Shown here piece after piece: positions 1 through 40,184 of a stretch of DNA of 40,184 bases. Positions within the stretch are counted from its first letter, which is position 1; each line of letters opens with the position of its first letter. Origin of the DNA: a virus; IMG/VR virus record IMGVR_UViG_3300042430_002650, positions 1-40,184 of that record; one strand, written 5' to 3'. The position numbers were made by a program, and so were the translations under genes. Below the pieces are notes generated by a model. That model saw only the letters and a program-made list of their open reading frames with translations, ran no database searches and was not told the origin of the DNA.

Positions 1-560
1 CATCAATCTTCTGGCCGCTGTTGCGATCACTCCAATGGCTCCAGCGTGGATCTCCCCACAGTTCAAACAGTTCGGCAAACTGCCCTTCCACGGTCACGAC
101 TTCGCCCGGACGAGTTTCGAGGGTGAACGTGCGCTCCAGCACGCGGCCCTGCCACGGCTCACCGCTCTCCCGCATGCGCTCCAAAAAGCGTTTGAGCATT
201 TCCCACACGACGAGGAACTGCCGCTCCAAACCCCAGCCGAGGCGCAAGTCCTGCGCTGGGCCTTCATCCCCATTCATGCGGTCCCCGGCGCTGACCACGG
301 CCCACGGGCCGGGCATGCAGCCGTTGATCGGCACCGTCTCACACGGCCACTCCATGGCCTGCCAGTAGCGGCCCAGCGGGTCCACCACCCACAGGCCAAT
401 GAACCACGGCTTAGCGTCTGCACCGTCGATCACCACATAAATCGACCCATCACGCGGGATGTCTTTCCAGTCGCACAGGTGCAGGTCTTCGCTCCACGCA
501 TTGGCAAACTCGCTGCGCTGGTCCTGCTCGACATCGCCATACAGCTTCATGCGCACCTGG
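1..560. repeat. Terminal direct repeat, left copy
   Basis: Matches 39625-40184 base for base without gaps apart from ten substitutions (window positions 128, 191, 211, 269, 284, 380, 400, 413, 419, 449). Eight are third-codon positions of terminase; the other two (211, 400) are Val/Ile exchanges. This is the signature of a circular or terminally redundant genome in which the ends come from slightly different population variants. Unit length is 39,624 bp. Confidence 0.95.
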
Positions 561-1771
561 CGATGCCCGCCACTCATGGCCCCGCCCATGATGGCATGAT
601 ACGCTGGCTTCCAGATGTTCGCACTGGTCGGCACACTGGCCACAAGGCGCAGCGGGTCGGGCGGCTGTGCAAAGCGCCACACCTGCGTCTTCGGCGCACC
701 GGCCATCGTCTTGAGCACGGGCGCATCGGCCCAGCCATACTTGCGTGCGCCTGCCAAGAACATCTTCACGGTGGCGGTGTAGCCCTTGATCGGCGTGAAG
801 GCGATGACATGCACGCCTTGCAGCACGGCACCGAGCAGAGAGCGATGGATCAAGTGGAACGGCTCCCCCGCCTCCAGCAGCGCCAGCAACTTCTTGATGC
901 GCTCCTGAAACCACGGTTCCCGCGTCATTTCCACGCGAGACGCGAGACGCGCATTCAGCGTCTTCACCAGCGCAGGCGGGATCAGCTCATCGCTCAGGAT
1001 CGTGTTATACTCGCCGCCTTGAAAGGTATCTTCGTCCTGGCCGTAGTTGCGCATCTCAAACCGCCCGCCGCCCGTGAAGGCCCGGCCAGCTTCGTCCTTC
1101 ACTTCCACCAGCACTTGAAACCAGTCATTGGTGAAGCCTTTGGCGTTGTAGTTGAACGCTGTGTCCACCGTGGCCTTCTTCCGCGCCTGCGCCTTCAGAT
1201 CGAGCGGCAGGTGATTGAAGATTTCCGGGTGATGCCATTTGCGGCTCATGCCTTCCGACTCATGCAGCACCATCACCTGCCCGCTCCAGGTGTCGTCATG
1301 CTCATAGCCCGGCGGCCGCGGCGAGTAGATGAAATTGCAACTCGTCAGATGCAGCAGCGTCTTGGTCTTGCCGGGGCGATTCCCCCCCGTGATGAGGTAT
1401 TCAATGACTTCCCCTGGCTGCGCCAGCCGCTTGCGGCAGAGTTCCACCAAGATCGGCCTGAAGTATTCCGAGATCCAGCCAAACTGGAACGGGTCACGCG
1501 CCATGCGTTTGATCCACGAGCGGCGCAGCTCCTCCCACTGCTTCACCTGTTCCCACGTCACCCGCATTTCCTGCGCCCGCTCATGGTAGCGCAGCTCATG
1601 CAGGAAAGACTCGTCAATGGCCAACCGCTCCCGCATGCGCAGCATGCAGCCCGTTTCATCCCACGGCGCGTCCCACAGAATTTCCAACGGCTGATACACC
1701 GCATGCGGCGTCTGCCGCGAAAGGCGGTCTTCCCACTCCTGGCGTGTCTGAAGGCGTTCAAGGTCCGTCAT
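1..1771 (-). CDS. terL: Terminase large subunit, N-terminal ATPase part (cut by window edge)
   Basis: ATP-driven DNA-packaging motor and headful/terminus nuclease. The reading frame starts at the ATG ending at 1771 and stays open to base 1, giving 590 codons; the remainder is at 39302-40184. Visible motifs: a terminase-type P-loop GGNRPGKT at about residues 129-136, a hydrophobic strand with acidic pair (ILSDE, about 258-262) as Walker B, and a later FTP coupling-like motif in VIAFTPIKG. Joined across the circle the protein is 697 residues, a usual length for TerL. The upstream gene ends 26 bp away and the putative small terminase lies one gene further upstream, matching the usual order except for the interposed 210-residue gene. 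The leader is A/C-rich with no Shine-Dalgarno site. Confidence 0.93.
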   Translation of the reverse strand, partial: MTDLERLQTRQEWEDRLSRQTPHAVYQPLEILWDAPWDETGCMLRMRERLAIDESFLHELRYHERAQEMRVTWEQVKQWEELRRSWIKRMARDPFQFGWISEYFRPILVELCRKRLAQPGEVIEYLITGGNRPGKTKTLLHLTSCNFIYSPRPPGYEHDDTWSGQVMVLHESEGMSRKWHHPEIFNHLPLDLKAQARKKATVDTAFNYNAKGFTNDWFQVLVEVKDEAGRAFTGGGRFEMRNYGQDEDTFQGGEYNTILSDELIPPALVKTLNARLASRVEMTREPWFQERIKKLLALLEAGEPFHLIHRSLLGAVLQGVHVIAFTPIKGYTATVKMFLAGARKYGWADAPVLKTMAGAPKTQVWRFAQPPDPLRLVASVPTSANIWKPAYHAIMGGAMSGGHRQVRMKLYGDVEQDQRSEFANAWSEDLHLCDWKDIPRDGSIYVVIDGADAKPWFIGLWVVDPLGRYWQAMEWPCETVPINGCMPGPWAVVSAGDRMNGDEGPAQDLRLGWGLERQFLVVWEMLKRFLERMRESGEPWQGRVLERTFTLETRPGEVVTVEGQFAELFELWGDPRWSHWSDRNSGQKID

Positions 1772-1797
1772 GGTTTCCGGTTTGGGGGTGTGATGGT

Positions 1798-2430
1798 TCA
1801 ATACGCCCACTTGGCATCGCCCAATATTTCGTCCGAATCGGACCACCACTCATCCCATTGAGCATTCGTAGCCACGCTCCAATCGGGGATGGCGGCAGCG
1901 GCCTCTTTGCCGGTCAGTGAGACGGGCAACCACTTGATCCGATTGTTGGGATAGATGGCAATCTGCCCGTTGGCGAGCTTGAGGACGTTGCCTTCTTTGT
2001 GCTCCTCAAGCAGTTCAGTATCGCCCACGTCGAGAGTGCCGCTGGCTTGACCTTCGGGCAGGTAGTCAATGGTGAACCAGTAGTGACCGCCGATGGGTGG
2101 ATTACCTTTGCCCAGGTTCACCAGCACGGGCACGTCGGAGAGTTGGTCTTTGCGCCAGACTTCAATGGACCCCGACAGGCATTCCCACATCTGCACTTTG
2201 TGCAGCGGCAATGCCGTGTGATCGTCTTCCGGCTCATACCAATAGACGCACTGCGGCGGCACCTTGTCGAAACAAGCAGCGTATTTCTCGACCCACACTT
2301 GGAAGCACAAGGGGCGGTTGCGCATGGCTCGGACGGAAACGAGCCACGCGGCTTCGTATTCGTCCACGGGGCCGCCAAACGTGTCGCAGCGGATGAAGAC
2401 TTTGGTTTTGGGTAAGTTGACGTTTCTCAT
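1798..2430 (-). CDS. Unknown protein between small and large terminase
   Basis: A 210-residue soluble protein that I do not recognise. It is rich in Trp and acidic residues (for example EVWRKDQ, and a C-terminal QWDEWWSDSDE stretch) and has no signal peptide or membrane segment. It sits between the putative small terminase (2467-3006) and the large terminase, with gaps of 36 and 26 bp, so it is probably co-transcribed with the packaging genes. The start ATG at 2430 is preceded by a C/A-rich leader without a Shine-Dalgarno site. The N-terminus (FIRCDTFGGPVDEYEAAWLV) is beta/alpha-like. A packaging accessory or an unrelated insertion are both possible. Confidence 0.75.
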   Translation of the reverse strand: MRNVNLPKTKVFIRCDTFGGPVDEYEAAWLVSVRAMRNRPLCFQVWVEKYAACFDKVPPQCVYWYEPEDDHTALPLHKVQMWECLSGSIEVWRKDQLSDVPVLVNLGKGNPPIGGHYWFTIDYLPEGQASGTLDVGDTELLEEHKEGNVLKLANGQIAIYPNNRIKWLPVSLTGKEAAAAIPDWSVATNAQWDEWWSDSDEILGDAKWAY

Positions 2431-2466
2431 GCAGTTCGTTGGGGTGTTGTGGGGGTGGTCTGGTGA

Positions 2467-3006
2467 TTAAAGTTTCGGCACCGGCACTAGCTCGGCTTCA
2501 AGGACGGGTGCAAAGCTCACCGGCTGGCGGCTGGCGCTGCCGGTCATGAGTTCGGCGGCAGCTTTGAACTCGTGCTCCACCGTGACTTCCAAGCGCTGCG
2601 GCGCACTGCCGCCCGCATCCTTGATGGCGATGCTGCCGATCATCATCGCGCTGTTGAGGTCACCGATTTTAAGTTTGCCCTTGTCGGACTGGTCTTCGAT
2701 GACCTCGGCCCGCATGCGGCGCAGGTCTTCTTCCTCCACCAGCATGCGCGTGGCCCGCGTCTCCCGCAGGTGCGCCCCGATGGCCCCGTCCTCGTCAATG
2801 ACCTCGGCGATGGTGTTGCGGCTGTGCTGGAGTTCCTTCGAGATGGCCAGCTTACTTTTCCCCTGCGCCCACAGCGCCCGGATCTGCGCCCGCTGCTCTG
2901 GCAGCAAGCGTGAACCATCATGCTCACCGCCCGACCACGCCGAAGGTTTCTTCAGCGTGACCGGGACAGACATGCCCAGCTCTGGGGTGGTCAGTGGTTG
3001 GCTCAT
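2467..3006 (-). CDS. Putative terminase small subunit (HTH)
   Basis: A 179-residue protein with a clear helix-turn-helix near residues 36-70 (LPEQRAQIRALWAQGKSKLA followed by ISKELQHSRNTIAEVI), resembling the DNA-binding N-terminus of phage small terminases. A helical middle (EEEDLRRMRAEVIEDQ) could mediate oligomerisation. Small terminases recognise the packaging site and deliver DNA to TerL; the gene lies one gene upstream of TerL on the same strand. The start is ATG at 3006. The C-terminus is less conserved-looking. Alternative: another HTH regulator of the packaging operon. The assignment rests on position plus HTH, not on a strong family signature. Confidence 0.65.
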   Translation of the reverse strand: MSQPLTTPELGMSVPVTLKKPSAWSGGEHDGSRLLPEQRAQIRALWAQGKSKLAISKELQHSRNTIAEVIDEDGAIGAHLRETRATRMLVEEEDLRRMRAEVIEDQSDKGKLKIGDLNSAMMIGSIAIKDAGGSAPQRLEVTVEHEFKAAAELMTGSASRQPVSFAPVLEAELVPVPKL

Positions 3007-3027
3007 TAGTTCAGGGGTAGAAGGTCA

Positions 3028-3417
3028 TCATGGACGGGCTGTTTTTTCACCGTGGCAGCGCGAACATGGTTGGTAGGTTTCGCCATCAGCGATTGAGACG
3101 CGGGCGAGAGTTTGGCCTGTGCCAGTGCAGCGGTAGCATCGGTTGTTTTTCTGCTCCCATGCCAGCTTCCAGGTGAGATGGTCGGCAATGCTGACCACGA
3201 ACTCCCGGCGGGTGGATTTGTCCATTTTCCGCCAGTTGCGGCGGCCCTTCCTTGGGCCGCGTGTGATGAGCGGTGCCACGACCCCAATGATGGAGAAATG
3301 CGTGGCGATGTAATCCTTCTGCCCGTCCTGGGATCTGGGTAGGCAGCTAAACTGGTAGCCCTCCCATTCAGCCGGGAGGGCGAGTGATTCGCGGGCTTGT
3401 AAAACGAGTAAGTTCAT
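3028..3417 (-). CDS. Small zinc-ribbon protein, unknown function
   Basis: A 129-residue protein. The C-terminal half carries two cysteine knuckles, CYRCTGTGQ and CSRCHGE, about 25 residues apart. This is the CxxCxGxG-type arrangement of DnaJ-like zinc ribbons and many phage NinX/recombination-associated small proteins. The N-terminal part (LPAEWEGYQFSCLPRSQDGQ) is not recognised. It starts at ATG 3417, three bases after the stop of the SSB-like gene, and ends 21 bases before the small terminase, so it bridges replication and packaging genes. A nucleic-acid-binding role is an inference from the zinc ribbon only. Confidence 0.75.
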   Translation of the reverse strand: MNLLVLQARESLALPAEWEGYQFSCLPRSQDGQKDYIATHFSIIGVVAPLITRGPRKGRRNWRKMDKSTRREFVVSIADHLTWKLAWEQKNNRCYRCTGTGQTLARVSIADGETYQPCSRCHGEKTARP

Positions 3418-3420
3418 AGC

Positions 3421-3828
3421 TCAAAAGGGAATGTCGTCGTCTTCAAAGCCGTCGCTCATCGCGCCCGCCTCGGTCTGCTGCGTCACCGGAGCACCCGCCG
3501 CAGGTCGTGCCGTGCGCTGGCCGCCTGCGTCATATTCCTTGGCATTCCCCAGGAACGGCAGATTCGGCGGCTCAGAACTTTCACGCTCCACCTTCGTCGT
3601 GCTCTCCTTGATCCAGTGCGTGTTGCCAAAGTCGTCCTTGCCCTCTTTGTTCGGCACTAGGTCCATGGATAAGCCCAGCCTGCCGCTCTTCTCCGAGCGG
3701 CGAATGCGCGAGTTTTTCAGCGGGATGACCAAGCATTCCGTGGGCGTGCCGGTCTTGTCTTTGAGGTTCATCAGCACCGCCCCCTGAAATTTGCTGGGGT
3801 CGATGTAGGCGTTAAGTTTGTTGTGCAT
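3421..3828 (-). CDS. SSB-like single-strand DNA-binding protein (acidic DDDIPF tail)
   Basis: A 135-residue protein when started at ATG 3828; an in-frame upstream extension to 3885 exists but adds only 19 basic residues from the leader. The last residues, GFEDDDIPF, are the canonical acidic C-terminal tip that bacterial SSB uses to recruit replication and repair partners. A Gly/Ala/Gln-rich linker (about residues 95-125) precedes it, also as in SSB. The N-terminal domain (NLKDKTGTPTECLVIPL, RLGLSMDLVPN) is beta-rich and does not look like textbook OB-fold SSB, so it may be a diverged fold with a captured tail. It lies downstream of DnaB-like helicase, consistent with a replisome role. Confidence 0.75.
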   Translation of the reverse strand: MHNKLNAYIDPSKFQGAVLMNLKDKTGTPTECLVIPLKNSRIRRSEKSGRLGLSMDLVPNKEGKDDFGNTHWIKESTTKVERESSEPPNLPFLGNAKEYDAGGQRTARPAAGAPVTQQTEAGAMSDGFEDDDIPF

Positions 3829-3848
3829 GGGGTGGGTGGGTTTGCGGT

Positions 3849-4049
3849 TCAGGAAAGTGCCAGGCTTTGGATGAAATCGCGCCACTGGCCGGGCTGTCTG
3901 GAGTCCAAAAACGCGGCGGCGCTGCCGTGGCGATTTTTGACCACATGGCCGTCGCCATTGTCGTCGATCTCGATCACCACTTCGTGCAGGCTTTGCTCGG
4001 CAGTCGTGCTGTGTGGTTCGTCGTCGGTGAGGATTAGAATGCTGGTCAT
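3849..4049 (-). CDS. Small acidic protein, unknown function
   Basis: A 66-residue protein from ATG 4049. An upstream in-frame Met at 4115 would translate the CA/AAC repeat leader (residues HTHNNNN), so 4049 is preferred. The sequence starts TSILILTDDEPHSTTAEQSL and contains an acidic patch (EIDDNGDG) and a Trp near the C-terminus. No family is recognised. It lies between the helicase and the SSB-like gene, on the same strand. Its leader is a striking run of CACA and ACAACA repeats with no Shine-Dalgarno site. Confidence 0.6.
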   Translation of the reverse strand: MTSILILTDDEPHSTTAEQSLHEVVIEIDDNGDGHVVKNRHGSAAAFLDSRQPGQWRDFIQSLALS

Positions 4050-4086
4050 GATGTTGTTGTTGTTGTGTGTGTGGGTGGTCGGGAAA

Positions 4087-5700
4087 TCAGTCGTCAAATT
4101 CAGCGAGGCTGGCACCCGCGGGCGCGGACTTGTCGCGCCAGTTTTTGCCGGGTTCTTTCTTGCTGACCTTGGGCTTCTTCGCGTAGCCCGGCTGGTAATC
4201 GCGGGTGTTGTTGCTCAGCAGGGAGTCACCCATGCTGCGCAGTCTAAAGATGCTCTTGTCAAACGGGAAGACCAGCGGAGCGCCATCGGTGGTGGTGGGT
4301 CCGTCCTTGTTCTTGGCAAGGTCGAAGCCCATGTATTCCTGCTCGCTGGGCAGGCCATCTTCCCCCTGCGTGAGTTCTTCGGGCGCATCGCAGATCATGC
4401 CGATGTAATCGGCATCCTGCTCGATCTGGCCGGACTCACGCAAGTCGGCCATGCCAGGCCGCGCCTTGTCACCATCACGGTTCAACTGCGCCAGGGTGAT
4501 CACTGGAATATCAAACTCATGCGCCAGGTGCTTCAAGCCCATGCTGATTTCCGCGATCTCAATCTGCCGCGACTGCTGCGCACGGCGCGAGCTGCTGCTC
4601 AGCAGTTGCAGGTAGTCGAGCAAGACCACGCACTTGGGCAGGCCATCCGTGCGCTCCGGCAAGCGTGAAATCTGCATGCGTGCCGTGGCTCGCAGTTCTT
4701 GAATGGTCATGCCAAAGGACTCATGCAGCCAGATTTGCGAGCGCTTCAACTCAGCCACGGCCACGCCTAACTTATCCTGCTCTGCGCGGGACATCAGGCC
4801 ATCACGCGCCTTAGAAATCGGCACCGTCCATTCATTCAGTAGCATGCGCCGCGTCAGCGCACGATCCGTGGTTTCCAGCGAGAAGAACAACACCGGGATG
4901 GGTGCTTGCTTGAACTCGTGATAATGCCCACGCCCCGTGCCGACGTTCAGCGCGATCTGGCAGGCCAGCACCGTCTTGCCGCGTGAAGGGCGGGCCGCGA
5001 TGACAAACAAGCCCGTTTTCAGGCCCATGATCACACGGTCGAGATCGGTGAAACCAAGCTGCACACCGCCTGCGATGTGGCCTTTGTTGTTGTAGGCCAA
5101 CTCAATTTCCGCCACCACTTCACCGACCACTTCCTTGATGTGCCGCGTGCCGCGTTTGGTGCTCTGCTCGTGCAGGTTGAAGAGGTCTCCTTCGGCCTTC
5201 TCAATCGCCGCCTTCCAGGACTGCGTGGTGTCAGTGGACGCAGCCGCCATGGACCACGCCGCCTTCAGCATGCCGCGCCGCGCCCGCATCTCCTCCAGCA
5301 TGGCCAGGTGATGAGCCATCATCGCAGGGGTGGCGGGCAGCATTTGCCCATACAGGTCGGAAATCCGCGCCGCACCGCCCACCATCTCAAGCTCCTGCCG
5401 GTGCCGCAAGCGCCCGGTGAACGTCACCACGTCTGCCCGCTGGCCGGAAACCGCCAGCTCCTCGATGAGCAGGAACACGGTGCGATTGTGAACGTGCTCA
5501 AACAGGTCATTGCGCAGCCGCCGCCCGTGCGCCTGCCACACCTCGCCGATCTGATCCAGATCCAGCGCATTGAGCAGCATGCCCAGCATCCATTCCTCAG
5601 ACTCCTTGGACCATGGAAGGGCCACATTCAGCCGCACATCGCGGCTGGCCGCTTCCTGCTCACGGTTTTCCTGCTCCTGCAATTCTTCGATTGTCATCAT
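4087..5700 (-). CDS. Replicative DNA helicase, DnaB family
   Basis: A 537-residue hexameric 5'-3' helicase. The N-terminal domain (about residues 30-150) is followed by a RecA-type motor with Walker A AARPSRGKT, motif FFSLETTDRALTRRM, Walker B CVVLLDYLQLL and the DnaB signature LAQLNRDGDKARP, DLRESGQIEQDADYIG. All motifs are intact. The start ATG at 5700 overlaps the stop of the upstream replisome-organizer-like gene as ATGA, which decides it over an upstream in-frame Met at 5778. The tail (about 60 residues) is basic and Pro/Lys-rich. Paired with the upstream loader-like gene and downstream SSB-tailed protein, it forms the phage replication module; no phage polymerase is visible, so host polymerase is presumably used. 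Confidence 0.95.
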   Translation of the reverse strand: MMTIEELQEQENREQEAASRDVRLNVALPWSKESEEWMLGMLLNALDLDQIGEVWQAHGRRLRNDLFEHVHNRTVFLLIEELAVSGQRADVVTFTGRLRHRQELEMVGGAARISDLYGQMLPATPAMMAHHLAMLEEMRARRGMLKAAWSMAAASTDTTQSWKAAIEKAEGDLFNLHEQSTKRGTRHIKEVVGEVVAEIELAYNNKGHIAGGVQLGFTDLDRVIMGLKTGLFVIAARPSRGKTVLACQIALNVGTGRGHYHEFKQAPIPVLFFSLETTDRALTRRMLLNEWTVPISKARDGLMSRAEQDKLGVAVAELKRSQIWLHESFGMTIQELRATARMQISRLPERTDGLPKCVVLLDYLQLLSSSSRRAQQSRQIEIAEISMGLKHLAHEFDIPVITLAQLNRDGDKARPGMADLRESGQIEQDADYIGMICDAPEELTQGEDGLPSEQEYMGFDLAKNKDGPTTTDGAPLVFPFDKSIFRLRSMGDSLLSNNTRDYQPGYAKKPKVSKKEPGKNWRDKSAPAGASLAEFDD

Positions 5701-6737
5701 GGCTTCACGCCCTCCATCTGCTTCCGCAGGATTTTGATTTTGTCGGCCCGCTCCAGCATGGCCCAGTGCTCTGCGCACAAGCCCAGCTCACGCGCCACTT
5801 CGCGCCAGTTTGTGGTAGGCTCTTGCACGCCTTGCACGGTGCGCCCGTCCTGTTTTTTCGCGCCCGGTGCAAACTTGCTCCAGTTCTTGGCGAGCGCTGA
5901 AGGACTCACCGAAACTTTGGGCCACTCGCGCCGGTAAGCCGCCGCCGCCGCGCTGATCATCTCCGGCGTCACGTCCGGGCAAACAGCCTTGATCTCGCTC
6001 AGCGCCTTGGCCGCCGCTCCCCACATGGAGCCAGTGACCGTTTCCACGCTGCCGCCGGATAGGACCGCTAGCGCATCCAGCAACTCGTTCCTTGCCCGCG
6101 CCGCCCCTTTCTTTTTTTTCTGTGGCGGAGGTTCGTCTTGAGTCTCGGCTTCAACCTGGGAAGCCAGCGGCAGCTTGGGCGGCGCGACAGCGCCTTCTAT
6201 GATTGGAGATGGAGATGGAGATGGAGATGGAGATGGAGATGGAGATGGAGATGGAGCATCGTTTTTGGGTGCGTTTTCATGCGACTGCATGCGTTTCGCA
6301 TCCGATTGCTTGCGATTCGCATGCGTTTCGCACCTGTCCTTGTGCGTTTCGTAATAATCAGGCATCTTGGCCTTGGCTCCATCGAAGCCTTCATGCCGGA
6401 CTAAAGCACTCCACTTGGCACTTTCAGACCTCTGTTTTTGTCCAGCAGACCATGGTTGATGATCTTCCCAATCATGCAACCGGCGCTCGTTTTCGGTGCC
6501 GTCGATGAAGCCAACACAGAAAAGCGTAGTAATCAAAAGTCCAGCATCCCCATGCCAATCAACCGCCAGTTCGAGATCCTCGTCAGTTAGACCAGAAAAA
6601 TCGCCATCACTGCGGTTCTCGCGTGCCCACAGCACCAGACGCACAAAACCCCACGCTCCAGGCTCCTTGAGACGGTGAACCAGCTTTTTCATTTTTGGGT
6701 GCCCTGGCAAAGCGCAGGAAAGGCGTGCATCACTCAT
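5697..6737 (-). CDS. Replisome organizer / helicase-loader-like protein with (Ser-Pro)n linker
   Basis: A 346-residue protein. The N-terminal 130 residues contain a winged-helix-like segment ending in a Trp/His-rich motif (LHDWEDHQPW), as in phage replication initiators and DnaD/DnaT-like organizers. A disordered middle contains about nine Ser-Pro dipeptides encoded by the GGAGAT hexamer array at 6205-6256. The C-terminal helical domain (from about 215, ARNELLDALAVLSGG to KILRKQMEGVKP) could contact helicase. It is translationally coupled on both sides: its start shares a base with the stop of the winged-helix gene (TGATG), and its stop overlaps the helicase start (ATGA). Origin recognition is inferred from position and domain type. 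Confidence 0.75.
   Translation of the reverse strand: MSDARLSCALPGHPKMKKLVHRLKEPGAWGFVRLVLWARENRSDGDFSGLTDEDLELAVDWHGDAGLLITTLFCVGFIDGTENERRLHDWEDHQPWSAGQKQRSESAKWSALVRHEGFDGAKAKMPDYYETHKDRCETHANRKQSDAKRMQSHENAPKNDAPSPSPSPSPSPSPSPSPIIEGAVAPPKLPLASQVEAETQDEPPPQKKKKGAARARNELLDALAVLSGGSVETVTGSMWGAAAKALSEIKAVCPDVTPEMISAAAAAYRREWPKVSVSPSALAKNWSKFAPGAKKQDGRTVQGVQEPTTNWREVARELGLCAEHWAMLERADKIKILRKQMEGVKP
6205..6256. repeat. GGAGAT hexanucleotide array (about 8.7 copies)
   Basis: Eight perfect tandem GGAGAT units at 6205-6252 plus a partial ninth, in frame inside the replisome-organizer-like gene, where they encode alternating Ser-Pro. As the unit is six bases, slippage would change linker length without breaking the frame. 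Confidence 0.97.
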
Positions 6738-7036
6738 CAGGCTTGGCCCTCCGGTTTGGCGCTCACCAGGGCCTTGCCTGCGGCGGTCAGATGAAAGTGC
6801 GCTTTGCGGTGGCGACGGCCATTTTCAGAAATGCCGGTGCCCGCCACGCGCTGCACGAAGCCCGCCGTGATGACCATTTCCAACTGGTTCCACACATGCC
6901 GGGTGGTGCGCTGCATGACCGGCGCGAGATCGTCCACCGTCACCGCATCGCGGAAGCTGTGGAGGATGATGAGCAGCAGCCAATGCGTCTCGTTGTATTG
7001 CAGCGCCGGAGCGCATTTGAGCCAGTGTTGAATCAT
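6737..7036 (-). CDS. Winged-helix (MarR/PadR-like) DNA-binding protein
   Basis: A 99-residue protein with the layout of a minimal winged helix: N-terminal helix (THWLLLIILHSFRDAV), recognition region (TVDDLAPVMQRTTRHVWNQL), and a wing with basic residues (GISENGRRHRKAHFHLTAAG). The TAAGKAL end is typical of MarR-like C-terminal wings. It overlaps the preceding gene (7033) by ATGA and the next gene by TGATG, so it belongs to the early leftward operon and may regulate it or assist replication initiation. No ligand pocket can be argued from sequence. Confidence 0.75.
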   Translation of the reverse strand: MIQHWLKCAPALQYNETHWLLLIILHSFRDAVTVDDLAPVMQRTTRHVWNQLEMVITAGFVQRVAGTGISENGRRHRKAHFHLTAAGKALVSAKPEGQA

Positions 7037-7299
7037 AGTGTGTCGGTTTCCTTGCCAAGGTTTTGAATGGTCTGCTGTGCGGCCAGGGCAGCGGCATGGC
7101 GCACGGCGGCGGCGTGCGCTTTTTCCAGGGGGGCGATCATGAGCGGCGCGTTTTTTTTGCCGCTGCTGATGACGGCATGGTCATCGCTGCGCAGGTCGAT
7201 CTGGCCGAGGGGCCAGAGCTGGCCGTTGTCGCGCACTTCGCACACGAGCACGCGCAGGTGCACCGGCAGGTGCATTTTACTTTCAAGGGAAGGAGTCAT
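7033..7299 (-). CDS. Small unknown early protein
   Basis: An 88-residue protein, not recognised. The first half is beta-like (LPVHLRVLVCEVRDNGQLWP) and the second half is helical and alanine-rich (EKAHAAAVRHAAALAAQQTI). It overlaps the upstream gene's stop (7296) and the downstream gene's start (7036) by ATGA, so expression is translationally coupled within the early operon. The start ATG at 7299 has no purine-rich Shine-Dalgarno site, so coupling probably decides initiation. Confidence 0.65.
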   Translation of the reverse strand: MTPSLESKMHLPVHLRVLVCEVRDNGQLWPLGQIDLRSDDHAVISSGKKNAPLMIAPLEKAHAAAVRHAAALAAQQTIQNLGKETDTL

Positions 7300-7493
7300 C
7301 GGAGGAGGTCGCAGTTAAAGGGATCGCGCACCGGCTTGCTGTCGGTGGGCAGGTTGTGGTTGAGAGCCGCCAGCGCGGTGTTGAGTTCGCTGGTGGCGTA
7401 AAGCAGAGCGGCCTTGCCCGTGGCGTCGGTGACTTCGTGCTGCGCCTCGGACACGAGGCGGCGGGCCATGATGAGCTTGTCCTGGGCACTCAT
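7296..7493 (-). CDS. Small helical early protein, unknown
   Basis: A 65-residue, largely helical protein (MSAQDKLIMARRLVSEAQHE, then a Leu-rich helix NTALAALNHNLP). It starts at ATG 7493 within an ATGA overlap with the upstream gene and ends in an ATGA overlap with the next. No family is recognised. The size and place in the operon resemble small early modulators found ahead of phage replication genes. Confidence 0.6.
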   Translation of the reverse strand: MSAQDKLIMARRLVSEAQHEVTDATGKAALLYATSELNTALAALNHNLPTDSKPVRDPFNCDLLR

Positions 7494-7777
7494 ACGGCGG
7501 CCCCCCTTTTTTTGCCCAGGATGCGGCGGGCTTCACGCAGCACGTCGAGGTGAGCGGTGTCATCGCTGACCATGCCAGCCGCCCGCACGATGAGGTCTTC
7601 CAGCGCCAAGATGCGCAGCCCCATCGTCGTCAGGAGTTTCATCGACGCGCCATCCATGCACGCCGCGCCCCCTTCTTTTTTTGGCGGCACCCCAGACAGG
7701 CAGGGGCAGTCCGGCTCTTGGCAGTCGATGGAGTTCGCCAGCAAGCACTGCGGGCATTGAGTGTGCATGTCATTCAT
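7490..7777 (-). CDS. Small cysteine-rich (zinc-knuckle) protein, first gene of coupled early operon
   Basis: A 95-residue protein from ATG 7777. The N-terminus carries six cysteines (CPQC, later DCQEPDCPCLSG), a plausible zinc-binding knuckle, followed by a helical segment (LRILALEDLIVRAAGMV) and a basic C-terminus (ARRILGKKRG). A longer in-frame extension to 7933 is possible but would translate low-complexity Gly/Ala-rich sequence, so I prefer 7777. It opens the chain of ATGA-coupled genes running to the helicase. Similar Cys-rich caps occur in many small phage proteins of unknown role. Confidence 0.65.
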   Translation of the reverse strand: MNDMHTQCPQCLLANSIDCQEPDCPCLSGVPPKKEGGAACMDGASMKLLTTMGLRILALEDLIVRAAGMVSDDTAHLDVLREARRILGKKRGAAV

Positions 7778-8191
7778 AGGATGGGTGGCAATGTGAAAAT
7801 TTTCCTCTTGGCCGGATGTATTGTAGAAGCGCGGGCGCAGCGCGGGCGCGACCCCCTCCCCCCCCTCCGAAACTGAACCAAGCAGCCAGGCCGCCGGGCA
7901 CCCAGCCCAGCCACCGGCCAGCCAGCAAACCATCTAGCAGCGCCAAAGGCGGGCGCTTTGCCCAGTGAAACGCCTGAGAAATAACAGATTGCAAATCTAG
8001 TGCGGAGGATTTTGGGGGCAATGCCGCCCTCGATCCGCGCCTCGATCCGCGCCCAGGCCGGGCGGGCCGGGCGGGCCGCCGCCAACGCGGCGTTTTCCCG
8101 CGCCGCCGAATCCATTCGGCAAACCTCCTGCTGGTCGGGGGGCGGGAAGCTCAATGCAACTGCTCCACATCGCGGAGCGCAGGATGAAGAG
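7778..8191. other. Gene-free GC-rich control region
   Basis: About 410 bases between the excisionase-like gene and the early operon. It contains a tandem CTCGATCCGCGC-like duplication (about 8032-8055), GGGCC-rich low complexity (8060-8085), a C-run (7852-7866), one GCTAGATGGT motif (7929-7938, minus strand) and one AACAGATTGCAAATCT motif (7983-7998). Open frames crossing it encode low-complexity Ala/Arg/Gly and I do not accept them. It probably holds the promoter of the leftward replication operon. Confidence 0.6.
7983..7998. promoter_or_regulatory. Candidate operator (CAGATTGCAA family), copy 1
   Basis: AACAGATTGCAAATCT, a near-palindrome sharing the 10-mer CAGATTGCAA with 9534-9543 and with the perfect palindrome at 15658-15675. 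It lies about 200 bases upstream of the leftward early operon. A repressor-binding role is inferred from repetition at control points. Confidence 0.45.
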
Positions 8192-8485
8192 TCAGTCATT
8201 CGCGGAACCCTCCCCAGAAAAAAAAGAAACGGCGGCGGCGGACGAATCGGGGCGGACCGCTAAGCGCTCGTCGAGGTGCTCAAGATCGCGGACGCGCACG
8301 CGCACCAGGCGGCCGAGTTTGCGCACCGGCAGCACCGGCTTGCCATCAGCACCCGCTTGCCGCGTCCAGCCGTAAACGGTGAACAAAGACACCGCGAAGG
8401 CCTCAGCGACCTCCTTGATCGTGCACAGCGGCTCAGGCCCGGCTGGGCGGCCACGTTTGCGCAGTGTTGTCAGTCGCTCGCTCAT
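8192..8485 (-). CDS. Excisionase-like MerR-type HTH protein
   Basis: A 97-residue protein of the excisionase/HTH_17 type: a recognition segment TIKEVAEAFAVSLFTVYGW followed by a wing with basic residues (LPVRKLGRLVRVRVRDLEHL), at about residues 21-72. Such proteins bend attachment-site DNA and shift integrase toward excision, or act as DNA-binding adaptors. It is on the leftward strand, 6 kb from the integrase in this map, which is looser than the usual neighbour arrangement; a regulator role is therefore also possible. The start ATG is at 8485. Confidence 0.75.
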   Translation of the reverse strand: MSERLTTLRKRGRPAGPEPLCTIKEVAEAFAVSLFTVYGWTRQAGADGKPVLPVRKLGRLVRVRVRDLEHLDERLAVRPDSSAAAVSFFSGEGSAND

Positions 8486-8544
8486 AGTGTCAGGTGGAAA
8501 AAAGAAAGCGGCCCGGTGGCGTGATGCCTGGCGGGCCAGAAAAA

Positions 8545-8775
8545 TCAGCGATTGGACCAGCTCAGGCCCAGGGGGAACACTGCCGACAGTGCCTCGTGAA
8601 AATCCGCGATTCGGCTCCAGTGCTCAGCACGAGCGCGAGCAGCCAGGGCAAGGCGCGTGGGTGGCAGCCGCCGCAGCGCAGCATGCGCCCCGCCTTGCTT
8701 ATCCCACAGCCTCCAGGCTTGCAGACCACAAGCGCGAGCCTCCAACGACAGCAGCGAATAGAGTCGCGTCTTCAC
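8545..8775 (-). CDS. Small basic protein, unknown
   Basis: A 76-residue protein starting with GTG at 8775 in a GTGA overlap with the upstream membrane-protein stop. It is Arg/Ala/Leu-rich (LRRLPPTRLALAARARAEHW) and helical. No family is recognised. The coupled start is the main support; compositional bias in this GC-rich DNA means the call is moderate only. Confidence 0.5.
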   Translation of the reverse strand: MKTRLYSLLSLEARACGLQAWRLWDKQGGAHAALRRLPPTRLALAARARAEHWSRIADFHEALSAVFPLGLSWSNR

Positions 8776-8933
8776 GGCTCGACCTCCTCATCGTGGGAAT
8801 CCGCCTCAAAAAAGCTCACCACCCAGCGACCCAGCCACAGCAGGCCAGCCAAAAGAAAAAAGCAGGACAGCCCGACCAGGGCACCATCAACGACCACATC
8901 GGCCAAGGTCGGCTGGTAGAGATGAAATCTCAT
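8772..8933 (-). CDS. Small single-pass membrane protein
   Basis: A 53-residue protein starting at ATG 8933 inside an ATGA overlap with the upstream ribbon-helix-helix gene. The central segment GALVGLSCFFLLAGLLWLG is a clear membrane helix, followed by an acidic C-terminus (EADSHDEEVEP). Both ends are coupled to neighbours by overlapping start/stop codons, which supports a real gene despite its size. Superinfection exclusion or membrane anchoring are possible roles; none can be proven from sequence. Confidence 0.65.
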   Translation of the reverse strand: MRFHLYQPTLADVVVDGALVGLSCFFLLAGLLWLGRWVVSFFEADSHDEEVEP

Positions 8934-9100
8934 GCCACCTCCGCAGCGTCACCGCTTGCGGCCTCTTTCTTGAGTTCCTTCTCAATCGCTTGTTCGGCCC
9001 AGTAGGCGATCTGGGCCGACAATGACCGGCGCTCCTTCTCAGCATGGGCTTTAGCCCGTTCGTGTAGAGCATCTTCGAGGTAGAGAGAAACCGCAGCCAT
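8930..9100 (-). CDS. Ribbon-helix-helix (CopG/ParD-like) regulator
   Basis: A 56-residue protein from ATG 9100 (an upstream Met at 9130 lies inside the promoter). The sequence AAVSLYLEDALHERAKAHAE plus RRSLSAQIAYWAEQAIEKEL is a textbook ribbon-helix-helix: a beta strand that pairs in the dimer groove, then two helices. It is divergent from another RHH gene at 9202. A promoter with an inverted repeat over its -10 (9118-9132) suggests autoregulation. It resembles antitoxins of the ParD type, but no toxin follows directly; the next gene is a small membrane protein. Confidence 0.8.
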   Translation of the reverse strand: MAAVSLYLEDALHERAKAHAEKERRSLSAQIAYWAEQAIEKELKKEAASGDAAEVA

Positions 9101-9117
9101 GTGTATTCGAGTGGTTA

Positions 9118-9149
9118 AAGTGTTATACACTTGTTACCAACTGTTACAA
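9118..9149 (-). promoter_or_regulatory. Leftward promoter with inverted-repeat operator
   Basis: Read leftward: -35 TTGTAA (9144-9149), 16-bp spacer, -10 TATAAC (9122-9127). An inverted repeat AAGTGT-TAT-ACACTT (9118-9132) covers the -10. It serves the RHH gene at 9100; the RHH protein itself is the obvious candidate repressor. Confidence 0.55.
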
Positions 9150-9201
9150 ATCTGCGCAACAATTTGTTTTGAGTATTTGTTATTTAAGCGTAATAAGGCC
9201 T

Positions 9202-9495
9202 ATGAAACCAAAACCCAAACTAGGCGAAAGTCGGGCAGGCAAAAGAGCGCCCGGCCAGACCGCCACCACCATCAGTTTGAGCGAAGAAACGCTGGCTAAA
9301 ATCCGCTATCTTGCCGCCCAGGATGGGCGCACCGTTAGCAACTGGCTCCGCCGACTCATTGAGCGCAGCATGGCCGCAGAAGAAGCCGAGGCACGGCTCA
9401 CCCCAGCCGAGACCAACCGCATCAGCGAAACACCGCCCGACGTGGCAAACTTGCGAGGTCTGAACAACGCTGTCTTGGTCAAGCCCCGCAACTAA
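9202..9495 (+). CDS. Ribbon-helix-helix regulator (divergent partner)
   Basis: A 97-residue protein from ATG 9202. A basic N-terminus (KPKPKLGESRAGKRAPG) precedes an RHH core TATTISLSEETLAKIRYLAA and VSNWLRRLIERSM, then an acidic Pro-rich tail. It diverges from the RHH gene at 9100 across a 101-bp AT-rich spacer, the only strongly AT-rich control region in the window. A candidate -10 TAATAA at 9191-9196 with TTGAGT at 9169-9174 would place the transcript start at or next to the ATG, meaning leaderless translation. It is the first gene of the rightward block. Confidence 0.8.
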   Translation: MKPKPKLGESRAGKRAPGQTATTISLSEETLAKIRYLAAQDGRTVSNWLRRLIERSMAAEEAEARLTPAETNRISETPPDVANLRGLNNAVLVKPRN

Positions 9496-9533
9496 GCCGG
9501 TCACTCAGGCAAAAGGGTCTCGTAGGCCAAGCC

Positions 9534-9543
9534 GCAGATTGCA
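9534..9543. promoter_or_regulatory. Candidate operator (CAGATTGCAA family), copy 2
   Basis: CAGATTGCAA ends two bases before the ATG of the XRE regulator (9546). A bound repressor here would block the regulator's own transcription or translation start. It shares the exact 10-mer with 7985-7994 and 15660-15669. Confidence 0.45.
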
Positions 9544-9545
9544 AA

Positions 9546-9962
9546 ATGAACACGACACCACGAACCGCTAAAGTGCTTGCGGAAGCACTAAAAGTGCATG
9601 GTTGGGAGCAAATTGACCTAGCCAAGAAAAGCGGCGTCAATCGCGCCACGATCTCGCTGCACCTCAACGGCTCACGCCCAATCCGAGACGATCACCTCGC
9701 GCTCTACATCAACGCCCTGGACAAGCCCGAGCAGACGCGCCTGTTGTCCGCCTGGCTCCAGGACACACTCCCCGCCGAAGTGATTGCCAACGTGCTCGAC
9801 ATCACCTCCAACAGCGTGCGCGAGGAGGTGCGCGCCTGGCGTCCCGGCCTCACGTCGGAGCAGTCCGACATGATCAACTGGTGGGCGGCCAAATTTGCCG
9901 CAGATGACGAGCTAGCCAGGATTTTTGAGGCCATCACCAGCAAAGAAGGCTGGACGCCGTAA
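9546..9962 (+). CDS. XRE-family HTH regulator (candidate phage repressor)
   Basis: A 138-residue protein with an N-terminal lambda-repressor-type HTH (residues about 8-60: EALKVHGWEQIDLAKKSGVN, RATISLHLNGSRPI). The C-terminal part (TSEQSDMINWWAAKFAADDE) is helical and lacks a LexA-like peptidase motif, so SOS self-cleavage is not supported. It sits in the regulatory hub with two RHH genes and is followed by a strong terminator, which makes it monocistronic or the end of a short lysogeny operon. The CAGATTGCAA motif abuts its start, consistent with autoregulation. It is the best candidate master repressor in the window. Confidence 0.82.
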   Translation: MNTTPRTAKVLAEALKVHGWEQIDLAKKSGVNRATISLHLNGSRPIRDDHLALYINALDKPEQTRLLSAWLQDTLPAEVIANVLDITSNSVREEVRAWRPGLTSEQSDMINWWAAKFAADDELARIFEAITSKEGWTP

Positions 9963-9994
9963 TCACGCGCCGAGGCCCCCAAATCACCCCCCCC

Positions 9995-10022
9995 AAAGCC
10001 CGGCCACAAAGCCGGGCTTTTT
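9995..10022 (+). terminator. Rho-independent terminator after XRE regulator
   Basis: A 10-bp stem AAAGCCCGGC / GCCGGGCTTT (9995-10004 with 10011-10020), loop CACAAA-type of six bases, followed by TT. It separates the regulator from the DUF932 operon. Confidence 0.9.
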
Positions 10023-10047
10023 CATGCCCCAAAAACATTTCTGAAAT

Positions 10048-10081
10048 AATTGTTGCACGCAACAATTACATGCACCATACT
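10048..10081 (+). promoter_or_regulatory. Promoter P1 with 20-bp inverted repeat
   Basis: -35 TTGCAC (10053-10058), 17-bp spacer, -10 CATACT (10076-10081). An inverted repeat AATTGTTGC-AC-GCAACAATT (10048-10067) overlaps the -35 and is a likely operator. The same promoter recurs at 11372-11400. Confidence 0.72.
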
Positions 10082-10087
10082 CCCCCC

Positions 10088-10122
10088 GTTGCCACAACGG
10101 CAGCACCCCCCGCATCAACGGG
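10088..10122 (+). promoter_or_regulatory. 5' UTR hairpin pair with CATCAA loop (element B1)
   Basis: The first hairpin is GTTGCC / GGCAGC (10088-10093, 10099-10104, one T-G wobble). The second is CCCG-CATCAA-CGGG (10109-10122). The same two-hairpin order, with different stems, occurs at 11407-11440 after promoter P2. It is followed by a CA-rich leader containing CGACAGACA and the ATG of the DUF932 gene. Confidence 0.6.
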
Positions 10123-10155
10123 ATTCAACAAAACGACAGACACACACACACGACC

Positions 10156-11070
10156 ATGAACATCATCACCAACATCCCCCAAGTGACCCGCGCCGCCTCC
10201 ATTGATTCCCGCATGTCGGGCCGCATCTGGCAGGATGGCAAATACCGCACCCTGGGCAACATCGGCCACGGCACCCAAGCCCTCAGCCGCGACCAGCTCC
10301 GCCAGTGCGCCCCCAGCATCTTTGCCGATGCCGCCCACAGCCGCACCAGCCAGCGCTATTCGTTCCTTCCTACCGCTTCCATCCTGGACGGCATGGAGGC
10401 CGAGGGCTGGGTACCTACCCTGGTGCAAGAGCAAAACGTGCGCGACGAATCCCGCGAAGGATTCCAGAAGCACATGATTCGCTTCGCCCATCGCGACGAT
10501 TTGCAGCTCGCCAGCACCGACCGCCCCGAGATCGTGCTCATCAATGCCCACGACCGCAGCAGCGCCTACCAGCTCCACTGCGGCATCTTTCGCACCTACT
10601 GCCTGAATGGCCTCGTTGTGTGCGATGCCACCTTTGCCCGCCGCTCCATCATCCACACCGGGTTTGATCCTTCCAAGGTCATCGAAGCCAGCGTGGAAAT
10701 CGTCCGCGAGATCCCAGAGCTCATGGACGGCATCAGCGAGATGAAAGCCCTCAGCCTCACCGATGGAGAGCGCCAGGTCTTCGCCGAAGCCGCATCCTTG
10801 GCACGCTGGGAAGACCTCGCCGCTGCCCCGATCCGCGCCGACAAGCTGCTCACCATCAAGCGCAGTGAAGATGCCAAGCCCACGCTTTGGAACACCTTCA
10901 ACACCGTGCAAGAAAACCTCGTCAAAGGCGGCCAGAAAGACTTCGGCAAACGCAAAGCCAACGGCGAGCGCATGCCACGCACCCGCGCAGTTAAAGGCAT
11001 CGACGGCAATATCGGCCTGAATAAAGCCCTCTGGCACCTCGCCGAGCAGATGAAAGCCCTCAAAGCCTAA
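10156..11070 (+). CDS. DUF932 family phage/plasmid protein
   Basis: A 304-residue protein of the DUF932 (phage/plasmid-like TIGR03299) type, recognised by its overall pattern: YSFLPTASILDGMEAEGWVP near the N-terminus, a central HMIRFAHRDDLQL, NAHDRSSAYQLHCGIFRTYC and LVVCDATFARRSIIHTGF, then a helical C-terminus. Its function is unproven; the family is common on plasmids and phages, often beside anti-restriction or recombination genes. It starts at ATG 10156 after a CA-repeat leader with no Shine-Dalgarno site, under promoter P1 and two UTR hairpins. It is followed by an intergenic hairpin element and a small gene in the same direction. Confidence 0.9.
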   Translation: MNIITNIPQVTRAASIDSRMSGRIWQDGKYRTLGNIGHGTQALSRDQLRQCAPSIFADAAHSRTSQRYSFLPTASILDGMEAEGWVPTLVQEQNVRDESREGFQKHMIRFAHRDDLQLASTDRPEIVLINAHDRSSAYQLHCGIFRTYCLNGLVVCDATFARRSIIHTGFDPSKVIEASVEIVREIPELMDGISEMKALSLTDGERQVFAEAASLARWEDLAAAPIRADKLLTIKRSEDAKPTLWNTFNTVQENLVKGGQKDFGKRKANGERMPRTRAVKGIDGNIGLNKALWHLAEQMKALKA

Positions 11071-11110
11071 AAAGCACCACGGGGGCCGCGCATCCATCAC
11101 CACGCGGAAA
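11071..11110 (+). repeat. Intergenic hairpin repeat, copy A1
   Basis: Begins directly after the DUF932 stop codon. Shared core AAAGCACCACGGGGGCCGCG, then a hairpin with stem CCGCG (11086-11090) / CGCGG (11103-11107) and a 12-base loop beginning CATCC. Near-identical copies are at 11302-11338 and 13803-13839. It ends 20 bases before the next ATG. Confidence 0.9.
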
Positions 11111-11130
11111 ACTTCACCACTTTTAAAAAT

Positions 11131-11301
11131 ATGACACTTCCCGCCTTCAAAATCAGCCTTTCAGATGGCTCTAGCTACATCACCAGCATGGCCGCAGGCA
11201 TTAGCCTCGAAGCCGCCCGCGCCTATTTCCTCGGCCACTGGTTCACCCAGTCCGACGAAGTGACCCAACTCCAAGCCGTTCAAGTCGAAATCGCCGCCTA
11301 A
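11131..11301 (+). CDS. Small unknown protein, 56 residues
   Basis: ATG 11131 to TAA 11301. Sequence features: LPAFKISLSDGSSYITSM, then AGISLEAARAYFLGHWFTQS and a short C-terminal strand QAVQVEIAA. It looks like a compact beta-alpha-beta protein. It is bracketed by two copies of the intergenic hairpin repeat (A1 upstream, A2 immediately downstream of the stop), which argues it is a genuine cistron of the rightward operon. No family is recognised; similar small proteins travel with DUF932 genes in mobile elements. Confidence 0.65.
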   Translation: MTLPAFKISLSDGSSYITSMAAGISLEAARAYFLGHWFTQSDEVTQLQAVQVEIAA

Positions 11302-11338
11302 AAAGCACCACGGGGGCCGCGCATCCGACACGCGGAAA
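11302..11338 (+). repeat. Intergenic hairpin repeat, copy A2
   Basis: Starts right after the stop of the 56-residue gene. Stem CCGCG (11317-11321) / CGCGG (11331-11335), loop CATCCGACA. Nearly identical to A3 at 13803-13839. Confidence 0.9.
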
Positions 11339-11371
11339 ATTCACCCAAAAACAAAATCCCCAAAATAATAG

Positions 11372-11400
11372 TTGCACGCAGGAATTACCCGCTCCATACT
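11372..11400 (+). promoter_or_regulatory. Promoter P2, near-duplicate of P1
   Basis: -35 TTGCAC (11372-11377), exactly 17 bp, -10 CATACT (11395-11400), followed by a C-run as in P1. Flanking bases AATA(A)T-GTTGCACGCA and CCATACTCCCCCC are shared; the inverted repeat of P1 is degenerate here. It drives the 363-residue gene. Confidence 0.72.
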
Positions 11401-11406
11401 CCCCCC

Positions 11407-11440
11407 GCTGCCACCACTGGCAGCCGCTGCATCAACAGCG
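11407..11440 (+). promoter_or_regulatory. 5' UTR hairpin pair with CATCAA loop (element B2)
   Basis: First hairpin GCTGCCA / TGGCAGC (11407-11413, 11418-11424). Second hairpin CGCTG-CATCAA-CAGCG (11425-11440). The loop is identical to B1 while the stem has changed on both sides, which is covariation. It is followed by the CGACAGACA leader and ATG at 11471. Confidence 0.62.
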
Positions 11441-11470
11441 CTACCCACCCGACAGACACAAACTAAGACC

Positions 11471-12562
11471 ATGAAAACGACATCCATCAGCACCCAGCAA
11501 GTCGCCACCCTCAAGACCATCCTCGGCAAAAAGCTCTTTGCCATCGCCCTCAAAACGCCCAGCAGCACCAGCAAAAAAGACGTGCTCGCCACCGTCAAGG
11601 CCTGCAAAGGCCGCCGCGCCATGAGCCAGACCGCCGCCGTCGATGGCATCCTCCGCGTGGCAAACCTGATTTCCCAGGCACGCCACGACCGCAACGTGCG
11701 CCGCACAGCACCCCGCCGACAGGCCCAATTCGTCGGCGGTTGCATCTTCGCAGGCCGCGCCGTGCTCGACCACACCGGCAGCCTGGTGCAGCGCCTCCGC
11801 CGTCACAAGGTCGGCCCCGCCCGCCGCATCATCGCGGATCTCATGCCCAGCCTCTCCGGCAATGTCAGCGGCAGCATCGCATTTGCCGCTGATTTCTCCG
11901 GCGTCACATTCTCCGCCAGCACCAGCAAAGGGGACCAATACAGCAGCCGCTGCACCTACAGCAAGACTGACGGCGCATGGACCGCCACCATCCAGGCAGG
12001 CTGGAACCTCCACGTTGCCAAGCGCGGCCTCGCCCGCGTCGATGGCATGCCCACGCTCGCCGCTCTCCCCGTCGAGTCTGATGTGGACGGTGAGCAAATC
12101 TTCCGCGCCAAGTGGCTCGAAAAAGCCCGTGGTTTTGCCGCCCACGTCCGCACCGGCTACATCGTCCGCCGGGTTATCGAGTCGCGCACCTACACCGCCC
12201 ACGCCAGCAGCATCGGCACCGCTCGCAGCCTCATCACCCGGCAGACACCCGCCAGCCTCCGCGCTGCCGATGAGCGCGCCGCAGCCAAGGCCGCCCAGAT
12301 CGAGCGCCTCCAGGCCAAAATCTCCGCCAAACTGGAAGCTGGCCAGCTCAACGGTTACGCCCCCGTGCTCGTCACCATTGGCGACAGCCTCGCCGTCGGC
12401 AATTGCGGCAGCGGCACCCGCAACTGGATCGCCAAACACCTGCCAGGCCGCACCGCCGCCACCGTCGCCGAGATCGTCCAGATTCCCGACGAGCATCCCC
12501 GCGTGTTGCTCGCCTGCTTGCATGCCATCCTCCGCGCTCAGCCCGAAACCCTCGCCGCCTAG
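11471..12562 (+). CDS. Large unknown protein of the rightward operon
   Basis: A 363-residue protein from ATG 11471; an open frame extends upstream to 11372 but crosses promoter P2 and its hairpins. The N-terminus is basic (CKGRRAMSQ, RHDRNVRRTAPRRQ). A beta-rich centre (FAADFSGVTFSAS, AWTATIQAGWNLHVAKRGLA) leads to RVDGMPTLAALPV, then a helical Ala-rich part and a C-terminal motif VTIGDSLAVGNCGSGTRNWI. I do not know a named family; similar GDSLxxGNCxxGT endings occur in plasmid and phage proteins of unknown role. DNA-binding is plausible from charge. A long antisense frame exists, but promoter, leader and spacing all favour this strand. Confidence 0.75.
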   Translation: MKTTSISTQQVATLKTILGKKLFAIALKTPSSTSKKDVLATVKACKGRRAMSQTAAVDGILRVANLISQARHDRNVRRTAPRRQAQFVGGCIFAGRAVLDHTGSLVQRLRRHKVGPARRIIADLMPSLSGNVSGSIAFAADFSGVTFSASTSKGDQYSSRCTYSKTDGAWTATIQAGWNLHVAKRGLARVDGMPTLAALPVESDVDGEQIFRAKWLEKARGFAAHVRTGYIVRRVIESRTYTAHASSIGTARSLITRQTPASLRAADERAAAKAAQIERLQAKISAKLEAGQLNGYAPVLVTIGDSLAVGNCGSGTRNWIAKHLPGRTAATVAEIVQIPDEHPRVLLACLHAILRAQPETLAA

Positions 12563-12573
12563 TTCCGCCCCGT

Positions 12574-12599
12574 CTGCCCTCGGTCCCCGCCGAGGGCAG
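12574..12599 (+). promoter_or_regulatory. Strong intergenic hairpin
   Basis: A perfect 10-bp stem CTGCCCTCGG / CCGAGGGCAG (12574-12583, 12590-12599) with a six-base loop, 11 bases after the stop of the 363-residue gene. There is no T-run, so it is a processing/stability hairpin or attenuator rather than a standard terminator. Confidence 0.65.
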
Positions 12600-12642
12600 C
12601 AGGGACGGCACCCGCCGCACCACCACCCACCCACCCACGACC

Positions 12643-12909
12643 ATGAAAACCTACTCAGCCAAAGACCGCGCCGAAATCGCCGCCATGTATCCCGGCACCT
12701 GTTGCCGAGTTTCCAATCTCCGCCACACCCACAGCGACCGCTACACCGGGGAAGGCAACCGTGCCTTCACCACTGAACAAGACGCGCTCGATTATTGCGC
12801 CGAGCTTGGCGGCGCAGAATGCGACCTCCCCGAATATTATGGAGACATCGCCTTCAGCGCCGATGGCAAACAAATCCGCATTTTTACCCGTTATCCCGTC
12901 GCCCCATGA
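12643..12909 (+). CDS. Small unknown protein, 88 residues
   Basis: Starts at ATG 12643 after a run of CCCAC repeats (no Shine-Dalgarno site). The upstream open frame to 12403 would translate the hairpin and leader and is not accepted. The protein has a charged N-terminus (KTYSAKDRAEIAAMYPGTCC), three cysteines, and an acidic centre (ALDYCAELGGAECDLPEYYG) with a C-terminal strand. No family is recognised. It is coupled by ATGA to a 33-residue gene downstream. Confidence 0.65.
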   Translation: MKTYSAKDRAEIAAMYPGTCCRVSNLRHTHSDRYTGEGNRAFTTEQDALDYCAELGGAECDLPEYYGDIAFSADGKQIRIFTRYPVAP

Positions 12910-13007
12910 AAATCGCCGTTGCCCTCCACCACGCCGACGCCGCCCGCGCTGCCGATTTCATTTTAGGCCGCACCTTTGACGACACCACCGAAGAAGCCGC
13001 CGCCTAA
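12906..13007 (+). CDS. Very small coupled protein, 33 residues
   Basis: The ATG at 12906 overlaps the stop of the 88-residue gene (ATGA). The product is helical and Ala-rich (KIAVALHHADAARAADFILG, ending DDTTEEAAA). The coupling and a clean stop before the next promoter support it, but a peptide this short could be chance. Confidence 0.45.
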   Translation: MKIAVALHHADAARAADFILGRTFDDTTEEAAA

Positions 13008-13027
13008 AAAGATTCTTTATTTATGTA

Positions 13028-13077
13028 TTGACACAATTCAAACCCTCGACTAAGCTCACCTCGTTCCACAAAGGAAC
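13028..13077 (+). promoter_or_regulatory. Consensus-like promoter with start-proximal hairpin
   Basis: -35 TTGACA (13028-13033, perfect consensus), 17-bp spacer, -10 TAAGCT (13051-13056). A hairpin GTTCC-ACAAA-GGAAC (13063-13077) lies at the expected transcript start. It drives the 150-residue gene at 13123. Confidence 0.7.
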
Positions 13078-13122
13078 AACGTCCCGGCGTCTCCGGCTCA
13101 ACTCAGCAAAGAATACAAGCTC

Positions 13123-13575
13123 ATGAAACTCGAAATAAGCCACAAGTCAGACCAACTTAGCGTGAGTGGAGACTCCTACTTCTCGGCACCAACCGCGAAG
13201 TTCTCCCACGTCTCCGGCAATGGAGAGATTAACTTCAAAGACTGCCGTGGAAATTACGCCGTCCTTTGCGACGACGAGACAGAAGAATACGTCTTGCTTG
13301 AAGACCTTGCCACCTGCTACGACCTGTATGACACAATACAGGCGGAGTGCGGTTGCAAAGTCACCTACTGCTTCAACAGCGAAAGCAACACCAAGCAAGA
13401 GACTGAAAAATATCTCTCGCGTGAAGCCGCCGAAGAATGGCTCAAGTCTGCCATGGAACGCGATGGTGAGTTGTGCGGGCTGGTTCACGCTAACGACGAG
13501 TCGCCCGACACTGAAGAAATAATGAAAGCCTGTGGTGTCTCAGAAGAACGGTTGGTCGAACTCAAGGTCATATGA
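13123..13575 (+). CDS. Unknown acidic protein, lower-GC accessory gene
   Basis: A 150-residue protein, strongly acidic, with an N-terminal beta region (KLEISHKSDQLSVSGDSYFS, NGEINFKDCRGNYAVL) containing right-handed beta-solenoid-like strands, then a helical C-terminal half (SREAAEEWLKSAMERDGE, EEIMKACGVSEERLVEL). The base composition is visibly less GC-rich than its neighbours and it has its own consensus promoter, both typical of an independently acquired accessory (moron) gene. No family is recognised. It is coupled (ATGA) to an RHH-like gene, so the pair could be an effector with its own regulator. Confidence 0.7.
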   Translation: MKLEISHKSDQLSVSGDSYFSAPTAKFSHVSGNGEINFKDCRGNYAVLCDDETEEYVLLEDLATCYDLYDTIQAECGCKVTYCFNSESNTKQETEKYLSREAAEEWLKSAMERDGELCGLVHANDESPDTEEIMKACGVSEERLVELKVI

Positions 13576-13772
13576 AAACAGACTCCGAACCGACACGCGG
13601 AGCGCCCCCGAAACGGGGCGCTACCGCCTCCGCCATCATCAACGTTCGCGTGGACGCTGGCCGCAAAAACCACTATACGCGCTTCGCGAAAAAGCGCCGT
13701 GATGGAGACAAGACCCTCGCGGGCCTTGTGATTGAAACACTCGACGCGGCGACTGGCTACCGTGAGGAATGA
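13572..13772 (+). CDS. Small basic ribbon-helix-helix-like protein
   Basis: A 66-residue protein whose ATG overlaps the upstream stop (ATGA). A basic N-terminus (PTRGAPPKRGATA) is followed by a strand ASAIINVRVDAGRKNHY and two short helices (TRFAKKRRDGDKTLAGLVIE, TLDAATGYRE), consistent with a ribbon-helix-helix fold. With the 150-residue acidic gene it forms a bicistronic cassette under the promoter at 13028. Acidic partner plus basic DNA-binding partner resembles antidote/regulator pairs, but no toxin family is recognisable. Confidence 0.62.
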   Translation: MKTDSEPTRGAPPKRGATASAIINVRVDAGRKNHYTRFAKKRRDGDKTLAGLVIETLDAATGYREE

Positions 13773-13802
13773 GAATGTCTCGGATCAGACACCGCGAAAC
13801 CA

Positions 13803-13839
13803 AAAGCACCACGGGGGCCGCGCATCCGACACGCGGAAC
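13803..13839 (+). repeat. Intergenic hairpin repeat, copy A3
   Basis: Same core as A1 and A2; stem CCGCG (13818-13822) / CGCGG (13832-13836), loop CATCCGACA. It lies about 20 bases before the B3 hairpin. Confidence 0.9.
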
Positions 13840-13859
13840 AAAACACCCATAACAAAAAC

Positions 13860-13887
13860 GCGGGGCCACGCATCAACGCGGCCCCGC
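13860..13887 (+). promoter_or_regulatory. 5' UTR hairpin with CATCAA loop (element B3)
   Basis: Stem GCGGGGCC / GGCCCCGC (13860-13867, 13880-13887), one A-C mismatch, an inner CG/CG pair of base pairs and the loop CATCAA (13871-13876). It is followed by a CGACAGACA leader and ATG at 13903, as in B1 and B2. Confidence 0.65.
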
Positions 13888-13902
13888 CACGACAGACAAG
13901 CC

Positions 13903-14187
13903 ATGAAATCACCAAAGCCAGCCCCAAAAGGCCAGCCTCAGCTCAATACTGCCGAGCTTACCACACGCGGCACCCCGCGCAAGCGCGCACCAGGCGCAGG
14001 CAGGCCCGCCCTCACCGATCCCCGTTGTAAAACCCTCCCCCGCGTCTCTGTCGCCGCACACCGGCACCTCCAAAGCATCGCCACCCGCCAAAACATCAGC
14101 TTGGCCGACGCCCTAGAAATCGCCATCACCGACCTCTACCAGCGGTCCAAACCCAGAAAACAACCGGGCGCTCAGCCCCAGGCCTAA
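13903..14187 (+). CDS. Small DNA-binding-like protein with AT-hook-like segment
   Basis: A 94-residue protein from ATG 13903. The basic N-terminus includes TPRKRAPGAGRPAL, an RGRP/GRP-type AT-hook-like stretch. The C-terminal part (LPRVSVAAHRHLQSIATRQN, ISLADALEIAITDLYQ) has the strand-helix-helix pattern of ribbon-helix-helix proteins. It is the last rightward gene, directly before a bidirectional terminator and convergent to integrase. Its leader carries element B3. It could control integrase-side or accessory expression. Confidence 0.7.
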   Translation: MKSPKPAPKGQPQLNTAELTTRGTPRKRAPGAGRPALTDPRCKTLPRVSVAAHRHLQSIATRQNISLADALEIAITDLYQRSKPRKQPGAQPQA

Positions 14188-14205
14188 AAACCCGGCCGTC
14201 CAAAC

Positions 14206-14236
14206 AAAAAGCCGCAGGCACCCCCTGCGGCTTTCT
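14206..14236. terminator. Bidirectional terminator between convergent genes
   Basis: Stem AAAGCCGCAGG / CCTGCGGCTTT (14208-14218, 14224-14234) flanked by an A-run on the left and a T-rich tail on the right, so it can stop both the rightward operon and the leftward integrase transcript. Confidence 0.88.
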
Positions 14237-14241
14237 TGTGT

Positions 14242-15642
14242 TCAGCCTTTAGCCTTGGGCTTTTTGGCTTGGGCCTTGTCCACCTGCTCGAACGGATTCA
14301 CCAGCGGCACCACCTTCTCATTTCGCGTGTAAGTGCTGCGCACCATCGCCGTCGTCGTATGACCCGCCGCCGCCGCCGCCATCTCATCGCCATACTGGTT
14401 GCGCAAAATTTGCAGCTTGTGATGCCGGAACATGCTCATCTTCTTCGTGCCCTGCATGCCCAGGTCAGTCAGCCATTCGTTCGCCTGCACCAGAATAAGT
14501 TTGGCATCCGTCGGATGCTTCACGCCGAACAGGCTGGCATCTGTCCGCACCGCCAGCACCGCCGCCACGCACTCCGCATCGACCATGGTAAACGACTCAT
14601 TGCCGCCCTTCGCTTCGGGTTGCGTGATGATCCCCGTGCCGTCCTCCTGCACCTTGAGCGCGTCACCGCGCAGTTCCAGCGCCTTCCCCGGCCTGCCACT
14701 CAGCCAGGCGCACAGCAGCACGAAGGCCCACACCCTTGGGTTCTTCGCCTTCAGCTCCGGCAGCTCCTTCACGATCCGATCCATCACCGCGTGATCAATC
14801 TCACGGTGGCCCTTGGGCACCGGCAGCATCTTCGTCAGTTGGACCCCGAGAAAATCGTCCAGTGGCGGAATGTTCAGCCCGCGCAGTGTATCGTCACGGC
14901 TCATCCCATTGAAGATGCTCTTTGCGCTCACCACATGGCCCAGGATCGTCGTGTTCCACGCCGCCGCCGTCTCCGTATCCCGGCGCAGTTTGCGTGCCCG
15001 TTGCAGCTCGCGCAGCTTTTCCCAGCCATCTGGCGGCATATTCTTGCCCGCCGCCAGCCCCAGCCAGCCGCGCCGTCCCGCCTCCTGCCGCAGCTCGACC
15101 CAATCGTAGATCAGCGTCCGCGTCAGATCCTCCCACACCATGTTGGTGTGGACCGAGAACAAACGTCCCGGCTTCACCGTCCCATCTTTGGGGGCGGGCA
15201 CCCGTTTAACCACCAACTCCTTGCCGGTCGTTTGCTCGTAAATGGAGGCCAAGAAATTCACCCGCTGCCGCCTGTCCTTCGGCCCCCGCTCCAGGTAAAC
15301 CTCCAGCACCTCCGAAACGCTCGCCCACTTCTTGGGATTGATCAGCTCCTGCAGCCGGTCCAGCTCACCCCGTTGCAGCATCGCCGTGTGCGCCTCCAAA
15401 AACTTCCTCGCCCATTTATGCACGGGTTCCTGGCACTGTTTGCACCCCGCCCGCGTCTTCACCGGATTCCCAGTTTCAGCCAGGCACTTGTCACAGAGCC
15501 TGTAAGGATGCTTCAAGCGCGTCAGCGGCTTCCCCGTCCCCACAAAAAAGCGCACAATCCACTTCCATTCAAACTGCGGCAGGCCTTCCGGCCTCGCCTT
15601 CGGCTGACGATAAATTGAGTATGATCCGAGGGATGTTTTCAT
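14242..15642 (-). CDS. int: Tyrosine-recombinase integrase (divergent, with N-terminal zinc-ribbon-like cysteines)
   Basis: A 466-residue site-specific recombinase started at ATG 15642 (a TTG at 15669 lies inside an operator palindrome and is less likely). Visible catalytic elements: Arg about 317 in AWLSGRPGKALELRG, Lys in TQPEAKGGNE, His about 428 in AAAGHTTTAMV and nucleophile Tyr about 438 in RSTYTR. The usual HxxR box reads RHHKLQILR, so the second arginine is not in the standard place. Near residues 50-70, CDKC and CKQC form a zinc-ribbon-like pair, unusual for integrases. The attachment core lies about 200 bases upstream, the expected int-attP order. It is convergent with the rightward operon across a shared terminator. 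Confidence 0.85.
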   Translation of the reverse strand: MKTSLGSYSIYRQPKARPEGLPQFEWKWIVRFFVGTGKPLTRLKHPYRLCDKCLAETGNPVKTRAGCKQCQEPVHKWARKFLEAHTAMLQRGELDRLQELINPKKWASVSEVLEVYLERGPKDRRQRVNFLASIYEQTTGKELVVKRVPAPKDGTVKPGRLFSVHTNMVWEDLTRTLIYDWVELRQEAGRRGWLGLAAGKNMPPDGWEKLRELQRARKLRRDTETAAAWNTTILGHVVSAKSIFNGMSRDDTLRGLNIPPLDDFLGVQLTKMLPVPKGHREIDHAVMDRIVKELPELKAKNPRVWAFVLLCAWLSGRPGKALELRGDALKVQEDGTGIITQPEAKGGNESFTMVDAECVAAVLAVRTDASLFGVKHPTDAKLILVQANEWLTDLGMQGTKKMSMFRHHKLQILRNQYGDEMAAAAAGHTTTAMVRSTYTRNEKVVPLVNPFEQVDKAQAKKPKAKG

Positions 15643-15657
15643 GGTGTTTTTGGCGGT

Positions 15658-15675
15658 AACAGATTGCAATCTGTT
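15658..15675. promoter_or_regulatory. Perfect 18-bp palindrome upstream of integrase (CAGATTGCAA family, copy 3)
   Basis: AACAGATTGCAATCTGTT is its own reverse complement. It lies 16 bases upstream of the integrase ATG and includes the 10-mer found at 7985 and 9534, so it is the best-preserved operator of the set. A weak -10 (TATAGC, read leftward) lies just upstream. Confidence 0.62.
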
Positions 15676-15680
15676 GCCCT

Positions 15681-15690
15681 GCTAGATGGT
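15681..15690. repeat. GCTAGATGGT motif near integrase
   Basis: An exact 10-mer that recurs at 15943-15952 (same strand) and at 7929-7938 (opposite strand). Two copies flank the attachment region, so integrase arm or accessory-factor binding is possible. Confidence 0.4.
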
Positions 15691-15776
15691 ATGCTATACG
15701 GCAGTCCGCCACAATTCAACACAAAACAACACAAACAAAAACGCATGATTCCGCCCCGAGGAAAACCTTCATGGCC

Positions 15777-15807
15777 CTGGAACCCTTATAGAATGGGCTT
15801 TCCAGCG
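15777..15807. repeat. Attachment-region flanking repeat, left copy
   Basis: A 31-bp element matching 15899-15929 at 24 positions: CTGGA, then CCTT, TAGAAT and TTCCAGCG in register. The outer ends CTGGA and TCCAG are themselves inverted. Placed 31 bases left of the tRNA-derived core. Confidence 0.65.
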
Positions 15808-15838
15808 TGTTTCAGCCCATAAACCAGCCCTTTTAGAG

Positions 15839-15882
15839 TGGTTGCCTCACAAGGATTCGAACCTTGAATAACAGATTCAGAA
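15839..15882 (-). other. attP core: 3' half of a tRNA-Gln(CTG) gene
   Basis: Read leftward, this is a tRNA from the anticodon loop to CCA: loop TTCTGAA (15876-15882, anticodon CTG), stem TCTGT, short variable loop, T-arm CAAGG-TTCGAAT-CCTTG (15850-15866), acceptor strand TGAGGCA, then ACCA. The 5' half is absent: sequence beyond 15882 cannot pair with TCTGT or TGAGGCA. A tRNA 3' end carried beside an integrase is the classic phage attachment core that restores the host tRNA after integration. A72 implies a U1-A72 pair, as expected for tRNA-Gln. Confidence 0.82.
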
Positions 15883-15898
15883 GGCATTGAGGGCCGCG

Positions 15899-15929
15899 CT
15901 GGAGGCCTTGTAGAATATAGGTTCCAGCG
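15899..15929. repeat. Attachment-region flanking repeat, right copy
   Basis: A partner of 15777-15807 in the same orientation, 16 bases right of the core. The outer GCGCTGGA (15896-15903) and TCCAGCGC (15923-15930) form an 8-bp inverted repeat. Likely integrase arm sites. Confidence 0.65.
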
Positions 15930-15942
15930 CAAAACGCACCGC

Positions 15943-15952
15943 GCTAGATGGT
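15943..15952. repeat. GCTAGATGGT motif, second attachment-region copy
   Basis: Identical to 15681-15690 in the same orientation. Together they bracket both 31-bp repeats and the core. Confidence 0.4.
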
Positions 15953-15969
15953 CAGCTAGATTGATTTAC

Positions 15970-16008
15970 TCACTTGAGCAGGCGCAGCGGCCAGAGTCCG
16001 GTCTTCAT
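15970..16008 (-). pseudogene. Twelve-codon remnant or leader peptide
   Basis: ATG 16008 to TGA 15970 encodes MKTGLWPLRLLK. The sequence before it (ATTTGACAGCCGTG, then a GC-rich stretch, then CATGAAG) repeats the junction upstream of the membrane-protein start at 16456. It looks like the start of a gene cut by the attachment region or displaced by insertion. It is too short to be certain. Confidence 0.3.
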
Positions 16009-16021
16009 GCTGCCAGCATAA

Positions 16022-16035
16022 CACGGCTGTCAAAT
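16022..16035. repeat. 14-bp direct repeat flanking two-gene insert (left)
   Basis: CACGGCTGTCAAAT, identical to 16470-16483. Each copy contains a stop codon read leftward (Ile-TGA), for the 74-residue gene and for the MazZ-like gene respectively. Confidence 0.75.
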
Positions 16036-16254
16036 CTTGCTCTCAGTCTGGCTTAAAACCCCATCGCACACATCCCATCCGAGAGTTATCATTTCGTCCT
16101 TCACCCGCCATTTATGCAATAGGGTCGGCTGCGGTTTAGGTTCGCCGTTCTCGCGTTTCAAAATCCCAATCTCAAAGAACATCAAGCGGTAGTCTGTCCT
16201 CGTTACCGGAGCCAAGATAACCCTCCATTCATCCATGGTTTTCATAGGCGGCAA
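16030..16254 (-). CDS. Small unknown protein, accessory pair member 2
   Basis: A 74-residue protein (or 71 from the internal Met at 16245) ending Ser-Lys-Ile at the direct repeat. It has aromatic beta-like segments (DEWRVILAPVTRTDYRLMFF) and a Trp-rich end (TLLHKWRVKDEMITLGWDVC). It overlaps the membrane-protein gene upstream by about 26 bases. Composition is less GC-rich than the virion genes. No family is recognised; with its partner it may be a lysogenic-conversion (moron) pair. Confidence 0.6.
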   Translation of the reverse strand: MPPMKTMDEWRVILAPVTRTDYRLMFFEIGILKRENGEPKPQPTLLHKWRVKDEMITLGWDVCDGVLSQTESKI

Positions 16255-16456
16255 TTCTGGATTTAGATTTCTTCTCGTCCAGTTTGATCAATTCAGCCTG
16301 CGCAGAGTCCCGCTTTGAGATCAACCACTTCTCAATCCTTGCAGTGTGTTTAATAACCCATTCAAAGTAACGAAGTAAGCTGCGCAGACATTCAGGCAGA
16401 AACCACCACGCCATAATTGCCAGTAGAAATACGCTTAGCCAAAGTTCTAACTTCAT
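16229..16456 (-). CDS. Small membrane protein, accessory pair member 1
   Basis: A 75-residue protein with an N-terminal membrane helix (LWLSVFLLAIMAWWFLPECL) followed by a long charged helix (KHTARIEKWLISKRDSAQAE, LIKLDEKKSKSRIAAYENHG). This is the layout of small inner-membrane anchors such as i-spanins, but a better spanin pair exists at 28845-29329. Superinfection exclusion is a reasonable alternative. It lies with the 74-residue gene between 14-bp direct repeats, downstream of the MazZ-like gene. Confidence 0.65.
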   Translation of the reverse strand: MKLELWLSVFLLAIMAWWFLPECLRSLLRYFEWVIKHTARIEKWLISKRDSAQAELIKLDEKKSKSRIAAYENHG

Positions 16457-16469
16457 GGCCGCATGCTAC

Positions 16470-16483
16470 CACGGCTGTCAAAT
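16470..16483. repeat. 14-bp direct repeat flanking two-gene insert (right)
   Basis: A partner of 16022-16035. It spans the TGA of the MazZ-like gene; the next leftward gene starts 14 bases further on. Confidence 0.75.
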
Positions 16484-16801
16484 GGGTGCTCCGGGTCGGT
16501 TGTCCACTAGGGTGCCTGCGTGGCGGGCATCGAGCACGATGGCGCAGCCTGCGGCAACGTGGCCGAGGTGGTGGGCGGCGCTTTCGGGGTCGAGGTCTTC
16601 GCCTTCCAGCACGCAGTCGATGTGCCGTTTCATCGCGCCCAGGTAGGTCATGAGGTCCACCTTGTTCTGTCGCCAGTTCCAGGGGCCGTATTTGCGAGCG
16701 CCGAGAGTCAGCGCTGCGGCCACCTCCCGGCTGAAGACCGGCGGCAGTAGCTGGAGTTGCGGTTTGAGCGCACCGGCTGCGCCTTTGGGGTCGGTGCTCA
16801 T
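16478..16801 (-). CDS. MazZ-like dATP/dGTP diphosphohydrolase (DUF5664 type)
   Basis: A 107-residue protein from ATG 16801, just after the giant gene's stop (an overlapping start at 16867 is possible). The core ALTLGARKYGPWNW, a basic helix MKRHIDCVLEGEDLDPESAA and HHLGHVAAGCAIVLDA match the all-alpha NTP-pyrophosphohydrolase family whose phage members hydrolyse dATP/dGTP to monophosphates. In Z-DNA phages such enzymes feed 2-aminoadenine synthesis, but no PurZ, DatZ or polymerase gene is present here, so a general nucleotide-pool or defence-signalling role is more likely. Glu and His/Asp residues that could bind metal are retained. Confidence 0.75.
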   Translation of the reverse strand: MSTDPKGAAGALKPQLQLLPPVFSREVAAALTLGARKYGPWNWRQNKVDLMTYLGAMKRHIDCVLEGEDLDPESAAHHLGHVAAGCAIVLDARHAGTLVDNRPGAPI

Positions 16802-16802
16802 G

Positions 16803-19800
16803 TTACTTGACCACGCTGGCCTTGGCTCGTGCTTTGATCGCTGCGCTGCGGGCTTTGATTCGGGCATCGGCTTCCTGCACGGGCAGCTTGAGCAGGTCGG
16901 AGCCTTCGAGGCTCAGCCAGTCCTTGTATCCTTGGCCGACGGCCTTCTCGTATCTCCACACGGCGTCACGGCCCAGGGTTTCCAGCGGCACGCGCACGTT
17001 GTCTTTGATGACGGTCACCTCGTCGCTCGGCATCGGCAGGGACAGGCCACGCGCCAGCAGAGCACCGAGCACACGATGCGCCTCGCCGCTTTCCACGCTG
17101 GTGTAGGCGCGGCTCCAGGGGGTGCGTTGCAGTTTCACCTCCTCGCCCAGCAGATTGAGCTGTGGCCGGCCATCGTTCACGAATTTGCGGGCGATGGGCA
17201 TGCTGCGCAGCATCAGCTCGGCAGCGCCCTCGGGTTTGAAGCTGCGCGGATCGGTCCAGGCCTCCGCGTCTTTCATTAGGGTCGGCATAAAGCCTCCGGC
17301 AAAGCCGGTGCCGGTCTTGATCATCTGGTCGATCGTGCCGCTCACTTTGTCTGAGCTAAAGGACGGCTCGCCAAAGAGTTCCACCAGATTCCGCACGGCA
17401 GACACGTTCATTACCTGCGTGTAACCGGTGGCCACGCCGTGCAGCAGATGCCCAGCGGTGCCGCGTTCGGCCCAGCTCGCGGGCTTGTGGCGCTTCTCAT
17501 CGAGCATGCCACCGACCACGGCAAACAGGCCCATGGTCGGCCATTGCTTGTAGGACACGCGGCGCACCTTACCGCCTTCGCGTTTCCACATCGTCAGGCG
17601 TTCGTAGCCTGCGGCCATGCGTTCCTTGGCCTGCTGTGGGTTCAGGGTGCTCCAGTCGCCCTCGATCTGCCAGCCTTCGTCTTCGTCGTCACTGTTGAGG
17701 AAGATCGCCGCCAGTGTGCTGGCCAGCATCAGGCCCACGAGGTTCTTGCCGAGCAGCAGCTCCTGCTGCATGCGGCTCACGTCGCGGCCATAGAAGCCCG
17801 CCTTGCCCAGCACATAGCTGCCGGGGATGTAACGGGTCAGATCCGCGCCGAAGTTTGCACCGAAGCGCATGAACCGCGTGCCGGTGATGCCGTGCAGGGA
17901 ACCGGCCATCAAGCCGGAAATCACCCGGGCGAAGCGGTTTGCCGTCACGTCCTGCGCGTAGTCGCCTAGGCCACGCTGGATGCTGCCGAGTCCCTGCTTC
18001 ATGGCGCTGTAAACGATGCCAAACACGCCGGTGGGGTCGTTCTGGTAGGCTGCCATGTCGCCGATCTCTGACGCGGCGGCGTAGTCGGCAGGTTTCACGG
18101 TGCCGTTGAGGATTTCGCGGGTGCGAGCGCTCACCGTGGCGCGTTCCTGGCCGGGCTTTGGCTCGGCACCGCCGGTCACTTCCCGCAGTGCTTGCGTGCG
18201 GGCGTCGGCGCGTTCGCTCGCGGTGAAGCCTACCCTGCCCTGGTAGAGTTCAGGGTGCAGCGCTCGTGCCACGGCGATTGCGCCCTGCGTGGTGGCCGTG
18301 TTGTTGATGTGGTCAGCGGCAGCCATGAGGCGGCCCGTGAACAGCATGACCGGAGCCAGGCCGTATTTCTGAAAGGCACGACCAGCAGCAGTCTTGGCAT
18401 CTGGATCGCGCCACAGGTTCTCTCCCATCGGCACGGGTGTCACGCTCGTCTCGCCCTCCAGCGCCTTCTTCAGGTCTGCGCCAAAGCGTTTCAGGTAGCT
18501 GGTGTCTCCCTTGAACAGGATTTGACCGCTCTCCCGCACGCCTTCAAACAGACCGCGCCACCATTGCGCATGCGCGTCGATGGCGGCACGGCCTTGGCCA
18601 CGCGCCATGAGTCCACCGATCTGCATGAGGTTCGTGCCCATGCCGTTGATGGCGGCCAGCCAGGTGTCAAACTGCGTGCGCAGGCCAGACAGCACGGCGG
18701 TGGTCCAGTAGGAGTTCAGCACCTCGATCCAGCTCGCGCCGGTCTTCTTCTGGATGGCGTTCAGCAGATCGCGCAGCTTCTGGTTGCGGATCACACCTTC
18801 CGGCAGCTTCCAGGCGGCTTCTGCCAGCGTGCGCAGTTGTGCGGTGTCGGCAGCGGTCAGCATGCGCAGGCCGTATTCAGGGGCCACGGCCTCCCGCCAC
18901 ATCTCCGAGTTGAACATGCCCAGGTTGATCATGCGCAGCAGTTTTGGCAGTGCCTTCTGCACCTTCACACGGTCCGTCTTGTCCGTCTCACCGAGCACGC
19001 CCGCCTTCTCCAGTTCCCTGTTGAAGACCTTGCGGCGTTCACGCTGCCAGGCTTTGTCCAATTCGTTGGTCAGGGCCAGGCGTTCGTCCTGCGTCAGTCC
19101 TTGCAGCCGCTCGTCCAGCATGAGCCGCCGGTAAATCTCGATCTGCCGGGCCTTCTGTGTTGAAGGCATGTCCGTAAAAATTTCCGCCCAATTCATGCCG
19201 GGGGCGATCTTGGCGGCCAACTCCTTCAGCAGCTTGGCCAGCGCCGGGCTGTCCTTGGCCAGCAAGCGGTTCTTCGTAGCCTCGGCAGCTTTGGCGGTCG
19301 TCTCAGCAGCCTGCTGCTGCCATTGCTGCAAGGTCTCGTTCAAAGCCCGAACGGCCAGTGGTCGCCCCTGCGCCCAGGCCTCGGGAGAAATGCCACCCGC
19401 CTGCGCCTCCTCATCCCACACACGCATCACCGCCTCCATGGCCCGCTGCGGATTGCGCAGGACTTCCGCCCGCACATCTACGGCACGTTGCCCGCTTTGA
19501 TCTGCGCCCGTCGCCAGCGTCTGTCCATAGCCAGCCGCCTCAAAGCCACGTTGCACCGCCTGCTTCACCATGCCCGGCGCATAGGCCACCGTCGGCGTGG
19601 CTGGCATCAGCTCATTGAGCCGTTTCAGTGCCGCCGACTCGGTCATACCCAGCTCGATCAGCATGAGGCGCACCTGCTCCCGGCCTGCCTTCCATGACTC
19701 TTCAAACATGGGAGCCTCTGCCACCTGGTCCACAAACGTGCGGGCCAGCAATTCACCGAATGACAACGCATCAGGCTTTAAAGGCTTGCCCCTGACCGCT

Positions 19801-22800
19801 GCACCCAGCGTGCGCTTTAGACTCGCCACCAGCGCCGCCAGCGCCGTTTTCTGTTCTGGCTTGACCTGGCTGCTCTTCGCCTTTTGCAGCAGCGCACGGG
19901 CCACATCGTCGATCATTTCATCGCGTTGCGTCTTGCCATTCACCAGCCCCGCCACTGCCTCGCGAATCGTCACGCGTGGTTTCAATCGTGCGCCCATGAC
20001 GGCATTCAGAATAGCCTCCACGCGCTCCGTGATGTCACCCTGCACATCGTTGAGGATGCGAGTAATTTTCTCCACCGCGCCAGCGCCACCACCTTCAAAG
20101 CGTTTATCCATCACCGCGTCGGCACGATCCACGAGGATGCCTTGCGCGGCCATCACGGGGGCGATGGGTTGCAGGATGGTGTTGTTCACCACGCCACGCT
20201 GGCGCAGAGCGCGGGCGGGGTCGGCGCTCAGAAACTCACGGGTCCACACGCGGGCCATGCGCTGGCTTTGCACATGCGCCCACAGGCGCTGCACCTCCGT
20301 GCCGTTGGTGGTCGATTCCGAGGTCAGGCGTGAGATCAGCACCGCGGCGGCATGCTCCGCCGCATCCAGCGGCAGCGGCACGGCCTGCGCCACGAACTGT
20401 TCCACCGCTGTCTGCGTGTCCACACTGTCCAGCCAGCGCCGGGCTTGATCCGCCACCATCGCATCTGTGCGCGGGCCGTTGATCACACGGGCGGCCTCGT
20501 TCGGACTGGCAAAGCGGGACTGCGTTTCGTTCGGGGCGGCAGCGGCACGGGAGGGCGCTGCCGCTGGGTTCAGCACCGCGCCACTGTTTCCCAGAGTCAC
20601 CGGCGCAGTGCCCTGTGCTCTGCCCATGCGCACATTTTGGGCCGCATTGGTTTGTGGGCTGGTGACCTGCTGCCAGATGCCCGCCAGAAATTCTTGAATG
20701 GCACGGCCAAAGCGAGATACCATCGCCCGTGACCAGTTGGCGAAGTCGGTGATGCCGCTGCGCAGCAGGTCGGTGGCTTCGTTCAGGATGTCCGTGTTGA
20801 GGAATCCCGCTGTGCGTCCGCTGACGTTTAGGTTCTTGAAGCCGCCGCCTTGCGTTTTGCCAGCGCTGACCTGTGCCTGCGCCGCTTCCGCATGCACATA
20901 CACATCCCCCTGCTTGGCATACTTTGCGGGAATACCTCGGCGTGGAATGTTGCCATCGGGGCCGATGGCATTGGTTGCGGGATATTGCGCCCAGCGCTCC
21001 ATGGCCACGGCGTTCACCGGACGAGCGGACAGAATGGCCAGGGTCACGGCTTCGTCTTGGGCACGCACGGCACGAGTGGCGAGTGGGCCACTGCCAGCCT
21101 TGGCACCCGTGAGGGTCATCATGGCCAGCTCGGCTGCAGCGCGATCTTGCGCCGCCATCGCTGCATCCAGCCGCGCCTGTGCGTTGGTCACGTCTTGTGC
21201 CTGGCCATAGCTTTGCAGTTGTGCTGGCGTCAGCAGCTCAGGCACGACGGGCTGCGCATCAGTCTGCGCAGGCGTGTCAACTTGGGGCGTGGGGGGTGGG
21301 GGTAAAGTCTCAAGTTCTGGTGTCAGCAACTCATTGGGCGGTGCTGCCACGGGCTGTTCCGCCACCATTGCGCCCGTCCCTGCACCTGCTGGCGCAGTCG
21401 GGGACGGCACTGGCATTTCAGTGCCCGTTTGCACATTGGAGCCAGTGAAGGTTTGCGCGGGTTCGGCTGTGACTCCCGCGATTGCATTCTGCGCGATCTG
21501 ATCGGCAGGCGCACGCTCGCCGGGAGTCAAAGGGGTTTGTGTGGGTGGTGTTGTAGAGGGGTCGGACATTGTTTGTCCTACCCCCTCCAGATCCGCCACC
21601 TCATCCGCCGTCAGCTCCCCGGTATCCTCCGGCAGATCCGGCACGAGGCTTTCTTGAGCGATGCGGCTCAGCGTGGAAGGCAGCGGGCCAGCAGCGCCAG
21701 CCAGCGGGGCAGCGCCAGGCGTTGCTCCAGGTGTTTGAGGCGCGCCAGACGGCGCTGGCGTTTGATTCGGTGGTGGTAGGTCATTCGTTGATGGTTCTGG
21801 GTTGATGGTTGATGGACTGAGGGCTTGCACGGCGGCCTTGGCTCCCGCGCCCACGCCCATGAGTCCGAGAGAGCCAGCCAGGGAATCTTTGGCGATTTGC
21901 AGCCGCTCCGCAGCGCTGAGATAGGGGTTGTCAATGGTGGCGCTGACTTGCTCTCCGAGCATTTCTCCGGCAATGCCTTTGGCGACATCGAGCGCACGGC
22001 TGCCAGCACTGGCCCCCTTGGTGGCGATTTGCACCCCCTTCTTCACTGCCAGCATGCCGGGCAGTAGTTCCGCTGGATCTGCCGCCTCGGAAATCAAAGG
22101 CCGCGCTTCGGGTGCAAGCGCACGCCCCAGCGTGGTGTCGTTCTCCAGGGCTTGTTTGTCTGCTTGCAGTTTGGCACGGAAAGGCGTGCGCAGCAGGTTG
22201 GCTTGCAGCGCCTCCCAGGCTTGCGGGGAGCGCGTGGTGAGGTAGCTCTGCATGAGCTTCACGTTTTCCTCATTGCCGAGCAGGCTGTTTTGATCAGCCC
22301 AGTCTGCGTTGCCGTAAAATTGTTTTTGGGTGTCGCGCACCGCTTGATTCTGCTCGTCGATCCACCCACCAAAGCCTTGCTGGTGGGCCAAGAAATCGCC
22401 TTGGTCAATCTGCTGTTTCAGCGCACCGAGCTTCTGCACCAGAGGTTGCTCCGCATCGCTCAGCATGGCCGCGCCGCTGGCGGCAAGTCCCACGATGTTG
22501 CGGCCCAGCGCTGGGCCAAGGGTTTCCCCTGGCACCTGGCCGGTGACTCCGCCTTGACCATCCGGCAGCACGGGACTCAGACCCACCACGCCCGTGCCGA
22601 TGATGGCGGGCAGATCCTTGATGGTCTGCCCCGCCACGCCCGCATAGCGCATGGCGGTTTCTCCGAAGGTCTCGCTCTCACTCACAAACTGGCGGGCCTG
22701 CTGCGCTGCCGCGCCAAAATTCTGCCAGAGTTCCGGCGTCCAGCCCCCATCACGTTCCGCAATGAAGCGACTGGCCTCGCCAATGCCCTTTTCCACATAC

Positions 22801-22889
22801 GTTTTCCGCGTGTCGAAAGGCAGCTTGGCAAACTCTGGATCGTCCAGCATTTGCCCGAACTCGTCGGGTGAAAGAAGGTCTTGTGGCAT
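16803..22889 (-). CDS. Giant internal virion / DNA-ejection-type protein
   Basis: A 2028-residue protein from ATG 22889 (an upstream Met at 22931 would overlap the preceding gene). The N-terminus (PQDLLSPDEFGQMLDDPEFA) is small-virion-protein-like. Residues about 360-566 form a Pro/Thr/Ala-rich disordered linker. A long helical region follows, and the C-terminal third (AMKQGLGSIQRGLGDYAQDV, WKREGGKVRRVSYKQWPTMG) resembles the large polyvalent-protein-associated type. One membrane-like segment (NLVGLMLASTLAAIFLN) is near residue 1715. Such proteins travel in the capsid and are ejected with DNA in podoviruses. No transglycosylase or protease motif is obvious. It is the last structural gene of the leftward block. 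Confidence 0.8.
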   Translation of the reverse strand: MPQDLLSPDEFGQMLDDPEFAKLPFDTRKTYVEKGIGEASRFIAERDGGWTPELWQNFGAAAQQARQFVSESETFGETAMRYAGVAGQTIKDLPAIIGTGVVGLSPVLPDGQGGVTGQVPGETLGPALGRNIVGLAASGAAMLSDAEQPLVQKLGALKQQIDQGDFLAHQQGFGGWIDEQNQAVRDTQKQFYGNADWADQNSLLGNEENVKLMQSYLTTRSPQAWEALQANLLRTPFRAKLQADKQALENDTTLGRALAPEARPLISEAADPAELLPGMLAVKKGVQIATKGASAGSRALDVAKGIAGEMLGEQVSATIDNPYLSAAERLQIAKDSLAGSLGLMGVGAGAKAAVQALSPSTINPEPSTNDLPPPNQTPAPSGAPQTPGATPGAAPLAGAAGPLPSTLSRIAQESLVPDLPEDTGELTADEVADLEGVGQTMSDPSTTPPTQTPLTPGERAPADQIAQNAIAGVTAEPAQTFTGSNVQTGTEMPVPSPTAPAGAGTGAMVAEQPVAAPPNELLTPELETLPPPPTPQVDTPAQTDAQPVVPELLTPAQLQSYGQAQDVTNAQARLDAAMAAQDRAAAELAMMTLTGAKAGSGPLATRAVRAQDEAVTLAILSARPVNAVAMERWAQYPATNAIGPDGNIPRRGIPAKYAKQGDVYVHAEAAQAQVSAGKTQGGGFKNLNVSGRTAGFLNTDILNEATDLLRSGITDFANWSRAMVSRFGRAIQEFLAGIWQQVTSPQTNAAQNVRMGRAQGTAPVTLGNSGAVLNPAAAPSRAAAAPNETQSRFASPNEAARVINGPRTDAMVADQARRWLDSVDTQTAVEQFVAQAVPLPLDAAEHAAAVLISRLTSESTTNGTEVQRLWAHVQSQRMARVWTREFLSADPARALRQRGVVNNTILQPIAPVMAAQGILVDRADAVMDKRFEGGGAGAVEKITRILNDVQGDITERVEAILNAVMGARLKPRVTIREAVAGLVNGKTQRDEMIDDVARALLQKAKSSQVKPEQKTALAALVASLKRTLGAAVRGKPLKPDALSFGELLARTFVDQVAEAPMFEESWKAGREQVRLMLIELGMTESAALKRLNELMPATPTVAYAPGMVKQAVQRGFEAAGYGQTLATGADQSGQRAVDVRAEVLRNPQRAMEAVMRVWDEEAQAGGISPEAWAQGRPLAVRALNETLQQWQQQAAETTAKAAEATKNRLLAKDSPALAKLLKELAAKIAPGMNWAEIFTDMPSTQKARQIEIYRRLMLDERLQGLTQDERLALTNELDKAWQRERRKVFNRELEKAGVLGETDKTDRVKVQKALPKLLRMINLGMFNSEMWREAVAPEYGLRMLTAADTAQLRTLAEAAWKLPEGVIRNQKLRDLLNAIQKKTGASWIEVLNSYWTTAVLSGLRTQFDTWLAAINGMGTNLMQIGGLMARGQGRAAIDAHAQWWRGLFEGVRESGQILFKGDTSYLKRFGADLKKALEGETSVTPVPMGENLWRDPDAKTAAGRAFQKYGLAPVMLFTGRLMAAADHINNTATTQGAIAVARALHPELYQGRVGFTASERADARTQALREVTGGAEPKPGQERATVSARTREILNGTVKPADYAAASEIGDMAAYQNDPTGVFGIVYSAMKQGLGSIQRGLGDYAQDVTANRFARVISGLMAGSLHGITGTRFMRFGANFGADLTRYIPGSYVLGKAGFYGRDVSRMQQELLLGKNLVGLMLASTLAAIFLNSDDEDEGWQIEGDWSTLNPQQAKERMAAGYERLTMWKREGGKVRRVSYKQWPTMGLFAVVGGMLDEKRHKPASWAERGTAGHLLHGVATGYTQVMNVSAVRNLVELFGEPSFSSDKVSGTIDQMIKTGTGFAGGFMPTLMKDAEAWTDPRSFKPEGAAELMLRSMPIARKFVNDGRPQLNLLGEEVKLQRTPWSRAYTSVESGEAHRVLGALLARGLSLPMPSDEVTVIKDNVRVPLETLGRDAVWRYEKAVGQGYKDWLSLEGSDLLKLPVQEADARIKARSAAIKARAKASVVK

Positions 22890-22906
22890 GGGAGGATGAA
22901 ATAAGA

Positions 22907-24112
22907 TTAGCGGCCCCCAAGACCACGCCATGCAGCACCAGGCGTGGCAGCAGCAGCAACAGGTCGTTGATCCCCAGGAATGCCGTTGTCATCAGGATCA
23001 CCAGGATTGTAAATCTGGACGCGTTCCCAGCGGTTCTTGGCAGCATTCCATTGCACGTTGGTTTTCACATCGCCTTCGCTCACAGTCTGAATGCGGGGGG
23101 CTTTGTCCTGCTCGATGGGTGTGAGTTTCGTGCCGGGGCGCGTCGGCCCCATGCCGCCCACGGGCGGGGCATCGAGCGGCTGCTCCTGGAACGTGGGCAG
23201 GCCTGCCACCGGCGTGCCGCCCAGAGTCGGCACACGGAAAGAGGTGTTGGGCACCTGGGTCATTTCAATGCTGGGAGCACCTTCTCGCTTGAAGGCTGCT
23301 ACTTGCTTGCCCGTCTGGTTGTCCACGATTATGTTCATGCCGCCCGCGGGCACTTCACTGAAACGCGGCAGTGGGGGTAGGCCGGTGGCACCATTCATCG
23401 TGCTGGGGGGCAGCGGCTGTGTGGTGTCGAAAGTTTCCTGAGGCTCCCAAGGCATCGGCGCAAAGGCCGGACGCATCGGCATGCCGCCGGGCAGGGGCTG
23501 GCCGGTCCAGGGCATATTTAAGGGCGGCAGCAGGGGCTGCTCGGTGTTGGCCTCGGCGGCGGCGGCAGTGCCATAGCTGGGCATGCCCAGGGCTTGTTCG
23601 GTGGTGGCGGGGGGTGGCAGATTCGCCAGGGGATCGAGCGGCGCAGGCAGCGGTTGGGTGTTGTTGGCGGGCATCCCTGGCGGTGGTTGTGGCATTGGGA
23701 CAAAGCCTTGGGGCGCGGCTTGCGGCTGGTCGTAGCCACGCTGGCCGGGGTCGCGATAGCCTACTCCCCGGATTTTATTCCCTTGGAAGGGCTGCCCGAA
23801 TGAGTTCAACCGCTGGCCCGAATAGCCAGCGGCGGGGGTTTTGCCATAGCTCTGGCCACCGCCTGACATCTGCGGCATGCCCATGCGCCCGTTGGGGTTG
23901 CGCGTGAGGCTGCGATCTCCCGTGACGAGGCTGCGCGTGGGGCCACTGAGCCTGCGGTCTCCCGTGACGAGACTGCGCGAGGGGCCAGAGTTCCGCGTCA
24001 GGTCGAAGCTCGGCACGTCTTGGCGCGGCTGCATGGGGCCGCTGCTGTAAACGGGCATCAGGCGCGTCTGGTTCGGCTGCGTGGGGTCAGTGCTGAAGAC
24101 GGGTCGGATCAT
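22907..24112 (-). CDS. Pro/Gln/Gly-rich disordered virion protein
   Basis: A 401-residue protein from ATG 24112, preceded by AAAGGA eight bases upstream, one of the few Shine-Dalgarno-like sites in the window. An in-frame extension to 24220 is less likely. The N-terminal part repeats short Arg/Ser/Gly units (SRSLVTGDRRLSGPTRSLVT), the centre is Pro/Met/Pro-Gln-rich (FVPMPQPPPGMPANNTQPLP), and the C-terminus is beta-like (NIIVDNQTGKQVAAFKREGA; NVQWNAAKNRWERVQIYNPG). Low complexity fits a flexible capsid-interior or tail-needle component. It sits between the tail-fibre-like genes and the giant protein. Confidence 0.75.
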   Translation of the reverse strand: MIRPVFSTDPTQPNQTRLMPVYSSGPMQPRQDVPSFDLTRNSGPSRSLVTGDRRLSGPTRSLVTGDRSLTRNPNGRMGMPQMSGGGQSYGKTPAAGYSGQRLNSFGQPFQGNKIRGVGYRDPGQRGYDQPQAAPQGFVPMPQPPPGMPANNTQPLPAPLDPLANLPPPATTEQALGMPSYGTAAAAEANTEQPLLPPLNMPWTGQPLPGGMPMRPAFAPMPWEPQETFDTTQPLPPSTMNGATGLPPLPRFSEVPAGGMNIIVDNQTGKQVAAFKREGAPSIEMTQVPNTSFRVPTLGGTPVAGLPTFQEQPLDAPPVGGMGPTRPGTKLTPIEQDKAPRIQTVSEGDVKTNVQWNAAKNRWERVQIYNPGDPDDNGIPGDQRPVAAAATPGAAWRGLGGR

Positions 24113-24194
24113 AAGTTTTTCCTTTGGTGAATGCGGTGATGATAACAAATTCCGATGCAGATAAAAGCGACAAAACAGGTCAGGGCAGCGTGAT

Positions 24195-25181
24195 TCAAGG
24201 GCCAATGTAGATGCGGACAAATCGCACCGAAAAGAGTTCGTCGGGATCTGTCGAGAGTGATGGCCAGGCGGACCAGTCCGTAGTCATGCCCGGCGCGACA
24301 ACAATCGCGCCTGACATGAGTAGTCTGTTATCTCGGTCTCGCCTTTTTTCCCAGTTCAAACTGAACTGGGCTTGACCGAAGTTGACGACGCGCCAGCGGC
24401 ACGCCTTGGCCCAAGCTTCACCGCCAAATGGGTCTGTGTATGAGCCTTGGCTCAGTAAATACACAGCAGGGTTAAAAGCGTTCTCGTTGACACTTTGCCA
24501 TTGATCCTGATCCCAAGTGGAGACTGCCTCACTGCTGACAGCCGTGGCCTCGCGGCGGAGATTGGAGATGGCATCCTGACGGAGACTGACAACGGACTTA
24601 CTACTCGTCACGCTGTAGGTTCCGGTGCCCAAACCGGGGCCGTAATCAAACGGCGGCGGCTCTTGATCACTGGTCACAGTGTAAACGCAGTTTTGCTCCG
24701 GTGTCTCACCCTCCTCATAGAAATTAATATTGCCACTCCATTGGGTGTTCGTGGTGATGGTGCCATTCTCAAAATCCTCGGTGCTGGTTGTCGAGATGAC
24801 ATAGATCGGGGGATTTTCATAGATGTCATAAGAGCCGCAGATGCTGGCAAAGAGCTTCTGCGTTTCGACCTCGATGCGCAGACCGGCAAACCGAAAGCCT
24901 TTCACAACTTCTTCCTCCACGGGCAGCCGCTCCAGTGTGTGGATGCCGCCATACCCGTGCAGGCGGACGCCTGGCCCGGCACGAAGCTCCACCGGCTGTT
25001 CTGCGGTGCTTAGCTGCGGTGTGAGGCCAGACTTCTCTGACCTGGCCAGGGTGTAAACGCCGTTCGCGCCGGGTGAAGTTACGCCGGAGATGGTTTGCTT
25101 GTCGCCATACCCCTGCATGCGAGCGCCCTTCCCAGGCCAGAGCCTGGGAGAATCAAAGAGCGCTGTGAGTTCAGGCATCAT
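24195..25181 (-). CDS. Tail/virion protein, unknown
   Basis: A 328-residue protein starting at ATG 25181 in an overlap (ATGATG) with the stop of the Fn3 protein. Beta-rich throughout, with repeated GYG motifs near the N-terminus (KGARMQGYGDKQTISG; PGVRLHGYGGIHTLERL). No enzyme motif is seen. Position directly after the Fn3 protein suggests a receptor-binding or tail-tip component of the same complex. Confidence 0.75.
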   Translation of the reverse strand: MMPELTALFDSPRLWPGKGARMQGYGDKQTISGVTSPGANGVYTLARSEKSGLTPQLSTAEQPVELRAGPGVRLHGYGGIHTLERLPVEEEVVKGFRFAGLRIEVETQKLFASICGSYDIYENPPIYVISTTSTEDFENGTITTNTQWSGNINFYEEGETPEQNCVYTVTSDQEPPPFDYGPGLGTGTYSVTSSKSVVSLRQDAISNLRREATAVSSEAVSTWDQDQWQSVNENAFNPAVYLLSQGSYTDPFGGEAWAKACRWRVVNFGQAQFSLNWEKRRDRDNRLLMSGAIVVAPGMTTDWSAWPSLSTDPDELFSVRFVRIYIGP

Positions 25182-26899
25182 GGCGCAGCAGTCGTGAAGG
25201 TTTGGACTGAACTATAGACCCGCACGTCTTGGTCGGTCAGCGCCCAGATTTTGTATTTGTATTCGCTGCTCGGTGTCAGCCCGGAGATGGCTTGGCTGAA
25301 AGAGCCGGTGCTGCCACCGCTCGTCAGAGAGATGGCCAGCGGATCTCCGACTTCTGGGTTGTCGTCATCCGCCGTCAGCGCATAGACCACGCCACGGGTG
25401 GCGATGAATGCAGGCTCGTCACAGTTCACCGTGCCGCTGAGTGTGGTGGCGGCACTGGTCGGGGTCGTGGCAGCGGGGGAGGTCACGGTCACCGTCGGCG
25501 CAGCAGTCGTAAAGGTGCCCACTGGCCCGTAAATCCGCCCATGCTCGGTGGTGAACGCCCAGGGCTTGAAGCTGTAAGCGCTCAAATAGGCCAAGCCTGT
25601 GACCGCCTGGCTAAACGTGCCGGTGGTGCTACCGCTGATGGCAGTCGGCGTGGTGACATTGGTGCCACCGAATTCGGGGTCAGCGTTGTTGGCGGTCAGT
25701 GCATAGGACACGCCTCGGCTCTCCACTGTGAGACCGCTGCCAGAAGCTAGGGTGCCGCCAAGCGTAGCCCCACTGCTGGTCAGGCTGGCACTCGTCGGAG
25801 CTGTGACCAAGGCGGTCGTCGTGAAGGTGGTCACCGGGCCATAAACGCGGATCTGCCCGCTGGTGAGCGCCCAGGGCTTAAAGCTGTAAGTGCTGGAAGG
25901 ACGCAGCCCCGTGCGCGCCACGGTAAAGGTGCCGGGGCCAGACCCACTGGTGGCATTGATCGTCGACGCCTCATCGACTTCGGGGTTGGCGTTATCTGCG
26001 CTCAGTGCATAGACCACGCCACGGCTGGAGATCGTGTCCTGCGTTTGGATCACCACTGTGCCCCCCAAAGTGACGGTTGTGAACGAGAGGCTGGCGACGG
26101 TTGGCAGCGTGACCTTGGTGATGGCTGGACTCAAGGCCGTCACCCTCCGCCGCACAAACCCACCTAAAATCTCACGCTGCCGGTCGTCGATGACGATTTC
26201 GTTTGGCCAGTCAATGTAATTGGTCGCGGCATCATTCAGATAAGCAAAGCTGTAAGTGATGGTATTATTGGAGCCAATATTGACAATCACCGGTGGGTTT
26301 AAGACCACCGCAATACGAATGGCAGCATGAAGACACGAGTCGAGATTGAGCGTGCCCACGGAATAGAATGCCGTGTTAAAACCACTGCTGACATTTGTGC
26401 CAATTTCATCGTTTAACCCACGATCAGTCATCGGCTCATAAACCGGTATCGTAAAAGGCGACGGCGAATAAAATTCTTCAATGCGCACGCGGGTCGGCCC
26501 TTGATACGCCTCTTTGTAGCGCGGGCGAATGACGTAGGTGCCGTCTCCGAGGAGTCGTTTGTATGCCTGGATCGAGAGCAGCACCTTGGGCCAGAACATG
26601 CTTGGCTCGGTGTCGAAATAGGTGCGGTAAGGGGTTTGCGCCTGCTCGTTGGTGAGAGACGGGGCAAAGATGAACTCATGGTAACCGCTCGGCCCCTCTT
26701 CATCCTTGATAAAAAGGTAGCTGCCAAACTCATCTTGGCGGATCTTGTTGGGCAGTTTGCAGGCGCTGAAAGTCGTGGTGAGCGGCGTTGGCATGTCTGC
26801 CTGCCGCGTCAGACTCTTCGGCACGCGGAACCGCATCGCCAAGAGGCCAGGGACCGGAAGTGCCAGGGGTTCGAGGATCTGGATTTCTTGTGAGTCCAT
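25178..26899 (-). CDS. Tail protein with three Fn3-like repeats
   Basis: A 573-residue protein. An N-terminal virion-attachment part (about 1-260, including RPRYKEAYQGPTRVRIEEFY) is followed by three beta-sandwich repeats at about 265-360, 361-462 and 463-573. Each contains SRGVVYAL or ATRGVVYAL, TADN/DDNPE, TGTFSQAVTGL and YSFKPWAL, and ends TFTTAAP. This repeat type is common in secreted verrucomicrobial proteins. It likely forms a surface-exposed fibre or decoration that binds host polysaccharide or protein. The start ATG at 26899 is three bases from the upstream stop. Confidence 0.85.
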   Translation of the reverse strand: MDSQEIQILEPLALPVPGLLAMRFRVPKSLTRQADMPTPLTTTFSACKLPNKIRQDEFGSYLFIKDEEGPSGYHEFIFAPSLTNEQAQTPYRTYFDTEPSMFWPKVLLSIQAYKRLLGDGTYVIRPRYKEAYQGPTRVRIEEFYSPSPFTIPVYEPMTDRGLNDEIGTNVSSGFNTAFYSVGTLNLDSCLHAAIRIAVVLNPPVIVNIGSNNTITYSFAYLNDAATNYIDWPNEIVIDDRQREILGGFVRRRVTALSPAITKVTLPTVASLSFTTVTLGGTVVIQTQDTISSRGVVYALSADNANPEVDEASTINATSGSGPGTFTVARTGLRPSSTYSFKPWALTSGQIRVYGPVTTFTTTALVTAPTSASLTSSGATLGGTLASGSGLTVESRGVSYALTANNADPEFGGTNVTTPTAISGSTTGTFSQAVTGLAYLSAYSFKPWAFTTEHGRIYGPVGTFTTAAPTVTVTSPAATTPTSAATTLSGTVNCDEPAFIATRGVVYALTADDDNPEVGDPLAISLTSGGSTGSFSQAISGLTPSSEYKYKIWALTDQDVRVYSSVQTFTTAAP

Positions 26900-26902
26900 G
26901 GT

Positions 26903-27250
26903 TCAGAGTTTCACCGTGGGGGGTTGTTCCTTCGGCATGCTGCCTGCCAGGGCCAGAGCGTTTTGCTGCTGCGCTTGCAGCGCACGCGCCCGCTGCCAGA
27001 CCTCTGACACGCCGGGAAATTTCAGCGCGTCGGTGAAGGCTTTGTGGCGTCCGGCGATCTCGTCGTGCTTGTCCCGTGCTCCGGCATCGTGCAGCGCCTC
27101 GGCCACATCGTCGGCAGGGGCGTTCACGGGCAGACTCACCAGCAGCCCACGCGGCCCGCACTGCTTCAGCCAGAGCTGGCAGTCCTGCATGGCAGGGTCA
27201 CGGCCCAGGCATGCGTAGCCGAGAGAGGTCATGAGGTCGGGGGCGGTCAT
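26903..27250 (-). CDS. Unknown helical protein, 115 residues
   Basis: Starts at ATG 27250. Helical, with a Cys pair in the N-terminal third (YACLGRDPAMQDCQLWLKQC) and a Gln/Ala-rich C-terminal helix (QRARALQAQQQNALALAGSM). Its leader is the CAACCAT repeat at 27258-27288. It sits between the endolysin and the Fn3 protein; a tail assembly or chaperone role is possible but unproven. Confidence 0.7.
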   Translation of the reverse strand: MTAPDLMTSLGYACLGRDPAMQDCQLWLKQCGPRGLLVSLPVNAPADDVAEALHDAGARDKHDEIAGRHKAFTDALKFPGVSEVWQRARALQAQQQNALALAGSMPKEQPPTVKL

Positions 27251-27257
27251 GGGGGCA

Positions 27258-27288
27258 GGGTTGATGGTTGTGAGTTGATGGTTGATGG
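27258..27288. repeat. CAACCAT-type leader repeat
   Basis: Read leftward it is ACCATCAAC units repeated with small changes, ending just before the start of the 115-residue gene. The 15-mer GTTGATGGTTGATGG (27274-27288) also occurs at 21801-21815 inside the giant gene. Confidence 0.8.
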
Positions 27289-27295
27289 TGCTGGG

Positions 27296-27859
27296 TTACT
27301 GGGTGGCTTGGTGGTGCATGGCGTCTCTTGACCAGAAGGCACCGGCACTGACCCAGCCTTCACGGGCGAAGGCTTCCATGACTTCGAGCGGCATGGTGGC
27401 GCGGCCTGGCCAGGTCACATGGTTGCCATTGTCATCGGGGTCCAGATCCACCGCAGCACCGCGGGCATGCAGGCTGGGCAGGCTGCCGCCACGCATGGCG
27501 CGGTTGTTGAAACAACCGGCATACTGGCCCAGCACGCTGCGGTTCGGACTCTTGGAAATCTCAGTGAAGATGCGCAGCAGGGAGGCCGCCACTTTCTGGT
27601 GGCAGCGCACGGTTTTGACCGGTTTCCCGGCATACTTCAGGCCCAGGCCGGCCACATCGGCGTTGACGAGTTGCGTTTCATCCCCCGCTGCGCCGTAGAA
27701 TTTCGTCAGGCTGGCTTGATCGGTCTTTGGCCACGGGTTCTTCTTCGGCATCAGACTGCGCAGATACGCCTGGCAGGCGGCTGTGCTCTTCGGCCCCCAG
27801 AACCCATCGGGCGTGGTGCCAATCTTGGCTTGCATGAGGGCGATGTCTTTAATGTTCAT
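27296..27859 (-). CDS. Endolysin: peptidoglycan-binding-like plus M15 metallopeptidase
   Basis: A 187-residue protein. The N-terminus (ALMQAKIGTTPDGFWGPKST, AACQAYL) is a short peptidoglycan-binding-domain-like unit. The C-terminal half has the M15 (D-Ala-D-Ala carboxypeptidase/L-Ala-D-Glu type) metal site: SLHARGAAVDLDPDD gives His and Asp, and DAMHH near the end gives the last His, with GWVSAGAFW between. It cleaves stem peptides at lysis. It overlaps the papain-like gene by ATGA. No signal peptide is seen, so a holin or other carrier should exist; none is obvious next to it. Confidence 0.88.
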   Translation of the reverse strand: MNIKDIALMQAKIGTTPDGFWGPKSTAACQAYLRSLMPKKNPWPKTDQASLTKFYGAAGDETQLVNADVAGLGLKYAGKPVKTVRCHQKVAASLLRIFTEISKSPNRSVLGQYAGCFNNRAMRGGSLPSLHARGAAVDLDPDDNGNHVTWPGRATMPLEVMEAFAREGWVSAGAFWSRDAMHHQATQ

Positions 27860-28377
27860 TCGTCGTCAGGGGTCAGGGCTTGCAGCATGGCCAATTCAAA
27901 GCGTTCATCGCGGCGTAGGTAGGGGCTGGCGGGCAGGTGGCCGGGGTTCACATACTCGGCTTTCATTTGCAGCGGACGCAGGTAGGAGACTTCGAGCGCT
28001 TTGAAGACCAGCTCGCTACAGAACCACTTGCCGTTCTCTTTGGCCGGTGTGCGCGTGACGAATTTCAGCACGCTGCGCCAGTCGTAGGAGGAGCCGAGTT
28101 GGTTTTCGGCAAAGGCACAGGCGGCGTCCCACATGCGCGGTGTCATGCCGGGCACCTCGTAGGCGTGGATGCGCTCCCAGTCCTTGGCCTTCAGCTCACG
28201 CTCACGCACGCCATAGAAGGGATAGCTTTCGAGCACGCGGTTCGTGCCCGGAATGAGCAGCGCCGCGTGGCTGTAATGGCTGCGGCTCTGCCATTTCACG
28301 ATGCTGGCGATGGGGTCGCCCCCGGTGAAGAGCAGCACACGGCCACAATGAGGATCGGGTGTTTCAGGTGAGCGCAT
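27856..28377 (-). CDS. YiiX-like permuted papain/NlpC-P60-type hydrolase
   Basis: A 173-residue protein. The motif order is permuted: HYSHAALLIPGTNRVLESYP provides the catalytic His region first and KWFCSELVFKAL the Cys after it, with GSSYDWRSVLKF between. This matches the YiiX/DUF830-type papain-like fold rather than classical NlpC/P60. Peptidase or amidase activity on cell wall or lipid-linked substrates is expected. It is coupled by ATGA to the endolysin and lies downstream of a transglutaminase-like gene, so the virion or lysis set contains three distinct hydrolase folds. Some tail hydrolases of this type aid DNA entry. Confidence 0.75.
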   Translation of the reverse strand: MRSPETPDPHCGRVLLFTGGDPIASIVKWQSRSHYSHAALLIPGTNRVLESYPFYGVRERELKAKDWERIHAYEVPGMTPRMWDAACAFAENQLGSSYDWRSVLKFVTRTPAKENGKWFCSELVFKALEVSYLRPLQMKAEYVNPGHLPASPYLRRDERFELAMLQALTPDDE

Positions 28378-28822
28378 AGTCCACTCCTTTCAAGTCGGGC
28401 AGGTCTGCCCATTCGTTTTCGGTGGGGTCAAACAGCGTGAATTGCAGGCCTTCGGGCAGATCCAGAATGGCCCAGACAAAAACGTGCAGCAGGTCGGGCG
28501 TGCCATCCGGCGCACTGGCGCGGAGTGTGCCCACCGCCCAGGAGCAGCCTTCGTTTGCGGCGATGAGTTGCGCCTGCTGCACCACGGCGCGGGCTTGGTC
28601 CTCGCACTCCCACACGTTGCCTTGCCAGGGTTTGAAGGCTTGGTCAGCGGCCTTGCGCAGCATCGGCTTCGGTGGGCAGGCCAGCAGGCTCTTTTGCAGA
28701 AAGAGGCGGAAGTTCGGCAGCATCTTGCCTTCGAGCGCCACCCGCACCAGCGCCTGCACCGTAGCGCCGTTGAGGCGACGGCGGGCAGTCAGCGGCTTGG
28801 GTTTGCGGAAAGGCCAGATCAT
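28364..28822 (-). CDS. Transglutaminase-like cysteine protein
   Basis: A 152-residue protein from ATG 28822; upstream in-frame sequence to 28990 is basic and compositionally odd. The segment WECEDQARAVVQQAQLI, later LLHVFVWAIL, then LFDPTENEW gives a Cys-His-Asp series spaced as in transglutaminase-like peptidases. N-terminal basic patch FRKPKPLTARRRLNG. It overlaps the downstream gene by 14 bases. Catalysis is inferred from motif order alone; the fold could also be non-enzymatic. Confidence 0.6.
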   Translation of the reverse strand: MIWPFRKPKPLTARRRLNGATVQALVRVALEGKMLPNFRLFLQKSLLACPPKPMLRKAADQAFKPWQGNVWECEDQARAVVQQAQLIAANEGCSWAVGTLRASAPDGTPDLLHVFVWAILDLPEGLQFTLFDPTENEWADLPDLKGVDYALT

Positions 28823-28844
28823 GGGGTTCAGATGGGTGTCGGCT

Positions 28845-29033
28845 CTATGGCGTGACGTTGAGCGGTTGCTTGGCGCTGGTGCGCAGGGCGCGGATGAGCG
28901 GCGCATACTGCGGATGCCCCGTGACGACGACTGCCGCGCCATACAGCGCCAGGCGCTCATCGCGGGAGAGACCGGCGATGTCGCGGGCACAGGAGGTCAG
29001 CAGCAGCGCAGAGAGGAGCAGGAGAGTTTTCAT
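28845..29033 (-). CDS. Putative o-spanin (small outer-membrane lipoprotein)
   Basis: A 62-residue protein. The signal sequence TLLLLSALLLTSC ends in a lipobox (LLTSC), so it should be a lipoprotein of about 48 mature residues. It overlaps the coiled-coil membrane gene by ATGA, the compact i-spanin/o-spanin arrangement used by phages of Gram-negative hosts to disrupt the outer membrane at lysis. It lacks the usual Pro-rich linker, so the spanin call is by layout. Confidence 0.65.
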   Translation of the reverse strand: MKTLLLLSALLLTSCARDIAGLSRDERLALYGAAVVVTGHPQYAPLIRALRTSAKQPLNVTP

Positions 29034-29329
29034 GGGGTGGAGTCTTTGCCAGGGCGGTAAACCGAAGCGGTCGCCAGCTTGCCCTCGATGGTGCTCAGCT
29101 CACGGCGCATGCCTTTGACCTCACTGTTGAGTTCGGTGATCTGGCTGATCAGAACGCTGTGGATCTCCACCTTGGTGGACAGCAGGCGCACCGTGTCATT
29201 GAGCTTCGCCATCTCGACCGGCATCGGTGAAAGCGTGGTGACCCAGCCCCAGGCGATGGCGCAGGCGATGATCACCTGCGCAGGGGTGAGTCCGAACAGA
29301 TTCAGGTTGCGCAGAATGAATTCACTCAT
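29030..29329 (-). CDS. Putative i-spanin (membrane-anchored coiled coil)
   Basis: A 99-residue protein: a membrane helix (AQVIIACAIAWGWVTTLS) near the N-terminus followed by a long heptad-like helix (KLNDTVRLLSTKVEIHSVLI, SQITELNSEVKGMRRELSTI). This is the i-spanin design: inner-membrane anchor and periplasmic coiled coil. Coupled by ATGA on both sides, directly upstream of the lipoprotein gene. Confidence 0.7.
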   Translation of the reverse strand: MSEFILRNLNLFGLTPAQVIIACAIAWGWVTTLSPMPVEMAKLNDTVRLLSTKVEIHSVLISQITELNSEVKGMRRELSTIEGKLATASVYRPGKDSTP

Positions 29330-29646
29330 GGCATGTCAGGGGTCAAAGGTTGCAGGCCCATGGCGGTGAGAACTTCCCACGGCTTCTGCGGCTCGGTGCC
29401 CAGGTCGTATTCATGGCACTCGGCCCACGGCAAAGAAGCCACGAGCTGACGCAGCGCGGCGATTTGGTCTGGAGTGAAGTGGCCACTGGCCCAGTAGTGC
29501 GTGGCTGGGGCAGCGCCGGAGGGACTACCCGCAGGCACAAAGAGAGTGGCCGCAGATGCGGGCGATAAACTGAAGGGTGGCACCTCGGCCATGGCGCGAG
29601 CGTTGGAAAGGTGGTCAGCCGTGATGAGCAAAAGGGCGCGGGTCAT
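29326..29646 (-). CDS. Unknown protein coupled to fibre and spanin genes
   Basis: A 106-residue protein from ATG 29646, chosen because it forms an ATGA overlap with the upstream stop; a Met at 29685 would overlap further. N-terminal TRALLLITADHLSNARAMAE resembles small conserved proteins found beside virion fibre genes in related mobile DNA. The C-terminal half (FTPDQIAALRQLVASLPWAE) is helical. No function is assigned. Confidence 0.7.
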   Translation of the reverse strand: MTRALLLITADHLSNARAMAEVPPFSLSPASAATLFVPAGSPSGAAPATHYWASGHFTPDQIAALRQLVASLPWAECHEYDLGTEPQKPWEVLTAMGLQPLTPDMP

Positions 29647-30440
29647 GGAATACTGGTCCCCCATTTCTGTGCAAGGTAAGTCCACATGGAAGTCAGTTGG
29701 CCGCTCGTCAGCGTGCCGCTGCCTAGCACCAACTCACCGATCCTGGCGTTGAACCACAAGCCTGTGCCTCCTCCACGCGCAAAGATGCCTGAAACAAAGT
29801 TTCCAAGCCGCCCGTCGTTGCCCGTGGTTGGGTAGTTACCAGTCAGCCCTGTCTTTGAAATCGGGCTGCCATTGTCGGCTTGGTAATGCACGGAGGTGGT
29901 GTGCCCTTCCAGCCGTATGGCTCTGCACACTCCATTGGCGAGGGTGATGCTGGACGACATAAGGCCGACGCCTTGGTTGATGTTGATCGTGCTCGCCGCA
30001 TTCGTTTCGAGGAGACGATAAATGGCGATAGATTGTGGGAAGTCATTCAGCGCCCAAAGCTCTTTCGCTGTGCCCATCGTGACCGGGGCCGCCACGATAA
30101 ATGCCCACCAGTCGAGATGCTCACCAATCGCGGCTCGGGTCATCGCATCGTCCACGCCATCGCCCTCGATGGCAGGACGCCCATTGATGCCATTAGAAAC
30201 GAACGTTGGGCGTGCCGTGCCGCTGCTGATGTAGTGGTAATTATTTCCGCTCAGATCAGAAAACTGAGCGACCGGATCACCATTGTTCAGAGCCAACCGT
30301 GTGGCATCGCACCAGATCAGCGGTGCAAGCGACAGCGGCGAGAAATCGGCGCCGCCTGAACTCCCCGTGCCAAAGCCCATGAACCGCTGGCGGGCCAGCG
30401 GGTTCACAATGTTGGAAGGGCTGTGCAGCAGTAGGTTCAT
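29643..30440 (-). CDS. LamG/concanavalin-like jelly-roll virion protein
   Basis: A 265-residue protein. From about residue 38 on it has the LamG pattern: PLIWCDATRLALNNGDPVAQ, FSDLSGNNYHY, GRPAIEGDGVDDAMTRA, a beta-rich middle, and the ending IGELVLGSGTLTSGQLTSMW. Such jelly-roll domains bind sugars and are common in fibre or decoration proteins. The first 37 residues are probably the attachment peptide. It starts at ATG 30440 and is followed by the lysis cassette. Confidence 0.82.
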   Translation of the reverse strand: MNLLLHSPSNIVNPLARQRFMGFGTGSSGGADFSPLSLAPLIWCDATRLALNNGDPVAQFSDLSGNNYHYISSGTARPTFVSNGINGRPAIEGDGVDDAMTRAAIGEHLDWWAFIVAAPVTMGTAKELWALNDFPQSIAIYRLLETNAASTININQGVGLMSSSITLANGVCRAIRLEGHTTSVHYQADNGSPISKTGLTGNYPTTGNDGRLGNFVSGIFARGGGTGLWFNARIGELVLGSGTLTSGQLTSMWTYLAQKWGTSIP

Positions 30441-30452
30441 AGGCAGGAGACC

Positions 30453-30770
30453 TCAGCTCAGGAGACGTTTCCAGGCGATGAAGCGCGGGCTGCCGCTCAT
30501 GGCCGCCACGCTGACTGCTCCGGTGTAATCGGTGATGTAGGTGAAGCCGCCTTTGCCATCGTCAGCAGCGCTGCCTGCTTGCAGGATGATGTTTAGGCTG
30601 GTGGTGCTGGCACTGGCTCCGAGCTTCACGGCCAGCGCGGCGTCATCGAGATTTTGAATGAAGCCGACTTCTCCCGGCTCCAGGGTGAACACCGTCGCAT
30701 TGGCCGTGGCGATGGTGTAGTTGGTTGGCGTGGTGCCAGATTGGAGATTGCAAGAGCGAACAGCGTCCAT
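30453..30770 (-). CDS. Small beta-rich virion protein
   Basis: A 105-residue protein starting at ATG 30770, twelve bases after the previous stop. Beta-rich: YTIATANATVFTLEPGEVGF, IQNLDDAALAVKLGAS, LNIILQAGSAADDGKGGFTY. No enzyme motif. Placed between the adaptor and the jelly-roll protein, it is probably a small tail or decoration subunit. Confidence 0.72.
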   Translation of the reverse strand: MDAVRSCNLQSGTTPTNYTIATANATVFTLEPGEVGFIQNLDDAALAVKLGASASTTSLNIILQAGSAADDGKGGFTYITDYTGAVSVAAMSGSPRFIAWKRLLS

Positions 30771-30782
30771 GGTGAGGGAATG

Positions 30783-31493
30783 TTAAGGTTTGGGAGATTC
30801 ACGGTTGCGCCGCAGTTCGGCGCGGTGGGTTTCGAGGAGTTCGGTGAGGGCCGCGTTTTGCAGCTCCACGCCGGTCTTGACTTGGCCTGCGGCCTCACGC
30901 AGCCAGGAGGCATGCAAGTGGCGGATGCAGAACTCGTGCAGCACTTCGAGCACGGGCAGCAGCACCCAGCGGCTGGCCGCTAGATCGGTGGAGAAATTGG
31001 CATTGCTGGAGTGCGCTGAAATGCAGCGGTAACATTCCAAGCTGCTCACCGTGCGCACGTCTCCCACCGCATAAGTCGTGGGGTTAACCCAGGCCGTGGT
31101 GTTGAAGGGATACACCCGTGGCGTCCAGGAGACCCACACGGTGGGCAGATCCTCGCTCACGCGGATGCCGGTCTTGTCGGTGAAGAACTGCACGCTGGTA
31201 GCCATGCGCGTCTCGCGTGGGTCCAAGGTGTAGATTTCGAGGTTGCGGGCATCGCCGAGGACAGCCCAGGAGATGAGGCCGCTGCTGGGCGTGATCTGCG
31301 CCCAGGTGCGGGCATCTTCCCAAAACACATTGCTCTGGAAAGGCAGCTCGTAAGCGAGCTTGTAGGTGCGGTTGAACTGCGCGAGCAGTTGCGCTTTGAG
31401 CGTGGCGTCGGTGGCCATCGCCGCGAGGTTTCCCGTGGGGCGCACCGCGTCTTCAAAGGCGGTGGTGAAGGGTATGTGAGCGCGTGCAGCCAT
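30783..31493 (-). CDS. Head-tail adaptor / tail tubular-like protein with CBM5/12-like insert
   Basis: A 236-residue protein. The N-terminal helical part (TLKAQLLAQFNRTYKLAYEL) and beta region are followed at about residues 134-180 by a short module AWVNPTTYAVGDVRTVSSLE, CYRCISAHSS and SRWVLLP that has the Trp/Tyr/Gly-Asp and AH(T/S)S pattern of type-3 chitin-binding modules. The C-terminal helical part (LREAAGQVKTGVELQNAALT) then resumes. Position two genes after the capsid suggests an adaptor; the insert could be a surface-exposed sugar binder. Confidence 0.7.
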   Translation of the reverse strand: MAARAHIPFTTAFEDAVRPTGNLAAMATDATLKAQLLAQFNRTYKLAYELPFQSNVFWEDARTWAQITPSSGLISWAVLGDARNLEIYTLDPRETRMATSVQFFTDKTGIRVSEDLPTVWVSWTPRVYPFNTTAWVNPTTYAVGDVRTVSSLECYRCISAHSSNANFSTDLAASRWVLLPVLEVLHEFCIRHLHASWLREAAGQVKTGVELQNAALTELLETHRAELRRNRESPKP

Positions 31494-31498
31494 GAGCG

Positions 31499-31999
31499 TC
31501 AGGCCACGAGGGCGGTGCGGCCCTCCTGTGCCGCTCGTTGGAGTTTCAGGCTGGTCTGCGCCAGGTGCAGCGCCCGGTGCATGCGGCCTTCTTTGGCGGC
31601 CTGCTCTAGGCTGGCGGTCCAGCCGCCTTGGATCTTGCCGGTGACGACTTGCTGCGGCGCACAGTCAGGATTGCGCTTCAAGAAGTCACGCATCATTTCG
31701 GAGTCATCGAAGACCTCGCCGCCTTTGCAGCCACGCTCACCCAAGGTGCTGCGGTGGAGCTGCTTGTAGGTCAGCGGGGCCATGTGATAGGCAGGCATGA
31801 ACTCGAAGTCATTCCGCACGACGACGGGGCCGCGCTTGCGGCGGAGTTCAGCGGCACGCTTTTCCTGCAGTGCCGCCTTGGCATTGTCTAGCCGCAGCTT
31901 CTCGCGGTAGGCATCAAAGATGGCACGGGCTTTGACCAGGCCGACCTTGCGGGCGAGCTTGTCAAATCCGAGCACGGGTGCCTTGTCAGGATTCCACAT
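31499..31999 (-). CDS. Basic virion assembly protein, unknown
   Basis: A 166-residue protein from ATG 31999; an upstream Met at 32041 would require translation through the REP-like hairpin. Highly basic and helical (KLARKVGLVKARAIFDAYRE, ALQEKRAAELRRKRGPVVVR), with a C-terminal helical tail. Between capsid and adaptor, the usual place for a connector or capsid-completion protein; family not recognised. Confidence 0.7.
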   Translation of the reverse strand: MWNPDKAPVLGFDKLARKVGLVKARAIFDAYREKLRLDNAKAALQEKRAAELRRKRGPVVVRNDFEFMPAYHMAPLTYKQLHRSTLGERGCKGGEVFDDSEMMRDFLKRNPDCAPQQVVTGKIQGGWTASLEQAAKEGRMHRALHLAQTSLKLQRAAQEGRTALVA

Positions 32000-32005
32000 A
32001 ATCAA

Positions 32006-32035
32006 GAAGGGAGCGCGGGCACTCTTGCCCGCTTC
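32006..32035. repeat. 30-bp REP-like hairpin, copy 1
   Basis: Identical to 38811-38840. Stem GCGGGCA / TGCCCGC with loop CTCT (32015-32032). It lies in the leader of the 166-residue gene. Similar short palindromes are scattered in some bacterial chromosomes. Confidence 0.85.
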
Positions 32036-32040
32036 ATTCA

Positions 32041-32138
32041 ATAAAAGCCGCCAAGGCAGGCAGAGGGAAACCGGGGAAGGGTGCGTCAGATGCAGTCACA
32101 ACAACAACAAATGACGCTCCCCTCCGCCTGCCCGGCGG
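32041..32138 (-). terminator. Branched terminator after the capsid gene
   Basis: Read leftward: CCGCC, GGCAGGC and GAGG (32138-32121) pair with CCTC, GCCTGCC and GGCGG (32066-32048), with small internal bulges; an inner stem GCGTCA / TGACGC (32083-32088, 32112-32117) makes it Y-shaped. The 3' side ends in CTTTTAT. It starts seven bases after the capsid stop, so it probably sets capsid mRNA 3' ends and reduces read-through. Confidence 0.75.
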
Positions 32139-32144
32139 TGATGT

Positions 32145-33374
32145 TTAGGCGACGGCGGTTTCGACCTTGCCGTGAACGGCGGGCATCGAGCAGAAGAGGC
32201 TGAAGAAGCCCTCGACGTAGCCCTGGGTGCCGCTGCCATCGTTCGAGAGGTCCACTTCTTCGAGGCCGTTCAGCAGCTCGTAGAAGTATTCCATTTCCAG
32301 CGCCAGCATGTGGTCGAAGTCACCCAGCGTCAGCGTTGGCGATCCGGTGGCGGTGGCCGCCGCGGAAAGCACGAGCGTGGTGGAATTGGTGATGCTGGAG
32401 ATGTAGGCACCCGCAGGGATGCCGGTGCCGCCGATCTTCATGCCAGCCTGAAGGCCAGCGGTGCTCGTCACGGTCAGCGTGGTGCTGGTGTTCGTGGTGG
32501 CGGCACCGGCCAGGCTGCCTGCGTTGCGCACGCCGTTGAGGTGCTCCGTGGGCACGACCATGAGACTGCCGAAGGCGGTCTTGTAGCCGGTGAGCATGGA
32601 AGTGATCTCGGTGTCGCTGCTGTCTTGGTTGATGCGGCGGATCGGCGCAGCGGTGTTGCTCAGCGTGCCTGCGTCAAAGAACGTCGCGAGGTGGTTCGCG
32701 AAGTCCGTCGTGGCAAAGGCGGTGAGCTTGACGTTCTTGCGCTTGGCCTGGCGGCACTCCAGCAAGAGCGTGCGCATCTGCGTCTCGGTGAAGGCCGAGG
32801 CGGAAGCCACGGCGATGACCTGCGAGGAGGCGGGGCGGTAGTTGCTGTCCACCTGGAAAGTGGAGCTGGTGCCCTGCGCGGCGTTCTCCACATAGGCGGA
32901 GGCACCCATGGTGAGGTGCATGGAGCCGAGGCGGCCTTCGTTGTCGTGGGCAGAGGCGGTGTCCTTGGCCACCTGTGCAGACAGGTAGGTCATTTCGACG
33001 CCCTGCTTGTAGCGCTCCAGAGCGCGGAAGCGGGATTCGCCGACTTCGTTGGCCACGCCTGCGGTGTTTTCGACCTTTTCGACGCGCTTGCTCACGCCGT
33101 AGTCTTCGCGCTTCTGCTGCACGCAGCCAAAGATTTTGGCGCGATTGGTGAAGTGGTTGGCCACGTTGGCGCGGGTCACGGAATCACCTTCTTTGACACC
33201 GCCGAGGCGGCCAGTGAGGTGTTTGTCCGCGACTTTGGAATAGACGGAGTTTTCAGCCGTGCCGCCGCTTTGCACGGTGGAGCTGAAGAGTGTGTTCTCG
33301 TTGTCGAGAAGGGCAATTTCGTCCGCAAGATCTTCGTGGATCGCGGGGACAGTGGAGGAAAGGGCTTGGGCCAT
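32145..33374 (-). CDS. Major capsid protein, SU10/DUF5309-like
   Basis: A 409-residue protein with the pattern of SU10-like HK97-fold coat proteins: N-arm HEDLADEIALLDNENTLFSS, then VYSKVADKHLTGRLGGVKEG, ERYKQGVEMTYLSAQVAKDT and a helical/beta body. Residues about 288-351 are a Thr/Ser/Gly-rich beta insert (TTNTSTTLTVTSTAGLQAGM; SSITNSTTLVLSAAATATGS) that looks like an Ig/adhesin-like surface domain. The C-terminal strand resumes LGDFDHMLALEMEYFYELLN. The start ATG at 33374 has CTCTCCTTTT before it, the complement of a Shine-Dalgarno site, not a site. Confidence 0.9.
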   Translation of the reverse strand: MAQALSSTVPAIHEDLADEIALLDNENTLFSSTVQSGGTAENSVYSKVADKHLTGRLGGVKEGDSVTRANVANHFTNRAKIFGCVQQKREDYGVSKRVEKVENTAGVANEVGESRFRALERYKQGVEMTYLSAQVAKDTASAHDNEGRLGSMHLTMGASAYVENAAQGTSSTFQVDSNYRPASSQVIAVASASAFTETQMRTLLLECRQAKRKNVKLTAFATTDFANHLATFFDAGTLSNTAAPIRRINQDSSDTEITSMLTGYKTAFGSLMVVPTEHLNGVRNAGSLAGAATTNTSTTLTVTSTAGLQAGMKIGGTGIPAGAYISSITNSTTLVLSAAATATGSPTLTLGDFDHMLALEMEYFYELLNGLEEVDLSNDGSGTQGYVEGFFSLFCSMPAVHGKVETAVA

Positions 33375-33427
33375 AAAAGGAGAGTTCTAAAAAGGGTGTT
33401 GGATGTTCCACGCTGGCGCGGAGGTCA

Positions 33428-34636
33428 TCAGGCGCGGGCCATGCGGGGCATGGGTCCGAGTTTGATGGCTTCCTTCAGGTATTTCTGACGCTCGTCTTCG
33501 GTCTTCGCCGTCTTCGCCTTCTGCATGAGAAGGCTCTTGCGGGCCGCGAGGTCAGAGCCGGAATCGTTCACCGCTGCCAGGCGTGGAGTGCTGGCGCGGG
33601 TCTCGACCGGCGGGTCTTTGCGTTCGGTGCTCTTGGACTCCTGCACTGAGGAGGACGCTTTAGTCGCAGCGCCCGCTGTGTCCGGGAAAGTGATGACGGC
33701 ACGGCGGCTTTGCAGCACGTCGTAGAGCGCGGCCTTGGCCACGAGTTCTTCCAGCCGCGTGGGCAGGCTGGCGTCTTTCAGATAGGTGTCACGGGCTTCC
33801 TTGTAGCCCTTGGTGGTGGCGTGTTTCTCTGCCAGCTTGGTGGCGGACTCGCGCACCTTGCCCACCTGGGCATCGTGGCTGAACCACTGCTGCGCATCCG
33901 TGACGCGCTGCTGGTAAGTCGGCAGATCGGTGGAGCGCAGCTCGATCTCTTGGCCGTTCGGCAGCGTGTGCGTGATCGGCTCATCATCGCTGCGGCGTCC
34001 GGCTTTGACTTCCTTGTCGTGGTAGGACAGCAGGGCCAGGGCGTCTTTGGCGTTCTCGCCCCAGGTCGCCACGGCATGGCCGTCTTTGAAATGCACAAAG
34101 GCATTGCCAGCCAAACCGGCGGCACGCACGGCGGCTTCACCACCCTGCTGCTCGATCTCGGCCAGCTTGGTTTCGAGTTCGCTGACTTTGGTCTCGTGCT
34201 CTTTGATCTTGGCCTCGGCTTCCTGCGCACGTTTGCGCACCTTGGCCGCTTCTTTGCTGGCTTCGGCGATGCGCTTGCGGGCTTTCTCATCGAGCTTGGC
34301 CAGCTCCGCTTCGCTGATGTCTTCCACCGGCGTTTCGTCGGGGCTGACGGCGGGTGTTTCATCCGGCGTGTCGAAGGAGATGCTTTCGGCTTCGTCAGCC
34401 GTGGCAGGCGTGGCAGGCACTACCTTGGCTTCCACCACGGGGGCGGCAGCAATGGCGGCAGCGGCAGCAGCGGCTTTGGCCTTCTTCTCCTTGCGTTGGG
34501 CGCGGAAGGCCTTGGCCTGCTCAGGACTCAAGCCACGAGCGATGTGCTCGGCAGTCGCATCCTGCGGCGTCAGAATCACTGCCGGAGCTTCAGCTTCGGC
34601 AGGGGCAGCAGGGTCAGACGTAACGACTTCGGGCAT
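33428..34636 (-). CDS. Capsid scaffold protein
   Basis: A 402-residue protein. Acidic/Ala-rich N-terminus, a highly charged coiled-coil centre (EAELAKLDEKARKRIAEASK and KIKEHETKVSELETKLAEIE) and a basic C-terminal part (KSLLMQKAKTAKTEDERQKY). This composition and its place between portal and capsid are typical of internal scaffolds that leave the procapsid. No protease domain is seen, so maturation may not need proteolysis. The start ATG is at 34636. Confidence 0.85.
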   Translation of the reverse strand: MPEVVTSDPAAPAEAEAPAVILTPQDATAEHIARGLSPEQAKAFRAQRKEKKAKAAAAAAAIAAAPVVEAKVVPATPATADEAESISFDTPDETPAVSPDETPVEDISEAELAKLDEKARKRIAEASKEAAKVRKRAQEAEAKIKEHETKVSELETKLAEIEQQGGEAAVRAAGLAGNAFVHFKDGHAVATWGENAKDALALLSYHDKEVKAGRRSDDEPITHTLPNGQEIELRSTDLPTYQQRVTDAQQWFSHDAQVGKVRESATKLAEKHATTKGYKEARDTYLKDASLPTRLEELVAKAALYDVLQSRRAVITFPDTAGAATKASSSVQESKSTERKDPPVETRASTPRLAAVNDSGSDLAARKSLLMQKAKTAKTEDERQKYLKEAIKLGPMPRMARA

Positions 34637-34721
34637 GGGTCAGACATTACATGGCCGACTGGCTCGGCTTCAATGGCTGCACACAGTTTGCCCCAGTTTG
34701 CCACGATGTTTGACGCTCGGC

Positions 34722-35012
34722 CTATTCGCCGTCTGGTTTGGCTGGCGGTGCTTCCAGCCAGGCGCGGGCGATCTGGTAAAGGTAAAGCGCTCCGCAGGCT
34801 TGGCCTTGATCGTGCGCGGTGGCCTCTGCCTGCACGCCAGCGGCCTGCATCTCGAAGGCTTTGCGCTCGATGAGGTTAAACAAAGCCTTCACCGCTGGAT
34901 CAAGGCGGTTCTGGTGGACGAGTTCGCGTTCAGCGCGGCGTTCTTCCGGCGTGCGGTAGAAACTCTGGCCATACAGCGGAGCGCAAAGGATGACGGTCGG
35001 TGTGTCGGGCAT
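34722..35012 (-). CDS. Small protein between portal and scaffold
   Basis: A 96-residue protein starting at ATG 35012, one base after the portal stop. N-terminal TPTVILCAPLYGQSFYRTPE, then a charged helix (ERRAERELVHQNRLDPAVKA) and a helix near the C-terminus. Not recognised; possibly a portal-associated or head-assembly factor. Confidence 0.72.
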   Translation of the reverse strand: MPDTPTVILCAPLYGQSFYRTPEERRAERELVHQNRLDPAVKALFNLIERKAFEMQAAGVQAEATAHDQGQACGALYLYQIARAWLEAPPAKPDGE

Positions 35013-35013
35013 G

Positions 35014-37311
35014 TTATTGCGGTGCTTGGGCTTCCATCGGTGGCTGCTGCATCATTTGCGCCAGGCTCACGCCATCCGGCAATTGTTGCAGCGTTTGCAG
35101 CAGTTGTTCCGCCGCACTGGCCTGCGCCAGCGGGTCTTCGGTCAGGGTGCGGCCGATGCGGGCGTTCTCGCCACCGTGCTGCTTCTGGTTGTTCACCAGT
35201 CCGGCCAGGTAACTCGTCAGCACCACATGGATCTGCTGCCCACCGATCACACTTTGCTGGCGCAGCGGACTGCGCATGACTTCATCGCTCACGGCCTGTG
35301 CCAGTCCGCCAAAGTCCATGCCCTCGGTGACATCTGGTGCGCCGCCGCTGAAGATTTCCGAGAGGTGGATGCGAGCCATGTCGAGCGTCTGGCGCTGCGC
35401 CGTATCCACATCTTTCGGCAGGCACTGTGCCGCGAGGCCGGGGTCCAGCATGTTGAATCCGGCTTCGAGAATCGGCAGCGTGTTGATCTGGCCGCGATTG
35501 TCGAGCGGCACGATCATGTCCTTGATGAAACCGAGGTGCTTGCTGGTCCATTCCACGTCCAGACTCTTCACGTTGAACTTGCTCTGGAAGTCGAAACTGC
35601 CGCGCACCTCGTCGGCACTGGCGGTGATGAGTTCATTCGTGCCGGTAATGCGGGCACCTTGCAGCGGTGGCATGTATTGCTGGATGAGCTTGGCCGTTCG
35701 GGCGATGCACTGGCTCAGCGAGAGCATGAACCAATCCAGCTCCGCCTGGCCCATCATCATCGCCACGCTGTCGCTCACATTCCGGCCGGCAAAGCCAAAG
35801 TAGCCGTCCACACTCTCACGCAAGGTGCGCTCGATCTCGATGCTGCGGCCATCCGGTGGCGGGATCTGAAGTGCGGTGGGCACTTTGCCACGAATGGACG
35901 GCAGGAACACGCCAGGGGCGGGCCGTAAGCCTTCGAGTTCAGGGTCGCCGGTCCAGGTGGGGAAGGTCGTGAGGCTGGCGGCATCGGTGCGGCTGTCCCA
36001 CTGCGCTTTGACCGCCTGCTCCTTCGTCATGGTGATTTCCGGCACGCTGAAACCATCGAGCAAGAGGCGCTCGTCCTGGCTGAAGCTGAACGGCACAAAG
36101 GGGTAAGCGCCATCCCAGTCCATGCGCAGTTCGCGCTTGGCCACCTTGTCCTTCACGTCCGCGTGCATCACCGTCTCATAGGTGCCGGTGAGTCCATCCA
36201 CCGTCACGGCACGGTCCCACAGCTCGATGATCTGGTAGAGGTGCGTCTGCGCTTCACCGCCGGGGCGGGCGCTCCAGTTCACCCCGGCACCGCTCAGCGC
36301 CCAGGGGAAGGATTGCATGCTGTTCGCAAAGAGCGCACTGCGGCCTTTGTGCTTGTCCAGCACCTCCTTCACCCAGGCTTTGTCCCAGTCTTTGAGCGCG
36401 GCCTGCTCCCGAATCCACTGCGCACTGCGCCAGCGCACACGGGCGATCCACCGGCAGCTTTCCAGGCCGTCTTCCATCATCGTTTCATACGGAAAGAACA
36501 CATCCACAAACGGCTGCAAGGCCTCCCAGCAGGGAGAACTGCGTTTGACGTAGGACGCATGCACCATGGCCTGCTCGGCACCGCCACGCAGCGCGGCCAG
36601 GGCACGTTTTACCGAAGCCTGGCCGATCTTCCGCCGCTGGGCCGCACCGGGCATGTTCCGCAGGCAGAGCGCGATGAGCTGCTCCTCGCCTGCTTCATCG
36701 AGCACCAGCGCCTCGAAGTCGATGCCCTCGATGAGAGTCATGTCCTGCGCCTCGGCAGCGGTCTGCATCTTCAACCACTCCGCCACCATCGGCACGGTGA
36801 GAGTGATGGCCTCCACGCCGCGTTCTTCCTTCCACCCGACGTAGAGCAGGCTGGCACGAAAGCGGTCGGCATAGCTGCCCGCCCGCAGTCCTTGCGAGAC
36901 AAACTCGGTGCGCATTGGGCCGTTGAGGTAGTAGCGCAGCACCTGGCGCATGAGTCCGGCGCGTTTCGCGTCTGTGCTCTCCATCGGGGTCACGCTCAGG
37001 CTGCCATTCATCAAGGCGGCGATGCGGGCCGCGTTGCGCCGGTTCATGACCGTCTGGGTCAGGTGGACTTCATGGTCCGCCGCGCCGGCGAAGGGTTTGG
37101 CATCGCTGGCTTTGGTGTTGGCCTTCTTGCCGGTGCCGGTTTTGTTTTGCCAGTAGCATTTGCGCGTCTGCTCATTGGTGGCCATCTGCTTGAGGAACTG
37201 CGTGGCATCGCGGCAGGCAGCGTCCATTTCCTCCAGCGCATCAGAGACCTGCCAAGTGGCAAGCGGTTTTTCCGGGTCAACGACAGCGGAGAGTTCAGCG
37301 GGGTGGGACAT
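35014..37311 (-). CDS. Portal protein
   Basis: A 765-residue protein, large like P22-type portals. Recognisable features: a helical N-terminal region (DALEEMDAACRDATQFLKQM), the VHLTQTVMNRRNAARIAAL segment typical of portal wing domains, a beta-rich centre (YETVMHADVKDKVAKRELRM) and a C-terminal helical, Gln-rich crown or barrel (AEQLLQTLQQLPDGVSLAQM). It forms the dodecameric DNA channel on which TerL docks. The start ATG at 37311 overlaps the upstream gene by 17 bases. Confidence 0.92.
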   Translation of the reverse strand: MSHPAELSAVVDPEKPLATWQVSDALEEMDAACRDATQFLKQMATNEQTRKCYWQNKTGTGKKANTKASDAKPFAGAADHEVHLTQTVMNRRNAARIAALMNGSLSVTPMESTDAKRAGLMRQVLRYYLNGPMRTEFVSQGLRAGSYADRFRASLLYVGWKEERGVEAITLTVPMVAEWLKMQTAAEAQDMTLIEGIDFEALVLDEAGEEQLIALCLRNMPGAAQRRKIGQASVKRALAALRGGAEQAMVHASYVKRSSPCWEALQPFVDVFFPYETMMEDGLESCRWIARVRWRSAQWIREQAALKDWDKAWVKEVLDKHKGRSALFANSMQSFPWALSGAGVNWSARPGGEAQTHLYQIIELWDRAVTVDGLTGTYETVMHADVKDKVAKRELRMDWDGAYPFVPFSFSQDERLLLDGFSVPEITMTKEQAVKAQWDSRTDAASLTTFPTWTGDPELEGLRPAPGVFLPSIRGKVPTALQIPPPDGRSIEIERTLRESVDGYFGFAGRNVSDSVAMMMGQAELDWFMLSLSQCIARTAKLIQQYMPPLQGARITGTNELITASADEVRGSFDFQSKFNVKSLDVEWTSKHLGFIKDMIVPLDNRGQINTLPILEAGFNMLDPGLAAQCLPKDVDTAQRQTLDMARIHLSEIFSGGAPDVTEGMDFGGLAQAVSDEVMRSPLRQQSVIGGQQIHVVLTSYLAGLVNNQKQHGGENARIGRTLTEDPLAQASAAEQLLQTLQQLPDGVSLAQMMQQPPMEAQAPQ

Positions 37312-37558
37312 TCGAGGGGGCAGGGTTCACCGTTTGTGAACCGCACCCGACGCACCCTTCCCCAAGAGCAGGGCCATGCTTCTGCAACTCCGCGCAAAAG
37401 TCAACCACGACTTGCCGCGACCAGCGCCGCTGTGAATGCAGGCGATGCGGCACGGGTGGCGGCTGCTGCTGCTCCAGCATGCGCCGCGCTTCACGGTAAC
37501 GCAGTCCAGACTGTTGCATGAGTTCGAGCGTTTGGGAGAAGGAGATGAGCAGGGTCAT
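37295..37558 (-). CDS. Small HTH-like protein upstream of portal
   Basis: An 87-residue protein from ATG 37558. The segment LMQQSGLRYREARRMLEQQQ followed by HRLHSQRRWSRQVVVDFCAEL resembles a minimal excisionase/HTH_17 layout (helix pair, then arginine-rich strand and acidic helix). The C-terminal tail has three cysteines. It overlaps the portal start. Packaging-related or regulatory function cannot be distinguished. Confidence 0.6.
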   Translation of the reverse strand: MTLLISFSQTLELMQQSGLRYREARRMLEQQQPPPVPHRLHSQRRWSRQVVVDFCAELQKHGPALGEGCVGCGSQTVNPAPSNVPPR

Positions 37559-37629
37559 GGTGGGGCGGGTGTAGGCAGTGGTTTGCAGTGGTTGGCGAAC
37601 GTCCGATGCAGCGATCTGCTTCGTGAAAC

Positions 37630-38037
37630 TCAGCCGTTGCTGATCTCTTGTTTGCTCTGCTTTACCCTCATGTGTTTAGGCAGTTTTTGCCCGCAACACT
37701 TGCAGCGAGGAACTAGGACAACCGGAATATTGAAAGTCTGACACAGTAGGGCACGGCTCTTAGCTCCAATATTCCTGGCGTTCATCCTGCCGGATAGGCA
37801 CCTCGATACGAGTCCTTCCATATCCACATTTACATGCTGTGCGTTTTCTTCATAGAACCACCGTCCCCGCATGTTTGGCGGTTCTTTAACCAAGCCCATA
37901 TTTGAAATGCGATTTCCAAGCCTCGCGCCGAATGGCCCTGCTTGTCGTATAGCTGTTGCCAAGTCAACAGCAGAACAAGCGGATGCAGGTTCCACAGCCT
38001 TGCTGTCTTGTTTTTGAATGTAAATTTCTTCGGTCAT
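37630..38037 (-). CDS. Unknown protein with C-terminal zinc knuckle
   Basis: A 135-residue protein from ATG 38037. N-terminal acidic/polar part, central basic motif (RLGNRISNMGLVKEPPNMRG, RWFYEENAQHVNVDME), then a C-terminal CKCCG followed by basic residues (KHMRVKQSKQ). Lower GC than its neighbours. The FYEENAQ pattern with a Cys cluster is reminiscent of small recombination/HNH-adjacent proteins, but no HNH triad is present. Probably an accessory insert between portal-side and glycosyltransferase genes. Confidence 0.65.
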   Translation of the reverse strand: MTEEIYIQKQDSKAVEPASACSAVDLATAIRQAGPFGARLGNRISNMGLVKEPPNMRGRWFYEENAQHVNVDMEGLVSRCLSGRMNARNIGAKSRALLCQTFNIPVVLVPRCKCCGQKLPKHMRVKQSKQEISNG

Positions 38038-38103
38038 AGGTTCAGTATTTGAGAGTTAATTGTGGTTTTTCGGCTGTGCCTGATCCTGGTCGTAGGCAAG
38101 GGA

Positions 38104-38153
38104 ATGGGTGGCAAAGGAATGGCTCTGAGGTTGGTTATTCCCCTGCCACCCAT
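38104..38153. terminator. Bipartite hairpin downstream of glycosyltransferase-like gene
   Basis: Outer stem ATGGGTGGCA / TGCCACCCAT (38104-38113, 38144-38153) and inner stem GGAAT / ATTCC (38116-38120, 38137-38141). It lies 16 bases beyond the glycosyltransferase stop, read leftward, with no clear T-run; a terminator or mRNA-stability structure. The small open frame over this region (38034-38222) is not accepted. Confidence 0.5.
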
Positions 38154-38169
38154 CGTTCTTGTTTTTTGG

Positions 38170-38790
38170 TTACTTCGTGGTGATCGGAAACTTTGCCTGC
38201 CCGACGTGCCCGACAAAGACACGCTTGTCGATCAGCACGCGCCCGCCCAGCTCGCGCCACTTGGCGCAGAACGCGAAGTCTTCACTGGTGCCGTCGTAGC
38301 TGGTCGGCCAGAAACTGTGCATGTCGCCAAACTCGGTGCCCTGCATCAGCGTCACATGCGGCTGCATCTTCTCGAACACGGAACGGTGAACCCGCATGAA
38401 TCCACGCGCCGTCTTCGCCACTTCCCACAGCACGCCGGGACTCAGCGATGGATTCTCGTTCCCTTTCAGCGGCACGATTGGCGCTTCAAACTTGACCGTG
38501 CGCTTCGAGTAAAGCCCGAAGACCAGCGGCTCGTCATGCTCCAGCAAATGCGCCAGGTCTTCCGGCTTGAACACCAGGTCCGTGTCGATGACGATCATCT
38601 CGTCACAATCACTTTGAAGAAACTGCTTCGTCGCCACATCCATGGCATAACCAGGATAAGGCGTGGAAAGATGGCAGAAGACGCTCTCGCCTTGCAAAGC
38701 GCCCATCATGGAGACGGCCCAAGCCGTCACAGAAAGCCCCATGCCGTTGTCGATGATGGGGTAAAAGATTGGTTTCTCAGTTGGTTTCAT
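38170..38790 (-). CDS. GT-A-type glycosyltransferase-like protein
   Basis: A 206-residue protein from ATG 38790; an in-frame extension to 38961 would cross the REP-like hairpin. Nucleotide-sugar fold hints: MIVIDTDLVFKPEDLAHLLE with a DxD-like DTD metal site, preceded by ATKQFLQSDCDEMI, then FGLYSKRTVKFEAPIVPL, and SEDFAFCAKWRELGGRVLID near the end, where the E/D region often contacts the acceptor. It may modify host surface glycans, phage DNA or virion proteins. Its leader is A/C-rich without a Shine-Dalgarno site. Confidence 0.72.
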   Translation of the reverse strand: MKPTEKPIFYPIIDNGMGLSVTAWAVSMMGALQGESVFCHLSTPYPGYAMDVATKQFLQSDCDEMIVIDTDLVFKPEDLAHLLEHDEPLVFGLYSKRTVKFEAPIVPLKGNENPSLSPGVLWEVAKTARGFMRVHRSVFEKMQPHVTLMQGTEFGDMHSFWPTSYDGTSEDFAFCAKWRELGGRVLIDKRVFVGHVGQAKFPITTK

Positions 38791-38810
38791 GTGTGTTGGT
38801 TCTTGGTTTG

Positions 38811-38840
38811 GAAGGGAGCGCGGGCACTCTTGCCCGCTTC
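38811..38840. repeat. 30-bp REP-like hairpin, copy 2
   Basis: Identical in sequence and orientation to 32006-32035. It lies in the leader of the glycosyltransferase-like gene, 20 bases upstream of its start. Confidence 0.85.
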
Positions 38841-38851
38841 CTCCCAGTTGA

Positions 38852-39277
38852 TTAAATCCGCGTCCTTCTCGGCACCGCGCCGTCATACTCGTACACCCCT
38901 GCCGTCTCCGTCGGCGTGACCTCGATGCGATCCCCCCGCCGGAACTGGCTGGCGAACACACGCGGCGCGGTCAGCCGCACGCTCACCAGCGCCCCGCCTT
39001 CCACCGGCTTGCAGCGCAGCACACGCGGCATCACGCCTGCGGCCTGCGCCAGCATGGCGATCTTAGCCGGGGCCGGGCTAGCCTCGCCCAGGCCAATCAA
39101 GCGCAGCACTTCGGCCTCGCCCTCCGGGGTAATGTGGAAGGCGTTGCCGTCTTTGAGGTAATGCAGCAACCGCTTGAGGTCGCCGCTTTCGCGCCAGCGT
39201 TTGAAGCTGTCACGCGGCACGTTGAGGCGGGCCGCTAGCACGGCTTCGGGGGTGGTGGGGGGTGTCGGAGTTTGCAT
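38852..39277 (-). CDS. Small DNA-binding-like protein downstream of TerL
   Basis: A 141-residue protein from ATG 39277. The N-terminal segment TPEAVLAARLNVPRDSFKRW plus RESGDLKRLLHYLKDGNAFH looks like a short HTH; the C-terminal part is beta-rich (VRLTAPRVFASQFRRGDRIE), as in translation or cold-shock-like SH3/OB folds. Leader ACCAAGCACCAAGAACC, no Shine-Dalgarno site. Likely regulatory or head-tail accessory; not recognised. Confidence 0.65.
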   Translation of the reverse strand: MQTPTPPTTPEAVLAARLNVPRDSFKRWRESGDLKRLLHYLKDGNAFHITPEGEAEVLRLIGLGEASPAPAKIAMLAQAAGVMPRVLRCKPVEGGALVSVRLTAPRVFASQFRRGDRIEVTPTETAGVYEYDGAVPRRTRI

Positions 39278-39301
39278 GGTTCTTGGTGCTTGGTGTTTGG
39301 T

Positions 39302-40184
39302 TCAGTAGCCAAATTCGGATTCTGCCACGCGCTTGAACACGCTGCGTTTGATGTGCCGCGGGGAAGCCAGGCAGAAGTAGCGCCAGACGGCATTCGGATC
39401 ACCGCAGGCTTCATCTTTGGCGCGGGTGCTATCTGACAGCGGCGGCAGGGTGTAGTGGTTGAACATGAATACGGTGTTGGTGCATTCCCGGTTCACACGC
39501 ACGCGGGGCAGGCCCATGACACTCTCTCCCAGGGCGGTGCGGATGTTTTGGTTCCCCGCTGCTTTGCGGGTGCCATCGGGCAGGTTAAGCTCTTTGAAAC
39601 CGCACTTCATCTGCGACACGACTTCATCAATCTTCTGGCCGCTGTTGCGATCACTCCAATGGCTCCAGCGTGGATCTCCCCACAGTTCAAACAGTTCGGC
39701 AAACTGCCCTTCCACGGTCACGACTTCGCCCGGACGAGTTTCGAGGGTGAAGGTGCGCTCCAGCACGCGGCCCTGCCACGGCTCACCGCTCTCCCGCATG
39801 CGCTCCAAAAAGCGCTTGAGCATTTCCCACACGATGAGGAACTGCCGCTCCAAACCCCAGCCGAGGCGCAAGTCCTGCGCTGGGCCTTCATCGCCATTCA
39901 TGCGGTCTCCGGCGCTGACCACGGCCCACGGGCCGGGCATGCAGCCGTTGATCGGCACCGTCTCACACGGCCACTCCATGGCCTGCCAGTAGCGGCCCAG
40001 CGGATCCACCACCCACAGGCCAACGAACCACGGCTTGGCGTCCGCACCGTCGATCACCACATAAATCGACCCGTCACGCGGGATGTCTTTCCAGTCGCAC
40101 AGGTGCAGGTCTTCGCTCCACGCATTGGCAAACTCGCTGCGCTGGTCCTGCTCGACATCGCCATACAGCTTCATGCGCACCTGG
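39302..40184 (-). CDS. terL: Terminase large subunit, C-terminal nuclease part (cut by window edge)
   Basis: Open at the right edge and ending with TAA-type stop at 39302; continues the gene at 1-1771 across the 560-base terminal repeat. The segment SIYVVIDGADAKPWFVGLWV is the first strand and acidic residue of the RNase H-like nuclease; SAGDRMNGDEGPAQ supplies further acidic residues, and NTVFMFNHYTLPP with DPNAVWRYFCLASPRHI forms the C-terminal end. Joined length is 697 residues. An internal Met near 40180 is not a real start. Confidence 0.93.
   Translation of the reverse strand, partial: QVRMKLYGDVEQDQRSEFANAWSEDLHLCDWKDIPRDGSIYVVIDGADAKPWFVGLWVVDPLGRYWQAMEWPCETVPINGCMPGPWAVVSAGDRMNGDEGPAQDLRLGWGLERQFLIVWEMLKRFLERMRESGEPWQGRVLERTFTLETRPGEVVTVEGQFAELFELWGDPRWSHWSDRNSGQKIDEVVSQMKCGFKELNLPDGTRKAAGNQNIRTALGESVMGLPRVRVNRECTNTVFMFNHYTLPPLSDSTRAKDEACGDPNAVWRYFCLASPRHIKRSVFKRVAESEFGY
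39625..40184. repeat. Terminal direct repeat, right copy
   Basis: The 560-base partner of 1-560 with ten substitutions, eight of them synonymous third-position changes in terminase. Confidence 0.95.

Follow-up and report, generated by a model that had tools for sequence, protein, structure and literature searches.

A tRNA-Gln(CTG) half beside a tyrosine integrase gene as the probable attachment site of a temperate Verrucomicrobiaceae phage

This locus raises the question of what the 3′ part of a tRNA gene does in a phage genome that holds no complete one. The stretch analysed, referred to here as the window, comprises the 40,184 nucleotides of the IMG/VR record IMGVR_UViG_3300042430_002650. 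We conclude, with a probability of about 0.95, that the locus is the attP of a temperate Verrucomicrobiaceae phage, where the adjacent tyrosine integrase recombines phage DNA with the host tRNA-Gln(CTG) gene in its anticodon loop; the phage would infect freshwater members of this family and insert into that gene. Integration into a host tRNA gene is an already known lifestyle, served here by a tyrosine-integrase family missed by standard libraries and by an attP layout kept across distant relatives.

The tRNA half and the recombinase gene beside it

Although classed as linear, the record represents a complete phage genome, circular or permuted, of ∼39.6 kb, since its ends overlap by 560 bp (positions 1–560 versus 39625–40184, 98.2% identity) and a second genome, G002, is a circular permutation of it. 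The two genomes are closely related, sharing long blocks of 92–98% DNA identity and near-identical attP regions, and a further record, G001, is identical to the window. The window carries attP rather than attL or attR. The two main features are the following:

15839–15882, minus strand: attP core, the tRNA-Gln(CTG) sequence running from the anticodon loop through the 3′-terminal CCA, recognised by identity to host genes
14242–15642, minus strand: int, a tyrosine recombinase of 466 aa with a beta-rich, Cys-rich N-terminal domain, recognised by invariant residues, an AlphaFold model and relatives at two prophage edges

Read on the minus strand, the 44-bp core begins at the first base of the anticodon loop and covers the 3′ half through CCA, comprising TTCTGAA (the 7-nt loop with anticodon CTG), the anticodon stem, the variable loop, an intact T arm (CAAGG-TTCGAAT-CCTTG), the acceptor strand TGAGGCA, A and CCA. 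It occurs once in the window, with a chance expectation of 0. ARAGORN found no complete tRNA in the window, as would be expected if only half of one is there. This minus-strand reading, together with the host genes described below, bears out the preliminary description, which had recognised a tRNA-Gln(CTG) segment with an intact T arm at these positions. A system of tRNA-dependent lysogeny, with a short core, a phage-borne tRNA and integration that leaves the host tRNA broken, was also considered and rejected, as the core spans the 3′ half to CCA and the window lacks a tRNA gene.

The gene int adjoins the core at a distance of about 0.2 kb, its ATG lying ∼200 bp from the CCA end, so that an integrase gene stands directly beside the putative attP. 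No usable match to int came from sequence searches of Pfam, NCBIfam, PHROGs, the PDB sequences or deposited phages; the int sequence did not reach PF00589, and a PF00589 search of three phage records found none. Only a profile of 13 int sequences matched anything, weakly, namely XerA (E 0.018), and the assignment was then settled by fold comparison. On the other hand, R317, R406, H428 and Y438 are invariant across the 13 relatives, and the AlphaFold model (mean pLDDT 80.6) has its best PDB matches in XerA, XerH, lambda Int, Cre, Tn1549 Int and HP1 integrase, the top Foldseek matches listed being tyrosine recombinases. Judged by the catalytic residues R-(K)-(H/x)-R-(H/W)-Y and the predicted catalytic fold, the int product is a tyrosine recombinase. 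Library models miss it partly because the His of the HxxR motif is replaced in this family, by Y or S in the aligned rows.

Host genes and related prophages

An exact scan with 39 core bases across 84,980 species genomes matched 20 loci, all of them in Verrucomicrobiaceae, Prosthecobacter or unclassified Verrucomicrobia MAGs. ARAGORN called a whole tRNA-Gln(ctg) at 19 of these, while the remaining one, L006, is a displaced 3′ copy without the 5′ half. Identity between phage and host extends over 44–48 bp and begins exactly at the anticodon loop; the phage DNA is therefore identical to the 3′ part of the host tRNA, as in a tRNA-type attP. The integration target that had been predicted, a tRNA-Gln(CTG) gene of the host with the 44-mer at its end, thus exists in many Verrucomicrobiaceae genomes, and a further prediction, that the A72 of the core calls for a U1-A72 pair, agrees with host genes that begin TGCCTCA and pair with the core acceptor.

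One MAG holds both L006 (the displaced copy, at about 2630–2668) and a whole gene, L010 (599–672). Since these two share a MAG and the downstream flank of L006 is similar to those of L008, L020 and other loci without an interruption, the tRNA-Gln(CTG) gene has probably already been used by another integrated element.

The proposed host-genome check was borne out as regards the target genes carrying the core, but 19 host genomes and, likewise, 68 genomes of the family yielded no prophage of this phage beside them. Relatives of the integrase occurred in only 3 of the 68 family genomes, and a profile search found five carriers among 387 order genomes; a simple motif search of the open reading frames downstream of the host tRNA-Gln genes revealed no tyrosine recombinase. 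The preliminary description had held that prophages of this phage at another locus would speak against it; none turned up at any locus in the genomes surveyed, and its relatives carry cores of their own target tRNAs.

Two of these relatives, with 25–38% integrase identity, are complete prophages of 42.1 and 40.8 kb in tRNA-Phe and tRNA-Met genes, respectively. Both end in 47-bp repeats of the tRNA 3′ end, both are bounded by an intact tRNA and a fragment, and in both int lies beside the intact tRNA. The first, c603 (contig C603 of G047, a genome of the Verrucomicrobiaceae family), has its repeats at 2848–2894 and 44926–44972, 42,078 bp apart, and its int (3053–4354, 38% identity) follows right after the intact tRNA-Phe. 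It is syntenic with the window's minus strand through int, a DnaB helicase, structural genes and a very large protein, which is the last before the far end and 51% identical over 820 residues between the two. In the second, c63 (contig C63 of G010), the int relative follows tRNA-Met(CAT) and the 47-bp repeats lie 40,845 bp apart. It follows from this layout that an integrated copy of the present phage would have the intact tRNA, an arm and int at one end and the displaced fragment at the opposite end. IMG/VR relatives have a tRNA half at a similar place upstream of int; it corresponds to tRNA-Gln(CTG), in two sequence types, or to tRNA-Met(CAT), and always begins at the anticodon loop. The earlier proposal that the locus is an attP hence gains from both the tyrosine recombinase next to it and the related phages that occupy tRNA genes with an equal layout.

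These relatives also bear on two other explanations of the half. It might have no present function, being a passive leftover of either a captured tRNA gene or a prophage junction that has decayed, a view with which the want of a complete tRNA gene in the window and of a prophage of this phage in the genomes surveyed would agree. However, the half is unmutated, starts exactly at the anticodon loop, recurs identically in several phages whose int genes diverge, lies between sites of conserved position and has an equivalent that relatives use for integration, and we consider a leftover highly improbable. More improbable still is a tRNA mimic, the half being transcribed to serve as a tRNA fragment or decoy instead of an attachment site: its T arm is indeed intact, but it sits beside int, equivalent copies form prophage ends in relatives, and different phages represent different tRNAs.

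The position of the crossover within the proposed attP is suggested by locus L072 (contig C629 of G225, about 275–315), which carries a tRNA-Met(CAT) 5′ half that is 92% identical to an intact tRNA-Met locus on another contig. The match runs through CTCATAAT and is lost right after the anticodon loop, with an int relative adjacent. This divergence point and the left ends of the repeats point to a crossover in the anticodon loop, which corresponds to the Islander class A position (PMC4383910). L072 itself could represent integration without rebuilding of the tRNA.

Flanking sites and possible exchange of integrase domains

The core is flanked by several repeated sequences, here listed from the int side (P′) to the opposite arm (P):

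15655–15678, no strand: near-perfect 24-bp palindrome just upstream of the int start, 92% complementary, also in G001 and G002
15681–15698, minus strand: outer tandem pair on the int side, TATAGC-N6-TCTAGC, 12-bp period with one mismatch, including one GCTAGATGGT; place and period kept in relatives
15710–15739, minus strand: three 10-bp direct repeats, TTTGTTTGTG/TTGTTTTGTG/TTGAATTGTG, probable P′ arm-type sites (16/20 matches, p=0.005)
15777–15807, minus strand: inner site on the P′ side, CTGGAA-N12-AAGGG-TTCCAG, an imperfect palindrome and the first of two 31-bp repeats described earlier, at a conserved offset
15899–15929, minus strand: inner site on the P side, CTGGAA-N12-AAGG-CCTCCAG, the second 31-bp repeat, at a conserved offset
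15943–15960, minus strand: outer tandem pair on the P side, TCTAGC-N6-TCTAGC, including the second GCTAGATGGT; the sole perfect pair in 40 kb, at offset −81 in relatives

Counting from the first anticodon-loop base as 0 in tRNA sense, the order in the window is the outer TCTAGC pair (−81), one inner site (about −47 to −17), the core (0 to 43), the second inner site (75–105), the 10-bp repeats (143–172), the other outer pair (about 184–201) and the int ATG (240). Most relatives repeat this order with nearly equal distances. Direct repeats, candidate arm-type sites, thus flank the core on both sides. Just past the P arm, a protein encoded at 16478–16867 (minus strand) contains the N-terminal domain of a dATP/dGTP diphosphohydrolase (PF18909), possibly a phage nucleotide-metabolism gene.

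The two 31-bp repeats lie in the same orientation at the positions given in the preliminary description, albeit with 23 of 31 identical bases instead of 24. The form common to them, CTGGAA-N11-14-AAGG, occurs nowhere else in the 40 kb (0.05 expected), and between the window and c603 the inner sites match at equal offset in 13/16 and, for 15777–15807, 15/16 positions (p=0.003 each versus shuffles). The GCTAGATGGT motifs said to bracket the core are present as exact copies at 15681 and 15943, with a third at 7929 on the opposite strand, and proved to be halves of the outer 12-bp-period pairs; these pairs, the 10-bp repeats and the adjacent integrase had all been overlooked. The palindrome at 15655–15678 contains AACAGATT/AATCTGTT, the letters of the tRNA-Gln anticodon stem, and is absent from relatives other than G002 and the identical G001. 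It is possibly an int operator, mimicking the core site so that Int could control its own gene.

Similar 10-bp repeats occur in relatives at about +140 to +175. Among nine attP regions they gave p=0.005 in six, 0.015 in c603 and 0.065, which is not significant, in c63; in L052 the top-scoring repeat lies elsewhere, with TTCTC units visible at the expected place. From phage to phage, the 10-bp unit changes along with the N-terminal domain of the integrase. Window and G002, whose N-domains are 91% identical, have the same arm repeats, and c603 and L052 (69%) both have TTTCTC arm units with different targets, tRNA-Phe and tRNA-Met. Because the units track the N-domain, and because the 31-bp repeats are kept between window and c603 at only 27% N-domain identity, we infer that the 10-bp repeats are the likelier arm-type sites for that domain, and that the 31-bp repeats would bind a more conserved factor such as a host bending protein or excisionase. 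The earlier suggestion that the 31-bp repeats are integrase arm sites stands insofar as they belong to attP, at a fixed distance from the core. That they are nevertheless the arm-type sites, the 10-bp repeats doing other work such as int promoter control, would accord with their presence on both core sides in one orientation at conserved distances; it seems unlikely, though worth keeping in mind, given their likeness across dissimilar N-domains and the 10-bp units that are alike where N-domains are alike and differ where they are not.

Unlike the N-domains, the catalytic domains of the window's int (14242–15642) and that of G002 (L044, 4001–5356) are only 34% identical in phages otherwise near-identical, whereas G002 shares 81% with L045 and the window 73% with L043. 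This difference suggests a domain swap in which attP was kept, and one tRNA-Gln core appears to be served by two catalytic lineages. We tentatively propose, at somewhat less than even odds, a modular integrase family in which the N-domain travels with its own 10-bp arms while the core-binding and catalytic domains are exchanged or retargeted separately in one attP frame.

Proposed integration and comparison with known systems

According to the attP reading, the integrase would exchange strands with the host gene within the 7-bp anticodon loop (15876–15882), and the phage-borne 44 bp would restore an intact tRNA-Gln beside int, displacing the original 3′ half to the far end, beside the large tail-region gene. 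The predicted attL would consist of a whole tRNA-Gln(CTG) followed by CTCTAAAAGGGCTGGTTTATG, and the predicted attR of the P arm followed by the displaced 3′ half. The triple 10-bp repeats would be occupied by residues 1–125 of the integrase, its N-terminal domain, the inner palindromes by a DNA-bending protein or excisionase, and the outer pairs, one beside the int start, may serve excisionase or autoregulation.

These data tie an uncultured phage group to Verrucomicrobiaceae, Prosthecobacter-like hosts, and with host group and insertion gene named, lysogens become searchable. As the integrase family is missed by standard annotation, such prophages are probably under-called in Verrucomicrobiota. 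The relatives further provide a comparative attP set where the tRNA target varies separately from the arm repeats, and both of these from the integrase domains.

Among known systems, tRNA-targeting attP sites with an anticodon-loop crossover, namely Islander class A (PMC4383910) and those of mycobacteriophage Int-Y (PMC10865867), share with this locus a core of 30–45 bp over the tRNA 3′ half, which is typical of the common cores of Int-Y phages (PMC10865867), as well as a rebuilt tRNA, an adjacent integrase gene and repeats beside the core. They differ in that the present system is verrucomicrobial and its integrase sequence is unmatched in Pfam, NCBIfam, PHROGs and deposited phage records. 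Likewise, lambda Int and its attP (PMC4880445) resemble it in having a core-type exchange region, several arm-type direct repeats, here putative, and accessory sites between them over ∼240 bp, and an integrase with N-terminal, core-binding and catalytic domains, but the sites are non-homologous in sequence, the target here is a tRNA and the predicted N-domain carries a Cys-rich insertion. Finally, in KplE1 IntS/attL (PMC2951348) tRNA, att arm and int are co-directional and promoter and att site overlap. Since these elements also run in one direction here, the int promoter must lie among the recombination sites. Such overlaps are widespread, with autoregulation in the tested cases (PMC2951348), and although the candidate operator is not the same as in KplE1, autoregulation of int would by analogy be expected in this phage as well.
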